From: Armatimonas rosea
Lineage (GTDB): Bacteria > Armatimonadota > Armatimonadia > Armatimonadales > Armatimonadaceae
Direction of reading: 5' to 3'
Assembly: GCF_014202505.1 (NCBI RefSeq)
Contig: NZ_JACHGW010000002.1
Location: forward strand, 744,001-808,000
Length of the DNA: 64,000 bases
A program made the position numbers and the translations under genes. This document shows, in pieces, positions 1 through 64,000 of the stretch; positions within the stretch are counted from its first letter, which is position 1, and each line of letters starts with the position of its first letter. The notes below the pieces were generated by a model. That model saw only the letters and a program-made list of their open reading frames with translations, did not search any database and was not told the DNA's origin.

Positions 1-216
1 AAGAAAGTCTTTGTGGAGTACGAGAAGGCGACCAAGGACGCGCTTCCCCGCACCGATGAGCAGAAGCGGGATCAGTTCCTGGTGCGCTTCTCCCGCGCGG
101 TCAATAAAAACCTAGGGCCGTTCTTCACCGCTTGGGGAGTTCCCACGAGCGAGGCAGCCCGCAATCAGGTCGCCCGCCTGCCGCGCTGGATGCCTAAGGA
201 CTGGCCCAAGAAGTAG
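1..216 (+). CDS. Partial M60-like metallopeptidase, C-terminal end
   Basis: The window opens inside this gene. The frame is open from base 1 and ends at TAG 214-216, leaving 71 residues. The segment NLGPFFTAWGVPTSEAARNQ followed by LPRWMP resembles the C-terminal helical region of M60/enhancin-like peptidases, where an N-L-x-P-F-F-x-x-W-G-x-P pattern is common (family memory, not a search). The HExxH catalytic motif would lie upstream, outside the window, so activity cannot be judged. The gene faces the oppositely oriented LigB-like gene across palindromic element A. A GTG at 13 could serve as a start for a short protein, but the open frame upstream makes a truncated long gene more likely. 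Confidence 0.6.
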   Translation, partial: KKVFVEYEKATKDALPRTDEQKRDQFLVRFSRAVNKNLGPFFTAWGVPTSEAARNQVARLPRWMPKDWPKK

Positions 217-230
217 CTCGCCTCGTTTTA

Positions 231-366
231 GATCGCCCCCGTTGGAGGGGGGCGTCTATCTGTCCTCGTACCTCGGACACAAAGGCCTTTGGCCATAATT
301 TGGAATGGGCGGAGCCCTTTGTGTCGCGCAGCGACAGTAAGACGCCCCCCTCCAACGGGGGCGATC
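231..366. repeat. Palindromic intergenic element A
   Basis: A perfect 27-base inverted repeat (231-257 against 340-366) encloses 82 bases. Inside, 276-285 pairs with 316-325 over 10 bases and 260-264 pairs with 333-337, so the whole element can fold as one long hairpin. Two small hairpins, 261-265/275-279 and 322-327/331-336, are alternatives to the inner stem. Bases 305-325 are identical to 33225-33245 in element B. The reverse complement of 254-285 matches 58262-58293 in element C with three mismatches. It lies between convergent genes and could act as a two-way terminator. Confidence 0.9.
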
Positions 367-379
367 TCAACGAGCCAAC

Positions 380-1198
380 CTACTCGTACGCGGCGACGAG
401 CATCCCGAAGTAGGTGGGGGCTTCGTAGGAGAGGAGCTCGCCGGTGAGCGGAGTGTGCCCGAGAGCGCCCGCCAGGATGATGGTCTGCCAGAACGCGTCC
501 ACCTTGGCCTCTTCCAGAAAGGCCTCGTCCCAGTCCAGCAGGCTCCCGAGGTCCTCGGCGACCACCGCTGCGCACATCTGGCCATCGTGCTCCGCGCTCA
601 CGGGGGAGAAGCCGTAGGGGCCATTGGGGTCGTGCGCGTGGCCCTGGTCGCACGAGGCGATTAGCGCGATCCGCTTCTCGGTCTCCGCGGCGCACTGGGC
701 GAGCACGACACCAAAGCGCACGAGAGTCTCCCGGGGCAGGCCTCGGTTGGGGGCGACGACAACGGTCTGGGGGCGCGGGCTGGTGAGCGGGTGGGCGGTG
801 AACCAGAGCGGGATCACGACTCCCCAGTCCAGTGGCAAGACCGCTTTCTCCTTGCCCTCCTCCCCGACCAGCCGCACGAGGGGAATCGGCACCTGCTCGC
901 ACGTCTGGATCACGGCTTCGGTGAACTCCAGGTCGTTGGTAAAGGCTGCCTTGATGTGCTTGCCGTCGGGTTCTCCCACGATCCCTGCCGCGTGCCGTGT
1001 TCCCCCGATCGAGAGCGCCCCCTCCACGACAATCCCGTGGGGCGTGAGGACAATCACCGTGTCGATCTTGGCCGCGGCGAAGCGCCGCCCGAGCTCCTGC
1101 ATCGCGGCGCGGGTCTTGGCCATGAGCGCCGGGTTGTCGGTGAGCTGGGGGACGATCTCCCCACCGTGGGGGGCGATAGCGGCAAAAACAAGGGGCAT
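380..1198 (-). CDS. Class III extradiol dioxygenase subunit B-like (LigB family) protein
   Basis: 272 residues with the LigB/MEMO-type fold pattern. IAPHGGEIV places His11 and LTPHGIVVEG places His54 where the family carries metal-ligand histidines. ASCDQGHAHDP (His187, His189) resembles the later S-x-D-x-x-H segment. The family includes ring-cleaving dioxygenases, DODA and MEMO-like proteins, so the substrate cannot be read from sequence. The start is ATG 1196-1198. A TAGAAT hexamer (bases 1205-1210, reverse strand) ends six bases upstream and no ribosome-binding site is visible, so the mRNA is probably leaderless. The gene ends next to element A. No neighbour suggests an aromatic degradation pathway. 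Confidence 0.72.
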   Translation of the reverse strand: MPLVFAAIAPHGGEIVPQLTDNPALMAKTRAAMQELGRRFAAAKIDTVIVLTPHGIVVEGALSIGGTRHAAGIVGEPDGKHIKAAFTNDLEFTEAVIQTCEQVPIPLVRLVGEEGKEKAVLPLDWGVVIPLWFTAHPLTSPRPQTVVVAPNRGLPRETLVRFGVVLAQCAAETEKRIALIASCDQGHAHDPNGPYGFSPVSAEHDGQMCAAVVAEDLGSLLDWDEAFLEEAKVDAFWQTIILAGALGHTPLTGELLSYEAPTYFGMLVAAYE

Positions 1199-1204
1199 GC
1201 ACCT

Positions 1205-1210
1205 ATTCTA
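1205..1210 (-). promoter_or_regulatory. Probable -10 element, leaderless start of LigB-like gene
   Basis: TAGAAT on the minus strand, six bases (AGGTGC) before the ATG at 1198. No purine-rich site lies between them. Confidence 0.55.
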
Positions 1211-1236
1211 CCTGGGAGCGCTATGGATGCAGGGGA

Positions 1237-1242
1237 TATACT
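1237..1242 (+). promoter_or_regulatory. Probable -10 element with a conventional leader
   Basis: TATACT 34 bases before the ATG at 1276. A strong ribosome-binding site, GAGGAGG (1264-1270), lies in the leader. This contrasts with the leaderless starts elsewhere in the window. Confidence 0.45.
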
Positions 1243-1275
1243 ACAGCCTGATACCGTCGGGGTGAGGAGGTTTTC

Positions 1276-2886
1276 ATGGAATTCTCACGAAGAGTAGCTC
1301 TGGTTGCTCTCACAGGGCTCGTCCAGCTCCCTTTTGCCGTTGCCACGCAGCAGTCTACGGAGACATGGCTCACTGATGACCCACGCCTTCAGCAAAAAGT
1401 GTCGGTGTACGAGCTGGATATCCTGACCGGAGAGCTCGTGCAGTCCTTGGCAAAACAGACAGGGATCGCTCTGGCTTGCTCCCCAAAGAACCGGGCCTCG
1501 GGCGTCCCTCTAAGCTGCCTCTTCGCCGAGGGCACCATCTTTGCATTGATGCAGAGCTTGGCGTCCGCACTGTCCTACAGAAACGCACCTTTCGCTTTCC
1601 GACGGGAGAAGGTGGGGGGAACATATTGCTACACACTGGAGCGATCTGGGGCCAACCGCGATCACGTGGATGTTCTACAGCGCAAGATGCACGATGCGTT
1701 CAAGGCCTACCTAAACCAGCAAATTCAGTACGCACAAAACCACGAGGATGCGGAGATCGAGGCAGAGCTAAAGCAGTCTCTCCCTAAGATGCAGGCACAG
1801 CCACTACGTCTCCGTCAAGGGGAGCTTAGTGCGGCACCGATAATGGACGCTAAGACGGCACGAATGCTCCGGTTCTTCGTCACCTGCCTCCCCGACCCGA
1901 CGGCAGTGGATGCCATCCTAAAAGGAGAACCCTTCGAGATTGCCAGTGCCCAGCTCTCCCCGGCTCTACGCGAGCAGCTCCCTCTCTTTGGTGAGCGGAG
2001 CCGCTCCCTAGAGAAAGTGAGTTTTCACCTCCCACGAGACATGCCCAGTGGCTATCTTGAGATAGACTCGAACCTCTTCCCCGATGCGGGGGTAGGAGGA
2101 CAGCTCTTTGGGCTTCAGTTTGAGAGGGAACTCCGGCGGGACTGGCTCGTGGCGGGAGACACCGAGACCCATCCTCAGGAGAAACTTGCTTTTCGCTATG
2201 AGGGCCGTTTCGAGGCACAGAGACCGCAGATCTACCGCATTCTTGCGGAGCTGCACAAGAAAAACAAGCTTAATGTTCTCTTTCTCGGCCCCGCGGCGCT
2301 CCGAAGTACCAGTATGGCGGGAGACTGTAAGCCGACCCTGGAGGAGTTCTTGTGGTTATTTCTATTCAGCTGCCTCCACAAGTGGAATCATGGGACACTG
2401 ATCTTAGCTCTGTCGAGCTGGCACCTCCAGGGGCAGCGTTCGCTTTGTGTCAACTTTGAGGCGATCCAGAAGGTGAAACAAGCACAGGAGAAAGAGACAG
2501 GGCTCTTTGCGCTACAGCCACTAACGGAGGGCCTCTTGGAGTTGCAAACGGTGGACTTTGCGTACTTCGAGGAGCCTGATCGGAGCTTCTTGAGGCAGAT
2601 GTGCAACCACCTTCCCCTGTGGCGCTACTGTCGCCAGCGGGGGCTCTTCCAGGAACTCTCCTCGGAGCAGGGCATTGTGGCGCACCGTGATCTCCTTGCG
2701 GGCATGCCGCCGAGCTTGCAGAAGAGCAACTTGCAAGGAGTGCGGCTCAAGCTGTTACTGAGGGATGAGGTCCTCATGTATAGAGCGGAAAAGCACCATG
2801 CGCGTACCTACCAGTTCTGGTTCTACCGGGAGGCACAGCCGCTTCTACAGTACAGCCTTATCCAGTATGGCAAGCCTGCTCGTTAG
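1276..2886 (+). CDS. Secreted protein of unknown function with an STN-like N-terminal segment
   Basis: 536 residues beginning with a signal peptide (MEFSRRVALVALTG, cleavage probably after about residue 23). The stretch around residues 45-75, containing LVQSLAKQTGIALA, looks like the STN domain found at the N-terminus of secretins and TonB receptors. A comparable pattern recurs near residue 330 (IYRILAELHKKNKLNVLFLG). No secretin pore or TonB barrel follows, and I do not recognise the rest. The start is supported by GAGGAGG six bases upstream of the ATG. The last four bases overlap the end of the convergent 3D-domain gene. A periplasmic binding or scaffold protein is a guess. Confidence 0.6.
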   Translation: MEFSRRVALVALTGLVQLPFAVATQQSTETWLTDDPRLQQKVSVYELDILTGELVQSLAKQTGIALACSPKNRASGVPLSCLFAEGTIFALMQSLASALSYRNAPFAFRREKVGGTYCYTLERSGANRDHVDVLQRKMHDAFKAYLNQQIQYAQNHEDAEIEAELKQSLPKMQAQPLRLRQGELSAAPIMDAKTARMLRFFVTCLPDPTAVDAILKGEPFEIASAQLSPALREQLPLFGERSRSLEKVSFHLPRDMPSGYLEIDSNLFPDAGVGGQLFGLQFERELRRDWLVAGDTETHPQEKLAFRYEGRFEAQRPQIYRILAELHKKNKLNVLFLGPAALRSTSMAGDCKPTLEEFLWLFLFSCLHKWNHGTLILALSSWHLQGQRSLCVNFEAIQKVKQAQEKETGLFALQPLTEGLLELQTVDFAYFEEPDRSFLRQMCNHLPLWRYCRQRGLFQELSSEQGIVAHRDLLAGMPPSLQKSNLQGVRLKLLLRDEVLMYRAEKHHARTYQFWFYREAQPLLQYSLIQYGKPAR

Positions 2887-3581
2887 CCTAAGACAAGAAC
2901 CTTGCGACGCACGCGCCCGACCAGCGCCGCGGCTTCGTCGGTGTCGTGCCCGAGGTCGATTCGCATGCCTTTGATCGCGCCGCCGGTATCGAGGGCGATA
3001 CAGAAGCCGTAGTCCTCCACCCAGAGGCGCGTTCGGAGGGGGATCACCCGGGGATCGACCGCGACCGTGCCGTAGCCGACCGAGGTCTCCAGCTTGGTGC
3101 GGTCGCCCCACTGTCCGTTCTCGCCGGGGCCATAGCCGGTCGCTGTCAGGGTGAGCAGGCGCTTCCCCTCGACCCGTGTGCCGTCTTCCAGGGTCACCGC
3201 GGCGGGCGCAGGCTCGGGCTCGGTGGGGACGGTGGCGCTCTCTCCTGCCTCAGCGCTCTCGGACTTCTCCCAGGCCGTCGCCCGGAGCGCCTTGCCGCGC
3301 CCCAGGTCGATTCCCGTCACGCACAGCGCCGCGCCTTCGTCGAGCACCGGCGGATCACTGACATCATCGAGCACGATGCGCTTGGCCCGCGGCGGGCTCA
3401 GCGCCAGGGTCGTGCCGTCGGCGAGTGTCACCTGGGTCACCCGTAGGATCAGATCGCAGCACTCGCTGTAGGAGTAGAGCACGGTTCCCGTGAGCTGGAT
3501 GGTTTTCTTTTGCGAGGCGGCAAGCGCCGGAAGAGGGAGCAGAGAAGCGGCAGAGGCCCGCAACAGTTCACGCCGAGTCAT
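2883..3581 (-). CDS. Secreted 3D-domain protein (RlpA/MltA-like barrel)
   Basis: 232 residues. The N-terminus MTRRELLRASAASLLPLPAL is a signal sequence with a twin-arginine-like start (RR at 3-4 without the full motif). The C-terminal half carries the 3D signature: LTATGYGPGENGQWGD, then VDPRVIPLRTRLWVEDYG, CIALDTGGAIKG and RIDLG, with the three aspartates (VDP, LDTGG, RIDLG) expected of this double-psi barrel. Family members cut or bind peptidoglycan, so a cell-wall role outside the cytoplasm is likely. The middle (about residues 60-130) is Pro/Ala/Glu-rich and unrecognised. ATG 3579-3581 follows TACAAT by seven bases. Confidence 0.78.
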   Translation of the reverse strand: MTRRELLRASAASLLPLPALAASQKKTIQLTGTVLYSYSECCDLILRVTQVTLADGTTLALSPPRAKRIVLDDVSDPPVLDEGAALCVTGIDLGRGKALRATAWEKSESAEAGESATVPTEPEPAPAAVTLEDGTRVEGKRLLTLTATGYGPGENGQWGDRTKLETSVGYGTVAVDPRVIPLRTRLWVEDYGFCIALDTGGAIKGMRIDLGHDTDEAAALVGRVRRKVLVLG

Positions 3582-3586
3582 TGACG

Positions 3587-4801
3587 CTATTGTATCAGCG
3601 CCCGGTGCCGTGCCTTGCGCGAGCGCACTACCTGATTTTCCAGTCGGGCTTTCCGGTGGAGCAAGTCTGCCTGCCAGTGTGCGTGGCTCACCGATGCGAC
3701 CAGAGCCTCACTCCGCCCTAGCCAGCGCCAGCAGAGTCGTAGCCGTGGCTCTTCTCGGGGACTCAGGCTCGCCTTACTTGTCAAGCCCGTAATAACTGTC
3801 CGAGAGAGGGCCAGGATACGCAGGTCTTGCGCACCTCGGTAAGCGATAGGTGCCTCAGGGTAAAGGGTTCGGAGTGCCCAAGAAAGAGTGCGTGTCCAGC
3901 GCCGGGCTGTCCGGGCATTTTTTTCGCGCAAGATCCTCTCGACAAGTTTTTGAAGGAGGGGAGTGAGCTCCAGTTCATACTTCTCCGCCAGGGCTAGAAT
4001 TTTTGCGGTGACGATCGAGGCATAGTTGCCCACTCCAGCAGCCACGACATCAATCAAGCGAGGAAGGAGCTCCCTGAGACCTAAGAGATCGTGCTGCGCC
4101 AGAACGTCCAGAGCTTTAAATATCGCCGCCGCCTCCAAACCAATGATTTCGGCTCGTCGCTGAACTCTTTCACGAAGAAGGGAAACCAGGGGAGCAATAT
4201 CGCTCTCTCGATTAAGAGTTGCGAGAGTGTAGATTGCGACTGGGAAAATTTTATAAGGAGCACTGCTTGCTAGAGCCGGGTTGTCTTGCCAGAGTCGAGT
4301 AACGGGTAAGAGTATCTGCCAGTCTGTCGGGAGAGGAGAATAGTATGAATTATTGTGATCCCAGGGAGAATAATAAGATACCTCATGTGTAGGATTGGTT
4401 GGGGGCGTAGAGTGAAGCTGAGCCAGGTGGAGAATTTGGCACTGATACGCATAAGCAGGAGAGTGTGCTGGCAAGGTACTAAGCTGCGTGAGGTGTGCTT
4501 GGATTGCCTCCTGGCCACCTAAATGGAGAAATCTTGCTTTCTGAAACTGATCAAGCATTTGTTCTCGCAAAACAAAATGAAGCTCTTGAGAGGAAAGTGC
4601 ATTGGGAAGAGCCCCCACTTGGGTACGAGCAAGCTCAGGATCGAGCCACGCGAGGGCAGCGAGAAGCGTTTTGGCGACATCGACAGACTCCCTGGTGATC
4701 GCTTCAAGAGCTATTAGCTTTTCGCAAAGGAGTGTCTTGGCTTGGATGTCGTCAAGGAGAGCGGCATCACAGACAGTGCGCCAAGCGCGGGATCGGTTCA
4801 T
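3587..4801 (-). CDS. Helical-repeat protein of unknown function
   Basis: 404 residues, strongly helical, Leu/Ala/Arg-rich, with repeated helix pairs resembling HEAT or TPR units (for example LRELLPRLIDVVAAGVGNYA and LTPLLQKLVERILREKNA). There is no signal peptide, membrane span or catalytic motif. It resembles in style the helical paralogues at 14-30 kb but lacks their paired LP-x-P tail. Transcription may begin just before ATG 4799-4801, where GATACT lies five bases upstream. It ends five bases before the start of the 3D gene on the same strand, so the two could be cotranscribed, although the 3D gene has its own -10 element. Confidence 0.6.
   Translation of the reverse strand: MNRSRAWRTVCDAALLDDIQAKTLLCEKLIALEAITRESVDVAKTLLAALAWLDPELARTQVGALPNALSSQELHFVLREQMLDQFQKARFLHLGGQEAIQAHLTQLSTLPAHSPAYAYQCQILHLAQLHSTPPTNPTHEVSYYSPWDHNNSYYSPLPTDWQILLPVTRLWQDNPALASSAPYKIFPVAIYTLATLNRESDIAPLVSLLRERVQRRAEIIGLEAAAIFKALDVLAQHDLLGLRELLPRLIDVVAAGVGNYASIVTAKILALAEKYELELTPLLQKLVERILREKNARTARRWTRTLSWALRTLYPEAPIAYRGAQDLRILALSRTVITGLTSKASLSPREEPRLRLCWRWLGRSEALVASVSHAHWQADLLHRKARLENQVVRSRKARHRALIQ
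3589..3594 (-). promoter_or_regulatory. Probable -10 element, leaderless start of 3D gene
   Basis: TACAAT on the minus strand, then AGCGTCA, then the ATG. The same TACAATAGCG string stands before the Uma2 gene (5407-5416). Confidence 0.6.
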
Positions 4802-4842
4802 ATCTCAGTATCGCAGGGAGGGGAAATACTGCTCAATGGGAG

Positions 4843-5403
4843 CTAGACAGAGACCCGGTAGTAGATTTCGTCGAGGCTGAGGGAGGCGCTTACACTGGAG
4901 AGAGTGAGCGTGTCTTCGCGCTTTGCGAGGCGCTCGTAGAGCCAGAGGCCGCTCTCTTGGCGGGTGTAGCGCTCGACACTGACCTTGTCTTGGGCGATTA
5001 GGACGTACTCCTGAAGGGACTCGCACTGCTGGTAGGCAGAGAACTTCTCGCCGCGATCCGCCGCTTCGGTGCTCGGTGAGAGCACCTCAAAGACAACTGT
5101 TGGGTTGGTGAGCACATCGCTGGCCTCACTGTCGAAGAGGGGCTCGCCGCAGACGATAATCACATCGGGGTAGGTGTAGCGCGTTGCGGTGACTCGTGTC
5201 TTGAGGTCGCTCGGATAGACATCGCACGGTTTGCCTTTTAGCGGTTGGTGGAGCTCCCCCAGGAGGTTGGCGACAATTCGATTGTGCGGAGCCGAGGCAC
5301 CAGCCATGGCGAGGATTTCACCATCGCGGTACTCGCTTCGGCACTCATGGCTGTTTTCCCAGGCAAGATACTCCTGTGGGCTTACTTTTTGTCGTGCTTC
5401 CAT
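4843..5403 (-). CDS. Uma2-family PD-(D/E)XK-fold putative endonuclease
   Basis: 186 residues with the Uma2/DUF820 layout. It has an N-terminal P-Q-E-Y-L-A-W-E opening, then EYRDGEILAMAGASAPHN, YPSDLKTRV, YPDVIIVCG, VVFEVLSPSTEAADRGEK and LQEYVLIAQD. The conserved D of YPDV and E of FEVLSPST, followed by the D-R-x-x-K segment, match the restriction-endonuclease-like core. Families of this type are often expanded in cyanobacteria and related phyla and their biological role is uncertain. I chose ATG 5401-5403 rather than the open frame reaching 5481, because TACAAT ends seven bases before it and homologues begin close to this methionine. Confidence 0.82.
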   Translation of the reverse strand: MEARQKVSPQEYLAWENSHECRSEYRDGEILAMAGASAPHNRIVANLLGELHQPLKGKPCDVYPSDLKTRVTATRYTYPDVIIVCGEPLFDSEASDVLTNPTVVFEVLSPSTEAADRGEKFSAYQQCESLQEYVLIAQDKVSVERYTRQESGLWLYERLAKREDTLTLSSVSASLSLDEIYYRVSV

Positions 5404-5410
5404 AGTCGCT

Positions 5411-5416
5411 ATTGTA
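5411..5416 (-). promoter_or_regulatory. Probable -10 element, leaderless start of Uma2 gene
   Basis: TACAAT on the minus strand, seven bases (AGCGACT) before ATG 5401-5403. Confidence 0.6.
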
Positions 5417-5471
5417 CCGTGCGAACTTTTTGGGCCATTCCACTGTATTAAAGGGCAGGAGTATTGAAACT

Positions 5472-5993
5472 GTGAAGACAACGATTGTGGCGGCTTTGGC
5501 GCTGGCGGGGATTTTCGGGCTGGGCGCGGTGAGCCAGAGCGCGGGGAAGAAAGCGACCGTCAAGCCGATTGATGCGGCGGGGCTGAAGAAGGAAGTGGCG
5601 GCGCACAAGGGAAAGGTGGTCGTGATTAACTTCTGGGCGACCTGGTGCCCCCCGTGCCGCGCGGAGTTTCCGGAGCTGGTGGCGACCCAGAAGAAGTACG
5701 CGTCCAAGGGCGTGGACCTCGTGACCGTGACCCTCGATGACCTCGATGACACGGCGAAGGCGGCGGAGTTTTTGACCCAGCAGGGGGCGACTACGGGAGC
5801 CTTTATCAACAAGAAGGGCGGCGAGCCGGACCTGGGGTACTTCAAGTGGCTCGATGGCAAGATCCCCGATAGCCTGGGGATTCCTCGCACCTATGTGATC
5901 GACCGCAAGGGACGCATCAGCGCGCGGCTGATTGGGGGGCAGGACGCGGCGGCGTTTGAGGCGGCGGTCAAGAAGGCGCTGGCGGCTAAGTAG
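5472..5993 (+). CDS. Exported TlpA-like thiol-disulfide oxidoreductase
   Basis: 173 residues from a GTG start. A hydrophobic export signal (residues 2-20) is followed by a thioredoxin fold. The active site FWATWCPPCRAEFPEL has Cys59 and Cys62. Later elements DLVTVTLDD, GIPRTYVIDRKGRI (with the cis-Pro region) and a C-terminal helix fit the TlpA/ResA/AhpC-TSA group, which reduces disulfides in the periplasm, often during cytochrome c maturation. The GTG at 5472 is preferred to the upstream TTG at 5412 because it begins the signal peptide directly and a GGGCAGGAG-like site lies 10 bases upstream. The gene is monocistronic, convergent with leuA across element F. Confidence 0.85.
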   Translation: MKTTIVAALALAGIFGLGAVSQSAGKKATVKPIDAAGLKKEVAAHKGKVVVINFWATWCPPCRAEFPELVATQKKYASKGVDLVTVTLDDLDDTAKAAEFLTQQGATTGAFINKKGGEPDLGYFKWLDGKIPDSLGIPRTYVIDRKGRISARLIGGQDAAAFEAAVKKALAAK

Positions 5994-6009
5994 CCGCCCA
6001 CTCGAAGTA

Positions 6010-6122
6010 GGCGTCTACAGTGGCGTCGTTCCTCCGCCGCGAAGCCCGTGCCGGGCTCAAATTCGGGAGCCCGGCACGGGCTTTGCGGCCGAAGGCCATT
6101 GCAGACGCCGATTTCAATCGGC
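6010..6122. repeat. Palindromic intergenic element F
   Basis: Nested inverted repeats between convergent genes. The outer arms 6010-6024 and 6095-6109 match at 13 of 15 positions. The inner arms 6042-6057 and 6068-6083 are a perfect 16-base pair set. A further perfect hairpin, GCCGATT/AATCGGC, spans 6107-6122. It is probably a two-way transcription terminator for the TlpA-like gene and the leuA operon, though no long T tract follows. Confidence 0.8.
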
Positions 6123-6127
6123 GGCGG

Positions 6128-7684
6128 TTAAACCCCGACGCGCTCGCTCTCGGGCTGGGTGATGCGTCCCGGCTGGTTGAGGAGCTGCTTGTTGAGGGCG
6201 TTGAGGTAGGCCTTGGCCGCGGCGACAATGATGTCGGTGTGGGCGGCGTGGCCGGAGTGGACCTCGTCGCCGGCACGGACACGGATGGTCACGGCGGCCT
6301 GTGCATCGGTGCCCTCGGTGACGGACTGCAGGCTGATCTCGATCAGCTCGTTGGGCACCTTCACGATCCGGTTGATCGCGCGATAGATCGCGTCCACCGG
6401 CCCGTTGCCCGTGTCGGCGTCCATGAGCACGGCGCGGTTGGCGTGGCGTAGCTTGACGGTAGCCGTGGGGATGGCGCTATCGCCGCAGGTCACTTGGAGC
6501 TGGACAAGCTCGTAGGTCTGGTTGACTAGGCGTGCTTCGTCGGTGGCGAGCGCCTCCAGGTCCTCGTCGTAGACCATCTTCTTGCGGTCGGCCACTTCTA
6601 GGAAGCGCTCGTAGACCTTCTCGAAGGCGGCGTCCTCGAAGGTATGCCCGAGAACTTCCAAGCGGTGCTTGAGCGCGGCGCGGCCCGAGCGGGGGGAGAG
6701 GATGATCTTGCTCTCGCTGATGCCCACATCGGCGGGGTCGATAATCTCGTAGGTCGTGCGCTCCTTGAGAACACCGTCCTGGTGGATCCCCGAGCTGTGT
6801 GCAAAGGCGTTGGCTCCGACAATGGCCTTGTTGGGCTGGACCAAGATTCCCGTGCGGTTGCTCACGAGGCGGCTGGTGCGGGTGATCTCACGGGTGTTGA
6901 TGCCCGTCTCCAGGCCGTAGTAGTCCCGGCGGGTCTTGAGCGCCATCACCACTTCCTCTAGGCTTGTGTTGCCCGCCCGCTCCCCGATCCCATTGATAGT
7001 GCACTCGATCTGGCGTGCGCCGTTCTTGGCCGCCGCGAGCGAGTTGGCGACCGCCAGACCTAGATCGTCGTGGCAGTGCGCCGAGAAGATGGCTTTGTCC
7101 GCGTTGGGGACCCGCTCTAGCAGCATCCTGAAGATCGCGCCGTACTCCTCGGGGGTGGCGTAGCCGGTTGTATCGGGCACATTGATGACGGTCGCACCCG
7201 CGTTGATCACGGCCTCGACCACGCGGCAGAGGTAGTCGGGATCGGCGCGGCCCGCGTCCTCGGTGAAGTACTCGATATCGTCGCAGCCCAGGGACTTGGC
7301 GTAGGCGACCGCACTCACTCCCATCTCCAGAGCCTCGTCGCGGCTCTTGCGGAGCTTGTGCTGGAGGTGGTTGTCCGAGACCCCGAGGCCGGTGTGGATA
7401 CGGGGGCGCTTGGCACCTTTGAGAGCGTCCCAGGCGACATCGATGTCTTTTCGCACGGCGCGGGTCAGCCCACAGACAGTTGCATTCTGCACCTGCTTGG
7501 CGATCCGCTGCACGGCATCGAAGTCGCCCGGCGATGAGATCGGGAAGCCGGCCTCGATAATATCCACCCCAAGGCGCTCTAGCTGCCGGGCGATCTCCAG
7601 CTTCTCGTCGACATTGAGCGCGGCCCCCGGCGACTGCTCGCCATCACGGAGCGTGGTGTCAAAAATGTGTACTCGGTTACTCAT
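6128..7684 (-). CDS. leuA: 2-isopropylmalate synthase
   Basis: 518 residues, the usual length for the LeuA1 type. It condenses acetyl-CoA with 2-ketoisovalerate, the first committed step of leucine synthesis, in the cytoplasm. The N-terminal TIM barrel shows [13 protein letters not shown] (Arg13, Asp14), [10 protein letters not shown], the metal-binding [10 protein letters not shown] and [12 protein letters not shown]. The C-terminal third (from about residue 390) has the regulatory leucine-binding pattern, with [20 protein letters not shown] and an alanine-rich end. It is the last gene of the T-box controlled minus-strand operon, starting three bases after the SanA/YdcF-like gene stops. leuBCD are not in the window. 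Confidence 0.96.
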
Positions 7685-7687
7685 AAC

Positions 7688-8392
7688 TTACTCTTTACCG
7701 ATGGAGATATGCTCCCCCAGAAACTTCGGGCGTCGTCTCAGCACCCAGATATCCAGCACTGCCTGGACGCGAGCACCCAGCTCACGCACGGCCGTCTTGC
7801 CGGTGGGCAGGGCTCCGGTTCCTGCATCGTAGGCCACGGCGTCGATCCCGCTCGCACCCGCCAGAAACAGCGCCCGCTCGTTGTGGAAGCGCTGTGAGAT
7901 GATCGTGAGCTTGCTCTGACCAAAGACAGCCTTGGCCCGCTGGATCGAGTCGAGCGTCCGAAAGCCCGCAAAGTCGCAGGTGATCCTCTCTTTGGGGACC
8001 CCGGCGGTGATGAGATCCCGCTTCATGGTCACGGGCTCGTTGTAGTGGCTGGTGCGGTTGTCGCCCGAGACCAGCAGGTACTCCACTTTGCCCGCTTTGT
8101 AGAGCTTGGCCGCCGCCGCGATCCGCTGGCTGTAGTAGGCATTGTGGCGACCCTTGGCGACATACTTGCTCGTCCCCAGCACCAGTCCTACACGGTTCGT
8201 GGGAAGCGCCGCGAGGGAGTCGGTGTGCTTGCTTGAGGCGCTGGTAAGCACGGCAAGCTGGCAGGTCAGTAGGGCGAGTACGGGCAAGGCGGCCAGAAGC
8301 CCCAGCACGACAAGGACTCGCCGTGCTTGTTGCTTCTTGCTCAGTGTCTTTGCTGCACCTCGGGGGTGCGCAGATACCAGACTAATCCCCAT
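7688..8392 (-). CDS. SanA/YdcF-like (DUF218) membrane-anchored protein
   Basis: 234 residues from ATG 8392. A single N-terminal membrane span (about residues 25-45, VLVVLGLLAALPVLALLTC) precedes a DUF218 domain: VGLVLGTSKYVAKGRHNAYY, KVEYLLVSGDNRTSHYNEP, ERITCDFAGFRTLDSIQRAK, LTIISQRFHNERALFLA. This matches SanA, implicated in envelope barrier function in enterobacteria. The start is uncertain. ATG 8392 overlaps the upstream small gene by 52 bases and has no ribosome-binding site. A CTG at 8342-8344 overlaps that gene's TGA and has GAGGTG upstream, but would give a shorter N-terminus. Its place in a leucine operon has no obvious metabolic logic. Confidence 0.75.
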   Translation of the reverse strand: MGISLVSAHPRGAAKTLSKKQQARRVLVVLGLLAALPVLALLTCQLAVLTSASSKHTDSLAALPTNRVGLVLGTSKYVAKGRHNAYYSQRIAAAAKLYKAGKVEYLLVSGDNRTSHYNEPVTMKRDLITAGVPKERITCDFAGFRTLDSIQRAKAVFGQSKLTIISQRFHNERALFLAGASGIDAVAYDAGTGALPTGKTAVRELGARVQAVLDIWVLRRRPKFLGEHISIGKE

Positions 8393-8556
8393 ACTAAAAA
8401 GGAGAGAACGATCGCCGTGATGCCCGCGAGGCACCCCAGGCAGGTCTTGTCCACATCCCCGATCTTGGCAGCCAGTGGGGGGAAGTAGTCCCGGTCCGCG
8501 CGGGCCGGAAGCTCTTCGGGGCTCGGGACTCTCTCCTCCTCACTGGTGTTGCTCAT
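8341..8556 (-). CDS. Small single-span membrane protein
   Basis: 71 residues: an acidic, Pro-rich N-terminal half (MSNTSEEERVPSPEELPAR) and one hydrophobic helix near the C-terminus (ITAIVLSFLVWGLVWYL). A Cys pair (TCLGCLAG) sits just before the span. There is no recognisable family. It starts seven bases after ilvC ends and runs into the SanA/YdcF-like gene, so it is a real member of the operon by position. Function unknown. Confidence 0.6.
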   Translation of the reverse strand: MSNTSEEERVPSPEELPARADRDYFPPLAAKIGDVDKTCLGCLAGITAIVLSFLVWGLVWYLRTPEVQQRH

Positions 8557-8562
8557 GGTCTC

Positions 8563-9678
<1,116 letters not shown>

Positions 9679-9936
9679 TTAAGTCGTTTCCGCTTCCTCA
9701 ATGGCATCTTCAAGCCGTCGTGCGTTTCCACCTGTGAGGACCGGAGTGCGAGGGAGTAGAGGGGCAGGGACAGGCGCGTCGGGTTCCTCACCTTCGTTCT
9801 CGTTGGTCTCGTTGTCTTCGTCGCTGCCCCGTTTTGGGCGCACGAGGTTTAGCTTGCGTTCTAGTTCCTCCAGCTCACGCTGGGCGGCATCGTTGAGTTT
9901 TTGTAGCTTCTCTAGTGAGACATCCTCTGGGTCCAT
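9679..9936 (-). CDS. Small acidic protein with coiled-coil start
   Basis: 85 residues. Residues 5-32 form an amphipathic heptad-like helix (LEKLQKLNDAAQRELEELER), followed by a highly acidic stretch rich in Glu, Asp and Asn, and a Pro-rich linker. There is no known domain, signal peptide or membrane span. It begins four bases after the preceding operon gene stops (9941) and lies before ilvC. Function unknown. Codon use and tight packing support a real gene. Confidence 0.5.
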   Translation of the reverse strand: MDPEDVSLEKLQKLNDAAQRELEELERKLNLVRPKRGSDEDNETNENEGEEPDAPVPAPLLPRTPVLTGGNARRLEDAIEEAETT

Positions 9937-9940
9937 GGGG

Positions 9941-10585
9941 CTATGCTTCCTTAACCAAGCTGTCTAGGTACGCGGCGCGGGCTTCGTCGGTGTCGAAGAG
10001 GAGCGCGGTCTGGCCGTTTTCGTCGGTGACGATCAGGCAGAAGCGCCAGTCGGCATCGTGGGCGTAGAGCAGGCGTGTGTCGTTTGGGTAGACAGGGCGG
10101 ATGTCCCAGTAGATCTCGTTGAGGAGGCCGGGGGGGACGGGGAGCTCGGTGGGGGCCATCTCTCCGGGTTCGCCCAACTCACCCACCTCTCTTCCCCCGG
10201 GCGCTCGTTCCTCGCTGGGAAGAAAGGCTGGCATCTCCTCGCTGGGCTGCCCCTCTTCCCGCGACGAAGGAGCAACAGGGGAAGAGGGGGTGGCCGAGGG
10301 ACGAGGCCGGGGGAGATGGCTCACCCGCTCTGCTGGCTTAGCCAGAAGTGGCAGCTCTTCGTAGAGCTCGGTGAGGAAGGCACTATCGGGCGTGGCGGTG
10401 TCGCCCAGAAGGGAATGAATCTGCTGTGACGAGACGGCATCGAGCAGGCGCAGCAGGCGGGTCAGCTCCGCCAGCAGCGCCTCTTGCTCGTCGGTCAGGA
10501 CAGGCGTCTCCATCGTCAGGCGGCGCAGCTCCGCGAGCTTGCCAGCCACCTCGTGACAGAGAACATCGAACTCCGGGTAGTGCAT
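9941..10585 (-). CDS. Hypothetical protein in the ilv operon
   Basis: 214 residues. The N-terminal 75 residues are helical and Leu-rich (EVAGKLAELRRLTMETPVL and LAELTRLLRLLDAVSS). Residues about 85-145 are a Pro/Ser/Glu-rich, probably disordered linker. The last 55 residues (LLNEIYWDIRPVYPND, CLIVTDENGQTALLFDTDEA) look like a small mixed alpha/beta module. It lies between ilvN and the 85-residue gene on the same strand. I do not recognise it. A regulatory or accessory role in the operon would be a guess. Confidence 0.5.
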   Translation of the reverse strand: MHYPEFDVLCHEVAGKLAELRRLTMETPVLTDEQEALLAELTRLLRLLDAVSSQQIHSLLGDTATPDSAFLTELYEELPLLAKPAERVSHLPRPRPSATPSSPVAPSSREEGQPSEEMPAFLPSEERAPGGREVGELGEPGEMAPTELPVPPGLLNEIYWDIRPVYPNDTRLLYAHDADWRFCLIVTDENGQTALLFDTDEARAAYLDSLVKEA

Positions 10586-10605
10586 GGTCGTAGAAAATTA
10601 ACGTC

Positions 10606-11100
10606 CTAGACAGTTCGGGCGCCGCGCATCAGGGCGATCCGGCCCGTGCGGACCAGCTCGCGGATGCCGTAGCTCTCCATCAGTTTTTCAAACGCGTCGA
10701 TCTTCTCCGCGCCACCGGTCACCTCCACCACGAACGCCTTGTCGGTGGTGTCGATGATCTTACCGCCAAAGACCTGCGTAACCAGCTGGATCAGCTCCAT
10801 CTGGCGCTCCTGGGTGACGGTCACTTTAATCAGCGCCAGCTCGCGCTCCAGCATCGGGGTGTTGACATAGTCGTAGACCTTGAGGACATCGACGAGCTTG
10901 TGGAGCTGCTTGGTGATCTGCTCTAGGATATCCGAGTCGCCGCCCACCACGAGGGTCATCCGGCTCACATTGGGGTCGTCGGTGATCGAGACCGTGAGGC
11001 TCTCGATGTTGTAGCCACGGCGGGCAAAGAGGCCGGAGACGCGGGCGAGGACGCCGGGGCGGTTCTCCACCAGAACGGTGATCGTATGTGTTTCTGTCAT
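10606..11100 (-). CDS. ilvN: Acetolactate synthase small (regulatory) subunit
   Basis: 164 residues, standard length for IlvN/IlvH. The N-terminal ACT domain reads HTITVLVENRPGVLARVSGL, then FARRGYNIESLTVSITDDP. The second half (LALIKVTVTQERQMELIQLV, ESYGIRELVRTGRIALMRG) is the conserved C-terminal module. It binds valine-type feedback ligands and activates the catalytic subunit IlvB. Its ATG (11098-11100) overlaps the TGA of the upstream MBL-fold gene in an ATGA arrangement, so translation is probably coupled to that unrelated gene. Confidence 0.95.
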   Translation of the reverse strand: MTETHTITVLVENRPGVLARVSGLFARRGYNIESLTVSITDDPNVSRMTLVVGGDSDILEQITKQLHKLVDVLKVYDYVNTPMLERELALIKVTVTQERQMELIQLVTQVFGGKIIDTTDKAFVVEVTGGAEKIDAFEKLMESYGIRELVRTGRIALMRGARTV

Positions 11101-11948
11101 GAGTTTTGTTTGTTCTTCAAAAGAAAATAGGCGCTGGTGGCCAAGGCTCCCAGCACGAGCGCCTTGGTGAGGCGCTTGGTGGGGTCCGGCGGGATCGGGG
11201 CGACAATCGGGTTGCCGTCGCTTGCCTGACGCACGGGGTCACCGACATAGCGGCCGGCGCGTGCAATGGCAAACCACTCGGTGCGCTCTGCCAGCTCTCC
11301 CGGCGCTAGCTCGGTGAGCGGCTCGCCGTGGCCGAAGTAGAGCGTCTGGGGCTCCAGGGCGAGAATGCGCTCCAGGCTCTTGCGCACAGCGAACCAGTCG
11401 GTGGTGAAGGGCGGCGGCGGCCAGCTCAGCCCCTTGCGAGGGAGCCACTTATCCACCTTCAGGTTCATCAGGGCATCCCCGGCAATCAGCGTGCGGCTTG
11501 ACTCCTGCCAGAAGCCGACCTGTCCCAGCGTATGGCCGGGGAGGGGGATCGGCTCCCAGCCTTGAGGCCCCTCAGTGAGGGGCAGAATATAGGGACGCAG
11601 ATCCCGGCCGTGGGTGCTCGCAAAGTGCGAGGCCAGCGAGAGCCAGCCGCCGCAGGAGCTCGGGTCGGCGGGGGGATAGTCGCACTGGCCCGTGAGGAAG
11701 GGGAGCTCCGCTTCGTGGGCGAAGACCGGGACGCTCCAGTAGGCCGCCAGCGCCGCCGCACTGCCCGCATGGTCGTAGTGTCCGTGCGTGAGGTAGATAC
11801 CGGTCGGAGCCGTGTTGCCGTAGCGCCGCCGTGCCTCTCGAACAATCGCCGAGAAGTGCCACGGGAGCCCGGTATCGACCAGCGCCCAGCCCTCCCCGGG
11901 CTCGTCCGTGTCCAGAAAATAGACATTGACAACGCCCAGGGAGAGCAT
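11097..11948 (-). CDS. MBL-fold metallo-hydrolase
   Basis: 283 residues from ATG 11946-11948. The metallo-beta-lactamase signature THGHYDHAG (HxHxDH) follows WALVDTGLPW. Later ligands are visible in IPLPGHTLGQVGFW (His), LIAGDALM (Asp) and LYFGHGEPL (His), so both metal sites look intact. The C-terminus carries a hydrophobic segment (LTKALVLGALATSAYFLLK) before a short basic tail, suggesting membrane attachment. The open frame extends to 12110, but that part is antisense-like sequence of element G and the ilvB end. ATG 11957 is an alternative. It separates ilvB from ilvN, an unusual position. Substrate unknown. Confidence 0.82.
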   Translation of the reverse strand: MLSLGVVNVYFLDTDEPGEGWALVDTGLPWHFSAIVREARRRYGNTAPTGIYLTHGHYDHAGSAAALAAYWSVPVFAHEAELPFLTGQCDYPPADPSSCGGWLSLASHFASTHGRDLRPYILPLTEGPQGWEPIPLPGHTLGQVGFWQESSRTLIAGDALMNLKVDKWLPRKGLSWPPPPFTTDWFAVRKSLERILALEPQTLYFGHGEPLTELAPGELAERTEWFAIARAGRYVGDPVRQASDGNPIVAPIPPDPTKRLTKALVLGALATSAYFLLKNKQNS

Positions 11949-11949
11949 C

Positions 11950-12028
11950 CCCCCCATCCCCCGTCTAACGGGGGGGATACAAGGAAGAAGTTCCTCATTG
12001 TCCCCCCGCCCGGCGGGGGTTAGGGGGG
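11950..12028. repeat. Palindromic intergenic element G
   Basis: GC-rich gap between ilvB and the MBL gene with two strong hairpins. 11958-11964 and 11968-11974 form a perfect 7-base stem with a 3-base loop. 12003-12019 is a CCCCCG/CGGGGG hairpin. On the minus strand it opens with CCCCCCTAACCCCC, which resembles the plus-strand strings at 45792 and 61634. Inside an operon it may stabilise or attenuate rather than stop the message. Confidence 0.7.
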
Positions 12029-12033
12029 TGGAT

Positions 12034-13833
12034 TTACCGCGCGACATCCACGACCTCATCGGGATCGGGGACCCGGGTGTCCTTGGGCTTGGGCTCGAAG
12101 TGGCAGACACTGGGCGGGGCGAGCTCGGGCTCGGGCTTGCGCACCATCATCTCGTTGATGGTCTGCCCCGACGGAATCATCGGGAAGACATTGCTCTCCT
12201 TGGCGACGCGGATATCCATCACCACGGGGCCATCGTGCTCCATGGCGCGCCGCAGGGTGGCTTCCAGCTCCTCGGGCTTGTCGCAGATCAGGCCCAGAAT
12301 CCCGTAGGCCTCGGCCAGCTTCACGAAGTCCGGTGCCTGCTCTAAGTTCACCGACGAGTAGTGCTTCTGCCAGAACATCTCCTGCCACTGGCGCACCATG
12401 CCCAGGAACTGGTTGTTGAGGATCATGACCTTGACGGGCAGCTTGTAGATACTGGCGACCATCAGCTCCTGGATACACATCTGGATCGAGCCATCACCCG
12501 AGATACACCAGACCGGCTCCTTGCCCTGCGACGCAAACGAGGCACCGATCGCGGCTGGCAGGCCAAAGCCCATGGTTCCCAGCCCGCCCGAGGTAATAAA
12601 CTGCCGGGGCTTGCGGGTGCCGAAGTGCTGCGCAGCCCACATCTGGTGCTGGCCCACATCGGTGACCACGGTGACATTGTGGTCGGTCAGGCGCGCCAGC
12701 TCGCGGATGGCGAACTCGGCGTGGATGATGCCGTCCTCCGTGCCATCGGGCGCTTCCAGCGGGAACTCCGCCTTCCACTTGCCGATCTCATCGTGCCACT
12801 CGGAGAAGTCGTTGGCATCCTTGACCAGCTTCAGCAGCTCGGTCAGGGCGGCCTTACAGTCCCCGACAATCGCGGCATCGGCGCGGCGGACCTTGTTGAT
12901 CTCACCGGGGTCGATATCCATGTGGATGACCTTGGCCTCGGGAGCAAACGCGCTCACCTTCCCCGTCACACGGTCGTCGAAGCGCGCCCCCACCGAGATC
13001 AGGAGGTCGCAGTTGTGGACCGCGTAGTTGGCGTAGGCGGTTCCGTGCATCCCCAGCATCCCCAGCGAGAGAGGGCTGTCCTCGGGGAAGGTTCCCAGGC
13101 CGTGGAGGGTCGTGGTGACCGGGATATTGGTGCGCCGTGTCAGCTCCAGCAGCTCCGCGTGTGCGCCGGCTGCCTTGGCACCGCCTCCGACATAGAGCAC
13201 GGGCTTCTTGGCCTCGGCGATCAGCTCGGCGGCGCGCTTGATGGAGAGGGGATGGACCTTGAAGTCGGACTTGAAGGAGCGGATGCTCACCTGCTGAGCC
13301 TCGTCCGGGTCGTACTCGATCACGGCGCGAAACACATCGACCGGAATATCGACCAGCACGGGGCCGGGGCGGCCGGAGCGGGCGATATGAAAGGCCTCGT
13401 GCATGATGCGCGGAAGCTCGTTGGCGTCCTTGACCAGCCAGTTGTGCTTGGTGACCGGCATGGTGATCCCGGTGATATCAGCTTCCTGGAAGGCGTCCTT
13501 GCCGATCACCTCAGTGCGCACCTGGCCCGTGATGGCGACCAGCGGGATCGAGTCCATCATGGCATCGCAGAGGGGGGTGACCAGGTTGGTGGCACCGGGG
13601 CCACTCGTTCCCAGGCAGACTCCCACCTTGCCGGTTGCGTGGGCGTAGCCCTCGGCCATGTGCCCGCCACCCTGCTCGTGGCGCACCAGGACATGGTGCA
13701 GGAAGTCGCAGTGGTAGAGCTCGTCGTAAAAGGGAATCACCGCGCCGCCGGGGTAGCCGAACATGATCTCGACCCCCTCACGCCGCATACACTCCAGAAC
13801 CGCCTTCGCGCCGGTTGATTTGATCTTTGCCAT
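12034..13833 (-). CDS. ilvB: Acetolactate synthase large (catalytic) subunit
   Basis: 599 residues. A thiamine-diphosphate enzyme that joins two pyruvates, or pyruvate and 2-ketobutyrate, at the entry to branched-chain amino-acid synthesis. The catalytic glutamate is Glu53 in VRHEQGGGHMAEGYA. The cofactor motif GDGS ... LNNQFLGMV lies near residues 455-485, and the central FAD-binding domain is present. The start is ATG 13831-13833, the family start, with AAAGGAC eight bases upstream. The frame stays open to 14028, but that stretch is the T-box leader. It is the first gene of the operon and directly controlled by the leader. The C-terminus (after about 570) is a Pro/Glu-rich extension. Confidence 0.96.
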   Translation of the reverse strand: MAKIKSTGAKAVLECMRREGVEIMFGYPGGAVIPFYDELYHCDFLHHVLVRHEQGGGHMAEGYAHATGKVGVCLGTSGPGATNLVTPLCDAMMDSIPLVAITGQVRTEVIGKDAFQEADITGITMPVTKHNWLVKDANELPRIMHEAFHIARSGRPGPVLVDIPVDVFRAVIEYDPDEAQQVSIRSFKSDFKVHPLSIKRAAELIAEAKKPVLYVGGGAKAAGAHAELLELTRRTNIPVTTTLHGLGTFPEDSPLSLGMLGMHGTAYANYAVHNCDLLISVGARFDDRVTGKVSAFAPEAKVIHMDIDPGEINKVRRADAAIVGDCKAALTELLKLVKDANDFSEWHDEIGKWKAEFPLEAPDGTEDGIIHAEFAIRELARLTDHNVTVVTDVGQHQMWAAQHFGTRKPRQFITSGGLGTMGFGLPAAIGASFASQGKEPVWCISGDGSIQMCIQELMVASIYKLPVKVMILNNQFLGMVRQWQEMFWQKHYSSVNLEQAPDFVKLAEAYGILGLICDKPEELEATLRRAMEHDGPVVMDIRVAKESNVFPMIPSGQTINEMMVRKPEPELAPPSVCHFEPKPKDTRVPDPDEVVDVAR

Positions 13834-13869
13834 CTTAAAAGTCCTTTCCGCAAACTTCACGGACGGAGG

Positions 13870-13924
13870 CAAAAAACAAAAATGCCCCTCGTCCCGTCGT
13901 GCTGTTTTGATCGGGACGAGAGGC
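13870..13924 (-). terminator. T-box controlled intrinsic terminator
   Basis: Minus-strand stem of about 13 pairs: 13912-13924 pairs with 13884-13896 around a loop that includes TCAAAACAGC. It is followed by ATTTTTGTTTTTT. It lies about 36 bases ahead of the ilvB start and just downstream of the T-box sequence, where the leader's terminator is expected. Confidence 0.88.
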
Positions 13925-14240
13925 GCTGCCAGACGCTTGCCTGGACGACGCTCCCGCGGTACCACCCGAATTGTCGCTCCGCCCCCCTGGCCCCCACAAG
14001 TAGGGGAGTGTCGGAAGGAAACGACCACTCGCTGCGCTGTCTCGGGCGCACCCGGAGGGACTACTCACGGCTCTTCGTCAAAATCGCCGCTTCACCACCT
14101 CAGCTCAGAGGGGAGTTCGCTGCAAAGCTTGGGAGCTTTGCGTCACGTTCGTCTACAGCGTCGCACCAACCCGCTGCTCTCTGAAAGTCCGAAACGTGCC
14201 TACTGGCCTCGTCATCGCTACTACAATTTCTGATTGTCGG
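13870..14240 (-). promoter_or_regulatory. T-box riboswitch, probable leucine specifier, upstream of ilvB
   Basis: The minus-strand leader contains the nearly invariant T-box sequence GGGTGGTACCGCGG at 13954-13967, which pairs with the NCCA end of uncharged tRNA. Upstream lie the Stem I hallmarks AGAGAG and GGTTGGTGCGA (about 14160-14180) and the specifier-loop context GCGAACTCCCC. The triplet after GAA is CTC at 14113-14115, a leucine codon, the same as in the well-known ilv-leu leader of Bacillus. Uncharged tRNA-Leu would favour the antiterminator and allow readthrough into the nine-gene operon ending in leuA. The specifier assignment is inference from sequence context, since I could not fold the RNA. 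Confidence 0.92.
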
Positions 14241-14245
14241 TGTGA

Positions 14246-14273
14246 AGTCTATCACGACGAAGGGGCTCAAGCA
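14246..14273 (-). promoter_or_regulatory. Probable promoter of the ilv-leu T-box leader
   Basis: TTGCTT (14268-14273) and TAGACT (14246-14251) with 17 bases between them on the minus strand, just upstream of the T-box Stem I. It overlaps back-to-back with the plus-strand promoter of the helical-repeat gene at 14290. Confidence 0.5.
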
Positions 14274-14275
14274 AG

Positions 14276-14281
14276 TATAAT
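14276..14281 (+). promoter_or_regulatory. Probable -10 element, leaderless start of first array gene
   Basis: A perfect TATAAT hexamer eight bases before ATG 14290. No ribosome-binding site is possible in the gap TTGCACGT. Confidence 0.65.
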
Positions 14282-14289
14282 TTGCACGT

Positions 14290-15414
14290 ATGGACTCCAC
14301 GTCGCTCCTCACTCAGCTAAGCCACCCCGACTATAACGAGCGTCGGCGCGCCGAAGATGCACTGGTCGCGCTGGGCGAGAGTGCCGTCCTGTCCCTGATC
14401 GACGTGGTCGAGACCCGGCTCTTTGTCCCCGCTCTCCGCGCCGCAAGCGCCCTCTCTCGGCTCGGGGACACGCGTGGCACGCTCCCTGTCGCGCGCCTGC
14501 TCCTCGACCAGGTCGGGAGTGCGCGACAGGACATTATCTTACTCCTTGCCCAGTGGAAGGTTGCGGGGGGAGGAGACGATCCCGTCGCCCGTGAGCTGAT
14601 CTCCCTGGCGCGAGACTGCACCGAGGCGCAGAGCGCACAGACACTAGGGGGAGCGGTCTCGTATGGCCTCTCCGCCCTTGTCTCGCAGGAGCTGCTGGAG
14701 GGGAAGCTTCTCCAAGCGATCCGCAAGCACTCGGTCGGCTGGACACGTCGGGCCCAGGTCGTCGGGACGGGGAGCTTCCGTAACCTGCGTGAGCTCTCCC
14801 CGCTGATCCAAGCACTCCGCTCGCCACAGCACGAGCAGCGCAACACGGCGACCGCACGGCTGATCGAGCTCGGGAGCGAGGCGGTCCCTGTGCTCCTCGA
14901 AGCCCTGTCCCACGACTCCCCGCTGGTGCGCTTTCGTGCCGCCGAGGCTCTGGGAAAGATCGGCGATCCCCGTGCGGTGGAGCCCTTGCTAAAGCTGGCC
15001 TCTGTGCTCTCCCTTGACTTTGATGTCCAGCAGGCGGCGACCGAGGCACTGCGAAATCTCGCCCGAAAGCGGATGCAGACACCGGAGCCCGACGATGTCC
15101 CCGCCCTGATCCTTCTCGTAAGGCACCTGCGCTTCTCCCACCCCGATGCCGCCGACGATGCCGCCGTCGCGCTCACCACTCTGGCGCGCAGGCATCCGTC
15201 GCCCGCACTACGCGGGGCGCTCAAGTGGCTCCGGTCGTTTGGGCTCGCGCTTACTCCGACATTTAAAGAGGCACACAGAGCGATCGAAGAGGCGACAAAG
15301 CAGTGGAAAGACCTCCCGCTGACCGCCACGGCTCCCGAAAAAGAAGAGAACCTACCGCTCCCCGCAACCGAGGAGGTGCTACCGGGTCAGAGGGAGGGAG
15401 AAGAGCAACAATGA
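14290..15414 (+). CDS. HEAT-repeat protein, array member 1, with paired LP-x-P tail
   Basis: 374 residues built of HEAT-type helix pairs. The clearest is SEAVPVLLEALSHDSPLVRF followed by RAAEALGKIGDPRAVEPLLK, the classic PBS-lyase/HEAT sequence. Earlier units include DYNERRRAEDALVALGESAV and LRAASALSRLGDTRGTLPVA. Near the C-terminus come HPSPALRGALKWL and then the tail WKDLPLTATAPEKEENLPLP, two LP motifs 13 residues apart. No signal peptide is present, so it is cytoplasmic. HEAT folds bind proteins; the partner is unknown. It heads a five-gene run (next start overlaps its stop as ATGA) and has its own TATAAT. Confidence 0.82.
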   Translation: MDSTSLLTQLSHPDYNERRRAEDALVALGESAVLSLIDVVETRLFVPALRAASALSRLGDTRGTLPVARLLLDQVGSARQDIILLLAQWKVAGGGDDPVARELISLARDCTEAQSAQTLGGAVSYGLSALVSQELLEGKLLQAIRKHSVGWTRRAQVVGTGSFRNLRELSPLIQALRSPQHEQRNTATARLIELGSEAVPVLLEALSHDSPLVRFRAAEALGKIGDPRAVEPLLKLASVLSLDFDVQQAATEALRNLARKRMQTPEPDDVPALILLVRHLRFSHPDAADDAAVALTTLARRHPSPALRGALKWLRSFGLALTPTFKEAHRAIEEATKQWKDLPLTATAPEKEENLPLPATEEVLPGQREGEEQQ

Positions 15415-15971
15415 CAGAGCTGGAACAAGGGCTGGCGTGGCTGGATACCGACGATCACCTCATCCGGAGGCAGGGGCTGGAGCTGCTACGAAAGCTCGGC
15501 GACGATGCGATCCCGCCGCTGATCGACCTGGCGTGCTCCTACAAAGTGGTCGCGCGGATGCGTGCGATCGAGGCCCTAGGGGAGCTGGGCGACCCCGATG
15601 CCTTCTGGCCGCTGGCCAACCTGGGGCATGAGCTCCTGCTGACACGGCGCAAGGCGATGCAGGCGATTGTGGCGCACGTCGCTGAGGCACCCACCCGAGA
15701 AGACGCCGCTTGGCTGATTGGGATTATCAAGACCTTCCGCCGTGACCCGCAAGGCCAAGAACTTGTCCAAGCCGCCGTGCAGGGCGCCTTGAGCCTCGCC
15801 CGCCGCGACCCCTGCCCCGAGCTCGCACCGCTCCTGCCGCTCCTCACCGACGAGCTAGAGGACCTGCGCCACGAGCTCCAGCGGCACCTCGCCGCCTACA
15901 AAGACCTCCCCCGGATCGCCGACTCCCCGGAGAAGCGTAGTGCTGACCTCCCCCGTCCCGCAAGCCGATAG
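15411..15971 (+). CDS. HEAT-like protein, array member 2
   Basis: 186 residues. HEAT-type units: LIRRQGLELLRKLGDDAIPP and MRAIEALGELGDPDAFWPLA. The C-terminal block DPCPELAPLLPLL precedes the tail YKDLPRIADSPEKRSADLPR (LP motifs 14 apart, ending LPRPA). Its ATG overlaps the stop of member 1 (ATGA), with GGGAGGGAG upstream. It is closely similar in its first 80 residues to member 5 (17267), with a shared VARMRA(I/M)EALG and FWPLA segment, so the two are probably duplicates. Function unknown. Confidence 0.78.
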   Translation: MTELEQGLAWLDTDDHLIRRQGLELLRKLGDDAIPPLIDLACSYKVVARMRAIEALGELGDPDAFWPLANLGHELLLTRRKAMQAIVAHVAEAPTREDAAWLIGIIKTFRRDPQGQELVQAAVQGALSLARRDPCPELAPLLPLLTDELEDLRHELQRHLAAYKDLPRIADSPEKRSADLPRPASR

Positions 15972-15981
15972 AACAGAAACG

Positions 15982-16632
15982 ATGGAAACAGAAGCTAAGA
16001 CAACGCAAGAGCTGATTGAGCAGCTCCAGAGCCACCAGTACGGCGCACGTTTTGTTGCCCTGGGAAGGCTGATCGAGCTCGGGGAGTCCGCGATTCCCTT
16101 GCTCACCGAGGCCCTCTACCACCCCGATAAGGCCCTGCGGATTCGTGTTGCCTGCGCGCTCGCAGGGATTGGCGCGACCGATGCCAGTGTCGTTCTGCCG
16201 ATAGCCGATCTCTGGGAGGAGCTGCCCGCTGATAGTGTCCTTGGAGAGGCATTCCTGGTCGTGGTGCGTGAGCTGGCCGCCGGTGTCCGACCCGAGCATA
16301 TCCCGGTACTGACACGGCTCCTAGATTGTTACAAAAAGACCCCTCTGTCGAGCTCATCCGCACCCGCGACGGTGCCTGTAGGGCTGCAAGTGACCACGAT
16401 GGCAGCCGGAGCGCTGGAGACTCTCGCCAAGCGCACGCCCACCCGTGAGCTTCTCACCCCACTTGCGCATCTGCCAAAAGGCGGCTTTTTTTCCTCGGGC
16501 CCCGCTGTCTTGACGCATGCCCACAAAGTGCTGGATGAGGCCACCAAGCAATGGCAGTTCGATCCCCACCGCCGTGATCTGCCCGTTCCGGCGGAGAAGT
16601 CCGAAAAGACAGAGGCAAGTGAGACAAAATGA
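15982..16632 (+). CDS. HEAT-like protein, array member 3, with reduced tail
   Basis: 216 residues. It opens ELIEQLQSHQYGARFVALGR, then LIELGESAIPLLTEALYHPD and a CALAGIGATD segment, a HEAT pair. TPTRELLTPLAHL is the counterpart of the P-x-P-E-L-R block. The tail differs from its neighbours: the first LP motif is replaced by WQFDPHRRD and only one LPVPA remains. It shares the plan of member 4 (16629; both have LVEAG/LIELG, CALAGIG and CYKKT), so it is probably a tandem duplicate. It starts 10 bases after member 2 ends. Confidence 0.76.
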   Translation: METEAKTTQELIEQLQSHQYGARFVALGRLIELGESAIPLLTEALYHPDKALRIRVACALAGIGATDASVVLPIADLWEELPADSVLGEAFLVVVRELAAGVRPEHIPVLTRLLDCYKKTPLSSSSAPATVPVGLQVTTMAAGALETLAKRTPTRELLTPLAHLPKGGFFSSGPAVLTHAHKVLDEATKQWQFDPHRRDLPVPAEKSEKTEASETK

Positions 16633-17270
16633 GTATCCCAACGGAAACATCCGCGCTGATCGCCCAGCTGACAAGCCCTGATTATGGGGTGCGCCTGATC
16701 GCGCTGGGCAAGCTGGTCGAGGCTGGTGAGGCAGCCGTGCCTGCGCTGCTGGAGGCGCTCAGACGCCCGGACCCTCTTCTGAAAGCCTGCGCGGCCTGTG
16801 CGCTGGCGGGGATCGGGACGCCACGTGCCGCCCTCCCGCTGGTTGCTCTCTGGGAGGCCGATCCCTTCGATCCCTCCGCCATTGAGGCCCTCTCCGAGTT
16901 TGCCGGGAAGCTGGCACGCGCGCCACAGACCGAAGACATTCCCGCGCTAATGGAGCTCTTGCCCTGCTACAAAAAGACCAGTGAGACAAAAAACGGAGTC
17001 AGTGGGCGGGTGGTGGGCCAGGAGATCTCGGTGCTCGCGGCGGAGGGGCTGAGCAAGCTCGCACGCACCGCACCCTCACCGCAGCTCCGCGCCGCGTTGC
17101 CCCTGCTTAAGCGCGATATCTGGCACAGTAGCCCCGATGAGTTTGGCGAGGCGCGCGAGTGGATCGAGGATGCCACCCATAAGTGGAAAGACCTGCCGGT
17201 GACTGCCTTTGCGCCCCAGCCCAAGGCCAGTGAGCTTCCGCTCCCCGCCGAGAAGCCCGAGCGCCCATGA
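16629..17270 (+). CDS. HEAT-like protein, array member 4
   Basis: 213 residues. HEAT pair near the start: DYGVRLIALGKLVEAGEAAV then LLEALRRPDPLLKACAACAL and AGIGTPRAALPL. Middle segment LLPCYKKTSETKNGVSG matches a similar insert in member 3. The C-terminal module is TAPSPQLRAALPLLKRD, then HKWKDLPVTAFAPQPKASEL ending LPLPAEK, LP motifs 14 apart. Its ATG overlaps the previous stop. Strongly basic/helical, no export signal. Role unknown. Confidence 0.78.
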   Translation: MSIPTETSALIAQLTSPDYGVRLIALGKLVEAGEAAVPALLEALRRPDPLLKACAACALAGIGTPRAALPLVALWEADPFDPSAIEALSEFAGKLARAPQTEDIPALMELLPCYKKTSETKNGVSGRVVGQEISVLAAEGLSKLARTAPSPQLRAALPLLKRDIWHSSPDEFGEAREWIEDATHKWKDLPVTAFAPQPKASELPLPAEKPERP

Positions 17271-17869
17271 GCACGGTTGAGCACTGGATCGCCCAGCTCC
17301 ATGCCTCCAGCTACGAGACGCGTCAGGAGGCATCCGAGCAGCTAGTGGCGCTGGGGGAGAGAGCGGTTCCTGCGCTGATCGAGGTCGCCTGCGCTCCCAA
17401 GCTGGTCGCACGGATGCGCGCTATGGAAGCGCTGGGAACGATAGGGGACCGACGCGCGTTCTGGCCACTGGCGGAGCTCACCCTGCCCGACGACGACTAT
17501 GAGCTGACAATGACCCGCCGCAAAACCCTCACTCAGCTCGCCGAGCGCCTCGCCATCGCTCCTGTCCGCAGCGATGCCGCCTGGTTTATCGCGATCGTTC
17601 GGAAGTACCGCTTTGATTCCTACGGCCAGTCCATCGCGGTCGCCGCAGCACGCGGAGCGCTCACGCTGGCCCAGAGCGACCCAGGGCCAGAGCTCTTGCC
17701 GATCTTGGCGCTGCTCAAGGGAAATTTTCTCTACGCGGCGCCCCCGGCATTTGGCCCTATCCGCAAGGCCCTTCTGCCCCTGCTCGCCGATTGGAAAGAC
17801 CTTCCCGTTGCCGCCGATGCGCCTCTGCTCGATGGTACCGACCTTCCCCGCCCGTCGCAGGCAGAGTAG
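17267..17869 (+). CDS. HEAT-like protein, array member 5
   Basis: 200 residues. Units YETRQEASEQLVALGERAVP and MRAMEALGTIGDRRAFWPLA parallel member 2. The block DPGPELLPILALLKGN precedes WKDLPVAADAPLLDGTDLPR, LP motifs 14 apart. Coupled to member 4 by an ATGA overlap. It ends 15 bases before the Hsp70-like gene, which has its own promoter in the gap. It closes the first, GC-rich sub-block of the array. Confidence 0.78.
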   Translation: MSTVEHWIAQLHASSYETRQEASEQLVALGERAVPALIEVACAPKLVARMRAMEALGTIGDRRAFWPLAELTLPDDDYELTMTRRKTLTQLAERLAIAPVRSDAAWFIAIVRKYRFDSYGQSIAVAAARGALTLAQSDPGPELLPILALLKGNFLYAAPPAFGPIRKALLPLLADWKDLPVAADAPLLDGTDLPRPSQAE

Positions 17870-17871
17870 CG

Positions 17872-17877
17872 TATACT
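17872..17877 (+). promoter_or_regulatory. Probable -10 element, leaderless start of Hsp70-like gene
   Basis: TATACT seven bases (GAGAGCC) before GTG 17885, placed right behind the stop of array member 5. Confidence 0.6.
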
Positions 17878-17884
17878 GAGAGCC

Positions 17885-19447
17885 GTGGAACTTGCTGTTG
17901 ATTTTGGGACGACCAATAGTGTGGTCGCCGTGGTCGAAGAGGGCAATATTCGGGTGATCTCCCTGCCCGCAATCGCGCGGGAGCAGCCGACAACGCAGGC
18001 GACCCTGGTGCCGACCTGTGTCTTTGTGCGCGAGAAACGCCGTCGCCTCTGGCCGCGCTTCTGGATGACCGAGCCCGAGGCGCTGATCGGGCAGGCGGCG
18101 CTGGCACACAACTTCGAGGGCGGCGCTCCCGGCTTTGCCCAGAGCTTCAAGCGGGCCCTGGCCCAAGAGCCCCACCGCCCCGTGGCCTCCGTGCAGGGAA
18201 AGACCATCGCGGCCCGCGAGGCGGCCTATCTGTTTCTCCGGGAGCTGACCGCCGCCGCACGCGCCGCCGCCGCCCCCGGCGATAAGAAACTCACGCAGCT
18301 GACGATCTCCGGCCCCGTGGGGTACTTCGAGACCTACCGCGCCGAGCTGGCGACCCTGACCAAGCGCCTGGGAGTCAAGAGCTTCAAGACCATCGACGAG
18401 CCCATCGCGGCCGCACTGGGCTACGGTGTCAATGTCGGGCGGGACGAGACCCTACTCGTGGTGGACTGGGGTGGGGGAACCCTCAACCTCGCGGTGATTC
18501 GCCTCGGGCCAGGCGTCTTGGCATCGGGGGCGGCACCCATTCTCGCCAAGCACATGGTGGGCAAGGGCGGCGACGATGTGGACTACTGGCTGATGGAGGA
18601 ACTGCTCCCCGGCTTTGAGGACATCGCGGCCGGGCGCTACGATGCCAAGTGGGAGGTGATGCGCGCCAAGGAGTCCGTGAGCCGCACGGGCGGCTCGACC
18701 CCGATCTCCTGGCGGGGAATCCAGCGAACCCTCGACCGCGAGAGCCTGGTAGCCCTGCTGACCAAGCGCGGCCTCTACGACGACCTGCGCACCGCCCTCA
18801 CGGACATCAAGATCCAGCTCGCGGAGACGGCCCCGGACTTAAAAGTGGACGAAGTCCTGCTCACGGGCGGCTCGACACTCTTGCCCGAGGTGCCCGCCGT
18901 CGTCGATAGCTTCTTCCCCGAGGCCATTGTTCGCCACGACAATGAGTTTGTCTTCACCGCGGTCGCCAGCGGCGCGGCACGCTTTGCTGGCGGTGTCCCC
19001 GTCGATGATTTCATCTACCACGACTACGCCATCGCGGTGCAAGAATCCGATGGCAGTGTGGGCTACGAGCTGCTCTCCCCGCGCCGCACGCGCTACCCCA
19101 CCGCGCCGGACTTCGCGGTGCGCTACTACGCCGACTACGCCGGGATGGAGGAGATGCGCTTCCGGGTCTGTGAGATCGGGCGGCTGGGGCAGAAGCCCGT
19201 TGCCTGGGAGCCACGCCCCAACGGTAGCCGCTACTGGAGTCCCAAGGGCGAGACGGAGCGTGCGCAGGTAATGGAGCTCAATCCCGCCGATGCGCCGTTG
19301 CCGCTGAACCCTGCAGGAGTCGGGACTTCGCCGCGCCTCCGCGTGACCTACAACATCAACGCCGACCGCTGGCTCTGCATGACGGTGGAGGACCTGGTGA
19401 AAAAGCAAACCCTCCGCGACAATGTCCCCGTCGTGCGCCTGCGCTAG
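17885..19447 (+). CDS. Hsp70-like ATPase
   Basis: 520 residues from GTG. The actin/Hsp70 nucleotide fold is clear: phosphate-1 VDFGTTNSVVAVVEEG, connect-1 TIDEPIAAALGYG, phosphate-2 LLVVDWGGGTLNLAVI, and adenosine motif VLLTGGSTLLPEVPAVV. After about residue 390 the expected DnaK peptide-binding domain is not recognisable. A shorter, beta-rich C-terminus (VTYNINADRWLCMTVEDLVK) takes its place, so this is an Hsp70-family paralogue rather than DnaK. No dnaJ or grpE is nearby. It sits between HEAT-like genes, suggesting they work with it as clients, exchange factors or adaptors (inference). It has its own leaderless promoter. Confidence 0.88.
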   Translation: MELAVDFGTTNSVVAVVEEGNIRVISLPAIAREQPTTQATLVPTCVFVREKRRRLWPRFWMTEPEALIGQAALAHNFEGGAPGFAQSFKRALAQEPHRPVASVQGKTIAAREAAYLFLRELTAAARAAAAPGDKKLTQLTISGPVGYFETYRAELATLTKRLGVKSFKTIDEPIAAALGYGVNVGRDETLLVVDWGGGTLNLAVIRLGPGVLASGAAPILAKHMVGKGGDDVDYWLMEELLPGFEDIAAGRYDAKWEVMRAKESVSRTGGSTPISWRGIQRTLDRESLVALLTKRGLYDDLRTALTDIKIQLAETAPDLKVDEVLLTGGSTLLPEVPAVVDSFFPEAIVRHDNEFVFTAVASGAARFAGGVPVDDFIYHDYAIAVQESDGSVGYELLSPRRTRYPTAPDFAVRYYADYAGMEEMRFRVCEIGRLGQKPVAWEPRPNGSRYWSPKGETERAQVMELNPADAPLPLNPAGVGTSPRLRVTYNINADRWLCMTVEDLVKKQTLRDNVPVVRLR

Positions 19448-19459
19448 GAAAATCGTTGC

Positions 19460-20128
19460 ATGAGCCTCACCCGTGAGCAGATTTTCAATCATCTCCATGC
19501 CGTTCATCAGCACGAGCCCGGCTGGCAAGACTCATGGGAGATTCTGCGTAAGTCAAGCGGTGAGGCTGTGCACTGCCTCCTTGAAGAGATTGAGGTGGAG
19601 ATGACGAAGGCAAAAAAGGCCACTTTTGTAGCTCCCGTGGTTAGCTACAGAAAGCTCCTACGGTTGGCCGAGCTCTTGGCGGAGTTTAATGACCCAAGAA
19701 GTCTCTGGCCCCTTTTGCAGGTAAGCCAGCTCACCAGTGTCGTCAACCGGCAGGGATCAGATTTTTTAGGAAACGTGCTGGATGTTATGGCGAGACGAGC
19801 AGAGCCGGAGGATATTCAAGCGCTTATCTTCGAACTGATGCGCGCACGTCCTCAGTGGAAAATCGTCAGTGGCTCAGAGGTCATGGCACAAGATATTATT
19901 GCTGTTGCTAAAGCGTTGATTCGTATTGCAGAACGCGATCCCAAACCTGAGCTGCGAGCAGCATTGCCTTTTTTGAGACCTAGTCTTCAAACACCCGTTT
20001 CGTTTATTGCTCTCCACCGTCGTCTCAAAGCAGCACTTGGTGAGAGAAACCTGCCGATACCTGCCACACCACTACAAGCAACACAGGACTTTCCGATTCC
20101 TACGGAGGGGAATCCGTCAGAGGAATAG
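19460..20128 (+). CDS. Helical-repeat protein, array member 6, with LP-x-P tail
   Basis: 222 residues. The N-terminus (LTREQIFNHLHAVHQHEPGW) is shared with members at 23294 and 23902. Then come LAELLAEFNDPRSLWPLLQ and ARRAEPEDIQALIFELMRA. The C-terminal module is AERDPKPELRAALPFLRPSL, then a helix and NLPIPATPLQATQDFPIP, motifs 13 apart. HEAT repeats are degenerate but the helical pattern persists. It starts 12 bases after the Hsp70-like gene and is probably cotranscribed with it. Cytoplasmic, function unknown. First of the more AT-rich second sub-family. Confidence 0.74.
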   Translation: MSLTREQIFNHLHAVHQHEPGWQDSWEILRKSSGEAVHCLLEEIEVEMTKAKKATFVAPVVSYRKLLRLAELLAEFNDPRSLWPLLQVSQLTSVVNRQGSDFLGNVLDVMARRAEPEDIQALIFELMRARPQWKIVSGSEVMAQDIIAVAKALIRIAERDPKPELRAALPFLRPSLQTPVSFIALHRRLKAALGERNLPIPATPLQATQDFPIPTEGNPSEE

Positions 20129-20185
20129 AATGTCCTGCTTGCGATCCCATTAACGGGCTTGGTACTCTGCAATCAATGCTATCTT

Positions 20186-21856
20186 TTAAAACAGGTTATA
20201 GTCATTGCGCGACCCGAGCCAGGAGCTGTAGCTATCCGAGGCTGGATTATTCGTCAGATTGATCAAGCCCGTACCATCTAGGTTCATTTTATAGAGCTCG
20301 CCCTTGCCCGCAGTGTAGCTCTCAAAAAGAATCGACTGGCCATCGGGTGAGAATGTTGGACGCGTCTCCTCAATGGAGTTATTGGTAAGTCGCTTGAAAT
20401 TGCTTCCGTCTGCATCCATGATGCAGATATCTCGTGAGAATAGATAGTATAATCGGACAAAAAGTATCTTTTTGCCATCAGGAGAAAATATGGGATTGTA
20501 GTTGCCCTCATTTGCATTGGTTAGTCTTGTTTGATTCGTGCCATCAATGTTCATTGTGTAGATCTCATTGTAGGTATTACGAAAGCTGGTAAAGACTATT
20601 TTCTTCCCATCCGGGGAGAACATTGGCGATTCATCAAATTTCGGATCGGTGGTAAGTCGGTTCTCTCCTGTGCCATCTGCATTGACAATGTAGATATCTG
20701 TATTGTTATTACGCTTACTCGTAAAAACTATTTTCTTCCCATCCGGGGAGAACATCGGTGCGGCATCGTCGATATTGGTATTGTTGGTAAGCCGCGTGAC
20801 TCCTGTCCCGTCTAAGTTCATGGTTGCGATCTCATATCCGCCCGTTAAGTAGCGATTTGTCATTATCGCGACTTTTTTACTGTCGGGAGAGAAAGAGAAA
20901 GGCTGATCGTTGAAGGCAGTATTGGTGATATTGACCTGGCCGGAGCCGTCTGTGTTCATCATGCATACCTCGCCATCGGAGCTTGGCTGGCAGGCATAGG
21001 CAATCTTACTACCATCGGGAGAGAGAATCGAAAGATCGTCACGGTTGGCTGTGGAGGTGAGGCGCTGCACTCCCGAGCCGTCTGCACTCATGCTATAGAT
21101 CTCCTCATCCCCGTCCCGATTGCTGGTGAAGATAATCTTTTCGCTGTTGGTCCGGTGGCTGAAGACAGGTACCGTTGTCGTCTTCCCCGACTCCTTGTCG
21201 CGCAGGGTGATATAGGTAAAGGCGATTGCATTGGACTCCACAGCGGCGTAGTCACCCGAGGGGTAGAACAAGAAGTCTGTCCCATTGCTGATCGACCACT
21301 CCCACTGGCTGTTGTCGACAAACACCGACTCTCCTGCACTGTTGTAGGCAATGGCGAAGAGGTCTAGCCGACCGCCTTTGGTGAAGGAGAGAGGGCCGGG
21401 TGAGTAGATCTCCACACGATCAATCGTGGAGTCCATGGTTAAGGCCGCCGCGGTTGTCTGGCCACTGACGAGTGTTGCTCCGACCGTGCCACGTGCCTGT
21501 GCCACACCGGTACCAGTGGTCGTGGGATAGGCACTTGCCTTGATCACGATATCGCCACGGCTTAGGTTGTTGAAGACAACGGTGGACGTAGAGCCCGATG
21601 TAGGGCGCGGGATCACACGTAGAGGGAGAAGGAGGGCTCCGGCGCTATCCCGGAGCTCGATCGCAATGCTCTGCGCCCCCACGGGAATGAGACGCGTCTG
21701 CTCCGGCCAGCGAATACTTAAAGAGACACTGGCGCTGCGTGTGGCTTCTGCTCCGGTCTTGGACGAAGAACCGCCACATCCTGCTGCCACGGTCAGGCTT
21801 GCCAACGACACCAGCGAAATTGCCCACGGGGCCGACAATAGTGGTCGTAGTTTCAT
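20186..21856 (-). CDS. Lipoprotein with TolB-like beta-propeller
   Basis: 556 residues. The signal ASLTVAAGCGGSSSKTG gives a lipobox with Cys27, so the protein is a lipoprotein. Residues about 45-215 resemble an Ig-like or carboxypeptidase-regulatory beta region. From about residue 230 there are at least six PD40/WD40-like blades, with cores such as PMFSPDGKKIVFTSKRNN, PTFSPDGQSILFES and LSILSPDGSKIAYAC alternating with MNxDGTG loops, as in TolB and DUF5050-type propellers. It points against the HEAT-like genes and interrupts their array. A TAAAAT six bases before the ATG suggests a leaderless message. Probably an envelope protein that binds other proteins. Confidence 0.82.
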   Translation of the reverse strand: MKLRPLLSAPWAISLVSLASLTVAAGCGGSSSKTGAEATRSASVSLSIRWPEQTRLIPVGAQSIAIELRDSAGALLLPLRVIPRPTSGSTSTVVFNNLSRGDIVIKASAYPTTTGTGVAQARGTVGATLVSGQTTAAALTMDSTIDRVEIYSPGPLSFTKGGRLDLFAIAYNSAGESVFVDNSQWEWSISNGTDFLFYPSGDYAAVESNAIAFTYITLRDKESGKTTTVPVFSHRTNSEKIIFTSNRDGDEEIYSMSADGSGVQRLTSTANRDDLSILSPDGSKIAYACQPSSDGEVCMMNTDGSGQVNITNTAFNDQPFSFSPDSKKVAIMTNRYLTGGYEIATMNLDGTGVTRLTNNTNIDDAAPMFSPDGKKIVFTSKRNNNTDIYIVNADGTGENRLTTDPKFDESPMFSPDGKKIVFTSFRNTYNEIYTMNIDGTNQTRLTNANEGNYNPIFSPDGKKILFVRLYYLFSRDICIMDADGSNFKRLTNNSIEETRPTFSPDGQSILFESYTAGKGELYKMNLDGTGLINLTNNPASDSYSSWLGSRNDYNLF

Positions 21857-21862
21857 GGATCG

Positions 21863-21868
21863 ATTTTA
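21863..21868 (-). promoter_or_regulatory. Probable -10 element, leaderless start of TolB-like lipoprotein
   Basis: TAAAAT on the minus strand, six bases (CGATCC) before ATG 21854-21856. Confidence 0.55.
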
Positions 21869-22013
21869 CAGGAGCTTTGAGGTGTAGGACAAGAGCCCAC
21901 TTGCCGCTTGTCCATTAAGAACCTATCATGAAGCCAATCGACGTTTTGCGCCATGGACTCAGGTTGGTCTTATGTGATCCCGCCACAACAATGTCCTCGT
22001 CGAGCACCTGCGC

Positions 22014-22019
22014 TAGAGT
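22014..22019 (+). promoter_or_regulatory. Possible -10 element for the second array block
   Basis: TAGAGT five bases (GTCTT) before ATG 22025. It is weaker than the other hexamers. The rest of the 168-base gap from 21857 to 22024 shows no hairpin or second signal. Confidence 0.4.
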
Positions 22020-22024
22020 GTCTT

Positions 22025-22672
22025 ATGAAAGACGATCCTCATCTTCAGCTCAAACGCTTTCTTCAGGGGCCGCCTGAGGAGAGAGAAGATGCGCGTCAAA
22101 ACCTGCTGGCGATGGGGGAGGGAGCGGTTCCCCCTATTATTGAGACTCTGGCGGAGGGAAGTATCGATGCTCCTGCGTACGCAGAGAAATACTCGCACGA
22201 GACACTTGTTGCAGGACTGAAGCTCCTTGTTGCCTTGAACAGTCCCCGAAGTCTTTGGTTTCTTCTTCGAGTTACTCAAAACAACTATATTCTCCATTCA
22301 ATTTTTCAGGATGCGCTCCATGCGACTGCAAAACGTGGGAGCTCGGAGGACATTGTCGTGCTACTAGATATTCTCCGACATGCCAAGCCAGGCCGAAAAG
22401 ACGAAGAGCGTATCTGTAATGTACACCCGACCTATGCAGTTTGGGTGGCCGCGGCACTAGTTCAGCTTGCTGAGCGCGATCCCAGGCCCGAGCTACGTGC
22501 TGCCTTGCCCATGCTCACGCTTCATCCCTACTTGCCCGTTGAGTTTGTTGCTCTACGCTTACTACTGAAGGGAGCGCTCTCAAAGAAGAACCTACCGATT
22601 CCCGCAGAGGCACCACCGAGCACTGTAGAGGCCTTACCGATTCCTGTGGAGGCTCCCGATGACAGAGTATGA
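22025..22672 (+). CDS. Helical-repeat protein, array member 7
   Basis: 215 residues. Opens LQLKRFLQGPPEEREDARQN with LLAMGEGAVPPIIETLAEGS, a HEAT-like first repeat. Then LLVALNSPRSLWFLLRVTQN and AAALVQLAERDPRPELRAAL. The tail is KKNLPIPAEAPPSTVEALPI (motifs 14 apart). I chose ATG 22025 because the family begins at a Met followed by a charged helix and the hexamer above fits; the frame is open to 21953. The end overlaps the next gene by 14 bases. Function unknown. Confidence 0.73.
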   Translation: MKDDPHLQLKRFLQGPPEEREDARQNLLAMGEGAVPPIIETLAEGSIDAPAYAEKYSHETLVAGLKLLVALNSPRSLWFLLRVTQNNYILHSIFQDALHATAKRGSSEDIVVLLDILRHAKPGRKDEERICNVHPTYAVWVAAALVQLAERDPRPELRAALPMLTLHPYLPVEFVALRLLLKGALSKKNLPIPAEAPPSTVEALPIPVEAPDDRV

Positions 22673-23303
22673 GCTCAGTGAGATTCTCTCCGCGCTGGAG
22701 CATGGTAGCGAGGAGCAGCAAGAAGTGGCTTTGGAGCGCTTGCGTGCTGTCGGAGAGCAGGCAGTGGAGCCGCTGGTGCAGACTATCGTTCGGTATCTAC
22801 ATGCCCATAGACCATGGAAAGATGAGGTCTACCAAGAGATACCTGAGGCAGCACGGCAAAGAGTCCTACGGATGGCGTTCCTGCTCGTGAGCTATGGGTC
22901 TGCAAGTAGCCTGCGAGTGCTTGCCGGGGTGGCGCAGCAGGTCAACCGGGCACCGTTTCTGGAGCCTGTTGCGATACTGGAAGAACGTGCCATAGAGGAC
23001 GATGTCTCTGCCCTGATCTCTGTCTTGCGCTGGTTGATCGGCACGTTGAAAGAGACCGTACTCTCGCTTGCGATTGGGCAGGCACTCGTGCGTATTGCCA
23101 TGAACCACCCTGAGCACCACCGACAGCTCGCGTATGCACTGCCGCTCCTGCGACGCTACAACCTCGCCTCGCTGGCGTACCTTCGCCTTCATAGTGCGCT
23201 TAGAGTTGCACTCTCTACGCGGACTCTCCCCATCCCCGCGCAGGCAGCACAAACTCATACCGATCTTCCGATCCCTGGAGAGGAGCATCGTAAATGGCAC
23301 TGA
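22659..23303 (+). CDS. Helical-repeat protein, array member 8
   Basis: 214 residues. HEAT-like first unit: LEHGSEEQQEVALERLRAVG with EQAVEPLVQTIVRYL. Then VSYGSASSLRVLAGVAQQVN and a block ending YALPLLRRYN. The tail RTLPIPAQAAQTHTDLPIP has motifs 13 apart. Its ATG lies 14 bases inside the end of member 7 in another frame, the largest overlap in the array. No other domain. Function unknown. Confidence 0.73.
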   Translation: MTEYELSEILSALEHGSEEQQEVALERLRAVGEQAVEPLVQTIVRYLHAHRPWKDEVYQEIPEAARQRVLRMAFLLVSYGSASSLRVLAGVAQQVNRAPFLEPVAILEERAIEDDVSALISVLRWLIGTLKETVLSLAIGQALVRIAMNHPEHHRQLAYALPLLRRYNLASLAYLRLHSALRVALSTRTLPIPAQAAQTHTDLPIPGEEHRKWH

Positions 23304-23905
23304 CACAGGAGCAAATTCAAGAGCACCTTCAGAAGATACGAAACGAAGAACACAACTGGGAAGAGTCGCGCGCCATCTTGCTGGCGGCGGGCCGGGAGGT
23401 AGTTCCTGAGCTGATGAAGCTTGTGGAGCAAGAACGAAATATACTTAGTAGACAGTTTATTCCCAATCGAAAACCTCTACAACGACTTGCTGAGTTACTG
23501 ACAGAGTTTCATGATCCACAAAGTCTTATGATACTCTACGATTGTATCGTGCCACTCTTTAATGAAGTCAAGGTCTCGTTTTTTCATCAGCTTGTTCCCG
23601 TGCTGCAACAGCGTGCCGAGACAGAGGACCTCAGTGCTTTGATCGCGTTTCTAGCTAAAACAAACAGCACTTATGTAGCTAACGTGCTGGTTCAGATTGC
23701 AGAGCAGGAGCCACGACAAGAGCTGCGTGAGGTTCTTCCTCTCTTAAAGGCAGGCTTTAGTAAACCGAGTGCTCCTTTAGAGTTTATTGGCCTGCGTGGA
23801 CGACTCAAGGCAGCGCTTGCCAGTGAGAGCTTGCCGCTCCCTTCAAAGGCTGCCATGAGTACCGATGATAACTTGCCAATCCCCATAAAGGAACCCACAG
23901 AGTGA
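23294..23905 (+). CDS. Helical-repeat protein, array member 9
   Basis: 203 residues. It begins LTQEQIQEHLQKIRNEEHNW, close to member 6. Then LLAAGREVVPELMKLVEQER, LAELLTEFHDPQSLMILYD and RAETEDLSALIAFLAKTNST. The C-terminal module AEQEPRQELREVLPLLKAGF is followed by a helix and SLPLPSKAAMSTDDNLPIPI (motifs 14 apart). The start overlaps member 8 by 10 bases. Sequence similarity to member 10 is obvious across the whole length. Function unknown. Confidence 0.73.
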   Translation: MALTQEQIQEHLQKIRNEEHNWEESRAILLAAGREVVPELMKLVEQERNILSRQFIPNRKPLQRLAELLTEFHDPQSLMILYDCIVPLFNEVKVSFFHQLVPVLQQRAETEDLSALIAFLAKTNSTYVANVLVQIAEQEPRQELREVLPLLKAGFSKPSAPLEFIGLRGRLKAALASESLPLPSKAAMSTDDNLPIPIKEPTE

Positions 23906-24564
23906 CGTTAGCGCGGGAGCAAGTTGTTAAATACCTCTACACGATCTATCATCGGGAGTCGGGCTGGGTAAAAGCACAGGTGGCTCTGGTAGATGCGGGA
24001 AGCGATATCGTGCCCTTTCTCATGGAGTTTATTGAGGCGGAGCTCCAGAGTATTGTCCAGACAGAGTACCGGCCAGAATATGAAAAGATGGATCGACTGA
24101 TGGCCGTGCTTGCCCAGTATGCAGACCCGCGCAGCCTTCCTCTCTTTGTGCGTTTTATGTATCAGACCAATCGTCACTTTGGAGAAGCCTACTGGCATCA
24201 GATACGTATGGCACTGGAGCATAGGGCGACAGAGGAGGATATTGCTGCACTCATTGCACTTCTACAGAGGGCAGAGCCAAAGTGGGTAGCGACGGCATAT
24301 GTTACCGAGCTGCATGCCACAGAAGCGCTTGCTATTGCACAAAGCCTTGTCCGTATGGCAGAGCAGGATCCAAAACCAGAGCTGAGAGCAGTACTTCCCA
24401 TGCTAACCTTTACCCTGGCAAGGCCTTTTGAGTTTATAGGCCTGCGCCGACGACTAAAGGCTGCGCTCGCAAATAACAGCTTGCCGATTCCAGCAGATGC
24501 AAAGGAGAGCATTCAAGAGTCACTGCCAATACCTGTTGATGCAGAGCCTATTCTTGAAAGCTGA
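23902..24564 (+). CDS. Helical-repeat protein, array member 10
   Basis: 220 residues from GTG, which overlaps the previous TGA (GTGA). Start LAREQVVKYLYTIYHRESGW as in members 6 and 9. Then VDAGSDIVPFLMEFIEAELQ, VLAQYADPRSLPLFVRFMYQ and RATEEDIAALIALLQRAEPK. Module AEQDPKPELRAVLPMLTFTL precedes SLPIPADAKESIQESLPIPV (motifs 14 apart). It ends the run that began at 22025. A 77-base gap with a TAAAAT at 24578-24583 follows. Confidence 0.74.
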   Translation: MTLAREQVVKYLYTIYHRESGWVKAQVALVDAGSDIVPFLMEFIEAELQSIVQTEYRPEYEKMDRLMAVLAQYADPRSLPLFVRFMYQTNRHFGEAYWHQIRMALEHRATEEDIAALIALLQRAEPKWVATAYVTELHATEALAIAQSLVRMAEQDPKPELRAVLPMLTFTLARPFEFIGLRRRLKAALANNSLPIPADAKESIQESLPIPVDAEPILES

Positions 24565-24641
24565 GAGAGTTGTATGCTAAAATGACCTGTGATTCTTTAA
24601 AGATGACCTCTGCACATTGAATGTGCGAGCCTCATCCTACA

Positions 24642-25031
24642 ATGATAGGGGAGTCACATTCAAAGTTGAAAGGAGCTATTTTAATAGCAACACAAGCAAA
24701 TGCAGCGCGCATTGTTGAAGATCGTCGGTCACTGGCTGCACTTGAAGGAATCACAGGCTATGCACCCCGTAACCCTGATCTCTCCATCGATGCCCTACGG
24801 TCACTAGAAGCGCAGATGGACTCAAAGGCAAATCGTGTGACCAAACTTCGTGCAGAGCTTGCCGGAGCAATCGATAACTACCACGCGACCGGGAGTCTCT
24901 TTACCCAGCGGATGATCGAGGCACGCGACGAAGTACAAGTCCAGTTTGGACGAGACTCGAACGAGCTTCAGGCAGTCGGGCGCACCAAGCGTAGTGATCG
25001 AAAGGCACCCGTGCGTAAGCCAAAGCCATGA
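24642..25031 (+). CDS. Small conserved-looking protein of unknown family inside the array
   Basis: 129 residues. It is unlike the helical-repeat genes around it: N-terminal ATQANAARIVEDRRSLAALE, GYAPRNPDLSIDALRSLEAQ, a middle helix, and a C-terminal QVQFGRDSNELQAVG followed by the basic tail RSDRKAPVRKPKP. I recall proteins with a similar F/Y-G-x-D-S-x-E ending and a G-x-x-R-x-S-E-R-K tail in other phyla, but cannot name the family. The start is uncertain: ATG 24642, GTG 24621 or a later codon behind AAAGGAG (24669-24675). Its stop overlaps the start of the next gene. Confidence 0.5.
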   Translation: MIGESHSKLKGAILIATQANAARIVEDRRSLAALEGITGYAPRNPDLSIDALRSLEAQMDSKANRVTKLRAELAGAIDNYHATGSLFTQRMIEARDEVQVQFGRDSNELQAVGRTKRSDRKAPVRKPKP

Positions 25032-25573
25032 CCGAGAGTGACCTGACAGCCCTCGAATCGCGGATCGAAACGCTCCTGGAGAGATGTCACGCCGCGCAGT
25101 GGGAGTGGAAGCTACTCACACACGAGGGCTGGCTTGTCACATACGAAGAGTTCACCGCGCTATTCTGCCGCAATGCAGGGCTCTGTCAAGTTTCGTATCT
25201 CATGCAGCTTGCACAACAGGGAATAAAACACCGACAGTGGCGGTCGTTTACTCAGTTCTTTACGCTGGATCAAGATCGCATCCAAGCCATTTTAGATCGC
25301 AGGGCATTTCACGCAATGAAGGCTCTCCTTCGTCTTGCAGAGACACAGCCAGCACGTGAGCTGATTCCTGTGATCGAGCAGCTGACCGTGGTTCTAAAAC
25401 AAGATCATGCACCCCTAGAGTTCATTCCCCTCCACTGGAAAATGAAGCGGGCGCTCAAGAACTTAAACAACCTGCCTATCCCCGCCGAGGCTCCTGCAAC
25501 TTCTACCGGACTGCCGATTCCTATAGACAGCACGAGAGAAAAAGAAGAGCCTTACCACGGACAAGAAATTTGA
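25028..25573 (+). CDS. Helical-repeat protein, array member 11
   Basis: 181 residues. Helices LTALESRIETLLERCHAAQW and LCQVSYLMQLAQQGIKHRQW. The C-terminal module is ETQPARELIPVIEQLTVVLK, then APLEFIPLHWKMKRALKNLN and NLPIPAEAPATSTGLPIPI (motifs 13 apart). The shared E-F-I-x-L-x-x-x-(L/M)-K-x-A-L helix links it to members 9 and 10. HEAT units are hardly visible, so this is a divergent member recognised mainly by its C-terminal third. Coupled by ATGA to the gene before and by TGATG to the gene after. Confidence 0.68.
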   Translation: MTESDLTALESRIETLLERCHAAQWEWKLLTHEGWLVTYEEFTALFCRNAGLCQVSYLMQLAQQGIKHRQWRSFTQFFTLDQDRIQAILDRRAFHAMKALLRLAETQPARELIPVIEQLTVVLKQDHAPLEFIPLHWKMKRALKNLNNLPIPAEAPATSTGLPIPIDSTREKEEPYHGQEI

Positions 25574-26310
25574 TGAGCTACCAAAATAAACCCAACCACA
25601 TCGAGCCTTTTACAGAAGATGCCGAAGAGCGATATGCACAAGTACGTACACACCAGGTGCAGCTTTTTGTTTCAGGAAATCCACGTCAGCAACAATCCGC
25701 GACCGAATGGCTTGTGGACTACCTCAGTGAGCTTAATCTGGAGAAGTACCGACGAAACAAGTTCTTTGCAAAGTTTCGCATGGCTTTATCTACCCGGGAA
25801 GAGAAGGCGCTCAATCTTGCCATAGAGCTCTTTCCTGATCTCCAGAGCCAGCCACGAGAAGCCACTGTTGTAGCACTGGGAAATGCAGCAGCACAGCACC
25901 CTTGTCTCTGGGAACTTTTATGTATTGGGGTGCAGCGCTATACCTTCTCGGCTGATTGTTTCTATCTCGCCACGGATGCGATTCGCCATACGATCTTGCA
26001 CTGGGATACGCCGACAACCGTGGTGCATCTAAAACAGGCGCTCAAACCCATTGATACTGCCGTTGACGATCTCACAGGACAGGCTGTTTTGACGCTGATC
26101 TCGGGACTTTCTCCTCACCCTGCACTCCGACAACTCCTCCCAGAGCTAAAGGCACTCGAGCGGCACAGCGCTCTAAAAGAGGCCGCTAGTACGCTACGGA
26201 CACAGGTCGCCTCGCTTCCTCGGGGAGACTTTCCCATTCCTACCCAGGCGCAGGAAAATAACGAGAAGGATCTTCCGCTTCCTGCATCCAACAAAGACAA
26301 AGATGCCTGA
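25573..26310 (+). CDS. Helical-repeat protein, array member 12
   Basis: 245 residues from ATG 25573, which shares one base with the previous TGA. It has a longer, divergent N-terminal region (YAQVRTHQVQLFVSGNPRQQ, ATEWLVDYLSELNLEKYRRN), a HEAT-like stretch REATVVALGNAAAQHPCLWE, and the C-terminal block SPHPALRQLLPELKAL. The tail GDFPIPTQAQENNEKDLPLP has motifs 14 apart, with Phe in place of the first Leu. Function unknown. Confidence 0.68.
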   Translation: MSYQNKPNHIEPFTEDAEERYAQVRTHQVQLFVSGNPRQQQSATEWLVDYLSELNLEKYRRNKFFAKFRMALSTREEKALNLAIELFPDLQSQPREATVVALGNAAAQHPCLWELLCIGVQRYTFSADCFYLATDAIRHTILHWDTPTTVVHLKQALKPIDTAVDDLTGQAVLTLISGLSPHPALRQLLPELKALERHSALKEAASTLRTQVASLPRGDFPIPTQAQENNEKDLPLPASNKDKDA

Positions 26311-26965
26311 GGACACACCGACATTGCTACAGTGGGTTGCCTTGGGGGATGAAGCGCAGCGCAAGTACGCCGAAGAAACACTCTATGCACAGGGCAGCGC
26401 TGTTTTCCCTCAGGTGTACGAGGCCGTTGAGAAAGCCCTTGATACCTACCGACGTATGCTTTTTGCCGGTGAACAGGCACATTGGCGGATAGAACGTCTT
26501 GCCCTCTTTCTCGCCGCTTTTGGCGAACCGAGTACCATTGAATTATTAGTACAAGTGCGTCTCTCAACTAGCCGCAACATGCCTCTCGCTCGACTTCTCT
26601 GGCGCTTAGAAGTGCGCGATGACCTCGCAACCATTCAGGCGCTCTTGACCGGAGGGTTTCTGCTTCGCAAGAACTTCTCCTTTGGACCAGAGACCCTCAA
26701 GATTGCGGGGCTTTTAGTCAATCTCGCCGAGACCGTCCCCTGTCCCGAGCTACACCAAACCCGTGTGCTGCTTCGTCCAGGGCTTGGTGTTCCCAAAGAG
26801 TTCGCCCAACTTCGTAAGCGCCTCGATGCAGCACTTGGCACGGAGGCTACGCTACCACTCCCTGCAGATATGGCTATCTCCATTGAGAATCTTCCTATTG
26901 CTACAAATGTAGAATGGGCCGGCAAGAACCTCTCGCCACCCATCAACGAGCAAAACGATGGCTAG
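26303..26965 (+). CDS. Helical-repeat protein, array member 13
   Basis: 220 residues. Opens TPTLLQWVALGDEAQRKYAE then ETLYAQGSAVFPQVYEAVEK. Then LALFLAAFGEPSTIELLVQV and LAETVPCPELHQTRVLLRPG, LGVPKEFAQLRKRLDAALGT. The tail ATLPLPADMAISIENLPIA has motifs 13 apart, followed by an extra 20 residues. It is the closest relative of the gene at 27157, and both end in N-D-G with the next gene's ATG inside the last codons. It is the left copy of a duplicated two-gene unit. Confidence 0.72.
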   Translation: MPEDTPTLLQWVALGDEAQRKYAEETLYAQGSAVFPQVYEAVEKALDTYRRMLFAGEQAHWRIERLALFLAAFGEPSTIELLVQVRLSTSRNMPLARLLWRLEVRDDLATIQALLTGGFLLRKNFSFGPETLKIAGLLVNLAETVPCPELHQTRVLLRPGLGVPKEFAQLRKRLDAALGTEATLPLPADMAISIENLPIATNVEWAGKNLSPPINEQNDG

Positions 26966-27167
26966 TGCCAAGCTCACGCAGCCTATCTACAAGCTTAACC
27001 ACGATGAGTACAGAGAGCGCTGCCTGGCCAAGAACGAGTTAGTTGCTCTGGGCAAAGAAGCTGTAGGTCTATCTATTTTTGTACAGTCTCAGAATAACTC
27101 TAAAAAGACACTTCTTATTCTTACATCCTCATATCAAACTTTATCACCTCAAAAAAATGACTCCTGA
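26958..27167 (+). pseudogene. Truncated 5' copy of the HEAT-repeat gene at 27797
   Basis: The first 36 codons (MASAKLTQPIYKLNHDEYRE, continuing to LGKEAV) repeat the start of the gene at 27797 almost base for base (26958-27065 against 27797-27904), including the preceding AAAACG and the same 8-base overlap with the gene before. After codon 36 the sequence turns AT-rich and unrelated, and the frame stops at 27165-27167, inside the next gene. The rest of the HEAT protein is missing. It is most likely a remnant of tandem duplication that still couples translation across the junction. Confidence 0.78.
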
Positions 27168-27804
27168 ACAGTACCGATTGCAATGTCTTTTATATGTAAA
27201 TGGCGTCGCTTCACAGAGAGAATCTGCTAGGGAGATGCTTCTCGCATGTGGCCCTGCGGCAATTCCTTGGATAATAACCATCGCAGAAGAAAAATTAAAA
27301 GAGTTTTATAAGCCAGGAATTGGGTATCCACCATTTCAGCCGCTAATACGTTATGCTCAGCTGCTTTCAGAATATGGTGAGCCTTGCTGCTTAGACTTGC
27401 TTGTACGAATCGCTCAGCAGAGTCCCGATCAAGGATACGAAGAGTTCCGTAAACCTCTAAAAAAGTTGCTTACTTTTTTAGAGGCACGTGATGATATAGA
27501 AACAATTACTGCTTTAGTAGCTGCGCTGCGGCGACTCCGTCGTGCTATTTTGTATCAAAGAGAGGCTGTCTTGGTTGCAGAGATTTTAGTAGCCAGTGCA
27601 GAGCGTGCACCATGGGTAGAGCTACACCAAGTGCGTGCACTCTTACAGCCAAGTATCGGTACACCAAAAGAGTTTCGCATTCTCTCTGAGCGTCTTACCC
27701 GTGCTCTTGGTGAAGAGAACTTCTTGCCTCTTTCGGCGGCCTCCGCACCCACTTCACAGAGCCTTCCTATTCCGGTGCGGGCACGTGAGGAAAACGATGG
27801 CTAG
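27157..27804 (+). CDS. Helical-repeat protein, array member 14
   Basis: 215 residues from ATG 27157. SAREMLLACGPAAIPWIITI is a HEAT-like first unit, then LLSEYGEPCCLDLLVRIAQQ, ARDDIETITALVAALRRLRR and ERAPWVELHQVRALLQPSIG. The helix GTPKEFRILSERLTRALGEE leads to NFLPLSAASAPTSQSLPIPV (motifs 13 apart). It is paralogous to member 13. The first 300 bases are clearly richer in A and T than the surroundings, so this copy has drifted or arrived separately. Function unknown. Confidence 0.72.
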   Translation: MTPEQYRLQCLLYVNGVASQRESAREMLLACGPAAIPWIITIAEEKLKEFYKPGIGYPPFQPLIRYAQLLSEYGEPCCLDLLVRIAQQSPDQGYEEFRKPLKKLLTFLEARDDIETITALVAALRRLRRAILYQREAVLVAEILVASAERAPWVELHQVRALLQPSIGTPKEFRILSERLTRALGEENFLPLSAASAPTSQSLPIPVRAREENDG

Positions 27805-28867
27805 TGCCAAGCTCACGCAGCTTATCTACAAGCTTAACCACGACGAGTACAGAGAGCGCTGCCTAGCCGAGAACGAGTTAGTTACCCTGGGAAAAGAAGC
27901 TGTTGAGGCGCTGATCATGGTAGTTGTGCACCAACTAATGTTGCCAGCCCTGCGTGCTGCATCCGCCCTCAGCCGTATTAGTGATGAGCGTGGTGTCTTG
28001 CCCGTTGCCCGTCTTGCCTTGCGTGAGAGTGCCCCAATCCCTCAAATTCTTGATATCTTAGCTGAGTGGCAGTGGCAGGAATTGCCAAAAGAGTGGGCCG
28101 CAAAAGAGCTCGTTCGGATCGCAAAGCGCTACAAGCAGTCACAGATGCCCTCTATAATCTGGGAGGACTTTCTCCCACGAGTGCGCACTCTCTCGCCGGG
28201 CTGGACTCCTCCCGTGATCGTTGTTCCGGCTCCTGTCGTGGTTCCCACATTCGAGGATATGCCCGACGCGATACAAGCGCTTCGCTCCATTCACTATGGG
28301 ACACGTCAAGCGGCAACAGCAACGCTCATCGCAATCGGAGAGGAAGCCGTCCCTGCGCTCATGGACCTGCTCGATAATGGTAGCACCACACTGTGCTATC
28401 GTGCGGCGGAGATACTAGGCGAGATTGGAGACACGCGTGCCATCGCGCCTCTGATCGCCATTCGCAAGACGCGTGGGCAGGATATCGAGCAGGCATGCAA
28501 CCGTGCCTTGATCAAGCTCGCAAAGCAGCTCCCCGCAACCGCGACCACTGAAGACATCCCCCTCCTCATCGCGCTCATCCAGCGCCTGCGTTATGACCTC
28601 TCCACCCATGATGTTGCCCTCTCCGCGGCAATGGCACTAGAGCACCTCGCCCGAACGCGCCCAACACCGAGCCTTCGGGGCGCACTCAAGTGGCTCAAAC
28701 CGGTTGTTGTTCCTTTACCACCTGGCTTCAAGAGTGCCCGTCTTGCTATCGAAGAGGCCACCGAGCAGTGGCAAGACCTCCCCCTTGTCACCAGCTCACC
28801 CGTTGCTCTCGTCACAGACCTTCCGCTCCCCGCGGATGCCTCGCCATGCCTTGAGGAAAGCCAGTGA
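27797..28867 (+). CDS. HEAT-repeat protein, array member 15
   Basis: 356 residues, the second large HEAT protein of the array and clearly a paralogue of member 1. Shared segments are LRAASALSRISDERGVLPVA, EEAVPALMDLLDNGSTTLCY followed by RAAEILGEIGDTRAIAPLI, TPSLRGALKWLKPVVVPL and IEEATEQWQDLPL. The tail DLPLVTSSPVALVTDLPLPA has motifs 14 apart. A Pro/Val linker (VIVVPAPVVVPTFE) divides two HEAT blocks, where member 1 has a shorter join. Its ATG is 8 bases inside member 14. Probably a protein-binding scaffold. Confidence 0.82.
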   Translation: MASAKLTQLIYKLNHDEYRERCLAENELVTLGKEAVEALIMVVVHQLMLPALRAASALSRISDERGVLPVARLALRESAPIPQILDILAEWQWQELPKEWAAKELVRIAKRYKQSQMPSIIWEDFLPRVRTLSPGWTPPVIVVPAPVVVPTFEDMPDAIQALRSIHYGTRQAATATLIAIGEEAVPALMDLLDNGSTTLCYRAAEILGEIGDTRAIAPLIAIRKTRGQDIEQACNRALIKLAKQLPATATTEDIPLLIALIQRLRYDLSTHDVALSAAMALEHLARTRPTPSLRGALKWLKPVVVPLPPGFKSARLAIEEATEQWQDLPLVTSSPVALVTDLPLPADASPCLEESQ

Positions 28868-29499
28868 CCTACAGTGAGATCGTTCGTTGGGTAGCCCAGC
28901 TCCAAGAGCCCGACTATAAAAAACAGCTGATTGCTCTGGGAAGACTTGTCGAGGCAGGGGATGCCGCGGTTCCTCTGCTGCGGGAAGCTCTTCCTAAGGC
29001 CGAACCTGAGACAATGCTTCTGCTTTCTGCACTGGTTGCGATTGGCACAAGAGAGCCTTTGGTGATGGAGACAATTGTTCAGTACTGGCGCTGGAATCTC
29101 AATAATCGAAGTCTAAATCAGGCAGTACTACACTTGGTGCGAAGCATCGGCGAGCAGGCAACACCGGGCGATATCGCTCTACTGCTGCCTTTTTTAGGCT
29201 GTTGGCGTTACTGGGAAGGGGAGGGGCACTCAAAAGTAGGTAGCGAGGCCTCGTATCTTGCCGCAACGGCGCTGGGAAACCTTGCCCAGCACCAGCCCAC
29301 ACCGCAGCTCCGCGAGGCACTTCCTCTGCTGAAGGTTAAGAAGAACTTCTTAAGTGGCGCCTTTCCTCCCAAAGAGTTCGCACTCGTTGCTCGGCTGATT
29401 GAGGAGGCGACAGCACCGTGGAAGAACCTACCATGCATTGTTGAAGTACCAAATACCACCGACGATCTCCCTGTTCCTGCTGAGGATCAAATTCCATGA
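28864..29499 (+). CDS. HEAT-like protein, array member 16
   Basis: 211 residues from GTG (GTGA overlap with member 15). Opens VRWVAQLQEPDYKKQLIALG then RLVEAGDAAVPLLREALPKA, closely like members 3 and 4. Then a middle region and HQPTPQLREALPLLKVKKNF. The tail PWKNLPCIVEVPNTTDDLPV (motifs 13 apart) ends LPVPAEDQIP. The order member 15 then 16 repeats the order HEAT protein then short HEAT-like protein seen at 14290-17869. Function unknown. Confidence 0.76.
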   Translation: MTYSEIVRWVAQLQEPDYKKQLIALGRLVEAGDAAVPLLREALPKAEPETMLLLSALVAIGTREPLVMETIVQYWRWNLNNRSLNQAVLHLVRSIGEQATPGDIALLLPFLGCWRYWEGEGHSKVGSEASYLAATALGNLAQHQPTPQLREALPLLKVKKNFLSGAFPPKEFALVARLIEEATAPWKNLPCIVEVPNTTDDLPVPAEDQIP

Positions 29500-29558
29500 G
29501 CAGCTCTACGGAAGACCTTTGGACGCTCATCCGCATCGTCGAGGCGATGGATGATTGA
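29496..29558 (+). CDS. 20-codon open frame, possible remnant or coupling peptide
   Basis: ATG 29496 overlaps the preceding TGA (ATGA) and reads MSSSTEDLWTLIRIVEAMDD before TGA 29556-29558. The next gene's ATG is 8 bases inside it, the same overlap as at 26303, 26958 and 27797. It is either a tiny translated peptide that passes ribosomes on, or the frameshifted N-terminus of the following gene. A one-base change near 29550 would fuse the two. Confidence 0.35.
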   Translation: MSSSTEDLWTLIRIVEAMDD

Positions 29559-30303
29559 CCTAAGCCGCTACCCGAAGACCACTCGTGTGCTAGAGACACA
29601 GGGGATCATCAAGGTGGGCACGAAGCTCTTTTTATGGGACGAGCAGCTCTCACAGGCATGGCGCGTGCCCTGTGAGCAGCACTTGCGGGGAGCCAGAAAG
29701 GAGCACAAGCAGCGGCAAGAGTTCGTGCGGCACCTAGCAGAGAAGCTGCCCGATCCCGAAACCCTCTTGTTCCTTGGCTGGGTCCTGCTCACCGACTCCT
29801 GGCGCCATGTGCGCGCTGAGGCGGTGCATGTGCTGGCGCGGCACCCCACCGAGCAGGGGCAGGCATTCTTAGCGCTCGCGCTGGCGGACCGCTCGCAGCT
29901 CGTGGTGCGGGCTGCACGGGCGGCACTGAAGACACAGGGGGGACTGACGGCGTTTTTGGTGCTGGTGGCACTCTGGGAGGAGCGCGGCGCGGAGCTAGAG
30001 GTGGTGCAGGAAGCGCTCGTGGGCCTGGCGCGGCGCGTCCCACAGCCGGGGATGCGCACGGTGCTCCCGCGCTTGGAGCAAGAGTCGCGGCGGTTTTTCA
30101 TCCTTCCCCGCAAACGTCGCCAGCTCCGCGAGCTCATCGAGACACTCGACCAGGCAACGGCGCACTTGAAGGACCTGCCGCTCACCGCGATGGCGAGCGC
30201 GGAGGCTGAGAATCTGCCGTTGCCGGCGGAACTCCCAAAGCCTTCGCCTGTGGAACCGCCAGAGAGCTGGGTACGCAGAGTTCAGCGCTGGTTCAGGTCG
30301 TAG
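29551..30303 (+). CDS. HEAT-like protein, array member 17, last of the array
   Basis: 250 residues. A short N-terminal region (TRVLETQGIIKVGTKLFLWD) unlike the others, then HEAT-type units LGWVLLTDSWRHVRAEAVHV with LARHPTEQGQAFLALALADR, and VPQPGMRTVLPRLEQESR as the counterpart of the P-x-P-x-L-R block. The tail AHLKDLPLTAMASAEAENLP (motifs 13 apart) continues with a unique 25-residue basic, Trp-containing end (WVRRVQRWFRS). Its last 22 bases overlap the convergent DHFR-like gene. The start may be false if a frameshift separates it from the 20-codon frame upstream. Confidence 0.72.
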   Translation: MIDLSRYPKTTRVLETQGIIKVGTKLFLWDEQLSQAWRVPCEQHLRGARKEHKQRQEFVRHLAEKLPDPETLLFLGWVLLTDSWRHVRAEAVHVLARHPTEQGQAFLALALADRSQLVVRAARAALKTQGGLTAFLVLVALWEERGAELEVVQEALVGLARRVPQPGMRTVLPRLEQESRRFFILPRKRRQLRELIETLDQATAHLKDLPLTAMASAEAENLPLPAELPKPSPVEPPESWVRRVQRWFRS

Positions 30304-30785
30304 ACAAGGCGCACGACACCGTTGGGGTAGATGGTGTGCTCGCTTAAAGTGGCCTTGTGAGGCCGCGTGCCGCCGGTGAAGAGGGGAATACCCGTACCCA
30401 GGAGTGTCGGCATGACAAAGAGCTCTAGGATATCGAACTGGCCCGCCGCCAGATAGCTATGGACCACTTGCCGTCCCCCCACCAGCCAGACCTTGCCGGT
30501 GAGGTCGGTGGGGACAGCGGTGCGGAAGACGACGCCCTCTGGGTGCTCCCCGACCGCGGGGCTGTGGCTCAGGACGATACAGGGCTTACCCGGATGCGGC
30601 CATGCCCCAAAGCCACGCACCTGCTCGTAGGTCACGCGGCCCATGACGAGGGCATCCACAGAGCGCTCGAACTCCGCAAAGCCATAGTCGGCATCCTGGA
30701 AGGCATCCAGCCAGCCCACGCTGCCGTCTTCCGTGGCGATAAAGCCATCCAGGCTTTGGGCGATATAGAGGTGCGTGGTTGCCAT
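30282..30785 (-). CDS. Dihydrofolate reductase/RibD C-terminal-like reductase
   Basis: 167 residues. YIAQSLDGFIATEDGSVGWL, DALVMGRVTYEQV, IVLSHSPAVG and VWLVGGRQVVHSYLAAG are the usual signatures of the RibD-C/YyaP-like dihydrofolate reductase superfamily, with the NADPH-binding GG-x-x-V segment intact. The substrate is unknown; it need not be dihydrofolate. Its ATG (30783-30785) overlaps the TGA of the permease gene upstream, so it belongs to the sugar transporter operon by position, although no functional link is clear. Confidence 0.85.
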   Translation of the reverse strand: MATTHLYIAQSLDGFIATEDGSVGWLDAFQDADYGFAEFERSVDALVMGRVTYEQVRGFGAWPHPGKPCIVLSHSPAVGEHPEGVVFRTAVPTDLTGKVWLVGGRQVVHSYLAAGQFDILELFVMPTLLGTGIPLFTGGTRPHKATLSEHTIYPNGVVRLVYDLNQR

Positions 30786-31714
30786 CACACGCGACGGCGG
30801 TTCTTGAGCTTATCGAGCAGGACGGCCGTCAGCAGGATCGCGCCGCTGGCCACGAGCTGCCAGAAGGTCGGGATATTGAGCAAGTTCATGGCGTTCTGCA
30901 CCGCGCCCATGATCAGCACCCCGACAATCATCCCGCTGATCGTGCCGACGCCGCCCGTGAGCGAGACGCCGCCCAGCACGCAGCCGGAGATCACTTGCAG
31001 CTCTAGCCCCTCGCTGGTGTTGGGCTGCCCCGACGAGACCCGCGAGGCGAGGAGGACACCGGCGAGTGCGGCGATCGCGCCTTGCACGGCGAAGATCAGG
31101 ATCTTGGTGCGCGCCACATTGACCCCCGAGAGCCGTGCCGCCTCGGCGTTGCCCCCGATGGCGAGTGTGTTGCGGCCGTAGATGGTCTTGTTGAGCAGTA
31201 GCCCAAAGACCACAAAGCACAGCACCATCACCCAGACCGGCGACTGGAACTCCAAGAGCTTGAGCTGTCCGAGCTTGCCAAAGGCCTCGTTGCTGATGCC
31301 AATCGACGACCCATCGGCGAGGAGGCGGGCGATCCCGCGGACGATCTGCATGGTGGCGAGGGTGGTGATGAGGGCGTTGATACCCAGCCGCGCGATCACA
31401 AAGCCATTGACCGCCCCGATCCCAAAGCCCAGAGCGATGGGAATCGCAATCGCGAGGGGGATGCTATTGGTCTTGTTGATCACGGTCGCCGCGACCACGC
31501 CCGCCAGCGCCACAACCGAGCCGACCGAGAGGTCAAAGTCCCCCGCCGCGAGGCAGAAGAGCATCGTGCAGGCGACAATTCCCACAGTCGTGACCGACAT
31601 GGTCAGCCCCTTGGCGTTCTCGACCGTGGCGAAGTTGGGAACCGTGAAGGAGAGCACCAGAAAGAGCAGGGCGCAGACCAGTAGCATCCCATTTTGTTGC
31701 CAGAGTTTTTTCAT
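30785..31714 (-). CDS. araH: Sugar ABC transporter permease, AraH/RbsC type
   Basis: 309 residues with 8-10 hydrophobic helices and the BPD_transp_2 conserved loop LAIGGNAEAARLSGVNVART, plus ALAGVVAATVINK and the end GVLIMGAVQNAMNLLNIPTF. Such permeases form the inner-membrane channel for pentoses and related sugars. Named by context with the AraF-like protein and AraG-like ATPase. RbsC is the main alternative. ATG 31714 overlaps the ATPase stop (ATGA). Confidence 0.8.
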   Translation of the reverse strand: MKKLWQQNGMLLVCALLFLVLSFTVPNFATVENAKGLTMSVTTVGIVACTMLFCLAAGDFDLSVGSVVALAGVVAATVINKTNSIPLAIAIPIALGFGIGAVNGFVIARLGINALITTLATMQIVRGIARLLADGSSIGISNEAFGKLGQLKLLEFQSPVWVMVLCFVVFGLLLNKTIYGRNTLAIGGNAEAARLSGVNVARTKILIFAVQGAIAALAGVLLASRVSSGQPNTSEGLELQVISGCVLGGVSLTGGVGTISGMIVGVLIMGAVQNAMNLLNIPTFWQLVASGAILLTAVLLDKLKNRRRV

Positions 31715-33138
31715 TGATCCACCCCCTTCGCGAAGCTGGAGGGGGAGGCATCCCCAATGGGAAGCGCGGCGGCGAGGCACTTCTCGGGAGTCGCTTCCTC
31801 GCGCGTGAGCTCTGCGGAGAACGTGCCCTGGCGCATGACCAGCACACGGTCCGCCACGCCCAGCACCTCCGGTAGGTCCGACGATATCATTACCACGCCC
31901 ACACCTCGCTCCGATAGGTCGTACAAAATATCATAGATCTCTCGCTTGGCTCCCACATCGATCCCACGGGTAGGCTCGTCGAGCAGGAGCACTTTGACGT
32001 CCTCACTGAGCCAGCGCCCCAGGATCGCCTTTTGCTGGTTTCCCCCCGAGAGAAGCCCGATCTGCTGCTCTAAGTTGGGGGTCTTGACACGCATCGCCTC
32101 GACCTGCTGGGTGGCATTGTCACGCTCTGCGGGCTCGTTGATCCAGAAGCCTAGCTTGGAGAATCGCCGCCTCGCGGAGAGGTTGATGTTCTCGGCCACT
32201 GAGCGCACGGGGACAATGCCCTCTTTCTTGCGGTCCTCGGGGCAGAGGCAGATGCCGCTCTGGATGCTCTTGGCTGGGTTGGCGTAGAGCTCCTTGAGCA
32301 GCTCCGTGCGGCCGGCACCGACCAGCCCAAAGATGCCCAGGATCTCTCCACTACGCACCCGCAAGCCATGGCTCTCCAGCACGACACTTCCGGCGGTGCG
32401 GGGGCGCCAGCCGTAGATATCGGCGATATCGCGCCCCACCATGCTCTTGACCACACCCGCCGCATCGGTCTGGGCGCTGGGGATCGTCTCGATATGCTTG
32501 CCGTCGCGCAGGACCGTCACCGTGTCGCAGATGGCAAAGATCTCGTCCATGCGGTGGCTGACATAGAGAATCGCCTTCCCTTGTGCCTTGAGCTTGGCGA
32601 TAATGGCAAAGAGGGTCTCCACCTCGCGGGCTGAGAGAGAGCTGGTGGGCTCGTCGAAGGCGATCACTTTGGCATCGCGGGAGAGCGCTTTGGCGATCTC
32701 TACCATCTGTCGCTGCGCCAGCGAGAGCTCCCCGACTTTGGCTTGCGGATCGAGGACAATCCCCAGCTCCTCCAGCTTCGCGGCGGTCTGGGATACCAAG
32801 TTGCGCTTATCGACCCAGCCGGTCTTGGCGGGGAGGTGCCCCAGAAAGACATTCTCTGCCACCGTCATCTCCGGCACGAGATGCAGCTCCTGGTAGATCA
32901 CTGCGACACCGGCCTGGATGGCATCGAAGGGCGAGCCAAAGCGCAGGGGCTGGCCCTCGAGCACGAGCTGTCCCGTGTCGGGCTTGTACATCCCCGAGAG
33001 GATCTTCAGGAGCGTGGACTTGCCCGCCCCGTTCTCACCACAGAGCGCGTGGACACTGCCACCGGCTACCGAGAACGAGACCTCCGAGAGCGCTTGGACA
33101 CCCGGAAAGGCTTTCGAGAGGTTTTGAAAGTCGAGCAT
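31711..33138 (-). CDS. araG: Sugar ABC transporter ATPase with two nucleotide domains, AraG/RbsA type
   Basis: 475 residues. First domain: GENGAGKSTLLKILSG, signature LSLAQRQMVEIAKAL, DEPTSSLSAREVE. Second domain: GLVGAGRTELLKELYA (degenerate Walker A, normal in this family), LSGGNQQKAILGRWL, DEPTRGIDVGAKREIYD. The length and paired cassettes are typical of the monosaccharide importer ATPases on the cytoplasmic face. It is separated from the binding-protein gene by element B, which may lower expression of ATPase and permease relative to the binding protein. Confidence 0.88.
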   Translation of the reverse strand: MLDFQNLSKAFPGVQALSEVSFSVAGGSVHALCGENGAGKSTLLKILSGMYKPDTGQLVLEGQPLRFGSPFDAIQAGVAVIYQELHLVPEMTVAENVFLGHLPAKTGWVDKRNLVSQTAAKLEELGIVLDPQAKVGELSLAQRQMVEIAKALSRDAKVIAFDEPTSSLSAREVETLFAIIAKLKAQGKAILYVSHRMDEIFAICDTVTVLRDGKHIETIPSAQTDAAGVVKSMVGRDIADIYGWRPRTAGSVVLESHGLRVRSGEILGIFGLVGAGRTELLKELYANPAKSIQSGICLCPEDRKKEGIVPVRSVAENINLSARRRFSKLGFWINEPAERDNATQQVEAMRVKTPNLEQQIGLLSGGNQQKAILGRWLSEDVKVLLLDEPTRGIDVGAKREIYDILYDLSERGVGVVMISSDLPEVLGVADRVLVMRQGTFSAELTREEATPEKCLAAALPIGDASPSSFAKGVDQ

Positions 33139-33146
33139 AGTTTTAT

Positions 33147-33322
33147 GATCCCGCCCGTTGGAGGGGGGGACATGCCTCCCCCCGCCGCTGAGACGGCGAC
33201 CCCCTCCGGCTTCGCGAAGGGGGTATGGGCGGAGCCCTTTGTGTCCGAGGCACGAGGACAGCGAGACGCCCCCCTCTAACGGGGGCGAGACGCCCCGGTT
33301 TATCGGGGCGATCTCAACGGGG
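33147..33322. repeat. Palindromic intergenic element B
   Basis: Fills the 189-base gap between the araF-like and araG-like genes. The arms 33147-33168 and about 33267-33289 are imperfect inverted repeats. A CGCCCCG...CGGGGCG hairpin lies at about 33289-33310. 33225-33245 is identical to part of element A. 33236-33273 matches 58262-58299 in element C with one mismatch. On the minus strand the string GTTGAGATCGCCCC lies shortly after the araF-like stop, as it does after the LigB-like stop at element A. Confidence 0.88.
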
Positions 33323-33327
33323 CGATT

Positions 33328-34371
33328 CTACTCGATGCCTTCTTCTTTGAGCTTGGCGACAAAGTTGGTGCGGTCGATCAGGGTGCCCTTGGTGTAGGTC
33401 TCCTTGGCGGGCTCCTTGCCGTCCTTGATCCAGTTGTACATCGCCTCCGCGGTCGAGAAGCCGTGGGTGCGGGCGGAGAGCAGAACCGATGCATGGAAGC
33501 CGGTCTTGGCCTTCTTCAGGTCGTCCTTGCCGCTGGTGCCATTGATCCCGATCCCGATGACATTCTCCGGGGCGATCCCTTTTTGCTCAGTGGCACGGAC
33601 AAAGCCCAGGACACCGTCATCGTTGGACGAGTACGCGACCCACTTCTTGATCTCGGGGTGCTGGGTCAGGATGATATTAGCGGCATTGACTGCGGTCTCC
33701 ATCTGCTGGGGCTTCTTCCAGGCGCTGAGGAAGAAGTTCTTCTCCGGGAAGCCTGCGGCCTTGAGGGCCTCACTTGCGCCATCGGTGCGCTGCTTGCAGG
33801 TCTCGATCTCATCGACCGTCAACACCGCCGCCCCGACCTCGGCCAGGTTCCAGCCACGCTTCTTGGCCTCTTCGGCGATTGCCTCGCCGACGCTCTTGCC
33901 GATCTCGGGGGCGGAGATTCCCAGGTAGGGGACATCGGTGAGGGGCTTGCCATCGGGGCCGAGCAGGCGATCATCGACTGTCAGGAGCTTGATGTTCTTC
34001 TCTTTGCACTTGGCGACAATCGTGGTTCCTAGCTTGGTATCCGGAGTGCAGATCACCAGTCCCTTGGCGCCCTGAGCGGCGATATTATTGATCGCGCTAT
34101 CGACCCCTTCGGCGTCCTTGGCCTCGATCTTAATGAGCTGGAAGCCATACTTCTTCGACGCCTCCTCGGCGAACTTCCACTCGGTCTGGAACCAGGGCTC
34201 GGCGGAGTCCTTGACCACGAACCCGATCTTGATATCACCTGCGGCGGCGGCAGGCTTATCACCCGTGGCAGGAGCCGCGGTATCGCCGCCCGCGCTGGTG
34301 TTGCTACTCGGGCACCCGGTGAGCGTCAGCGCCCCCAGGGCCATCATCATCAGAAAATATCGTCGCTTCAT
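33328..34371 (-). CDS. araF: Sugar-binding lipoprotein, arabinose-binding protein-like
   Basis: 347 residues. The lipobox ALTLTGCPSS makes it a lipoprotein. From about residue 45 it follows the E. coli L-arabinose-binding protein closely: KIGFVVKDSAEPWFQTEWKF, ISAPEIGKSVGEAIAEEAKK, GAKGLVICTPDTKLGTTIV, LKAAGFPEKNFF, HPEIKKWVAYSSNDDGVLGF and VIGIGINGTSGKDDL, including the W-F-Q-T-E-W and N-D ligand-contact regions. L-arabinose is therefore the likely ligand. No ribosome-binding site is seen. It starts 37 bases after the upstream ABC gene stops, so it could be transcribed with that operon. Confidence 0.85.
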   Translation of the reverse strand: MKRRYFLMMMALGALTLTGCPSSNTSAGGDTAAPATGDKPAAAAGDIKIGFVVKDSAEPWFQTEWKFAEEASKKYGFQLIKIEAKDAEGVDSAINNIAAQGAKGLVICTPDTKLGTTIVAKCKEKNIKLLTVDDRLLGPDGKPLTDVPYLGISAPEIGKSVGEAIAEEAKKRGWNLAEVGAAVLTVDEIETCKQRTDGASEALKAAGFPEKNFFLSAWKKPQQMETAVNAANIILTQHPEIKKWVAYSSNDDGVLGFVRATEQKGIAPENVIGIGINGTSGKDDLKKAKTGFHASVLLSARTHGFSTAEAMYNWIKDGKEPAKETYTKGTLIDRTNFVAKLKEEGIE

Positions 34372-34407
34372 ACTGTCTGAGTTCAACAGTGCGCGTCGAT
34401 TTTCCTG

Positions 34408-35211
34408 CTAGAGCTGTGGGAAGAGTGCCTGGATCTCGCTCAGGACCCGGAGGTACTCGGGGTCGCTGGTGATGCTCTCACGCCACGCAAGGCCACAGGC
34501 CATGAGGTCGATCACTCTCTGGACACGTGCGCCCGGAACCGGCTGACCCGCCGGATCGCGGTCGCGCCCCAGGAGCCAGAGCGTGTCGCAGGTCTCGATC
34601 GCCGCCTCGATATCGTGGGTCACGAGGACAAAGGTCTTGTGCTCGTCGACCGCTGCCGCCTCGCCCAAGAGCTTGATGACATTCTTGACCGCGACCGGGT
34701 CGAGGCCGGAGAAAGGCTCGTCCATCAGGACCAGAAACTCGGAGCAGAGCAGCTGCTGGGCGATCGCGACACGCTGGCGCTGCCCCCCCGAGAGCTGGCT
34801 GGGATATTTTTTTGCGTGCTCGGCCATCCCAAAGCGCTCCAGCATGTTCAGCGCCTTGGCGGAGTCGTTGTTGGTGGCGACCAGGAGGTTGGAGAGGACG
34901 GTACGGTGGGTAAAGAGCGGGTAGTCCTGCGCCACCACCCCGACCGTTCCACGCTTGACCGGATGGGCGTCGGCACCGAGCAGAACCTTGCCGCTGGTGG
35001 GCTCCATCAGGCCGGCGAGGATGCGAAAGAGCGTGGTCTTGCCCACCCCCGACGGCCCCAGGAGCCCGACAATCTGGCCTTGCTCTCGTCCGGGGATATG
35101 GACATTCTTCACCTCGGCGTTGACCTCTTTTAAGATCGGGCGGCCGTTGTAGCTATGGGAGATGCCCTCTAGCTTGAGCAGGGTCTCCCGGATCTCATAG
35201 GCAGTGCTCAT
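34408..35211 (-). CDS. ABC transporter ATPase, nitrate/taurine-like family
   Basis: 267 residues. Walker A GLLGPSGVGKTTLFRILAG, Q-loop VAQDYPLF, signature LSGGQRQRVAIAQQL, Walker B VLMDEPFSGLDP and the switch LVTHDIEAAIE are complete, so it should be active on the cytoplasmic face of the membrane. It pairs with the NitT/TauT-like permease just upstream, whose stop overlaps its ATG (ATGA, 35208-35211). It is the last gene of the five-gene operon that includes the OmpA-fused binding protein. Substrate unknown. The frame is open to 35301, but the overlap fixes ATG 35211. Confidence 0.9.
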   Translation of the reverse strand: MSTAYEIRETLLKLEGISHSYNGRPILKEVNAEVKNVHIPGREQGQIVGLLGPSGVGKTTLFRILAGLMEPTSGKVLLGADAHPVKRGTVGVVAQDYPLFTHRTVLSNLLVATNNDSAKALNMLERFGMAEHAKKYPSQLSGGQRQRVAIAQQLLCSEFLVLMDEPFSGLDPVAVKNVIKLLGEAAAVDEHKTFVLVTHDIEAAIETCDTLWLLGRDRDPAGQPVPGARVQRVIDLMACGLAWRESITSDPEYLRVLSEIQALFPQL

Positions 35212-35987
35212 GCATCGCTCCGCTCTTTGTTGAGGTCGGCCCAGGGGCAGATAATCTGCCGGATCAGGCCCACGGCGTAGTCTTGGAGGAGCCCCACGCA
35301 CAGGACAATAATCTGGATGGCATAGACCTTGTCCATGTGAAAGTACTTGCGCTCGATATCAAGCGCCACTCCAAGCCCGCCCTCGCTGCGGTAGAGGGCC
35401 TCCACCATGGGGAGGAGAGTCCAGGCAATCGCGGCGTTCTGGCGCACGGCATCCAGGAACTTGTCTAGGGTGCCACGGATCACCACCTCCCAGACCACGC
35501 GCCACTCGGAGAGCCGCAGGGTCCGCGCGTAGTCGTACTGGGAGCGGGGGATCTCGGCGATAATGGCGAGCATACTGGTTAGCAGAAAGACACTCATTCC
35601 CAGGGTCAGCATCGCCAGCTTCACGGGCCGATCCCCGCCAAGCAGGAGGGTGAAGACCACCGAGAAGCCGACCAGGGACAGAAAACGGCCCCGCGAGACC
35701 ACGAGCGCGAGGGGGCGAAAGACCGGAAGGACAGTCAGGTAGGCCAGGCTTGCGGAGATCACGGTCGAGAGGGCAAGTGCCTGGAGAAACAGTCCTGTGC
35801 TCACGATCAGTTCCTGCCCGATCCCACCGCGCCAGAGCGCGCCTAGCGCGGAGAGTACCTCGCCTGGGCGCGGTAGCACTTTAAAGGGGGACAGGAGCCA
35901 AAAGAGGAAAAAGAGCGCCAGCTCCCCGAGCAGAACGAGCCGAAAGGCTGCCGGGGAGATGACTTTATTGGGGGTGAAGATTCCCAT
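35208..35987 (-). CDS. ABC transporter permease, nitrate/taurine-like family
   Basis: 259 residues with about six membrane helices (LGELALFFLFWLLSPF, LSTVISASLAYLTVLPVF, LVGFSVVFTLLLGG and others). The cytoplasmic EAA-like loop reads YDYARTLRLSEWRVVWEVV, then IRGTLDKFLDAVRQNAAIAW, the region that docks on the ATPase. It starts seven bases after the OmpA-fusion gene ends. The arrangement fits an importer for a small organic or inorganic ion, but specificity cannot be deduced. Confidence 0.85.
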   Translation of the reverse strand: MGIFTPNKVISPAAFRLVLLGELALFFLFWLLSPFKVLPRPGEVLSALGALWRGGIGQELIVSTGLFLQALALSTVISASLAYLTVLPVFRPLALVVSRGRFLSLVGFSVVFTLLLGGDRPVKLAMLTLGMSVFLLTSMLAIIAEIPRSQYDYARTLRLSEWRVVWEVVIRGTLDKFLDAVRQNAAIAWTLLPMVEALYRSEGGLGVALDIERKYFHMDKVYAIQIIVLCVGLLQDYAVGLIRQIICPWADLNKERSDA

Positions 35988-35994
35988 GAGATGC

Positions 35995-37803
35995 CTAGTT
36001 GGCTTTCAGGATAATCTCGACACGGCGGTTCTTCGCCTTGCCGTCCTCGGTCGTATTGGGAGCAAGCGGCTGGGTTTGGCCATGCGAGAAGACACTGATG
36101 CGCCCCTTGAAGTTAACGGGAGCTTGCTTCTCCAGCCATGTCTTCACGGCGAAGGCACGCGCCTCGGAGAGCTGCATGTTCTTGGCGGGATCGCCGACAT
36201 TGTCCGTGTGGCCGTGGATCTCCACCACCATGTTCGAGGCGACTAGCAGGTTGCGCTTGAGCTTCTCCAGGTCCTTGATGGAGGTGGGATTGAACTCCGC
36301 TCGCCCGGTGACAAACTGAATGGGCCACTTACTCTTCGAGCCCTCGTTGGTGTTGCCGGTCGCTCTTGCCGTGACCGTGGGAACCGCACCACCGGCTTGG
36401 GCGACACTCACAGCACCAGAGCCGGCCTTGGCGACCACGGCCTTGAGGTAGGAGAGGTCCTGGATCTGGTCTGCGGGTGGGTAGCCGCTCACAACCTCGG
36501 GGTACTGCTTGACCACGAGATCCCCAAAGACCTTGTAGACGGCGGCGTAGAGGTTCGCCGAGCCCTGTCCTAGCCCGAAGGTATAGGCGGCATCGGAGAT
36601 GTTATTGGCCCGGGAGCCGCCCAGCTCCACATCGAGGCCCGTCTTGTCTTTCTCCGTCACACCCTTGTAGTACTTCTTCCAGTAGGCGGCATCGCTCTCT
36701 TTGTAGACCGCGGCGCTGATCTCCGCTGCCTGTCCAAGAGCTTGGTCGTTCTTCTGGACCGCCTCGCCGCCGGAGAGGGCGGCCTTGAGCAAGCCCTCGA
36801 CAATCGGGCGGTTGTTTTTACACCACTTGTCCACCCCGATAATGACACAGGGCATCTGGCTGGCGTACTCCTTGGTGGAGACAATGGAGACAAGACCGCC
36901 TTTTTTCTGCGCGACATTGACATCGCCGGGGGTCCAGGTGACCACGCCATCGACCTTGATCTTCATCCGCTGGCCGGTCTTCTTGCCATTGCGCACCACA
37001 TCACGCTCCTCGGTGTAGCCGGTGATGTACTTCTCGCCCGCGTCGAGGTAGTCACTGGTGTTGATCCAGTTGATCGCATCCGGGTCGTAGGTCTTTTCGT
37101 CGGGGTTGGTCTTGAGGTCGTTGTCCCCGATCCACTTCTGGGCGATATTCCAGTCGCCGTCGCGCAGGACCCCCGCGATCACGCCGCCGCGTGCGCTCTG
37201 CGGGTCTTTCTTCCAGTCGGCGGGGCCCATAAACTTGTCCTCGCCGCGGGAGAAGCCAATCGCCCCGATCACCTTGGGCCGGTACTCCGGTCCGATCTTG
37301 GCCAGGGCATCGTCCACGCCCTTAAGGAACGCCGCGGAACCGTCGCCCATGACCGTGACAAAGTGCGCCCCGACGGTGGGGTTCTTCTCGCCGCGGGAGA
37401 GCGCGGTCGCAAAGGTCACGAGCGCCTCGGTGAGCTTATCGTTCATGTCCTGGCGGGCGAACTTGAGGTTGACCCCGTTCTGGCACATCAGGCTTCCCTT
37501 GGTCGCCTGCGGCCCGCCGTTGGCAAAGTGGAGCCCCATGTGCGCGTTCCAGGCATAGCCCAGCAGACGAACCTCAGGCAGCTCCGTACAGCCGGGCTCT
37601 TTCCCAGGCATCGTCACGGAGAAGTCACCGACGCCTTTATCGGGCTCTGTGCCTGGGCCTGCACTAGGCAGTACGATGGGCGGGACATTCTGAGAACTCG
37701 GACCATCTTTGGCCTTGCCTCCAAAGAGGCGGTAGGCACCGACGGCACCGCCGATTACTAGAACTAAAATAACCGCTTTTCCAGCGGGGGTAAGTTGTGG
37801 CAT
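35995..37803 (-). CDS. Substrate-binding protein fused to OmpA peptidoglycan-binding domain
   Basis: 602 residues. An N-terminal membrane anchor (GKAVILVLVIGGAVGAYRLF) is followed by a periplasmic NMT1/NitT-like solute-binding region (about 75-440, with VRLLGYAWNAHMGLHFANGG, IVSTKEYASQMPCVIIGVD). A linker precedes a C-terminal OmpA-like domain (about 490-600: FVTGRAEFNPTSIKDLEKLK, VVEIHGHTDNVGDPAKNMQL, LSEARAFAVKTWLEKQ, KNRRVEIILKAN). The OmpA domain normally grips peptidoglycan. A tethered solute-binding protein with cell-wall anchoring is unusual. The start is backed by AAAGGAGG. Confidence 0.85.
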   Translation of the reverse strand: MPQLTPAGKAVILVLVIGGAVGAYRLFGGKAKDGPSSQNVPPIVLPSAGPGTEPDKGVGDFSVTMPGKEPGCTELPEVRLLGYAWNAHMGLHFANGGPQATKGSLMCQNGVNLKFARQDMNDKLTEALVTFATALSRGEKNPTVGAHFVTVMGDGSAAFLKGVDDALAKIGPEYRPKVIGAIGFSRGEDKFMGPADWKKDPQSARGGVIAGVLRDGDWNIAQKWIGDNDLKTNPDEKTYDPDAINWINTSDYLDAGEKYITGYTEERDVVRNGKKTGQRMKIKVDGVVTWTPGDVNVAQKKGGLVSIVSTKEYASQMPCVIIGVDKWCKNNRPIVEGLLKAALSGGEAVQKNDQALGQAAEISAAVYKESDAAYWKKYYKGVTEKDKTGLDVELGGSRANNISDAAYTFGLGQGSANLYAAVYKVFGDLVVKQYPEVVSGYPPADQIQDLSYLKAVVAKAGSGAVSVAQAGGAVPTVTARATGNTNEGSKSKWPIQFVTGRAEFNPTSIKDLEKLKRNLLVASNMVVEIHGHTDNVGDPAKNMQLSEARAFAVKTWLEKQAPVNFKGRISVFSHGQTQPLAPNTTEDGKAKNRRVEIILKAN

Positions 37804-37834
37804 TTTTTAGCCTCCTTTACTTTCTACAGCGGAA

Positions 37835-38632
37835 TCAGACACGTGGCGTTTGGGTTGGTTGCATGCCCGCGGCGTATTTTGAGGGGCCGGTATCGAGGCT
37901 GAAAAACTCTAGGATATCGTCGATCTTGTCCGCCTCAGCCTCACACTGGGTCTGGGCGGTGGTGAGCTGCTGCTGCGTACTGGCGATGATGCTCTTCTGC
38001 TCCGCAATCCGCGCTTCGAGGGCCTCGATCTCCGCTTGGGCGTAGCTAACCCGCTCCGACGTCACTTTCTGGAGGTCGGTGACATAGGCGGCGAGCGCGG
38101 CGAGCTTACGCGACGCGTCGGCGACAATGGTCTCGGCGCTGGCCCCCATGGTCGCGCCCATCGTGGTGAGAGTCGCCGCGACCATCTGACGCTGCATGTC
38201 TAGCGAGAGCCCGGGAGGGAGCTTACTCAGAAGCTCGCGGGTCTGCTCGGCACCAAAGGTAACCGCCGGGAGCTTCGCCCCGGCGTAGATCGCCTGTACA
38301 TCGACCTTGCCATCCGGGAGGAGCGCGCCCGAGGTCTGCTCCGCCGAGACCTTGATCTCATCGAGGTTCGGGCCTGCACTCTGACGGACAAGCTGCTCGA
38401 CTGTCTGGGGAAGCGGCGGCGGTGTGGCTCCCGTGGCTCCTGCTGCTATTGCTTGAGAGCGCTTCTCGATCTCGGCGAGCTTGCGGTCGAGCTCGGACAT
38501 CTCGGCGCTCGGGGCCTGGGTCGGGGTTGCGGCGGGCTCGGAGAAGTTCAGACGGGGCGGAGTCTCTTCCGTGGGCTCGTCCATCACCACAAAAAGCCCG
38601 ACGGCTTTACGAAGCTTATCCGTAATTGGCAT
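37835..38632 (-). CDS. Coiled-coil protein in the OmpA/ABC operon
   Basis: 265 residues. The first 80 are acidic and Pro/Ala-rich with a short helix. The last 130 contain long heptad-like helices (SYAQAEIEALEARIAEQKSI, STQQQLTTAQTQCEAEADKI), so it should form a coiled coil, perhaps with the next protein. There is no signal peptide or membrane span, so it is probably cytoplasmic. It lies between the membrane coiled-coil gene and the OmpA-fusion gene on the same strand with 18- and 31-base gaps. Unrecognised family. Confidence 0.65.
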   Translation of the reverse strand: MPITDKLRKAVGLFVVMDEPTEETPPRLNFSEPAATPTQAPSAEMSELDRKLAEIEKRSQAIAAGATGATPPPLPQTVEQLVRQSAGPNLDEIKVSAEQTSGALLPDGKVDVQAIYAGAKLPAVTFGAEQTRELLSKLPPGLSLDMQRQMVAATLTTMGATMGASAETIVADASRKLAALAAYVTDLQKVTSERVSYAQAEIEALEARIAEQKSIIASTQQQLTTAQTQCEAEADKIDDILEFFSLDTGPSKYAAGMQPTQTPRV

Positions 38633-38649
38633 GTGTTATTTTTACCTTA

Positions 38650-39504
38650 CTATAAATCAAAACGGCGCGACATATCGTCGTAGGCAGCGATCTCATCTAA
38701 TAGATTGGTCATCGCATCGGTCTGCGTTACCACGCCCTCGATATCGGCCAGGACTTGCTCCGGTGGCCTTGCCCGAATCTGGTCGTTGATGAGGCCAAAG
38801 GAGTCCTCAAGGAGCTGCATCTGGTGGCCCAGGTTGGTAAGAATCCGCCCGATCCGCCCGACATACTCATGGCGCTGGGTCAGCACTTCCTTGCGCTTGT
38901 CCAGAACCGCCTGCGTATTGCTATCGTCCTCGTTTTTCTTCTCCAGCTGCGCGATCTCATCGTCGAAGCGCTCCTGGATCGTGGTGACCATGCGGCGGGC
39001 GCGGTCCTCGTTGGGGATGGGGGGACCGTCTTTGTCGCGCCGCTTGCCCTTGAGCCCGACCACGACCTCGGCGTAGACATTCTCCAGGTACTGGGCAAAC
39101 TCCACCTCGCGGCGGGCGAAGAGGAGAAACTTCTCCAGCAGGTAGTCTAGCTTGCGGCAGACCTCGCGCATCCAGGTCTCTTGGGAGAGGGGGTGGCCAT
39201 CGAGCTGAGCGCGGATGTCTTCGAGGCGGGTGAAGCGCTCCTGGACATTCTCGGAGATGACAGAGAAAACCTGATCGCGGAGCTTCTTGCGGCGCGCGTT
39301 CACCTCAGCATCGAAGCGCTGGGAGAGGCGCTGTTGGTACCAGCGGGAGTCGGGGACAAAGAGAAGGTACGCAGCCTCGGCCACGGCCCCGATGAGGAGG
39401 GGGATCGGGTTGAGGAGGGCGGCGGAGAGCGCCGCGGCACCCGCTAGCCCAACGACGTTGTAGTTCTCCTTGAATGCTTCGGCCAGACGATTTTTACGTG
39501 CCAT
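38650..39504 (-). CDS. Membrane-anchored coiled-coil protein, first gene of the OmpA/ABC operon
   Basis: 284 residues. Residues about 16-50 (VVGLAGAAALSAALLNPIPL, LIGAVAEAAYLLFV) form one or two membrane spans. The rest is highly charged helix with coiled-coil character (VISENVQERFTRLEDIRAQL, EVEFAQYLENVYAEVVVGLK, IQERFDDEIAQLEKKNEDD). It may link the ABC transporter to other proteins. I chose ATG 39504; the longer open frame passes through element D. TAAAAT lies eight bases upstream, so the operon probably has a leaderless first gene. Confidence 0.68.
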   Translation of the reverse strand: MARKNRLAEAFKENYNVVGLAGAAALSAALLNPIPLLIGAVAEAAYLLFVPDSRWYQQRLSQRFDAEVNARRKKLRDQVFSVISENVQERFTRLEDIRAQLDGHPLSQETWMREVCRKLDYLLEKFLLFARREVEFAQYLENVYAEVVVGLKGKRRDKDGPPIPNEDRARRMVTTIQERFDDEIAQLEKKNEDDSNTQAVLDKRKEVLTQRHEYVGRIGRILTNLGHQMQLLEDSFGLINDQIRARPPEQVLADIEGVVTQTDAMTNLLDEIAAYDDMSRRFDL

Positions 39505-39512
39505 CGGGAGGT

Positions 39513-39518
39513 ATTTTA
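39513..39518 (-). promoter_or_regulatory. Probable -10 element for the OmpA/ABC operon
   Basis: TAAAAT on the minus strand, eight bases (ACCTCCCG) before ATG 39502-39504, directly beside element D. Confidence 0.5.
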
Positions 39519-39526
39519 ACACGAAT

Positions 39527-39687
39527 CCCCCCGGTTGGAGCGGGGGGACGGGAGCTCCGGCCGATTGGAACGGCCGGACTGGCGAGCACTTCGCGCTACA
39601 AAGGGCGTGCCGCCCATAATTCGGTATGGCCGGAACGGCCTTCGTAGCCGCAGGCTCTCCAGCCCCCCCGTTCCAATCGGGGGGGCT
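39527..39687. repeat. Palindromic intergenic element D
   Basis: Three perfect hairpins: 39527-39533/39541-39547 (7 pairs), 39556-39563/39571-39578 (8 pairs) and 39661-39670/39678-39687 (10 pairs). The 47 bases 39616-39662, reverse-complemented, equal 58206-58252 of element C at 45 positions. The stop codon of the DUF1552 gene (39686-39688) overlaps the end of the last hairpin by two bases. Confidence 0.88.
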
Positions 39688-41035
39688 AAAAGAGCTGCTG
39701 GAGCTTTCCGGTGGAGTCGCCGAGGGTCTCGCCGGGGACACCGTAGCGGTCCAGCATCGTAATCAGCAGGTTGGTCATCGGGGTGCCGTTCTTGTACTTC
39801 AGGTGTCGGCCTCCCTGGATCGTTCCACCGCCGCCGCCGATCAGCAGGAGCGGGAGATCGTCGTGGTTGTGCCGGTCACCGTCGCTGATCCCACCGCCGT
39901 AGACCATCATCGTGTTGTCGAGCAGGGTCCGGTTGCCCTCTTTGATGCTCTGCATCTTCTGGAGGATATAGGCTAGCTGCTCCACGTGGAAACGGTTGAT
40001 CTTCTTGAGGTTCTCCAGCTTCTCGGGGTTGCGGCCGTGGTGCGATGTCTCGTGGTGGCCATCGTTGATCCCGACCTGCTTGTAGGCGCGGTTGGAGCCC
40101 TCGTTGGCGAACATGAAGGTGGAGATGCGGGTGATATCGGCCTGGAACGCCAGCACCATCATATCTCCCAGGAGCTTGACATGGTCGGCGTAGTCGGGGA
40201 GGCCGCCGGACATGCGGGCCTTGAGTGCCTCGCCGCTGACTCCGGTCTCCTTGCCCGCCTTCTCCAGGAACGCCATGCGCCGCTCGATCTCGCGGATGCC
40301 GGTGAAGTACTCGTCCATCTTGTGGCGGTCGTGGGCCCCGAGGCGGCCTTGGAGGGCCTTGGCATCTTCCAGGACGAAGTCCAGGATACTCTTGCTGTTT
40401 AGCTGGCGTGCAGCCCGTGCCTCGGCGCTCTCGTTGGTATCTTCGCCGCCGAAGAGGCGCTCAAAGACCAGCCGCGGGTCGGTCTCTTTGGCCATCGGGG
40501 AGGCCTCGGTGCGCCAGGAGATCGTGTTGGAGTAGGCGCAGGAGTAGCCCGAGTCGCAGTCGCCGGCAAGGCCACCGCGCTCACAGCCGATCTCTAGGCT
40601 GGGAAAACGGGTGAGGTGGCCACGCTTGGCCGCGGCGAGCTGGTCGGCGGAGAGGCCCACCTTGATATCGGCACCACTGGTCTTCTTGGGCTTGCAGCCG
40701 GTTAGCCAGGCCGCCGCGGAGCGTGCATGGTCCCCGCCGCCGTCGCCGTGGGCAAAGGCCCAGTTCTGGGTGAGGCCGGTGAGCACATTGAAGTGGTCCT
40801 TCATCCCCGCCAGCGGCTCCAGGGTCGAGGGAAGTGTGGTCAGGTTGCCCTCGTAGTCGGGGGTCCAGTGGGCCATGTTGATGCCGTTGGGCACGAACAG
40901 GAACGCCATGCGTAGAGGAGCCTCTCCGGCCACTTTCCCGGTCTGGGCAAACGCCACTGCCTCAAGATAGGGCAGCGCCAGTGCGACTCCCGCGCCTCGC
41001 AGGAGGGTTCGTCGTGTCATTTTTGCATCGCTCAT
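39686..41035 (-). CDS. DUF1552 (HXXSHH) secreted protein
   Basis: 449 residues. A twin-arginine-type start (MTRRTLLRGAGVALALPYLE, after a five-residue lead) predicts export. The family motif H-x-x-S-H-H is exact in NDGHHETSHHGRNP, near residue 320. Other conserved parts are NMAHWTPDYEGNLTTLPSTL and DNTMMVYGGGISDGDRHNHD. Proteins of this type are common in Planctomycetes and relatives, usually beside DUF1592-type cytochrome proteins, as here, and their reaction is not established. TATAAT seven bases before ATG 41033-41035 indicates a leaderless message. ATG 41020 is an alternative start. Confidence 0.9.
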   Translation of the reverse strand: MSDAKMTRRTLLRGAGVALALPYLEAVAFAQTGKVAGEAPLRMAFLFVPNGINMAHWTPDYEGNLTTLPSTLEPLAGMKDHFNVLTGLTQNWAFAHGDGGGDHARSAAAWLTGCKPKKTSGADIKVGLSADQLAAAKRGHLTRFPSLEIGCERGGLAGDCDSGYSCAYSNTISWRTEASPMAKETDPRLVFERLFGGEDTNESAEARAARQLNSKSILDFVLEDAKALQGRLGAHDRHKMDEYFTGIREIERRMAFLEKAGKETGVSGEALKARMSGGLPDYADHVKLLGDMMVLAFQADITRISTFMFANEGSNRAYKQVGINDGHHETSHHGRNPEKLENLKKINRFHVEQLAYILQKMQSIKEGNRTLLDNTMMVYGGGISDGDRHNHDDLPLLLIGGGGGTIQGGRHLKYKNGTPMTNLLITMLDRYGVPGETLGDSTGKLQQLF

Positions 41036-41042
41036 AGTTTAA

Positions 41043-41048
41043 ATTATA
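41043..41048 (-). promoter_or_regulatory. Probable -10 element, leaderless start of DUF1552 gene
   Basis: TATAAT on the minus strand, seven bases (TTAAACT) before ATG 41033-41035. It makes the DUF1552 gene separable from the DUF1592 gene upstream. Confidence 0.6.
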
Positions 41049-41065
41049 CCTACTCAACCGAGGGG

Positions 41066-41183
41066 GCCGGGCATTGAAGTACCCGGCTCCCGAGAAATGC
41101 GTCCCGTGGACGCAGAGACCAATTTGCTTGCCGCGTCCTCGGGACGCTCCCTTGCTCTTCTGCCGGGGTCTTCAGTGCCCGGC
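41066..41183. repeat. Palindromic intergenic element E
   Basis: 22-base inverted repeat arms at 41066-41087 and 41162-41183, matching at 19 positions, each itself containing GCCGGG and CCCGGC. Between them are further short inverted parts such as GCGTCC/GGACGC (41100-41115) and GTCC...GGAC. It lies between the DUF1592 stop and the DUF1552 promoter, eight bases behind the stop. Sequence is not shared with elements A-D. Confidence 0.82.
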
Positions 41184-41190
41184 ACTAGTG

Positions 41191-43611
41191 TTACTTCTTG
41201 CCGGACTCATCGCCGCGCCGCTCGCGGAACGGCTGGCTGGTGATCACGGCCTCTACCATCGACGAGAACTTATAGCCTTTGGCTTCCACGGATTTTGCCA
41301 TGACTTCTAGGTTACACTTATCGGTTCGCTCGACCCCGCGCCCGAGGGCGTAGGTGAGCAGGCGCTCGGTCATGGCCTTGGTGAACTGGCCCTTCTTCGC
41401 GAGCAGCACTTTCTTGAGGTCCTTGGGGCCGTCGAACTTGCTCCCATCGGGGAGGGTACCGCTGACATCGATCGGCTTGCCGCCATCGTCGGTGCGCCAC
41501 TTACCGACCGCATCGTAGTTCTCCATTGCCAGCCCGATCGCGTCCATCTGCGTGTGGCAGTTGGCACAGGCGGGGTTAGCACGGTGGATCTCAAGCCGCT
41601 TGCGCAGGTTCTCGGCCTCAATCGGCTTGCCAGGGGCATCGAGTGCGGGGACATTGGGTGGCGGCGGTGGCGGCGGCGTGCCGAGGAGGTTCTCCAGCAC
41701 CCACTTGCCACGCTTCACCGGGGATGTCCGTCCCGGGTTGCTGGTGAGAGTCAGCACGGAGGCCATTGAGAGCACACCGCCGCGCTGGCCGGAAAGAAGC
41801 GGGACGCGCCGGAACTCGTCGCCCTTGACCGTGGGGTTGCCGTAGTGCTTGGCCAGAGTCTCGTTGAGGTAGGTGTAGTCCGAGTCCAGAAACTCCAGGA
41901 TGCTCCTGTCTTCCTGCACAACCCCCGTAAAGAACAGCTCGGCCTCGGTGCGCATGGCCTGGCGAAGGGGCTCCGTGAAGGCGGGGAAGCGCGCGGTATC
42001 GGGCTGGACAACCCCCACTTTTCTCAGCTGGAGCCACTGTCCGGCGAAGTTATCGGCCAAGGCACGGGAGCGTGGGTCCTTGAGGAGCCGCTTGGCCTGC
42101 GCGAGCAAGACCGCCGGGTTCTGGAGCTTCTTCTGGTCCGCCAGCCCTAAAAGCTCGTCGTCGGGCATGCTCGACCAGAGGAAGTACGAGAGCCGAGTCG
42201 CCAGCTCGTGGTCGGTCAGCTGCCGCCGCGCCGTGGGATCGTCGGGCTTGGCATCCGGCTCCGGGCGGAAGAGAAAGCTGGGGGAGACCAGGATGCCCTG
42301 GAGCGCGATCTGAATCCCGCGCTCAAACGACTGCTTCTGGTTCTTGGCCAGCCGCGAGAGCCCGATCAGACGCTGCACCTCAGGGTCGGTCACGGGGCGG
42401 CGGAAGGCGCGGTGCGCCAGCGGGACCAGTACGGCCTTGGCGGCGCGATCCCACTCCGCATCGGTGGCGTTCTCGGGCGTATCCGTTACGATCTTCCGGT
42501 GCGAGAACGGAAGCTCTCGCTTAATCATCATCTTCTGGACATCATCGGGAATCTGCACCGCGACCGACTCGACATAGAGATTGCGGTCGCGCCGCTCCGG
42601 AGGAAGCTTCTCATCGTAGAAGTCGTTGAGGAACGCCGCGCCCAGCTTTTGCTTACCGGGCTGCTCGATCGCGACGGTGGTGCGGTAGTCCTGCGGGTTG
42701 CTTGGTCCCGTGATGACAGCCACAATGCGCACGGGCTTGCCCCCGACATTGATCGCCATCTTGGCCGGATCGGGGCCACGCTTCTTATTGGGCAGGTCGA
42801 TATCCGGGCCGGCGGCGGTCGCGCCTGCCCGGACCACGATGGTGTACTCGCCGGGAGCGGGGAAGTCAAACTCCGTGCCCGCCTCGCCGTTGCTGGAGAG
42901 TAGGTAGCCCTCGCCCGTGACACTGCCGGGGCCCTTGAGCTGTGCGGCGGTGAACTTCACGGCGCGGAGCTTGTCCTCCGGGGCGACAATGGCGGCGCGC
43001 GCGGCCTTCTCCGCGGCACCAAGGTACTTCTCCATCAGTAGCGGTGAGAGCGAGAGCACATCGCCGATATTGTCGAAGCCGTAGCCGACATCGTCGTTGG
43101 GGAAGGAGTCCGCCAGGTGCAGGTCTACCCCGAGCAGGTCCCGGAGGGTGTTGTTATACTCGGCGCGGTTGAGGCGGCGCATGGTGACCCGGCCGGGGTC
43201 GTTGAGCTGGCAGTCGGCCTGGGAGAAGAGGCTCTCCAGCGTGTTGCCGAGCTTCTTGCGCTCCGGGTCGGTGGGGGCGGGGCTCCCCGACGGCGGCATG
43301 CGCTTCTCTAGCACGGCGGCGCTCACCCGGTCCCAGGAGACACGGCCCTTGAGCACGGCGGCGAAGTTTTTCTCGCCGCTGAGGTTGATTCCCCCGGAGC
43401 CATTGGGCCCGGTGTGGCACCCGACACAGTACTTCTGGACGAGCGGGAGCACGTCGCGCTCAAACGCACCCGCGCTGACCGTCGCGGCTTTCTGCGCGGT
43501 CGGCGCGGCAGCGGGTTTCTTAGGAGCCGCTTTTTTCTGGGGCAGTGCGGCCGCTGCCGTGAGGGCGGCAAGCGGAAGCCCGATCGCAAAGAGGGAGGCA
43601 CGTCGAAGCAT
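41191..43611 (-). CDS. DUF1587/1595/1592/1588/1585 multidomain protein with heme c site
   Basis: 806 residues. After a signal peptide (MLRRASLFAIGLPLAALTAA) a single heme motif CVGCH lies at about 62-66. Then come the planctomycete-type domains in canonical order: DUF1587 (about 142-205, LNRAEYNNTLRDLLGVDLHL), DUF1595 (about 395-455), DUF1592 (about 457-585, LATRLSYFLWSSMPDDELLG), DUF1588 (about 600-700, GGVLSMASVLTLTSNPGRTS) and DUF1585 (about 725-800, MTERLLTYALGRGVERTDKC). A second Cys pair, ACANCH at about 684-689, is another possible heme site. Function is unknown in the family. It is exported and paired with DUF1552. Confidence 0.92.
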   Translation of the reverse strand: MLRRASLFAIGLPLAALTAAAALPQKKAAPKKPAAAPTAQKAATVSAGAFERDVLPLVQKYCVGCHTGPNGSGGINLSGEKNFAAVLKGRVSWDRVSAAVLEKRMPPSGSPAPTDPERKKLGNTLESLFSQADCQLNDPGRVTMRRLNRAEYNNTLRDLLGVDLHLADSFPNDDVGYGFDNIGDVLSLSPLLMEKYLGAAEKAARAAIVAPEDKLRAVKFTAAQLKGPGSVTGEGYLLSSNGEAGTEFDFPAPGEYTIVVRAGATAAGPDIDLPNKKRGPDPAKMAINVGGKPVRIVAVITGPSNPQDYRTTVAIEQPGKQKLGAAFLNDFYDEKLPPERRDRNLYVESVAVQIPDDVQKMMIKRELPFSHRKIVTDTPENATDAEWDRAAKAVLVPLAHRAFRRPVTDPEVQRLIGLSRLAKNQKQSFERGIQIALQGILVSPSFLFRPEPDAKPDDPTARRQLTDHELATRLSYFLWSSMPDDELLGLADQKKLQNPAVLLAQAKRLLKDPRSRALADNFAGQWLQLRKVGVVQPDTARFPAFTEPLRQAMRTEAELFFTGVVQEDRSILEFLDSDYTYLNETLAKHYGNPTVKGDEFRRVPLLSGQRGGVLSMASVLTLTSNPGRTSPVKRGKWVLENLLGTPPPPPPPNVPALDAPGKPIEAENLRKRLEIHRANPACANCHTQMDAIGLAMENYDAVGKWRTDDGGKPIDVSGTLPDGSKFDGPKDLKKVLLAKKGQFTKAMTERLLTYALGRGVERTDKCNLEVMAKSVEAKGYKFSSMVEAVITSQPFRERRGDESGKK

Positions 43612-43685
43612 GGCTATTTAATAGATGGTTACCGAGGGAATCCGGTTCAGGTTCCTGGTTTATTTTTTTGTTTATTTTTTGCCGA

Positions 43686-43691
43686 TACTAT
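43686..43691 (+). promoter_or_regulatory. Possible -10 element for acyltransferase gene
   Basis: TACTAT five bases (AGAGC) before GTG 43697. A T-rich stretch (43660-43680) precedes it. Confidence 0.45.
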
Positions 43692-43696
43692 AGAGC

Positions 43697-44800
43697 GTGC
43701 GACGTGACGAACGCTTGGAAGTTCTGGATGGCCTGCGTGGGCTAGCCATTGCGCTGGTGGTGCTCTTTCACCTCTGGCAGAAGTCGTGGTGGAACCCGCT
43801 GGAGCGTCTTGGCATCCTGGAGTGCCTGCCTCGGCGGGGCTATCTCGGGGTGGAGATCTTCTTCTTTTTAAGTGGCTTCTGCCTCTACTGGCCGCTCGCC
43901 CGCGCCGGGAAGTGGCCGGGGCTCGTGCACTATCTCTCTCGGCGCGCCTTCAAGATTCTGCCGTCGTACTGGCTCTGCTTGGTCGCTGCGCTGGTGCTCC
44001 TCCCCGAGCCGGGAGTGCGGGAGAAGCCCTGGCTCCATCTTCTCTCCCACCTGAGCTTCCTGCACCCGCTGACCTTTGAGACCTACTACTCCATCCATGG
44101 GGTCTTCTGGTCGCTGGGGGTGGAGGTGCAGTTCTATCTCTTCTTCCCCCTTCTCGCCGTGCTATACCTGCGCCGCCCACTCTTAGGGCCGATTCTGGGA
44201 TGGTTTTTCTTAACCCTGCTGGCGCTGGCCTACCGGCAGTGGGTAGTAGGAACCGGCACCGAGGGCATGGGCTACACGATGCGGATGAACCAGCTCCCCG
44301 CGTTTCTCGATCTGTTTGGCGGCGGGATGGCGAGTGCGGCGCTAGTGCGCGTCCTGCGAGAGCGGGTCAAGCCCCACGCAGCCTGGAGCCTGCTCTGCCT
44401 GCTGGGGCTAGCGGTAGTGCTCTGGCTCTTTAAGTCCTTCGATGGCCACGACCAGGAGCACAACGGGGAGATGAACCACCAGGCGCTGGTCCGGCTGCCT
44501 CTGGCGGTCGCGCTACTCGTGACGACCGTGGGGGGAGCGCTCTCGCCGCTGGGCTGTGGGCTGCCGCTCCGGTTCCTGGCGCTGGTCTCCTACAACCTCT
44601 ATCTCTGGCATACGCTGGTGGCGACTCTCCTACAAAAGGCCATGGGGATCACCGAGCCCTGGAAGGTCACGGACATGGGCCTGCGGGTGCGCTTTACGCT
44701 GGTCGCCTGGGGTGTCTCCCTGGCGCTCTCGGCGCTCCTGACCTATGGCTTCGAGCTACCGATCCTGCGCCGTGGACAGAGAACACGGGCCACAAAATGA
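43697..44800 (+). CDS. Acyltransferase 3 (OafA/YrhL-type) membrane protein
   Basis: 367 residues with about ten membrane helices. It opens with the family pattern RLEVLDGLRGLAIALVVLFH, in which the conserved His is about residue 24. Then GVEIFFFLSGFCLYWPLA, the loop-proximal SRRAFKILPSYWLCL, and HGVFWSLGVEVQFYLFFPLL. Such enzymes move acyl groups onto lipids, peptidoglycan or polysaccharides at the inner membrane. The position before hldD suggests envelope glycan decoration (inference). GTG start is the only plausible one; a -10-like hexamer precedes it by five bases. Confidence 0.88.
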   Translation: MRRDERLEVLDGLRGLAIALVVLFHLWQKSWWNPLERLGILECLPRRGYLGVEIFFFLSGFCLYWPLARAGKWPGLVHYLSRRAFKILPSYWLCLVAALVLLPEPGVREKPWLHLLSHLSFLHPLTFETYYSIHGVFWSLGVEVQFYLFFPLLAVLYLRRPLLGPILGWFFLTLLALAYRQWVVGTGTEGMGYTMRMNQLPAFLDLFGGGMASAALVRVLRERVKPHAAWSLLCLLGLAVVLWLFKSFDGHDQEHNGEMNHQALVRLPLAVALLVTTVGGALSPLGCGLPLRFLALVSYNLYLWHTLVATLLQKAMGITEPWKVTDMGLRVRFTLVAWGVSLALSALLTYGFELPILRRGQRTRATK

Positions 44801-44806
44801 TACACT
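44801..44806 (+). promoter_or_regulatory. Probable -10 element, leaderless start of hldD
   Basis: TACACT immediately after the TGA of the acyltransferase gene, seven bases (GCTCCCT) before GTG 44814. Confidence 0.5.
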
Positions 44807-44813
44807 GCTCCCT

Positions 44814-45800
44814 GTGAATCGTGTCATTGTCACCGGGGGTGCCGGCTTTATCGGGAGCGCCATGGTCTGGCGCCTGAACCAGGCGGGGATCGACGATATC
44901 CTGATCGTGGATAACCTCAATACATCGGAGAAGTGGCGCAACCTGCTGGGCCTGCGCTACAGCGACTACCTCCACAAGACCGCGTTTCTGGCGCAGCTCA
45001 AGGCGGGGGAGCTCGACTTTCAGCCCGATGCGATTGTCCACCTGGGCGCTTGTTCCGTCACCACCGAGGCCGATGGCGACTACCTCATGGAGAACAACTT
45101 TCGCTACACCAAGACCCTGGCGGAGTGGGCGACCGCGCGGGGTGTGCGCTTTCTCTACGCCAGCAGTGGGCAGACCTACGGCGACGGTGAGCTGGGCTTC
45201 GCCGACGACGACGCGCTGGTCCCTCTGCTCCGCCCGATCACGCGCTACGGCTACTCCAAGCATCTCTTTGATCTCCACGCGCTCCGCACCCGGCTGGTTG
45301 AGGAGATCGTGGGCATCAAGTTCTTCAATGTCTTTGGCCCCAATGAGTACCACAAAGACGACATGCGCTCTGTGGTGCACAAGGCGTTTCATCAGGTGCA
45401 GGAGACGGGTGTCATCAAGCTGTTCAAGAGCTACCACCCGGACTACCCCGACGGTGGCCAGACGCGGGACTTTGTCTATGTCAAGGACTGTGTGGAGGTG
45501 CTCTTCTGGTTCTTGCAGCACCCGGAGGAGAACGGCATCTACAATATCGGCACCGGCGATGCCCGCCCTTGGAACGCGCTGGCCAACGCGGTCTTTACGG
45601 CGCTGGGCCTGGAGCCGCAGATCGAGTACATCGAGATGCCCGAGCGCCTCAAGGGCAACTACCAGTACCACACCCAGGCCACCATCCAGAAGCTACGCAA
45701 CGCAGGCTGCGATGTGCCGTTCCGCTCCCTCGAAGACGCGGTCACAGACTACGTCCAGAACCACCTCGCCACCCCCCAGCCGTACCTGACGGCCCCCTAA
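44814..45800 (+). CDS. hldD: ADP-glycero-manno-heptose 6-epimerase
   Basis: 328 residues from GTG. Short-chain dehydrogenase fold with NAD(P) motif TGGAGFIGSAMVWRL, then IVDNLNTSEKWRNLLGL, HLGACSVTTEADGDYLMENN, FLYASSGQTYGDGELGF, catalytic YGYSKHLFD (Tyr and Lys), and GIKFFNVFGPNEYHKDDMRS. These match HldD/RfaD closely. It converts ADP-D-glycero- to ADP-L-glycero-D-manno-heptose for lipopolysaccharide inner core, so it suggests an outer membrane. No other heptose genes are in the window. GTG 44814 begins exactly at the Rossmann strand. The stop TAA lies inside a CCCCCTAACCCC string, which may belong to the repeat family. Confidence 0.93.
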   Translation: MNRVIVTGGAGFIGSAMVWRLNQAGIDDILIVDNLNTSEKWRNLLGLRYSDYLHKTAFLAQLKAGELDFQPDAIVHLGACSVTTEADGDYLMENNFRYTKTLAEWATARGVRFLYASSGQTYGDGELGFADDDALVPLLRPITRYGYSKHLFDLHALRTRLVEEIVGIKFFNVFGPNEYHKDDMRSVVHKAFHQVQETGVIKLFKSYHPDYPDGGQTRDFVYVKDCVEVLFWFLQHPEENGIYNIGTGDARPWNALANAVFTALGLEPQIEYIEMPERLKGNYQYHTQATIQKLRNAGCDVPFRSLEDAVTDYVQNHLATPQPYLTAP

Positions 45801-45836
45801 CCCCACCACCCTCACTTCGTGGGGTACCCGGACGGG
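45790..45836. repeat. GC-rich hairpin element between hldD and ABC ATPase ends
   Basis: CCCCCTAACCCC at 45793-45804 contains the hldD stop. ACCCCAC (45800-45806) pairs with GTGGGGT (45819-45825). A small relative of element G. It covers both convergent gene ends and may act as a shared terminator, though no T tract follows. Confidence 0.5.
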
Positions 45837-46528
45837 GGAATAATTTCGGTCATGAGGCCATCTTCGATGCGGAGGATGCGGTCGGCGGCGGCGGCGAGGC
45901 GGTCGTCGTGGGTGACCATGAGAAACGCAACCCCGGTCTCCTTGGCGATCTCCCGCATCAGTGCAAAGACCTCCGCGCCGGAGTGGGAGTCTAGGTTGCC
46001 GGTCGGTTCATCGGCGAGCACGAGCTTGGGCTTGTTGCAGAGCGCCCGGACAATCGCATTGCGCTGCTGCTGCCCTCCCGACATCTGGTTCGCCCGCTTG
46101 TTCATCTGGCTCTCCAGCCCCACCCGTGTCAGCAGCTTCTTAGCGTAGGCGATATCGTCCTTCTCTGGCGCGCCCTTCTGAATCGAGACCGGCATCAGCG
46201 CGTTCTCCAGGCAGGTGAACTCCTCCAGAAGGTGGTGGAACTGAAAGACAAAGCCAATCTTGGTGCCACGTAGGCTCGCGAGCTGGTCCGACGAGAGAGT
46301 CGCACTATCGATACCGTCGATGAGGACTTGCCCGCTGGTGGGCGTGTCCAGCGCCCCTAAGATGTTGAGCAGCGTACTCTTCCCCGAGCCGGACTGCCCG
46401 ATAATGGCCACAAACTCCCCCGCAAACGCCTGCATCTCGACCCCATGCAGCACCTCCACCTCCTTGCTGGTGCCGGGGTTGTAGGTCTTGCGCAAGGCAA
46501 TGGTCTGGACAATCGGGCGCTCAGCCAC
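45812..46528 (-). CDS. ABC export ATPase, LolD/MacB-type
   Basis: 238 residues with Walker A IGQSGSGKSTLLNILGALDT, Q-loop FVFQFHHLLEEFT, signature MSGGQQQRNAIVRAL and Walker B LVLADEPTGNLDS, the LolD/FtsE/MacB subfamily that powers mechanotransmission exporters. Its start overlaps the end of the permease gene by eight bases. With the permease and HlyD-like adaptor upstream it makes a MacAB- or DevBCA-like set. Lipoprotein release (LolCDE) is a less likely alternative because an adaptor is present. Confidence 0.9.
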   Translation of the reverse strand: MAERPIVQTIALRKTYNPGTSKEVEVLHGVEMQAFAGEFVAIIGQSGSGKSTLLNILGALDTPTSGQVLIDGIDSATLSSDQLASLRGTKIGFVFQFHHLLEEFTCLENALMPVSIQKGAPEKDDIAYAKKLLTRVGLESQMNKRANQMSGGQQQRNAIVRALCNKPKLVLADEPTGNLDSHSGAEVFALMREIAKETGVAFLMVTHDDRLAAAADRILRIEDGLMTEIIPPSGYPTK

Positions 46529-47759
46529 GGATCACCTCGACGGGGTTGAGCTTGGAGGCGCGGCTGGCGGGGAGAATGGCGGCGATCAGGGTGGCGATGA
46601 TCGCGGCGGCGGAGGCACCGCCGAAGATGGTCGGGTCGTAGATGATGTTGAAGAGCTTATCCACTTTTCCAAACCGGGCAGCCTGGGGGATGTTTTCGAG
46701 TGCGCGGAGTAAGAAGTAGCCCCAGATGCAGCCGACAAGCGCACCGGCGATAGCGACCCCGAGCCCCTCCAGCGTGAAGACCGTGAGGATCTGTTTGTCG
46801 CGTGCGCCCATGCTCTTGAGGATACCGATCTGCTTTTGTTTTTGGATCACGGAGACAATCAGAACCGACGCGATCGCAAAGGCGCTTGCTAGCAGGACAA
46901 AGGTGCAGATCATGTCCCGCGACTGGTTCTGGGAGCGGATAGCATTGAGGATAAACGCGGAGTCCTTCATCCACGACTCGGTCTTGTAGGGGAGGCTCGC
47001 ATTGATCTGGTCCGCCACCGTGTCGGCGAGAAAGGCATCGTCGAGCTTGAGCAAGATGGAGCTGACATTCTGGCCGGTGCGAAAGAGGCTCTGGGCATCG
47101 CGGAGGGTGATAAAGGCCTGCCCGAGGTCGGTGGCGTTGTTGCCCGTGTAGACCAACCCGGCGATCGTGAAGCTCTCGCTCACCCCCTGCGCGGACTGCA
47201 TCCGCACCCGGTCCCCGAGCCGCACGCCCGCGTCCTCCGCGAGGCGAATCCCGATCACCACCTCTCCGGGACGCAGGTCGAGCCAGCGCCCGGCGATGAG
47301 GTCCTTTTGCAGGAAGCTCACCTGCTCTTGCTTGGCGGGCTCGGCGCCGGAGACCGTCACGGCAAAGCGCTTCTCCCCGCGGATGAGGAAGGCGCTGCCA
47401 CGGACCGCGGGAGCGACCACTTTGACATGGGGAAACTGCGCCAGCTCGACCTCAAGCTTCTGCCACTGCTCCAGGTCGGTGCGCTGCTGGACAGACTTCT
47501 GCTGGTCGCTGGCGAGCAGCTCGCCGTCTTTTTGCGTGGTCACCTCGGCCAGGGTCTTGGGCAGGGGATCGGGTGCCTTGACCGTCACGTGCGGCAGGGA
47601 GCCGACCAGATCACCGATAAAGCGCTTCTGGACCCCGGTAATCAGGGTCTGGATAAAGATGATCACGGTCACGGCGATGGCGACTGCAAAGACAGTCAAG
47701 ACGGTCTGACCGCCGCCGGAGACCAGGTGGCGCCAGGCGAGCTTGCTCTCAAATCGCAT
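46521..47759 (-). CDS. ABC export permease, FtsX/LolE/MacB-type
   Basis: 412 residues. One N-terminal helix (GGQTVLTVFAVAIAVTVIIF) is followed by a large periplasmic domain (about 45-270) and three C-terminal helices with FtsX signatures: ICTFVLLASAFAIASVLIVS, ILKSMGARDKQILTVFTLEG, and IIATLIAAILPASRASKLNP ending VEVIRG. The I-L-K-S-M-G-A-R motif is the coupling region of this family. Starts seven bases after the HlyD-like gene ends. Confidence 0.88.
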   Translation of the reverse strand: MRFESKLAWRHLVSGGGQTVLTVFAVAIAVTVIIFIQTLITGVQKRFIGDLVGSLPHVTVKAPDPLPKTLAEVTTQKDGELLASDQQKSVQQRTDLEQWQKLEVELAQFPHVKVVAPAVRGSAFLIRGEKRFAVTVSGAEPAKQEQVSFLQKDLIAGRWLDLRPGEVVIGIRLAEDAGVRLGDRVRMQSAQGVSESFTIAGLVYTGNNATDLGQAFITLRDAQSLFRTGQNVSSILLKLDDAFLADTVADQINASLPYKTESWMKDSAFILNAIRSQNQSRDMICTFVLLASAFAIASVLIVSVIQKQKQIGILKSMGARDKQILTVFTLEGLGVAIAGALVGCIWGYFLLRALENIPQAARFGKVDKLFNIIYDPTIFGGASAAAIIATLIAAILPASRASKLNPVEVIRG

Positions 47760-47766
47760 GACGTAC

Positions 47767-49353
47767 CTACTTTCCAGGGCCAGGGGAGGGCTTGATCACG
47801 ACCGGGGCGATGGGGTCGCCGGGCTTGCGGCCGACCGGGCTGAGCACGATCTGCGTGGTCGCCTCAATCCCCTCGATCACCGGGATGCCGTCGGGGCCGG
47901 GCGGGCCGACCTTGACGGTCTTCTTCTGCACCGTGCCCCCCTCCGCGACAAAGAGCGTCGAGATGCCGCCAATGGTGGTGACAGCTGTGAGCGGAACCAC
48001 GAGGCGCTGGGTGGGCTCCCCGAGCTTGATATTGACCGAGAGGGTCTGGCCGGGCCGCAGCCAATTGGGGGGATCGACGGGCGTCAAGCGCACCTCGACC
48101 GTCCCGCGCTCCGTGTCCACCTGAGCGCCAAGCTCACGGACCTTGGCGGAGAAGGTCTCGCCGGGGTAGGCATCGCAGGAGACCACGGCGGCCTGCCCGA
48201 CACGCAGCTTGCCCAGGTTGACCTCATCCAGATCAATGCGAATCTCGGGCACCGACGTTCGCACGAGGCGCACGAGGGCGGCGCTCGGGCCGGTCACGCC
48301 GCCGGCCTCGGTGACGATCTGGGTGATGGTTCCCTCAAACGGTGCGGTGACAATCACATCGTCGAGGCGCTGTTTGGCGACCTCTTGGGCACGCTCCGCC
48401 TCCGCAAGGCGCGACTGGGCCACCTCACGGGCACGGGTGGCCTCACTCACCCGGTTGCGGGCGACCACGATGTCCTCGGAGCGGGGCGTGGAGAGCAGCG
48501 AGCTGACCTGCGCCGTCCCCGAGGCCTTTGCGCCGGCGACTGTCGCCTCGCTGGCGCGGACCTCGGCCTCCGCGGCCTTGACATCGGCCTCTGCCTGCTC
48601 GATTTGTTCGGGGCGGGTCCCCGCCTTGAGCTGCCTCAGCCGCGCTTGGGCGTTCTCCAGTGTCCGCTTGGCGACCCAGTAGTTTGTCTCGGCCTGGTCG
48701 GCGGCGTTCTGTGCGACCGCGCCCTCTCTGGCGAGCTGGGCCTGGCGGTTTTTATCGCGCTCGGCCTGGGCGAGGCTCGCCTCGGACTGGCGCACTTGGG
48801 CCTCCGTGGCGTCGATCTCTTCGTCGCGCGGGCCCTTCTTCAGCTCCGCGAGCCGCCTCTGGGCGAAGATGAGCTTTTGCTTTGCCCCCGCCAGCCGCGC
48901 CTCAGCCACCGCGACCGCTTGGTTGGTATCGGCTTTGAGGCGGGTCAGATCCGAGGCGAGGGGCTTGCGCGCGGCGAGGCTCACCTGGGACTGGGCGGTC
49001 TGGATGGCATTTTCGGACTGGGCCAGTGTCGCCCGGGCCGTGCGCACGGCATCGTCGGCCTGGGCCAGCTGAGACCGCAGCACCTCATCGTCGAGCAGGG
49101 CGAGTGTCTGGCCTTGGCGCACGCGGTCGCCCTCGCGCACCAGGACCTTGGCGACCCGGCCGCTCACCCGCGCCCCCACACTGGTCTCCAGCTCGCCTCG
49201 AAGCCGCCCCGAGGCGGAGATGCTCTCGGTGACGGTCTTGGTCTGGGGAAGAACGACCTCGATCTTCGGGGGAAGGGAGCGCCAGTAGGAGACCCCGCCT
49301 CCGACGACGCCAAGGACCACGACACCGGCAATCAGCTGCGTAAGCTTAGGCAT
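47767..49353 (-). CDS. HlyD/MacA-type periplasmic adaptor
   Basis: 528 residues, longer than MacA (about 370) because of an extended helical hairpin. The N-terminal membrane helix (LIAGVVVLGVVGGGVSYW) precedes a lipoyl/barrel-sandwich part (GRLRGELETSVGARVSGRV, VLVREGDRVRQGQTLALLDD), long coiled coils rich in Ala/Glu/Arg/Gln (about 75-295), then IVTAPFEGTITQIVTEAGGV, the second half of the lipoyl domain, and a beta-barrel (PEIRIDLDEVNLGKLRVGQA). It would bridge the permease to an outer-membrane channel; no TolC gene is present here. TACAAT lies nine bases before ATG 49353. Confidence 0.88.
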   Translation of the reverse strand: MPKLTQLIAGVVVLGVVGGGVSYWRSLPPKIEVVLPQTKTVTESISASGRLRGELETSVGARVSGRVAKVLVREGDRVRQGQTLALLDDEVLRSQLAQADDAVRTARATLAQSENAIQTAQSQVSLAARKPLASDLTRLKADTNQAVAVAEARLAGAKQKLIFAQRRLAELKKGPRDEEIDATEAQVRQSEASLAQAERDKNRQAQLAREGAVAQNAADQAETNYWVAKRTLENAQARLRQLKAGTRPEQIEQAEADVKAAEAEVRASEATVAGAKASGTAQVSSLLSTPRSEDIVVARNRVSEATRAREVAQSRLAEAERAQEVAKQRLDDVIVTAPFEGTITQIVTEAGGVTGPSAALVRLVRTSVPEIRIDLDEVNLGKLRVGQAAVVSCDAYPGETFSAKVRELGAQVDTERGTVEVRLTPVDPPNWLRPGQTLSVNIKLGEPTQRLVVPLTAVTTIGGISTLFVAEGGTVQKKTVKVGPPGPDGIPVIEGIEATTQIVLSPVGRKPGDPIAPVVIKPSPGPGK

Positions 49354-49362
49354 AACACCCGC

Positions 49363-49368
49363 ATTGTA
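49363..49368 (-). promoter_or_regulatory. Probable -10 element for the HlyD-ABC operon
   Basis: TACAAT on the minus strand, nine bases (GCGGGTGTT) before ATG 49351-49353. Confidence 0.5.
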
Positions 49369-49414
49369 CCTCTTTGCCGGAGAGAGCCCTAGGGCATAAC
49401 GCGTTTCTCACAGG

Positions 49415-49420
49415 TAGAAT
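49415..49420 (+). promoter_or_regulatory. Probable -10 element for DUF3142 gene
   Basis: TAGAAT nine bases (GGGCCTACG) before ATG 49430, divergent from the HlyD promoter 47 bases away. Confidence 0.5.
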
Positions 49421-49429
49421 GGGCCTACG

Positions 49430-50920
49430 ATGAAGCCCCGCTCAAAGTTTATTCTGCTGGGGCTTGCGCTTGCCAGCGCTATCTGGGGAGCTTGGGCCTG
49501 GCGGCGGGCGAGGACGCCGCTTCCCCCGCTCTCCAAGTCGCTCTGGTACTGGCACCGCCCGTTTCGGCTGAAGCCCGACGAGGCCCAGCAGCTCCGTGCC
49601 GCGGGCGTGGGCGAGCTCTTTGTCCACGCGGGGCTGCTCTACCGAAGCGACAGCGACGGGGCGCTGGGGGTGACTCTCAAGCAGACCTGGCAGAGCCGCG
49701 CCGAGGGGCTCAAGGTCCACCTGGTCTTCAATGCATCGGCGGATGTGCTGGCGCGGCTGGAGAGCATCCCGGAAGAGACACTCGCGGAGGCGATCGCGGG
49801 TGCGGCTCGCACGCAGAAGCAGGCGGCGCAGAGTGTCGGGGGGGACGTCGTTGGCCTCCAGTGCGATCTCGACTTCCCGACACGCCTCCTGCCGCGCTAC
49901 GCCACGCTGCTCAGGGCCCTGCGCGCCAAGCTCCCCGGCTGGCAGCTCTCGGCGACCCTACTCACGAGCTGGTACAGCAGCCGCAACCTCGACCCTGTGC
50001 TGGACGCGCTGGACTTCTCCGTGCCGCAGTTCTACGAGTCGCAGACCCCACGGCGCTACACCGACTTCACCCCGATCTTCAGCCCCAAGGTGCTGGAGCG
50101 AGGCCTCGCGGCGGCGGGGCGGCGGGGCAAGCCGTTTCGTGCGGGGCTGCCGGCCTACGGCCACGCGCTGGTCTTCGATGGGCCGGGGCGGCTCCGGGGA
50201 ATGTACCGCGATGGCGGTGCCGACACGCTCTCTGGCGATCCCAGCTTTCGCTGCCTCCGCGCCGAGACCGACCCGCGCACCGGCAACCGCCGGCTAGAGT
50301 TCACATCGGCCCACGCGGAGGCCGTGGACTTTCGGATTCTCTTTGATCTGCCAACTCTGCTCTCGCTCCAGAGAGCGCTCGCGCTGACCACGCCAAACCG
50401 GCCCGCAAGCTGCACAGGGATCGTCCTCTTTCGCCTCCCCGAGCCCGGCGAGACCGCCACCCTGCCGCTTCCCACCCTGACCGCACTCTTGAACCATCAG
50501 ACCCCGCAGCTACGTCCGCGAGTGCGCCTCCGTACCAAGCCCGCCGCTGCCTGGAGCGCGCTGGAAGGGGGGAGTGAGGCGGGGACACTGGTCTTTGTCG
50601 ATCTGGTCAACGACGGTGACGCGGGCAGTGCGCTGGGGCCGGATACCGTCACGCTGGACCTGGAGCTTGCCTCGCCGGGCGTGCTAGAGGTCGCGCCGGG
50701 AGGCTTTTCCAAGGCGACGCTCTTTGCCGAGAGCCCCGAGCGCGTTGCGAGCCCGCTCCGCGCCACGGGCGTGCGCTGGAGCGCTGCGAACCTGGCTCCG
50801 AAGAGCGTGCTCACGGCGGGGCCGCTCCATCTAAAAGGCACCGACATCGGGGCGCTGAAGGTGCACTGGCGCGTGGTCACACAAGACGGTACAACGCCGT
50901 TGGTAGGGGAGGGGAAATGA
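49430..50920 (+). CDS. DUF3142-like protein with N-terminal membrane anchor
   Basis: 496 residues. An uncleaved or signal-type helix (KFILLGLALASAIWGAWAWR) then a TIM-barrel-like region typical of DUF3142: LWYWHRPFRLKPDEAQQLRA, AAGVGELFVHAGLLY, GGDVVGLQCDLDFPTRLLPR, YATLLRALRAKLPGWQLSAT, LDALDFSVPQFYESQTPRR. The D-x-D in QCDLDFPT may be a catalytic or ligand site, as in glycoside-hydrolase-like barrels (inference). The last 130 residues look like a beta-sandwich. Coupled to the next gene by an ATGA overlap. Confidence 0.8.
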   Translation: MKPRSKFILLGLALASAIWGAWAWRRARTPLPPLSKSLWYWHRPFRLKPDEAQQLRAAGVGELFVHAGLLYRSDSDGALGVTLKQTWQSRAEGLKVHLVFNASADVLARLESIPEETLAEAIAGAARTQKQAAQSVGGDVVGLQCDLDFPTRLLPRYATLLRALRAKLPGWQLSATLLTSWYSSRNLDPVLDALDFSVPQFYESQTPRRYTDFTPIFSPKVLERGLAAAGRRGKPFRAGLPAYGHALVFDGPGRLRGMYRDGGADTLSGDPSFRCLRAETDPRTGNRRLEFTSAHAEAVDFRILFDLPTLLSLQRALALTTPNRPASCTGIVLFRLPEPGETATLPLPTLTALLNHQTPQLRPRVRLRTKPAAAWSALEGGSEAGTLVFVDLVNDGDAGSALGPDTVTLDLELASPGVLEVAPGGFSKATLFAESPERVASPLRATGVRWSAANLAPKSVLTAGPLHLKGTDIGALKVHWRVVTQDGTTPLVGEGK

Positions 50921-53241
50921 CAAGAGGGGGCTCGGCGGTACTGGCACTCGCGGCGACACTTGCACTCACGACACCTGCGGGAGCAAGCTGGAGCGATAAC
51001 CTGGCATCGATTCACTTTAACAGCAACAAGCCTGATTTTGGTATCCCTCCGCGTCGGGGACTGATGGGTGGCGGGGAGCAAGATGACCGTCCAGGCTCGG
51101 GTTGGGGCAATGGTACGATTGAGCACGCGGAGCTGAGCTACGAGCACGACAACGAGCGTGCGGCAAACCGTCAGCGAGCCCTACGGGAAACCCAGCACCG
51201 GGCGCGTACTGCGACCGAGCGTGGAGACTGGTTGAGTGCGCGACGGCTCTGGGAGGGCTTCGCGATGCGCTTTGGAAAGAGTGGCATCGTGCAGGATCGG
51301 TGTGAGGTGCTCGTCCATACCAATCCACCTGCGGAGCCGCTCCGTCGCTATCTCGCGGCGCTCGATGCGCTCGAAGGTCCCAACACGGGCTGGAACGCCG
51401 CTCGTCGGGAGCTGGCTGCGCTTCATGCCGAGAGCACGCTGCCGCCCTGGCTCCGAGAGCATGCCGCCTACCAGCACGCTGCAGGGCTGGTGCAGTGGCT
51501 GAACTACAAAGAGGCGACCTCCCTCTGGCAGGCACAGATTCGTCAGTTTCCCGAAGGGGAGAAGCGTGAGGCGGCCTTGCTCATGATCGCCCGGGCGTGC
51601 CTGCTCCACAAAGCCATCCCCGATAGTGTCCGTACAGGCCGCGCCGCCACCGAGCAGCTCTTGCGTGCTTTCCCGCAAACGCGGTTCCGTGTCGCTGCCC
51701 GTGGCTTGCTCGCCCGTGCCGACCTCGACGAAGGGCGCTACGAGGCCGCCGCGACCACCTACTGCGCCCTCAACGACGGCGACTCGATCGCGGCGGTGCG
51801 GCGGCAGTTTCAAAACACGGCGGCGGAGCCACGCCTGCGCACTCTCCAGCTCATCGCCTACCTCCGCGCCCTGCCCCAAGCCACCGATTTTCGCGCCTAC
51901 CGCTTCGCCGTCAAGGGCATCTCCCACTCGCTGGCTCTCTTCAAGCCGGACACGGGCAGAGTCTTTCTGGAGCGGCTGGTGCGCGAGCCGGAGCTCGCTG
52001 CGCCCTACTTCTACTTCCGGCTCTACCACTGCGACAACAAGCCCGCTGACCTGGTGCGCCTGACCCTGCTGGCAGATCGGATCGCAGCGCGGGAGGCACT
52101 CCCGCCGGTGGTGCGTGTGCGGCTTGCGGAGCTCTACTACCAGGCTCATGCCTACCGTCGTGCTGCGACTTGGGCTAGCTCAGCAACCGGCATGGCCGAT
52201 GAGAAAGTTCGCGCCCGGGCGCTCTACGTACGGGCGGGGAGCCGCTACCGCCAGAAGCGCTTCGAGGAGGCGCGGGCAGATCTTGAGCAGGTTCTGACGC
52301 GCTGTCCCCGCAGCAATATCCGCCACGCGACCCGTGAGCTACTTGCCTTGGTGGCGGAGGCACAGGGGGACTTGCCCACCGCGCTGGACCAGTACCTCGC
52401 GCTGGACTACCGCGACGACTATGCCTACCTCATCGATGCGCGCCTGCCGATTGCGACTCTCGAGAGCTACCAGCGCACCCGCACCCACCACAAAGAGCTC
52501 CTTGCCTATAGCATCGCCCTGCGCCACCTGCGGATCGAGCAGTGGGCGCAGGCCCGGCGCTGGCTAGCCCGTGTACCTGCGAAGTCCTACGCCGCCTTTG
52601 CCCTCCCCGAGAGCTACAAAGACGAGTGGTGGGCGGAGTCTCTCCACCCAACTCGTCAGACCCTGGAGAGCCTGGCGTTTCTGGACCTGAAGTCCAAGCA
52701 GGCACGGGGTGCCGAGGCGAAGGCGGCGGCACGCTTTGCCTACGCGCGGGCCTACTACACGCAGGGGCTCCTTCAGCTCTACAATGCGCCGCTCTGGCAG
52801 GGTGAGCGCATGTTTGCCTTCAACTACTTCTGGAACCGTGATGTCGCGACTCCTGCCGATGATAGAGCGGTCCAGCGCTACATGTACCAGCACGAGGTCT
52901 ATGCCCACACCCGGCAGATCTGTCTGGAGATTGCTGCCGACTACCCCCAGACAAAGAGCGCACCCGCCGCGCTCTACCGCGCTGCCTGTGCCGCCGAGAA
53001 GCTAGAGCACCTCAATGAGTGGTGGCGCACCGATGAAAAGGGACGCTGGTGGGCGGCCGACAGCGGCTGGGACGAGGGCAAGGTGCGCCGCCGCAACCAC
53101 CCCCTCCTCGACCATCGCAAGGAAGCCTCTCAGCTCATGGCACTTTTCGTCCGGCGCTACCCCAAGCACCCATTGGCAAAAGATGCTCGCAAGTACGCCG
53201 ATGTCTTTGTGGGCAAGGGGGAGCCTGCTGAGGAGAGCTAG
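50917..53241 (+). CDS. Secreted TPR-like helical protein
   Basis: 774 residues. Signal peptide MTRGGSAVLALAATLALTTP with cleavage near ASA/GAS at about 24-26. The rest is tetratricopeptide-like: ALYVRAGSRYRQKRFEEARA, DLEQVLTRCPRSNIRHATRE, ARGLLARADLDEGRYEAAAT and FQNTAAEPRLRTLQLIAYLR. A late segment (LFVRRYPKHPLAKDARKYAD) matches YbgF/BamD-type TPR endings. Probably periplasmic and working with the DUF3142 protein, whose stop overlaps its ATG. Its 3' end overlaps the convergent gene by four bases. Confidence 0.78.
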   Translation: MTRGGSAVLALAATLALTTPAGASWSDNLASIHFNSNKPDFGIPPRRGLMGGGEQDDRPGSGWGNGTIEHAELSYEHDNERAANRQRALRETQHRARTATERGDWLSARRLWEGFAMRFGKSGIVQDRCEVLVHTNPPAEPLRRYLAALDALEGPNTGWNAARRELAALHAESTLPPWLREHAAYQHAAGLVQWLNYKEATSLWQAQIRQFPEGEKREAALLMIARACLLHKAIPDSVRTGRAATEQLLRAFPQTRFRVAARGLLARADLDEGRYEAAATTYCALNDGDSIAAVRRQFQNTAAEPRLRTLQLIAYLRALPQATDFRAYRFAVKGISHSLALFKPDTGRVFLERLVREPELAAPYFYFRLYHCDNKPADLVRLTLLADRIAAREALPPVVRVRLAELYYQAHAYRRAATWASSATGMADEKVRARALYVRAGSRYRQKRFEEARADLEQVLTRCPRSNIRHATRELLALVAEAQGDLPTALDQYLALDYRDDYAYLIDARLPIATLESYQRTRTHHKELLAYSIALRHLRIEQWAQARRWLARVPAKSYAAFALPESYKDEWWAESLHPTRQTLESLAFLDLKSKQARGAEAKAAARFAYARAYYTQGLLQLYNAPLWQGERMFAFNYFWNRDVATPADDRAVQRYMYQHEVYAHTRQICLEIAADYPQTKSAPAALYRAACAAEKLEHLNEWWRTDEKGRWWAADSGWDEGKVRRRNHPLLDHRKEASQLMALFVRRYPKHPLAKDARKYADVFVGKGEPAEES

Positions 53242-53996
53242 CGGAGGCGGTAGCGCGTGCCGTGGTAGGCAAGCTGGAGCTGGCCGGTCTTGCGGCTCCA
53301 GCCCACGGTAAGAAACCCGGTGGGAGTAGGGGGCGGGACATGCCAGCCGTCGAACGGCGGCTCCGGTGCGGCCGCAACCTCGCGTAGCTGGCTCCCATCG
53401 GTGCGGCTGAGCCAGACCTCCCACATCCGGTGGGGAGGGAAGCGGTCTGCCAGGGGTGGGGAGAAGCGCCGCAAGAGCCCGATCCCGGGGCGCTCGTACT
53501 CGCTGACAAAGCACCAGGCAACCTGCTGGCCATCGGGGGAGAGAACGCCGTCTGCGACTGTCCGCACGGTCTTGGGCAGGGGAAGACGTGTTGTTTGGGG
53601 TGGGGCGATGCCATGCTCACCAATGCCAAATGCGGTGATCGCGGCGACCTCCGGGTTCTTGGGGCGTGCTGTCGGAAAGCCTGGCTCGTAGACCACCGCG
53701 CGGAGGTCGGGGGTAATTCCCAGCAGATGCCCCGTGGGCTTATCGACATGGTGCGCGACCTCTTCTGTGGCCCGCACGAGCTGGTAGACCCCACCCGGCT
53801 CCAGCCGAAGCTCGCGGCCCGAGCCATCGGGGAGGAGCTGCTCATTGGCCGAGGTGAGCCAGGTCCCCTCGGGCTCACAGGCCACCAGATCGCCCGGAAT
53901 CCGAACGAGCCGCTCGCCGACTTGGAGCGTGAGCGTAAACGCCACCGCCACGACAGCACCGAGCAAGAGGACGAGATGGCGATTTCGGCGTGACAT
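53238..53996 (-). CDS. Membrane-anchored protein with propeller-like repeats
   Basis: 252 residues. An N-terminal helix (HLVLLLGAVVAVAFTLTLQV) is followed by short beta-rich units: GDLVACEPEGTWLTSANEQL, LGITPDLRAVVYEPGF, GVLSPDGQQVAWCFVSEYE and MWEVWLSRTDGSQLREVAAA. The S-P-D-G-x-x-V-A-W and S-R-T-D-G-S-Q patterns resemble PD40/TolB blades, but only about four are visible, so it would be an incomplete or small propeller. Its start codon lies in the palindromic promoter it shares with the glycoside hydrolase gene. Confidence 0.6.
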   Translation of the reverse strand: MSRRNRHLVLLLGAVVAVAFTLTLQVGERLVRIPGDLVACEPEGTWLTSANEQLLPDGSGRELRLEPGGVYQLVRATEEVAHHVDKPTGHLLGITPDLRAVVYEPGFPTARPKNPEVAAITAFGIGEHGIAPPQTTRLPLPKTVRTVADGVLSPDGQQVAWCFVSEYERPGIGLLRRFSPPLADRFPPHRMWEVWLSRTDGSQLREVAAAPEPPFDGWHVPPPTPTGFLTVGWSRKTGQLQLAYHGTRYRLR

Positions 53997-54025
53997 ATGT
54001 CATTCTACCGGTAAAATGGCATATG
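53994..54025. promoter_or_regulatory. Palindromic bidirectional leaderless promoter
   Basis: The 32 bases from one ATG to the other form an inverted repeat. The left half CATATGTCATTCTACC equals the reverse complement of the right half at 14 of 16 positions, centred on ACCGGT. Each arm holds a -10-like hexamer, TAGAAT leftward (54002-54007) and TAAAAT rightward (54012-54017), five bases from its start codon. For the rightward gene GTGACA at 53990-53995 could be a -35 element. A dyad regulator might also bind here. Confidence 0.7.
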
Positions 54026-56707
54026 GACCGACGTCGTTTTTTGCAGTCAACGGCCCTGGGGGTATGGACAATGAGTGAGCCGGAGCAGCCGCAGGAGCCC
54101 GCCCGTGGCTGGGAGCTACGCCGCGAGGGGGCCAAAGAGTGGAAGCCCGCGACGGTTCCCGGTTGCTGGGAGCGCGATGGCATCCCCGGCGCGGTCTGTG
54201 GCCCTGTCTGGTACCGAACCGCCCCCCCCGCTCCCACGAGTGGGGGAGCAGGGACACGGCTCTGGTGGGAGCTGGATGCGGTCTCGTACCACTGTGAGGG
54301 CTTCGCGGATGGAGCAAAGATCGGGGAGCACACGGGGCTCTGGGATGCCTTTGCCTGGGAGCTTCCCGCCGGCGCACGCGAGCTGACCCTCAAGGTGGAG
54401 AAGCCCGGCAACGAGCGCTTTCCGGTCAAACAAACCCTCGCGGGCTTTCTTCCCTATGTCTGGGGAACCTGGGGCGGCCCCTGGCAAGATGTCCGAGTCC
54501 GCGCCACCGGCCCCGCACGCATCCAGTCGGTGTTTGCGTTGGGGGAGTTGTCGGGGCGGCTCAGTGGCGATATTGAGCTGGATGTCGCGCCGGGAGCCGC
54601 GGCGACCTTGGAGCTTCGCCTGAGCGATGCGGAAGGCAAAGTGGTAGTGGGCCGCACTCTGCAGGCCTCAGGCTCGGGGAAGGTGCCTTTTGAGCTGCAG
54701 CTCGCCAAGCCGCAGCTCTGGAGCCCGGAGTCGCCGACTTGTTATCTCCTGACGGTTGTTGTGGGAGTGGGGGGGCGCCTCTCGGACCAGCAGACACGCA
54801 CGGTGGGCTTTCGCAAGCTACAAGTCGAGGGTGACCGTATCCTGCTCAACGACCAGCCGATCTACTTCCGCGCTCCGCTCTCCTGGGGCTGGTACGAGCA
54901 GAGCATGGCACCCAACCCTCCGCTGGAGGTCTTTGAGCAGGAGCTCAAGAAGCTCAAGGCCCTGGGCTTTAACGGGATGAAGCTCTGTCTCTGGATTCCC
55001 CCCCGCCGCTACTTCGAGCTGGCGGACCGCCTGGGAGTCCTGCTCTGGGTGGAGCTGCCGCTCTGGCTCCCGGAGAAGAGCGCGTTTTTCACGCAGCAGA
55101 CCCCGGGCGAGTACGAGCGGATCGTGCGGCAGATCGGGGATCACCCCTCGATCGTGCTCTGGACGATCGGCTGTGAGCTGGGGGAGGGGCTGGACACGGC
55201 GTTTCAGGGAAAGCTCTATGCCCAGGTGAAGAAGCAGACCGGCTCGACCCTGGTGCGGGACAACTCGGGCTCGGCGGAGTGCTACGGCGGCCCGCTCCCC
55301 GAGCACGCCGACTACTGGGACTTTCACCTCTACTGTGACCTGCCCTTCGCCCGCACTACTTTCGACGCCTTCGCGCCCCGCTGGCGCGAGCGCCAGCCCT
55401 TTCTCTTTGGCGAGTTCGCCGACCAGGACGCGCTCCGGGACCTGCCCGCGATCCTCAAGCGGGATAAAACTCCGCCCTGGTGGACCCTGAGCGATCCCCA
55501 GAGAAACCCCAAGGGAGTCCGCTGGGAGTATGCGGTCACCGAGCAGCGCAAGGCACTGGAGGAGAATGGCCTGCTCCCACGCCTGGCGGAGCTGCGGGAG
55601 TCGAGCGCAAAGCAGGCGCTCCTGGCACGCAAGCACACGCTGGAGCTCACCCGCTCCTACCCCTTCACCACGGGCTATGTTGTCACCGGCCTCTGCGATA
55701 CGCCCATCACCACCGCCGGCCTCTACGACGACCTGGGAGAGCTGCGCTATGACCCGTCGGCGTTCAACGGCGACACGGTGCTCTTTATCGAGCCGGACCG
55801 GGGCCGTGCCTGGACCGCGGGGGGGGATCGTCCCGCCTGGCCGGACCGCTGGGGAGTCCGTGTGGGCGAGAAGGTGCGGCGGCATGTCGGGGTCTCGCAC
55901 TTTGGCAAGGGGCTGGGGCCGGGCGCGGTCCTGCGCTGGAGCACGAGCACGGGGCAGAGCGGGCAGCTGACCCTGGCACCGCTGACGACCGGCGAGGTCA
56001 AGGAGCTGGGGCTGATCGAGTTTGTGGCACCCGAGAAGGCGCAGAAGCTAACCCTCACCGTGGAGCTCACCGCGGCGGGAAAGACCCTCTCCCAGAACAC
56101 CTGGCCGCTGTGGGCCTTTGAGACGCCGCGGACGGGGCAGAGTGTCTCGCTCTACGATCCCTTTCAGGTGCTCAAGGGCTTCCCCGAGGCTACTCGCTGG
56201 CAGGTGGCACCGCAGACACCGCTTCCCTTGGGGCTGGGAGGGCCGGGGATTGTCGTGACTACCACCTGGAGCGATGCCTTGCTGACCTTCGCTCAGAACG
56301 GAGGGCGGGTTCTCTACCTCCAGCCCAACGCCGCGACCGGGCTCCGCGCGACCGAGCTTCCATTCTTCCGCGAGGCGCTACGGCTCTTTGAGAACCACCC
56401 GAGCTGGGGGAGCTTTCCGCACGAGAAGACAACGGACCTGCTGTTCTATGGGCTCGCCAGCGACTGTGCCTTGGAGCTCGATGCCCTGCAGAGCTTCGGC
56501 GTGGCCCTCACCCCCATCCTGACTCGGGTGGACGCGCGGACATCGAAGCTTCATTCCTATATCTGTGAGGCGCAGGTGGGGGCAGGTAAGCTCCTGCTGA
56601 CCACTCTACGCCCCTACGGTGGCCTAGGAGACCAGCCCTCCGGCCTTGAGCGCGCGACTTGCGGGGTAGCTCTCTTACGCGCTTGGCTGGAGTGGCTGGC
56701 TCGGTGA
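54023..56707 (+). CDS. Glycoside hydrolase family 2-like protein
   Basis: 894 residues with a twin-arginine-like start (MDRRRFLQSTALGVWTM), so probably exported. Domain order of GH2: sugar-binding jelly roll (about 20-140, VPGCWERDGIPGAVCGPVWY), immunoglobulin-like domain (about 150-250), TIM barrel (about 265-560), then extra beta domains. The barrel has IVLWTIGCELGEG at about 379-391, where the usual N-E acid/base pair is C-E, and FLFGEFADQD near 463 where the nucleophile is expected. beta-Galactosidase, glucuronidase or mannosidase activity is possible; the altered residue leaves activity in doubt. ATG 54023 is fixed by the promoter palindrome. Confidence 0.8.
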   Translation: MDRRRFLQSTALGVWTMSEPEQPQEPARGWELRREGAKEWKPATVPGCWERDGIPGAVCGPVWYRTAPPAPTSGGAGTRLWWELDAVSYHCEGFADGAKIGEHTGLWDAFAWELPAGARELTLKVEKPGNERFPVKQTLAGFLPYVWGTWGGPWQDVRVRATGPARIQSVFALGELSGRLSGDIELDVAPGAAATLELRLSDAEGKVVVGRTLQASGSGKVPFELQLAKPQLWSPESPTCYLLTVVVGVGGRLSDQQTRTVGFRKLQVEGDRILLNDQPIYFRAPLSWGWYEQSMAPNPPLEVFEQELKKLKALGFNGMKLCLWIPPRRYFELADRLGVLLWVELPLWLPEKSAFFTQQTPGEYERIVRQIGDHPSIVLWTIGCELGEGLDTAFQGKLYAQVKKQTGSTLVRDNSGSAECYGGPLPEHADYWDFHLYCDLPFARTTFDAFAPRWRERQPFLFGEFADQDALRDLPAILKRDKTPPWWTLSDPQRNPKGVRWEYAVTEQRKALEENGLLPRLAELRESSAKQALLARKHTLELTRSYPFTTGYVVTGLCDTPITTAGLYDDLGELRYDPSAFNGDTVLFIEPDRGRAWTAGGDRPAWPDRWGVRVGEKVRRHVGVSHFGKGLGPGAVLRWSTSTGQSGQLTLAPLTTGEVKELGLIEFVAPEKAQKLTLTVELTAAGKTLSQNTWPLWAFETPRTGQSVSLYDPFQVLKGFPEATRWQVAPQTPLPLGLGGPGIVVTTTWSDALLTFAQNGGRVLYLQPNAATGLRATELPFFREALRLFENHPSWGSFPHEKTTDLLFYGLASDCALELDALQSFGVALTPILTRVDARTSKLHSYICEAQVGAGKLLLTTLRPYGGLGDQPSGLERATCGVALLRAWLEWLAR

Positions 56708-56711
56708 CGGG

Positions 56712-56999
56712 CTACATCTTTTTCTTGTCGCCCGACATCTTGGACTTATCTGCCATCTTGCTGCCCATCTTTCCCATCTTGGTTTTCTCGGCGGCATGCA
56801 TCTTCTTGCAAGCGGCACACTCGGTGGGCTTGCCCATTTTCTTGGTCAGCTTGGCACACTCGGCGCACTGCATCTTGCCGGCCATCTTTTTCTCGCCGCC
56901 CATCTTATCCATCTTGCCCATCTTGTCTTGAGCGAAGCTGGGGCTGAGCAGGGTGCCGAGGGTCAGGGCTACAGTGGCCAGGGTGAGTAGGTTCTTCAT
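56712..56999 (-). CDS. Small secreted Met/Lys/Cys-rich protein
   Basis: 95 residues. Signal peptide MKNLLTLATVALTLGTLLSP with cleavage after SFA. The mature part is low in complexity, with M-G-K-M, M-D-K-M, K-M-x-x-D-K type repeats, and has two Cys pairs in AECAKL and ECAACKKMH, spaced to bind a metal or form disulfides. Methionine-rich secreted proteins often bind copper or silver, which is only a guess here. It lies alone, ending four bases after the GH2-like gene on the opposite strand. The 114-base gap upstream shows no clear promoter. Confidence 0.7.
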   Translation of the reverse strand: MKNLLTLATVALTLGTLLSPSFAQDKMGKMDKMGGEKKMAGKMQCAECAKLTKKMGKPTECAACKKMHAAEKTKMGKMGSKMADKSKMSGDKKKM

Positions 57000-57098
57000 G
57001 ATTGTTTCTTGTCTCCAGGGTTCGGGAATGTCCCGTCTGCTCAAGAAACAAACCAGAAACCCGAAAAGTTCAGAGCTTCGAAAAAATCTTCTGGGTGG

Positions 57099-57104
57099 TA
57101 AAAT
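57099..57104 (+). promoter_or_regulatory. Probable -10 element for tdh
   Basis: TAAAAT nine bases (TAGGACAGT) before ATG 57114. Confidence 0.5.
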
Positions 57105-57113
57105 TAGGACAGT

Positions 57114-58157
57114 ATGAAAGCTATTGTCAAGTCCCTCGCCGGGGAGGGTGCCACGCTCCAGGATGTCCCTACCCTCACTACCGCGCCCTTTGGGCATGTT
57201 CTGATCAAAGTACAGTCCGTTGCCATCTGTGGCACGGACTTTCATGTTTATAGCTGGGATGCCTGGGCTGCGGGCCGGGTCAAGCCGCCCGTGATCATGG
57301 GCCATGAGTTCTCCGGGACAATTGTCGAGGTGGGCGAGGGGGTGACCAGCCTGAAGGTGGGGGACTTTGTCTCCGGGGAGTCGCACAAGGTCTGTGGGCA
57401 CTGCCTCCAGTGCCGCACGGGCCAGGGGCATGTCTGCCGCAACACGCAGATCTTTGGGGTGGATACTGATGGCTGCTTCCGTGAGTTCTTCGCGGTCCCT
57501 GAGGCCAGCGTGATCAAGAACGACCCGCGCATTCCCCCGCACATCGCTTGCCTCCAGGACCCGCTGGGCAACGCGGTCCATGCGGCGATGCAGGGCGAGC
57601 TGGCCGGGCGCAGTGTCGCCGTGCTGGGCTGTGGTCCCATTGGGCTGTTTGGGGTGGCGGTCTGCCGAGCACTGGGCGCGGGCGTGGTCTTTGCCTCGGA
57701 CACGTCGCGGTATCGCCTAGAACTGGCCCAAAAAGTGGGCGCGGATCACCTTTTCCAGATTCCCGGCGATGACTTGGAGGCTGCCGTCCTCGATACCACC
57801 GATGGCCAAGGGGTCGATGTGGTGCTGGAGATGAGCGGTGCGCCGCCCGCGATCCAGCAGGCCATGCGCCTCGCCCGCCCCGGTGGCCGCGTCTCGCTCA
57901 TGGGGATTCCGTCGCGCCCGGTGGAGCTGCGTATCTCGGAGGACATTATCTTCAAAGGCCTGACACTCCATGGCGTGGTCGGCCGCCGTCTCTACGAGAC
58001 CTGGACCACAATGCAGAGCCTGCTGGCCAACAACCGCATCAATGTCGAGCCGATCCTCACCCACCACCTGCCCTTTGCGGACTTCGAGCAGGGGATGGAC
58101 CTGATGCGCTCCGGGCAGTGCGGCAAGGTCGTGCTGGATGTCAGCACCGCCGATTAG
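57114..58157 (+). CDS. tdh: L-threonine 3-dehydrogenase
   Basis: 347 residues, zinc medium-chain dehydrogenase. The catalytic zinc ligands are Cys39 in AICGTDFHVYSWD, His64 and Glu65 in MGHEFSGTIV. The structural zinc cysteines are 94, 97, 100 and 108 (VCGHCLQCRTGQGHVC). The Rossmann motif is VLGCGPIGLFGVAVCRALGA, and the end ILTHHLPFADFEQGMDLMRS continues to GKVVLD, as in E. coli Tdh. It oxidises threonine to 2-amino-3-ketobutyrate with NAD; kbl is not nearby. The last residues VSTAD come from the first hairpin of element C, which also holds the stop codon. Confidence 0.92.
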   Translation: MKAIVKSLAGEGATLQDVPTLTTAPFGHVLIKVQSVAICGTDFHVYSWDAWAAGRVKPPVIMGHEFSGTIVEVGEGVTSLKVGDFVSGESHKVCGHCLQCRTGQGHVCRNTQIFGVDTDGCFREFFAVPEASVIKNDPRIPPHIACLQDPLGNAVHAAMQGELAGRSVAVLGCGPIGLFGVAVCRALGAGVVFASDTSRYRLELAQKVGADHLFQIPGDDLEAAVLDTTDGQGVDVVLEMSGAPPAIQQAMRLARPGGRVSLMGIPSRPVELRISEDIIFKGLTLHGVVGRRLYETWTTMQSLLANNRINVEPILTHHLPFADFEQGMDLMRSGQCGKVVLDVSTAD

Positions 58158-58336
58158 AACGGCGGTGCTGGAGAGCGTCGTGCCCCCCCGATCAGAACGG
58201 GGGGGCTGGAGAGCCTTCGGCTGCGAAGGCCGTTCCGGCCATACCGAATTATGGCCGAAGGCCTTTGTGTCCGAGGCACGAGGACAGCAAGACGCCCCCG
58301 TTTATGGGGGCGAGACGCCCCCCTCCCACGGGGGCG
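58143..58336. repeat. Palindromic intergenic element C
   Basis: Begins inside tdh: AGCACCGCCG (58143-58152) pairs with 58160-58169, and the stop TAG lies in the loop. A second hairpin, CCCCCCCG...CGGGGGGG, is at about 58184-58206. 58206-58252 equals the reverse complement of part of D (45 of 47). 58262-58299 matches B (37 of 38). A GACGCCCCCG/TGGGGGCG hairpin at 58291-58312 and another at about 58313-58336 close it. It is thus a composite of the A/B and D types. Ends just before the promoter of the next gene. Confidence 0.9.
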
Positions 58337-58337
58337 A

Positions 58338-58343
58338 TAAAAT
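58338..58343 (+). promoter_or_regulatory. Probable -10 element, leaderless start at 58349
   Basis: TAAAAT five bases (AGCCT) before ATG 58349, abutting element C. The string GATAAAATAG recurs before the next gene (59013-59022). Confidence 0.6.
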
Positions 58344-58348
58344 AGCCT

Positions 58349-59017
58349 ATGGTGCAGCGCCAGACCTTCTCGGAGTTTGACACGGATGCGCTCTTTGAGA
58401 CACACTCCGCGGTGTTGCGGCGGGAGAACCAGGCGCTCCGTCGTCGGCGCAACCTCGCGCTGATTTTTCTCACTCCTTTATTTTTTATTGTGGCACTTCC
58501 CGTAACACTGCCGCTGGCTCTCTTGACGGTCGGCCTAGAGGCTCCCTTCCTAAGCATCCCCTGGATCTGGCAGGGCATCCACAAGCACTTTAGCAAGCGC
58601 AGTGTGGCCTGGCACGACAGCGCTTGGCCCCTGCTACGCCTGCTTCCGACACTTCGTCGGCTTGAGCACCTGGACACCCTCCTCACGCTCCTGGGGGAGC
58701 TGATGCCGGAGATGCATCTGGATGTGCAGACATTTGTCCGGGATGTCCAAGACCACCTTGCCCGGCGGCTCCGCTATCTCACCACCGACGAGGCCCTGCA
58801 GCTCTCCGAGCCCGCCCGCCGGGCACTGGTGCTGGTTGTGCAGCGCCGTGCCAGCGGGAAGTGGGCATCGTCTGAGCTTGCGGTGATCGCGCTCCTGACA
58901 CTGGCCGCTGTGGCCGATACGCGCGCCATACGCGCCGCAGAACGGCTAGAGCGGGGGCACTACGACGAGCACCTGCGGGAAGCGGCCACCGAGTATCTCC
59001 GAGCGGCAAGGCGATAA
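58349..59017 (+). CDS. Membrane protein with HEAT-like C-terminal half
   Basis: 222 residues. A charged N-terminal helix (VLRRENQALRRRRN) precedes two membrane spans (LALIFLTPLFFIVALPVTLP, LALLTVGLEAPFLSIPWIWQ). From about residue 85 a helical segment follows: LRLLPTLRRLEHLDTLLTLL and SELAVIALLTLAAVADTRAI, with a HEAT-like ending RAAERLERGHYDEHLREAAT. It resembles the gene at 59484 in overall plan (N-terminal charged part, membrane helix, C-terminal repeat ending in R-E-A-A-T-(D/E)-Y-L), so they are probably duplicates. Function unknown. Confidence 0.68.
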   Translation: MVQRQTFSEFDTDALFETHSAVLRRENQALRRRRNLALIFLTPLFFIVALPVTLPLALLTVGLEAPFLSIPWIWQGIHKHFSKRSVAWHDSAWPLLRLLPTLRRLEHLDTLLTLLGELMPEMHLDVQTFVRDVQDHLARRLRYLTTDEALQLSEPARRALVLVVQRRASGKWASSELAVIALLTLAAVADTRAIRAAERLERGHYDEHLREAATEYLRAARR

Positions 59018-59020
59018 AAT
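59015..59020 (+). promoter_or_regulatory. Probable -10 element, leaderless start at 59026
   Basis: TAAAAT overlapping the previous stop (TAA 59015-59017), five bases (AGGCC) before ATG 59026. Confidence 0.6.
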
Positions 59021-59025
59021 AGGCC

Positions 59026-59484
59026 ATGCTGCGCACGATCTCGACTCTCTGGCTGACAGTGCTGCTGTCGGTGGGCATCTTTCTCTCGATCGGGGTGTCT
59101 GTCCAGCGCTACCAGAAAAACCGGCGTGCCTACTACGAGCAGCGCCGCCTCGTGGGAATACGGGAGGTGGTCGCTCGGGCCGAGCCGCTGATCGCAGCCA
59201 TCCGCGCCTATGAGAAAGAGCACCACAAGCCGCCGGCAAGCCTTGAGGCACTCGGGATAGCGCTCCCCCCGCTGGGGCCAATCGCACGCAGAGGCTGGGA
59301 GTATAGCCTTGAGGAAACCAGCTCTTGGACGCTTGCGATCTCCGTGGACACGGAGTACACGCCCAATAATGGCATTCTTTCCTTCGGCGATACGTTTGCC
59401 TACCACTCCAATGGGCGCTACCCCCACGATGCCTACGGGGGCACTCTGGAGCGCTTTGGAGCGTGGGGCTACTACTGGGAGTAG
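59026..59484 (+). CDS. Single-span membrane protein, pseudopilin-like size
   Basis: 152 residues. An N-terminal hydrophobic helix (ISTLWLTVLLSVGIFLSIGV) is followed by a helical, charged stretch (RAEPLIAAIRAYEKEHHKPP) and a small C-terminal part (LEALGIALPPLGPIARRGWE, YSLEETSSWTLAISVDTEY). The A-I-x-A-Y-x-x-x-H-x-x-P-P-x-S-L-x-x-L pattern is reminiscent of type II secretion pseudopilin-like or DUF-type proteins, but there is no prepilin cleavage site. It lies between the two HEAT-like membrane genes with a leaderless promoter. Function unknown. Confidence 0.6.
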   Translation: MLRTISTLWLTVLLSVGIFLSIGVSVQRYQKNRRAYYEQRRLVGIREVVARAEPLIAAIRAYEKEHHKPPASLEALGIALPPLGPIARRGWEYSLEETSSWTLAISVDTEYTPNNGILSFGDTFAYHSNGRYPHDAYGGTLERFGAWGYYWE

Positions 59485-60233
59485 TGCCTAAGATGCAGAA
59501 GCTTCGCATGCGTGACCCCGACCAGGAGTGGCTCCGTGAGCGCTTGCGGTTGCAGCTGAGGAGCGACGAAAAACCGACACTGGTGGACGATGTTGCTCCT
59601 GAGGTGGCACTCTCGCTACTTGCGGAGGAGCTCCTTGACCAGGCAAGGCAGGACCAGCGGACCCTGAGCCGGCGCTGGTCGGAGTACCGGTTCCAGCTCT
59701 TTGACTGGACAACGACTTTCCTCTTGATCTTTTGCTGGCCTGCGGGGCTCTACCGGCTCTATGTGCGCAAGAAGCAGCCCCCCGCGACCCTGTTCTCGGT
59801 CCACACGCCGCGCTGGCGACGGCTGGCGGAGCTGCTGGCCGAAAAGGCGGGGGAGACCCGCTCCGCAGCGAGTGTCGCCGAGCTGATCCTGGTGCTCCGT
59901 ACCCTCGATAGCGAGCGGGTGGGCGAGGAGGCGAGACTAGAGGTGGCCCTGTCGCGCCGCATCGCCGACTTGCTCCCGTTTCTCACTCCCGCGGAGCTGT
60001 CGAGCCTGCCCGAGCCGTGCTGGGAGTTCTTGGTCTATGCGCTTGAGCAGCGCATCGAGATCGAGGCCATCCGACGACTGCCTTGGATGAAGGCCCCGTT
60101 TACGATCGCGGTGATCCTGGCGCTGGGCTCGGTGAAGAATCCCAACGTGGCTCCGCTGATGCAACGCCTCGCGGCGCACGACACGGAGGGCCGTGTCCGC
60201 GAGGCGGCGACCGACTATCTGGCTACTCCGTGA
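59484..60233 (+). CDS. Membrane protein with HEAT-like C-terminal half
   Basis: 249 residues from GTG 59484 (one base shared with the previous TAG) or 246 from ATG 59493. N-terminal helical, charged region (RDPDQEWLRERLRLQLRSDE), one membrane span (FDWTTTFLLIFCWPAGLYRL), then a repeat-like helical region: RRLAELLAEKAGETRSAASV and IAVILALGSVKNPNVAPLMQ, RLAAHDTEGRVREAATDYLA. The end matches the gene at 58349. It overlaps the convergent purC by 11 bases. Function unknown. Confidence 0.66.
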   Translation: MPKMQKLRMRDPDQEWLRERLRLQLRSDEKPTLVDDVAPEVALSLLAEELLDQARQDQRTLSRRWSEYRFQLFDWTTTFLLIFCWPAGLYRLYVRKKQPPATLFSVHTPRWRRLAELLAEKAGETRSAASVAELILVLRTLDSERVGEEARLEVALSRRIADLLPFLTPAELSSLPEPCWEFLVYALEQRIEIEAIRRLPWMKAPFTIAVILALGSVKNPNVAPLMQRLAAHDTEGRVREAATDYLATP

Positions 60234-61119
60234 GGCGTCGCCAGGCCTCTTCGTACTTTTGAGCGGTCTTGGCGATGATCTCGGCGGGGAGGTCGGGGGG
60301 CGGGGGCTGCTTGTTCCAGCCGGGGACCGACTCGAGAAAGTCGCGGAGAAACTGCTTGTCGAAGCTGGGCTGGGCACCACCGGGCTGGTAGGTGTCGGCG
60401 GGCCAGAAGCGCGACGAGTCCGGGGTGAGGGCTTCGTCGATCAGGATCACCTTGTCGTTTTCATCGAGCCCAAACTCGAACTTGGTATCGGCCAGGATGA
60501 TGCCGCGCTTCTCCGCGTGGGCGAGGGCGAAGGCGTAGAGGCCCTGCGCGGCGCTGACCACGGCATCGAAGTGCTCCCCGAGAAGCGCCTTGGCCTCGCC
60601 CGGAGTCATGGGCTCGTCGTGGCCGGCGTCCGCCTTGGTGCTGGGCGTGAAGATCGGGGTGGGGAGCTTGTCGGACTCCACGAGGCCTGCTGGGAGCGGG
60701 TTTCCCCAGAGGCTGGGGCCATCGGTCTTGTACGCCTTCCAGCCCGAGCCCGAGAGGTAGCCGCGGATCACGGCCTCGATCTTGAGGGGGCGCGTGCGCT
60801 TGCAGAGCATCGCCCGGCCCGCCAGGGTCTCATCCCAGACCCCGCCCACCGCCGCGATCTCCGCCGCGATCTCGGTATCGTCCGCGGTGATCAAGTGGTT
60901 GGCGATCACCCCCTGGGTCTGGGCGAACCAGAAGACCGAGAGCTGGGTGAGAATCCGGCCCTTGCCGGGGATTCCCTGCGCCATCACCACATCAAAGGCG
61001 GAGATCCGATCCGAGGCAACCAGCAAGAGCTTGTCGTCGCCCACGGCATAGAGATCGCGCACCTTGCCCTGCCCGAGCTTTGTCAGCCCGGCGATATTCG
61101 TCGTTAAAACCGCGCTCAC
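60223..61119 (-). CDS. purC: Phosphoribosylaminoimidazole-succinocarboxamide synthase
   Basis: 298 residues, the longer bacterial/eukaryote-like form. GKVRDLYAVGDDKLLLVASD, RISAFDVVMAQGIPGKGRIL, then PLKIEAVIRGYLSGSGWKAY, LADTKFEFGLDENDKVILID and RFWPADTYQPGGAQPSFDKQ are the SAICAR synthetase signatures, including the R-I-S-A-F-D and E-F-G segments that bind ATP and substrate. It joins aspartate to CAIR in purine synthesis. Start is GTG 61117-61119 overlapping the lepB stop (GTGA), so it is translated in the lepB transcript. Confidence 0.95.
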   Translation of the reverse strand: MSAVLTTNIAGLTKLGQGKVRDLYAVGDDKLLLVASDRISAFDVVMAQGIPGKGRILTQLSVFWFAQTQGVIANHLITADDTEIAAEIAAVGGVWDETLAGRAMLCKRTRPLKIEAVIRGYLSGSGWKAYKTDGPSLWGNPLPAGLVESDKLPTPIFTPSTKADAGHDEPMTPGEAKALLGEHFDAVVSAAQGLYAFALAHAEKRGIILADTKFEFGLDENDKVILIDEALTPDSSRFWPADTYQPGGAQPSFDKQFLRDFLESVPGWNKQPPPPDLPAEIIAKTAQKYEEAWRRLTE

Positions 61120-61613
61120 TGCAGAACCTTTCCAATCACCTCCGACTCGTAGACTGCGCCGAAGTCGCGGGAGTCGGTGGAGTTGTTGATATTGTCGCCC
61201 AGGACATAGATACCGCCCTTCGCACTGCGCGAGACGTGCTCATCGTGGAAGAGATCGGTGGTCGGGTAGCTCCCCGAGACTGTGTTGAGCCTCTGGGGCC
61301 AGGTGCGACTCCCGCCGGCATTCTGGATAAAGACAATGCGCTTGACGACGTCTTCGTCCCGGTTTTTCTTACCGTCACGGGTGCCGATCACCACGATATC
61401 CCCTACTTTCAGGGGAGAGAAGAGCCGCCATGTCTTGAGGATCGTCACCCGCTGACCGGGCTTGAGGGTGGGCAGCATCGACTGCCCCACCACCACGACC
61501 CGGCCAAAGGAGAAGAACGCCCCCACGACAACCAGTAAGATCGGAATCAGAATCAGGCGCTCCAGGCGTTTCAGGCGCTCCAGACGTGCGGCTTTAGAGT
61601 CTTGGTCAGGCAT
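61116..61613 (-). CDS. lepB: Signal peptidase I
   Basis: 165 residues. A basic N-terminus and one membrane helix (LILIPILLVVVGAFFSFG) precede the catalytic region. The nucleophile is Ser45 in VVGQSMLPTL, the general base probably Lys91 in DEDVVKRIVFIQN, and box E reads YVLGDNINNSTDSRDFG. It removes signal peptides on the outer face of the inner membrane. ATG 61613 is preferred to TTG 61619. TAAGAT ends five bases before it. Coupled to purC downstream. Confidence 0.92.
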   Translation of the reverse strand: MPDQDSKAARLERLKRLERLILIPILLVVVGAFFSFGRVVVVGQSMLPTLKPGQRVTILKTWRLFSPLKVGDIVVIGTRDGKKNRDEDVVKRIVFIQNAGGSRTWPQRLNTVSGSYPTTDLFHDEHVSRSAKGGIYVLGDNINNSTDSRDFGAVYESEVIGKVLQ

Positions 61614-61618
61614 GGGCA

Positions 61619-61624
61619 ATCTTA
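61619..61624 (-). promoter_or_regulatory. Probable -10 element, leaderless start of lepB
   Basis: TAAGAT on the minus strand, five bases (TGCCC) before ATG 61611-61613. Confidence 0.45.
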
Positions 61625-61629
61625 ACTAT

Positions 61630-61664
61630 ACCGGCCCCCTAGCCCCCGTGCAACGGGGAGAACA
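61630..61664. repeat. Short GC-rich hairpin element H
   Basis: CCCCCTAGCCCCCG followed by a CCCCG...CGGGG hairpin at 61641-61656, lying directly behind the redoxin-fusion stop (61665, minus strand). The leading string resembles those at 45793 and, reversed, in element G. Confidence 0.45.
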
Positions 61665-63572
61665 CTAGGGATTGGTGCGCCGGCGCTGCCCGAGGCCCTC
61701 CAAGAGGTTCTGCATGCGGAACTGCTGCGAGCGGTTGCCTTCTGCCACAAAGTCCATGTAGCCGATCATCATCTCATCGAAGGTCTGGTCGCCCCAGTGG
61801 ACGGTCTTGGTGGGATCGGGGTTGAAGGGGTTCTTCGACGAGTTGTCGTACCAGGCCTCGACCAGGATCTTCGTGCCTGCGGTCATCTTCTTGGGCTCTT
61901 TGAGCATGTAGCGGGTCTGCCAGTTGAAGTCGTACTTGGGCACGGAGAGCAGAGTCTCTTGCTTGCCGTCGGGGTAGGTCGCGCTGATGCGGAAGGCCTT
62001 GCCACGGACGTGCATGTGCGGCGAGTAGGAGTAGACAGTCGCGTTGATCGGCACGGTAAAGGTCCGCTCGACCCGGTGGCTCTCGACGCCGGGGGGAATC
62101 CGCAGGTTCAGCGCCAGGATCCCGACATTGTCTGCCACTTCTTTGGGCGGCTCCTTGGCAAAGATAAACCCAAGCTCGCTCTGGTCGTCTTGTTCGACTC
62201 CAGTAGGGGTGTAGTGGACCTGAAACATCAGGTCGGCTCCCTTGGGGACGCGCTTGGCAACTCCGGCCGGGAAGACCATCGGGCTCTCGCCAGGGACATA
62301 CTCCGCCACGAAGCCGTCTAGTCCGTTGCCCGGCCCGCGCCGGCCCGTCTTATCGTCGATAAAGACCAGCACATGGTGGACCGCCTTGCGTGCGCCGGGC
62401 TTGACCTCGGCGGCCTGAATCCACTTGTCCTCGGTGAAGTTGGTGGGGACCCGGAACCACTGGTAGGCCACGACCCCGGTTGCCTGGATCTTGTAGGGCT
62501 TCTCCATCTTCAGCACCACATCGGGCTTGCCGATATTCCAGCCCTCCACAAAGGTCTTGGGCGCGGGGAGCTTCTTGGGATCGCCCTCGGGCGTCCCCTG
62601 CTTCACCCAGGCGAGCACCGTGGCTTTCTCTTTGGCGGTGAGGCTGCGGTCGTTGGCAAAGTCGCCGTGGCGCGGGTCGGCGTGCCAGGGGGGCATGCGG
62701 TTGGTGGTGACCGTCTCCGAGATCATCGCGCTCCAGCGCTTGGCGTGGGCGTAGGTCTGGAGCGGGAAGGGCCCGACTTGTCCGGGGCGGTGGCAGCTCT
62801 CGCACTTCTCCTGCAGGATCGGCGCGACATGCTGGCTGTAGTTCACCTTCCCCACCGCAGGGAGAGTCATGGCCGGGATCGGCTCGGGCTCCGCATCGCG
62901 GCTCTTGGCCGTGGCCGGGGTTTCGTCGTCGAGACGGGGCCCGCCCTTCACGACCTTTCGCTCCAGCTCGGGCTTGTTGCGGTCCAGCAGGCAGCCGGGG
63001 ACCGAGCTACTGGCGGTCGCGACCGGCTTGCTAGCCAGGATCGCATCGAGGGCATCGGTCAGGTAGTGCTTGCTCGCGGCGGGCTTGCGGCTTCCGAGGC
63101 CATACTGGTCATCGACACTGCCCCGGTAGCGCAGGGTCGCCTTGCCATCGACCACGAGCGCCTCACAGGTCCGGGTGACCTTTGCGGCATCGGCGAGCTT
63201 CTGCTGGCGGTCGGTGAGGATGGGAAAACGGACTCCCGCCGCCTTTGCCGCCGCGAGGGTCTGGGAGTCGGTCTCGCTGCCGTTGGAGTTGATCCCCACA
63301 AACGCGACTCCCTTTGCCTCGTATTTTTTCGCGAGCGCGGCTAGCTTGGGCAGCGAGAGCTTGGCGATGGGGCAGTCCGCGCCCAGAAAGTAGAAGACCA
63401 CGGCCTTCTTCCCGGCGAGGCCGTAGAAATGAAACTCCTTGCCCTCGACAGTTGCGGCGCGGAAGTCGGGGAGGCGCGTGCCGACCAGCGGTGCATCGGC
63501 CTTGTGGGGCAGGGCAATCGCGGCGGCAACGAGGGCCGCAGGGACAGTGAGGGCAAGGGCAAGCGTTTTCAT
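61665..63572 (-). CDS. Secreted redoxin - cytochrome c - copper monooxygenase-like fusion
   Basis: 635 residues. Signal peptide MKTLALALTVPAALVAAAIA. Redoxin domain (about 28-185) with VVFYFLGADCPIAKLSLPKL, a single reactive-type Cys. A heme c site CESCH near residue 268, followed by MPPWHADPRHGDFANDR, as in the planctomycete cytochrome family. A C-terminal region like copper type II ascorbate-dependent monooxygenases (about 355-625), with paired histidines in KAVHHVLVFIDD and YSPHMHVRGKAF. Such fusions occur in Planctomycetes and Acidobacteria, with unknown substrate. I start at ATG 63570-63572 behind AAGGA, although the frame stays open to 63992. Confidence 0.85.
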   Translation of the reverse strand: MKTLALALTVPAALVAAAIALPHKADAPLVGTRLPDFRAATVEGKEFHFYGLAGKKAVVFYFLGADCPIAKLSLPKLAALAKKYEAKGVAFVGINSNGSETDSQTLAAAKAAGVRFPILTDRQQKLADAAKVTRTCEALVVDGKATLRYRGSVDDQYGLGSRKPAASKHYLTDALDAILASKPVATASSSVPGCLLDRNKPELERKVVKGGPRLDDETPATAKSRDAEPEPIPAMTLPAVGKVNYSQHVAPILQEKCESCHRPGQVGPFPLQTYAHAKRWSAMISETVTTNRMPPWHADPRHGDFANDRSLTAKEKATVLAWVKQGTPEGDPKKLPAPKTFVEGWNIGKPDVVLKMEKPYKIQATGVVAYQWFRVPTNFTEDKWIQAAEVKPGARKAVHHVLVFIDDKTGRRGPGNGLDGFVAEYVPGESPMVFPAGVAKRVPKGADLMFQVHYTPTGVEQDDQSELGFIFAKEPPKEVADNVGILALNLRIPPGVESHRVERTFTVPINATVYSYSPHMHVRGKAFRISATYPDGKQETLLSVPKYDFNWQTRYMLKEPKKMTAGTKILVEAWYDNSSKNPFNPDPTKTVHWGDQTFDEMMIGYMDFVAEGNRSQQFRMQNLLEGLGQRRRTNP

Positions 63573-63625
63573 GGCATCCTTAAAGACAACGGAAAGTCCG
63601 ATTCGGTTCACACGTAGAGAGGATT

Positions 63626-64000
63626 TTATACGTATTGATAGATTATGGGCGCTTCTATTTCTGGGTGTAGGCTCGCATGCACCGGGCAGCGGTGGCCGAT
63701 TGCCTCCAGTCGTGGACGAAGCCCCTCTGGCACAAGCGCGGCAGGCACAGTGACTGTCACGGCGAGACGACCAATACGGTTTGCTGTCGTGCTCATCTCT
63801 TTCACCACCGTAGCGCTCATCCCGACCAAGTCTAGCTGGCGACGCTCCCCCCAGAGCGCTATCGTCGTGAGAATACAGGTGACGAGCCCCGATGCCACCA
63901 GGTCGGTTGGGGAGAACGCCGCGGCATCCCCGCCTAGCTCCTTGGGAGTGTCGGTTTGTAGCACCATCCCCTCGGGGTGCGTCAGCTGGCACTTGGTCTT
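63626..64000 (-). CDS. OsmC/YhfA-family peroxiredoxin-like protein, partial
   Basis: The start lies beyond the window; 124 residues remain, open to base 64000 (KTKCQLTHPEG leading in). OsmC-fold signatures: GGDAAAFSPTDLVASGLVTC, whose Cys is the expected peroxidatic residue, and IGHRCPVHASLHPEIE with the second Cys. These proteins reduce organic hydroperoxides or act on thiols in the cytoplasm. It ends 54 bases before the redoxin fusion starts on the same strand, where a separate ribosome-binding site appears. Confidence 0.85.
   Translation of the reverse strand, partial: KTKCQLTHPEGMVLQTDTPKELGGDAAAFSPTDLVASGLVTCILTTIALWGERRQLDLVGMSATVVKEMSTTANRIGRLAVTVTVPAALVPEGLRPRLEAIGHRCPVHASLHPEIEAPIIYQYV

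Follow-up and report, generated by a model that had tools for sequence, protein, structure and literature searches.

The 32 bp at positions 53994-54025 of the window are very probably two ordinary leaderless promoters that stand back-to-back, their GG-TAnAAT motifs adjoining without an intervening base, and the palindrome that they form is a by-product of this placement. The arrangement, an extremely compact example of a known promoter type, is essentially ordinary. The window is the stretch of 64,000 nucleotides that was analysed (G000:C2:744001-808000); G000 denotes the window's genome, that of the Armatimonadota species Armatimonas rosea, and G001 its congener. The site reads CATATGTCATTCTACC in the left arm and GGTAAAATGGCATATG in the right arm. 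It is an imperfect inverted repeat whose arms are identical at 14 of 16 positions (left arm against the reverse-complemented right arm), and the pairing ends precisely on two divergent start codons. The preliminary description had reported this repeat together with a -10-like hexamer 5 nt from each ATG, and re-reading of the sequence confirmed it. The features are listed below.

53238-53996, minus strand: near-orphan protein of 252 aa with a signal-like N-terminus; no Pfam match, and weak partial matches only among 150 relatives.
53994-54025, no strand: 32-bp imperfect inverted repeat, 14/16 per arm, with both start codons inside; found by sequence as a single genome copy.
53994-53996, minus strand: ATG of the minus gene and its predicted transcription start (53996); first start codon in the frame, 5 nt from a consensus -10.
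54002-54007, minus strand: -10 hexamer TAGAAT of the minus promoter; with its GG it is GGTAGAAT (54009-54002), a complete GG-TAnAAT match.
54008-54011, no strand: CCGG centre, the GG elements of both abutting promoters; assigned from the GG preference before TAnnnT in 400 leaderless genes.
54012-54017, plus strand: -10 hexamer TAAAAT of the plus promoter; with its GG it is GGTAAAAT (54010-54017), a complete match to the leaderless consensus.
54023-54025, plus strand: ATG of the plus gene and its predicted transcription start (54023); Met1 and the RR signal are kept in the congener ortholog.
54023-56707, plus strand: glycoside hydrolase family 2 (GH2) protein of 894 aa with a twin-arginine-type signal; PF00703, E 1.6e-10, with orthologs in relatives.

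Both hexamers are 5 nt from their own ATG and CCGG lies between them. A distance of 27 bp separates the predicted starts, 54023 (plus) and 53996 (minus); for the start codons it is 26 bp. With three or fewer mismatches the full dyad has one copy in the window and none expected in shuffled sequences; it has one copy in the whole 6.33-Mb genome. Compared with random DNA, the dyad is clearly not a chance occurrence. A possible -35 element on the plus side, GTGACA at 53990-53995 with a 16-bp spacer, was treated as chance, as TTGACA-like sequences are not enriched upstream of the genome's leaderless promoters. Elsewhere in the window, positions 20001-28000 have a G+C content of 0.51-0.53 as against roughly 0.60-0.68 in the remainder, and may be an acquired island.

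Judged by their sequences, both flanking genes look real and both start codons look right. The plus protein begins with MDRRRFLQ and its G001 ortholog with MDRRSFLQ from the same Met; the frame in G001 opens just 9 nt upstream. The N-terminus of the minus protein is a hydrophobic signal or anchor, and its frame offers no earlier start codon. In G001 no counterpart of the minus gene was found, and a search of the named genome collection for relatives of the GH2 gene was negative. In the Pfam search no regulator turned up among the flanking genes tested.

We called genes in 1.2 Mb, and later in 2.4 Mb, of the 6.3-Mb genome with a home-made codon-usage caller. TAnnnT was found 5-7 nt before 3.3-7.8% of the predicted start ATGs per position, compared with 0.2-0.5% at internal ATGs. 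About a fifth of the genes (400 of 1,879 in 2.4 Mb, where the motif partly guided the choice of start codons) carry a leaderless-type promoter, whose consensus is GG-TAnAAT. In these 400 genes the two positions directly before TAnnnT are G in 71% and 57%. Shine-Dalgarno-like motifs precede 4.75% of the genes of this class versus 34% of the remaining genes, and no -35 signal was detectable upstream of the genome's leaderless promoters. Both genes at the dyad have a -10 hexamer within 5-7 nt of the start, and neither is preceded by a Shine-Dalgarno sequence. The earlier proposal of two divergent leaderless promoters with a shared centre is well supported by the motif found across the genome, the constancy of its spacing and the missing Shine-Dalgarno sequences. 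In the genome sample (L040-L099, L111-L170), the GG before TAnAAT looks like a lineage-specific extended -10.

The core of the dyad, ATTCTACC followed by GGTAAAAT, consists of GGTAnAAT twice, in opposite orientations, and the two GG ends meet to give CCGG; therefore the palindrome follows from the promoters. Since the spacing is 5 nt on both sides, the ATGs are also in register. When leaderless promoters with 5-nt spacing were paired, at least 14/16 arm identity appeared in 2.1% of the pairings, and in 9.6% when both promoters were strong; these pairings include the dyad's own promoter pair. Compared with pairs of the genome's own leaderless promoters, the dyad is not unusual. Four of the six positions that are free of promoter or ATG consensus constraint match (binomial P about 0.05-0.12), and of the 5 spacer positions 4 agree between the arms, slightly above expectation. 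Little or no symmetry is left beyond the promoter consensus, and the 4/6 excess is at most marginal.

There are 292 divergent gene pairs in 2.4 Mb, and in 47 of them both genes carry a leaderless promoter. Among these 47 the distance from hexamer to hexamer forms a continuum from -2 bp up to hundreds of bp. In five pairs the gap is 3-5 bp, which is a mild, non-significant excess (scan test, 3-bp window, P about 0.2-0.3), and no significant clustering at 4 bp was found in the 2.4 of 6.3 Mb surveyed. These five include a xylose isomerase-like gene with an MFS transporter gene and a flavin oxidoreductase gene with a polysaccharide deacetylase gene. The gene pairs with the compact layout show no common function. 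At two other divergent leaderless pairs (G000:C1:177999-178031 and G000:C2:114182-114209) the -10 hexamers overlap by 2 bp. These are nearer to the shared -10 type, and by geometry they resemble the 23-bp class of bidirectional promoters.

The congener has the same layout at another locus. In G001, CAT-N5-ATTTTACCGGTAAAAT-N5-ATG, with a perfect core and 5+5 spacing, separates an arginine-tRNA-protein transferase gene from its divergent neighbour, which has no Pfam match. This gene pair is unrelated to the genes at the dyad. The window's genome also has the pair, divergent and with both leaderless promoters kept, and here 154 bp separate the -10 hexamers. Most of these 154 bp are repeat DNA of a dispersed family, for which blastn gave about 70 hits in 2.4 Mb. 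The preliminary description had proposed that relatives with both genes but no dyad would speak against it. Such a case exists for the transferase pair; the dyad's own locus allows no such comparison, as the search of the congener did not find the minus gene. Since the transferase pair keeps its genes and promoters at 154 bp, the dyad appears dispensable. Upstream of the GH2 ortholog in G001 there is no dyad and the divergent neighbour is another gene; a possible leaderless -10, TATAGT, lies 8 nt before the ortholog's ATG. The intergenic repeat itself, represented by a 149-bp stretch between divergent promoters (G000:C2:268567-268715, L105), has one blastn hit in the window, at about 58186-58313.

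In wider comparisons, the full layout with the CCGG centre was found in only one Armatimonadetes MAG among 84,980 species genomes, where it lies at the gene pair that has it in G001. A scan of 291 genomes from the phylum for the 16-bp core added two matches, L172 and L173, and in neither is the core flanked at 5 nt by an ATG on each side. When any four bases were allowed at the centre, 151 genomes gave one further match, in G120, whose centre by sequence is AAGAATAG.

A TANNNT -10 beside the start codon is known from leaderless genes of Deinococcus-Thermus and Actinobacteria (PMC12340547, PMC3160421). The promoters here are like these in having the -10 5-7 nt before the start, no Shine-Dalgarno sequence and no detectable -35, and in serving a large share of genes. 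They differ in that GG directly precedes TAnAAT and that two promoters abut in opposite directions. The bidirectional promoters of Warman et al. in E. coli and other prokaryotes have a shared or overlapping -10 and starts 7-25 bp apart, with optima at 10, 18 and 23 (PMC12825309, PMC10268837). The dyad is like them in its pseudo-symmetric DNA and divergent mRNAs, and by geometry a polymerase in one orientation should exclude the other, so that in exclusion the site may work like a bidirectional promoter. Unlike them, it has separate hexamers parted by the 4-bp CCGG and both start codons inside the dyad, and the 27 bp between its predicted starts falls outside the 7-25 bp of the published definition (PMC10268837).

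For the two back-to-back promoters, RNA polymerase would most likely start at or beside the A of each ATG, and each message would be translated without a Shine-Dalgarno sequence. The polymerase at each promoter would make its upstream contacts within the opening codons of the opposite gene, which would leave hardly any room for two polymerases at once. With predicted starts this close the footprints should overlap, making simultaneous occupancy unlikely. Such exclusion is probably a passive consequence of compaction and not an evolved switch.

A selected switch, in which polymerase in one orientation blocks the other and the two genes are reciprocally regulated, seems unlikely to us. We hold equally doubtful its extension to the genus, that abutted leaderless promoters recur as a minimal switch, about 32 bp that carry both promoters and both start codons, and that the exclusion of polymerases itself coordinates the pair. 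The overlapping footprints expected from the geometry, the recurrence of the layout in G001 and the finding that strong activation one way can repress the other way at an E. coli bidirectional promoter (PMC12825309) are consistent with the selected switch, but the transferase pair, compact in G001, is split by repeat DNA in the window's genome, the gaps lack significant clustering and the gene pairs concerned show no common function. True bidirectional promoters of E. coli at basal activity do not compete, and do so only when activity is raised (PMC12825309); exclusion at the dyad therefore need not be regulatory.

Less probable still is that only the plus promoter is real and that the minus gene is no gene or starts elsewhere. 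The minus gene is a near-orphan and a coding-only caller placed its start 15 codons downstream, but GGTAGAAT fits the consensus completely and stands at an accepted spacing, the minus frame scores as coding, and its ATG is the first start in a frame with a signal-like N-terminus. The least probable reading, which we regard as very improbable, makes the dyad a special element, the operator of a dimeric repressor covering both promoters: its near-perfect symmetry and plausible operator size of 32 bp would suit this, but the two promoter motifs account for all strong symmetry, the site is neither repeated in the genome nor conserved upstream of the congener's GH2 ortholog, every close match to the half-site found in 2.4 Mb itself shows the promoter-plus-ATG pattern, and none of the flanking genes tested by Pfam is a regulator. 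That earlier suggestion is thus left unsupported, and a repressor is neither needed nor indicated.

A literature search found no paper joining the name Armatimonadota with promoters and transcription start sites. The two back-to-back promoters expose GG-TAnAAT as a leaderless promoter consensus for an Armatimonadota genome. They also show how leaderless promoters let divergent start codons sit just 26 bp apart. The loci with and without the long spacer form a natural pair for testing whether polymerase exclusion at divergent promoters matters.
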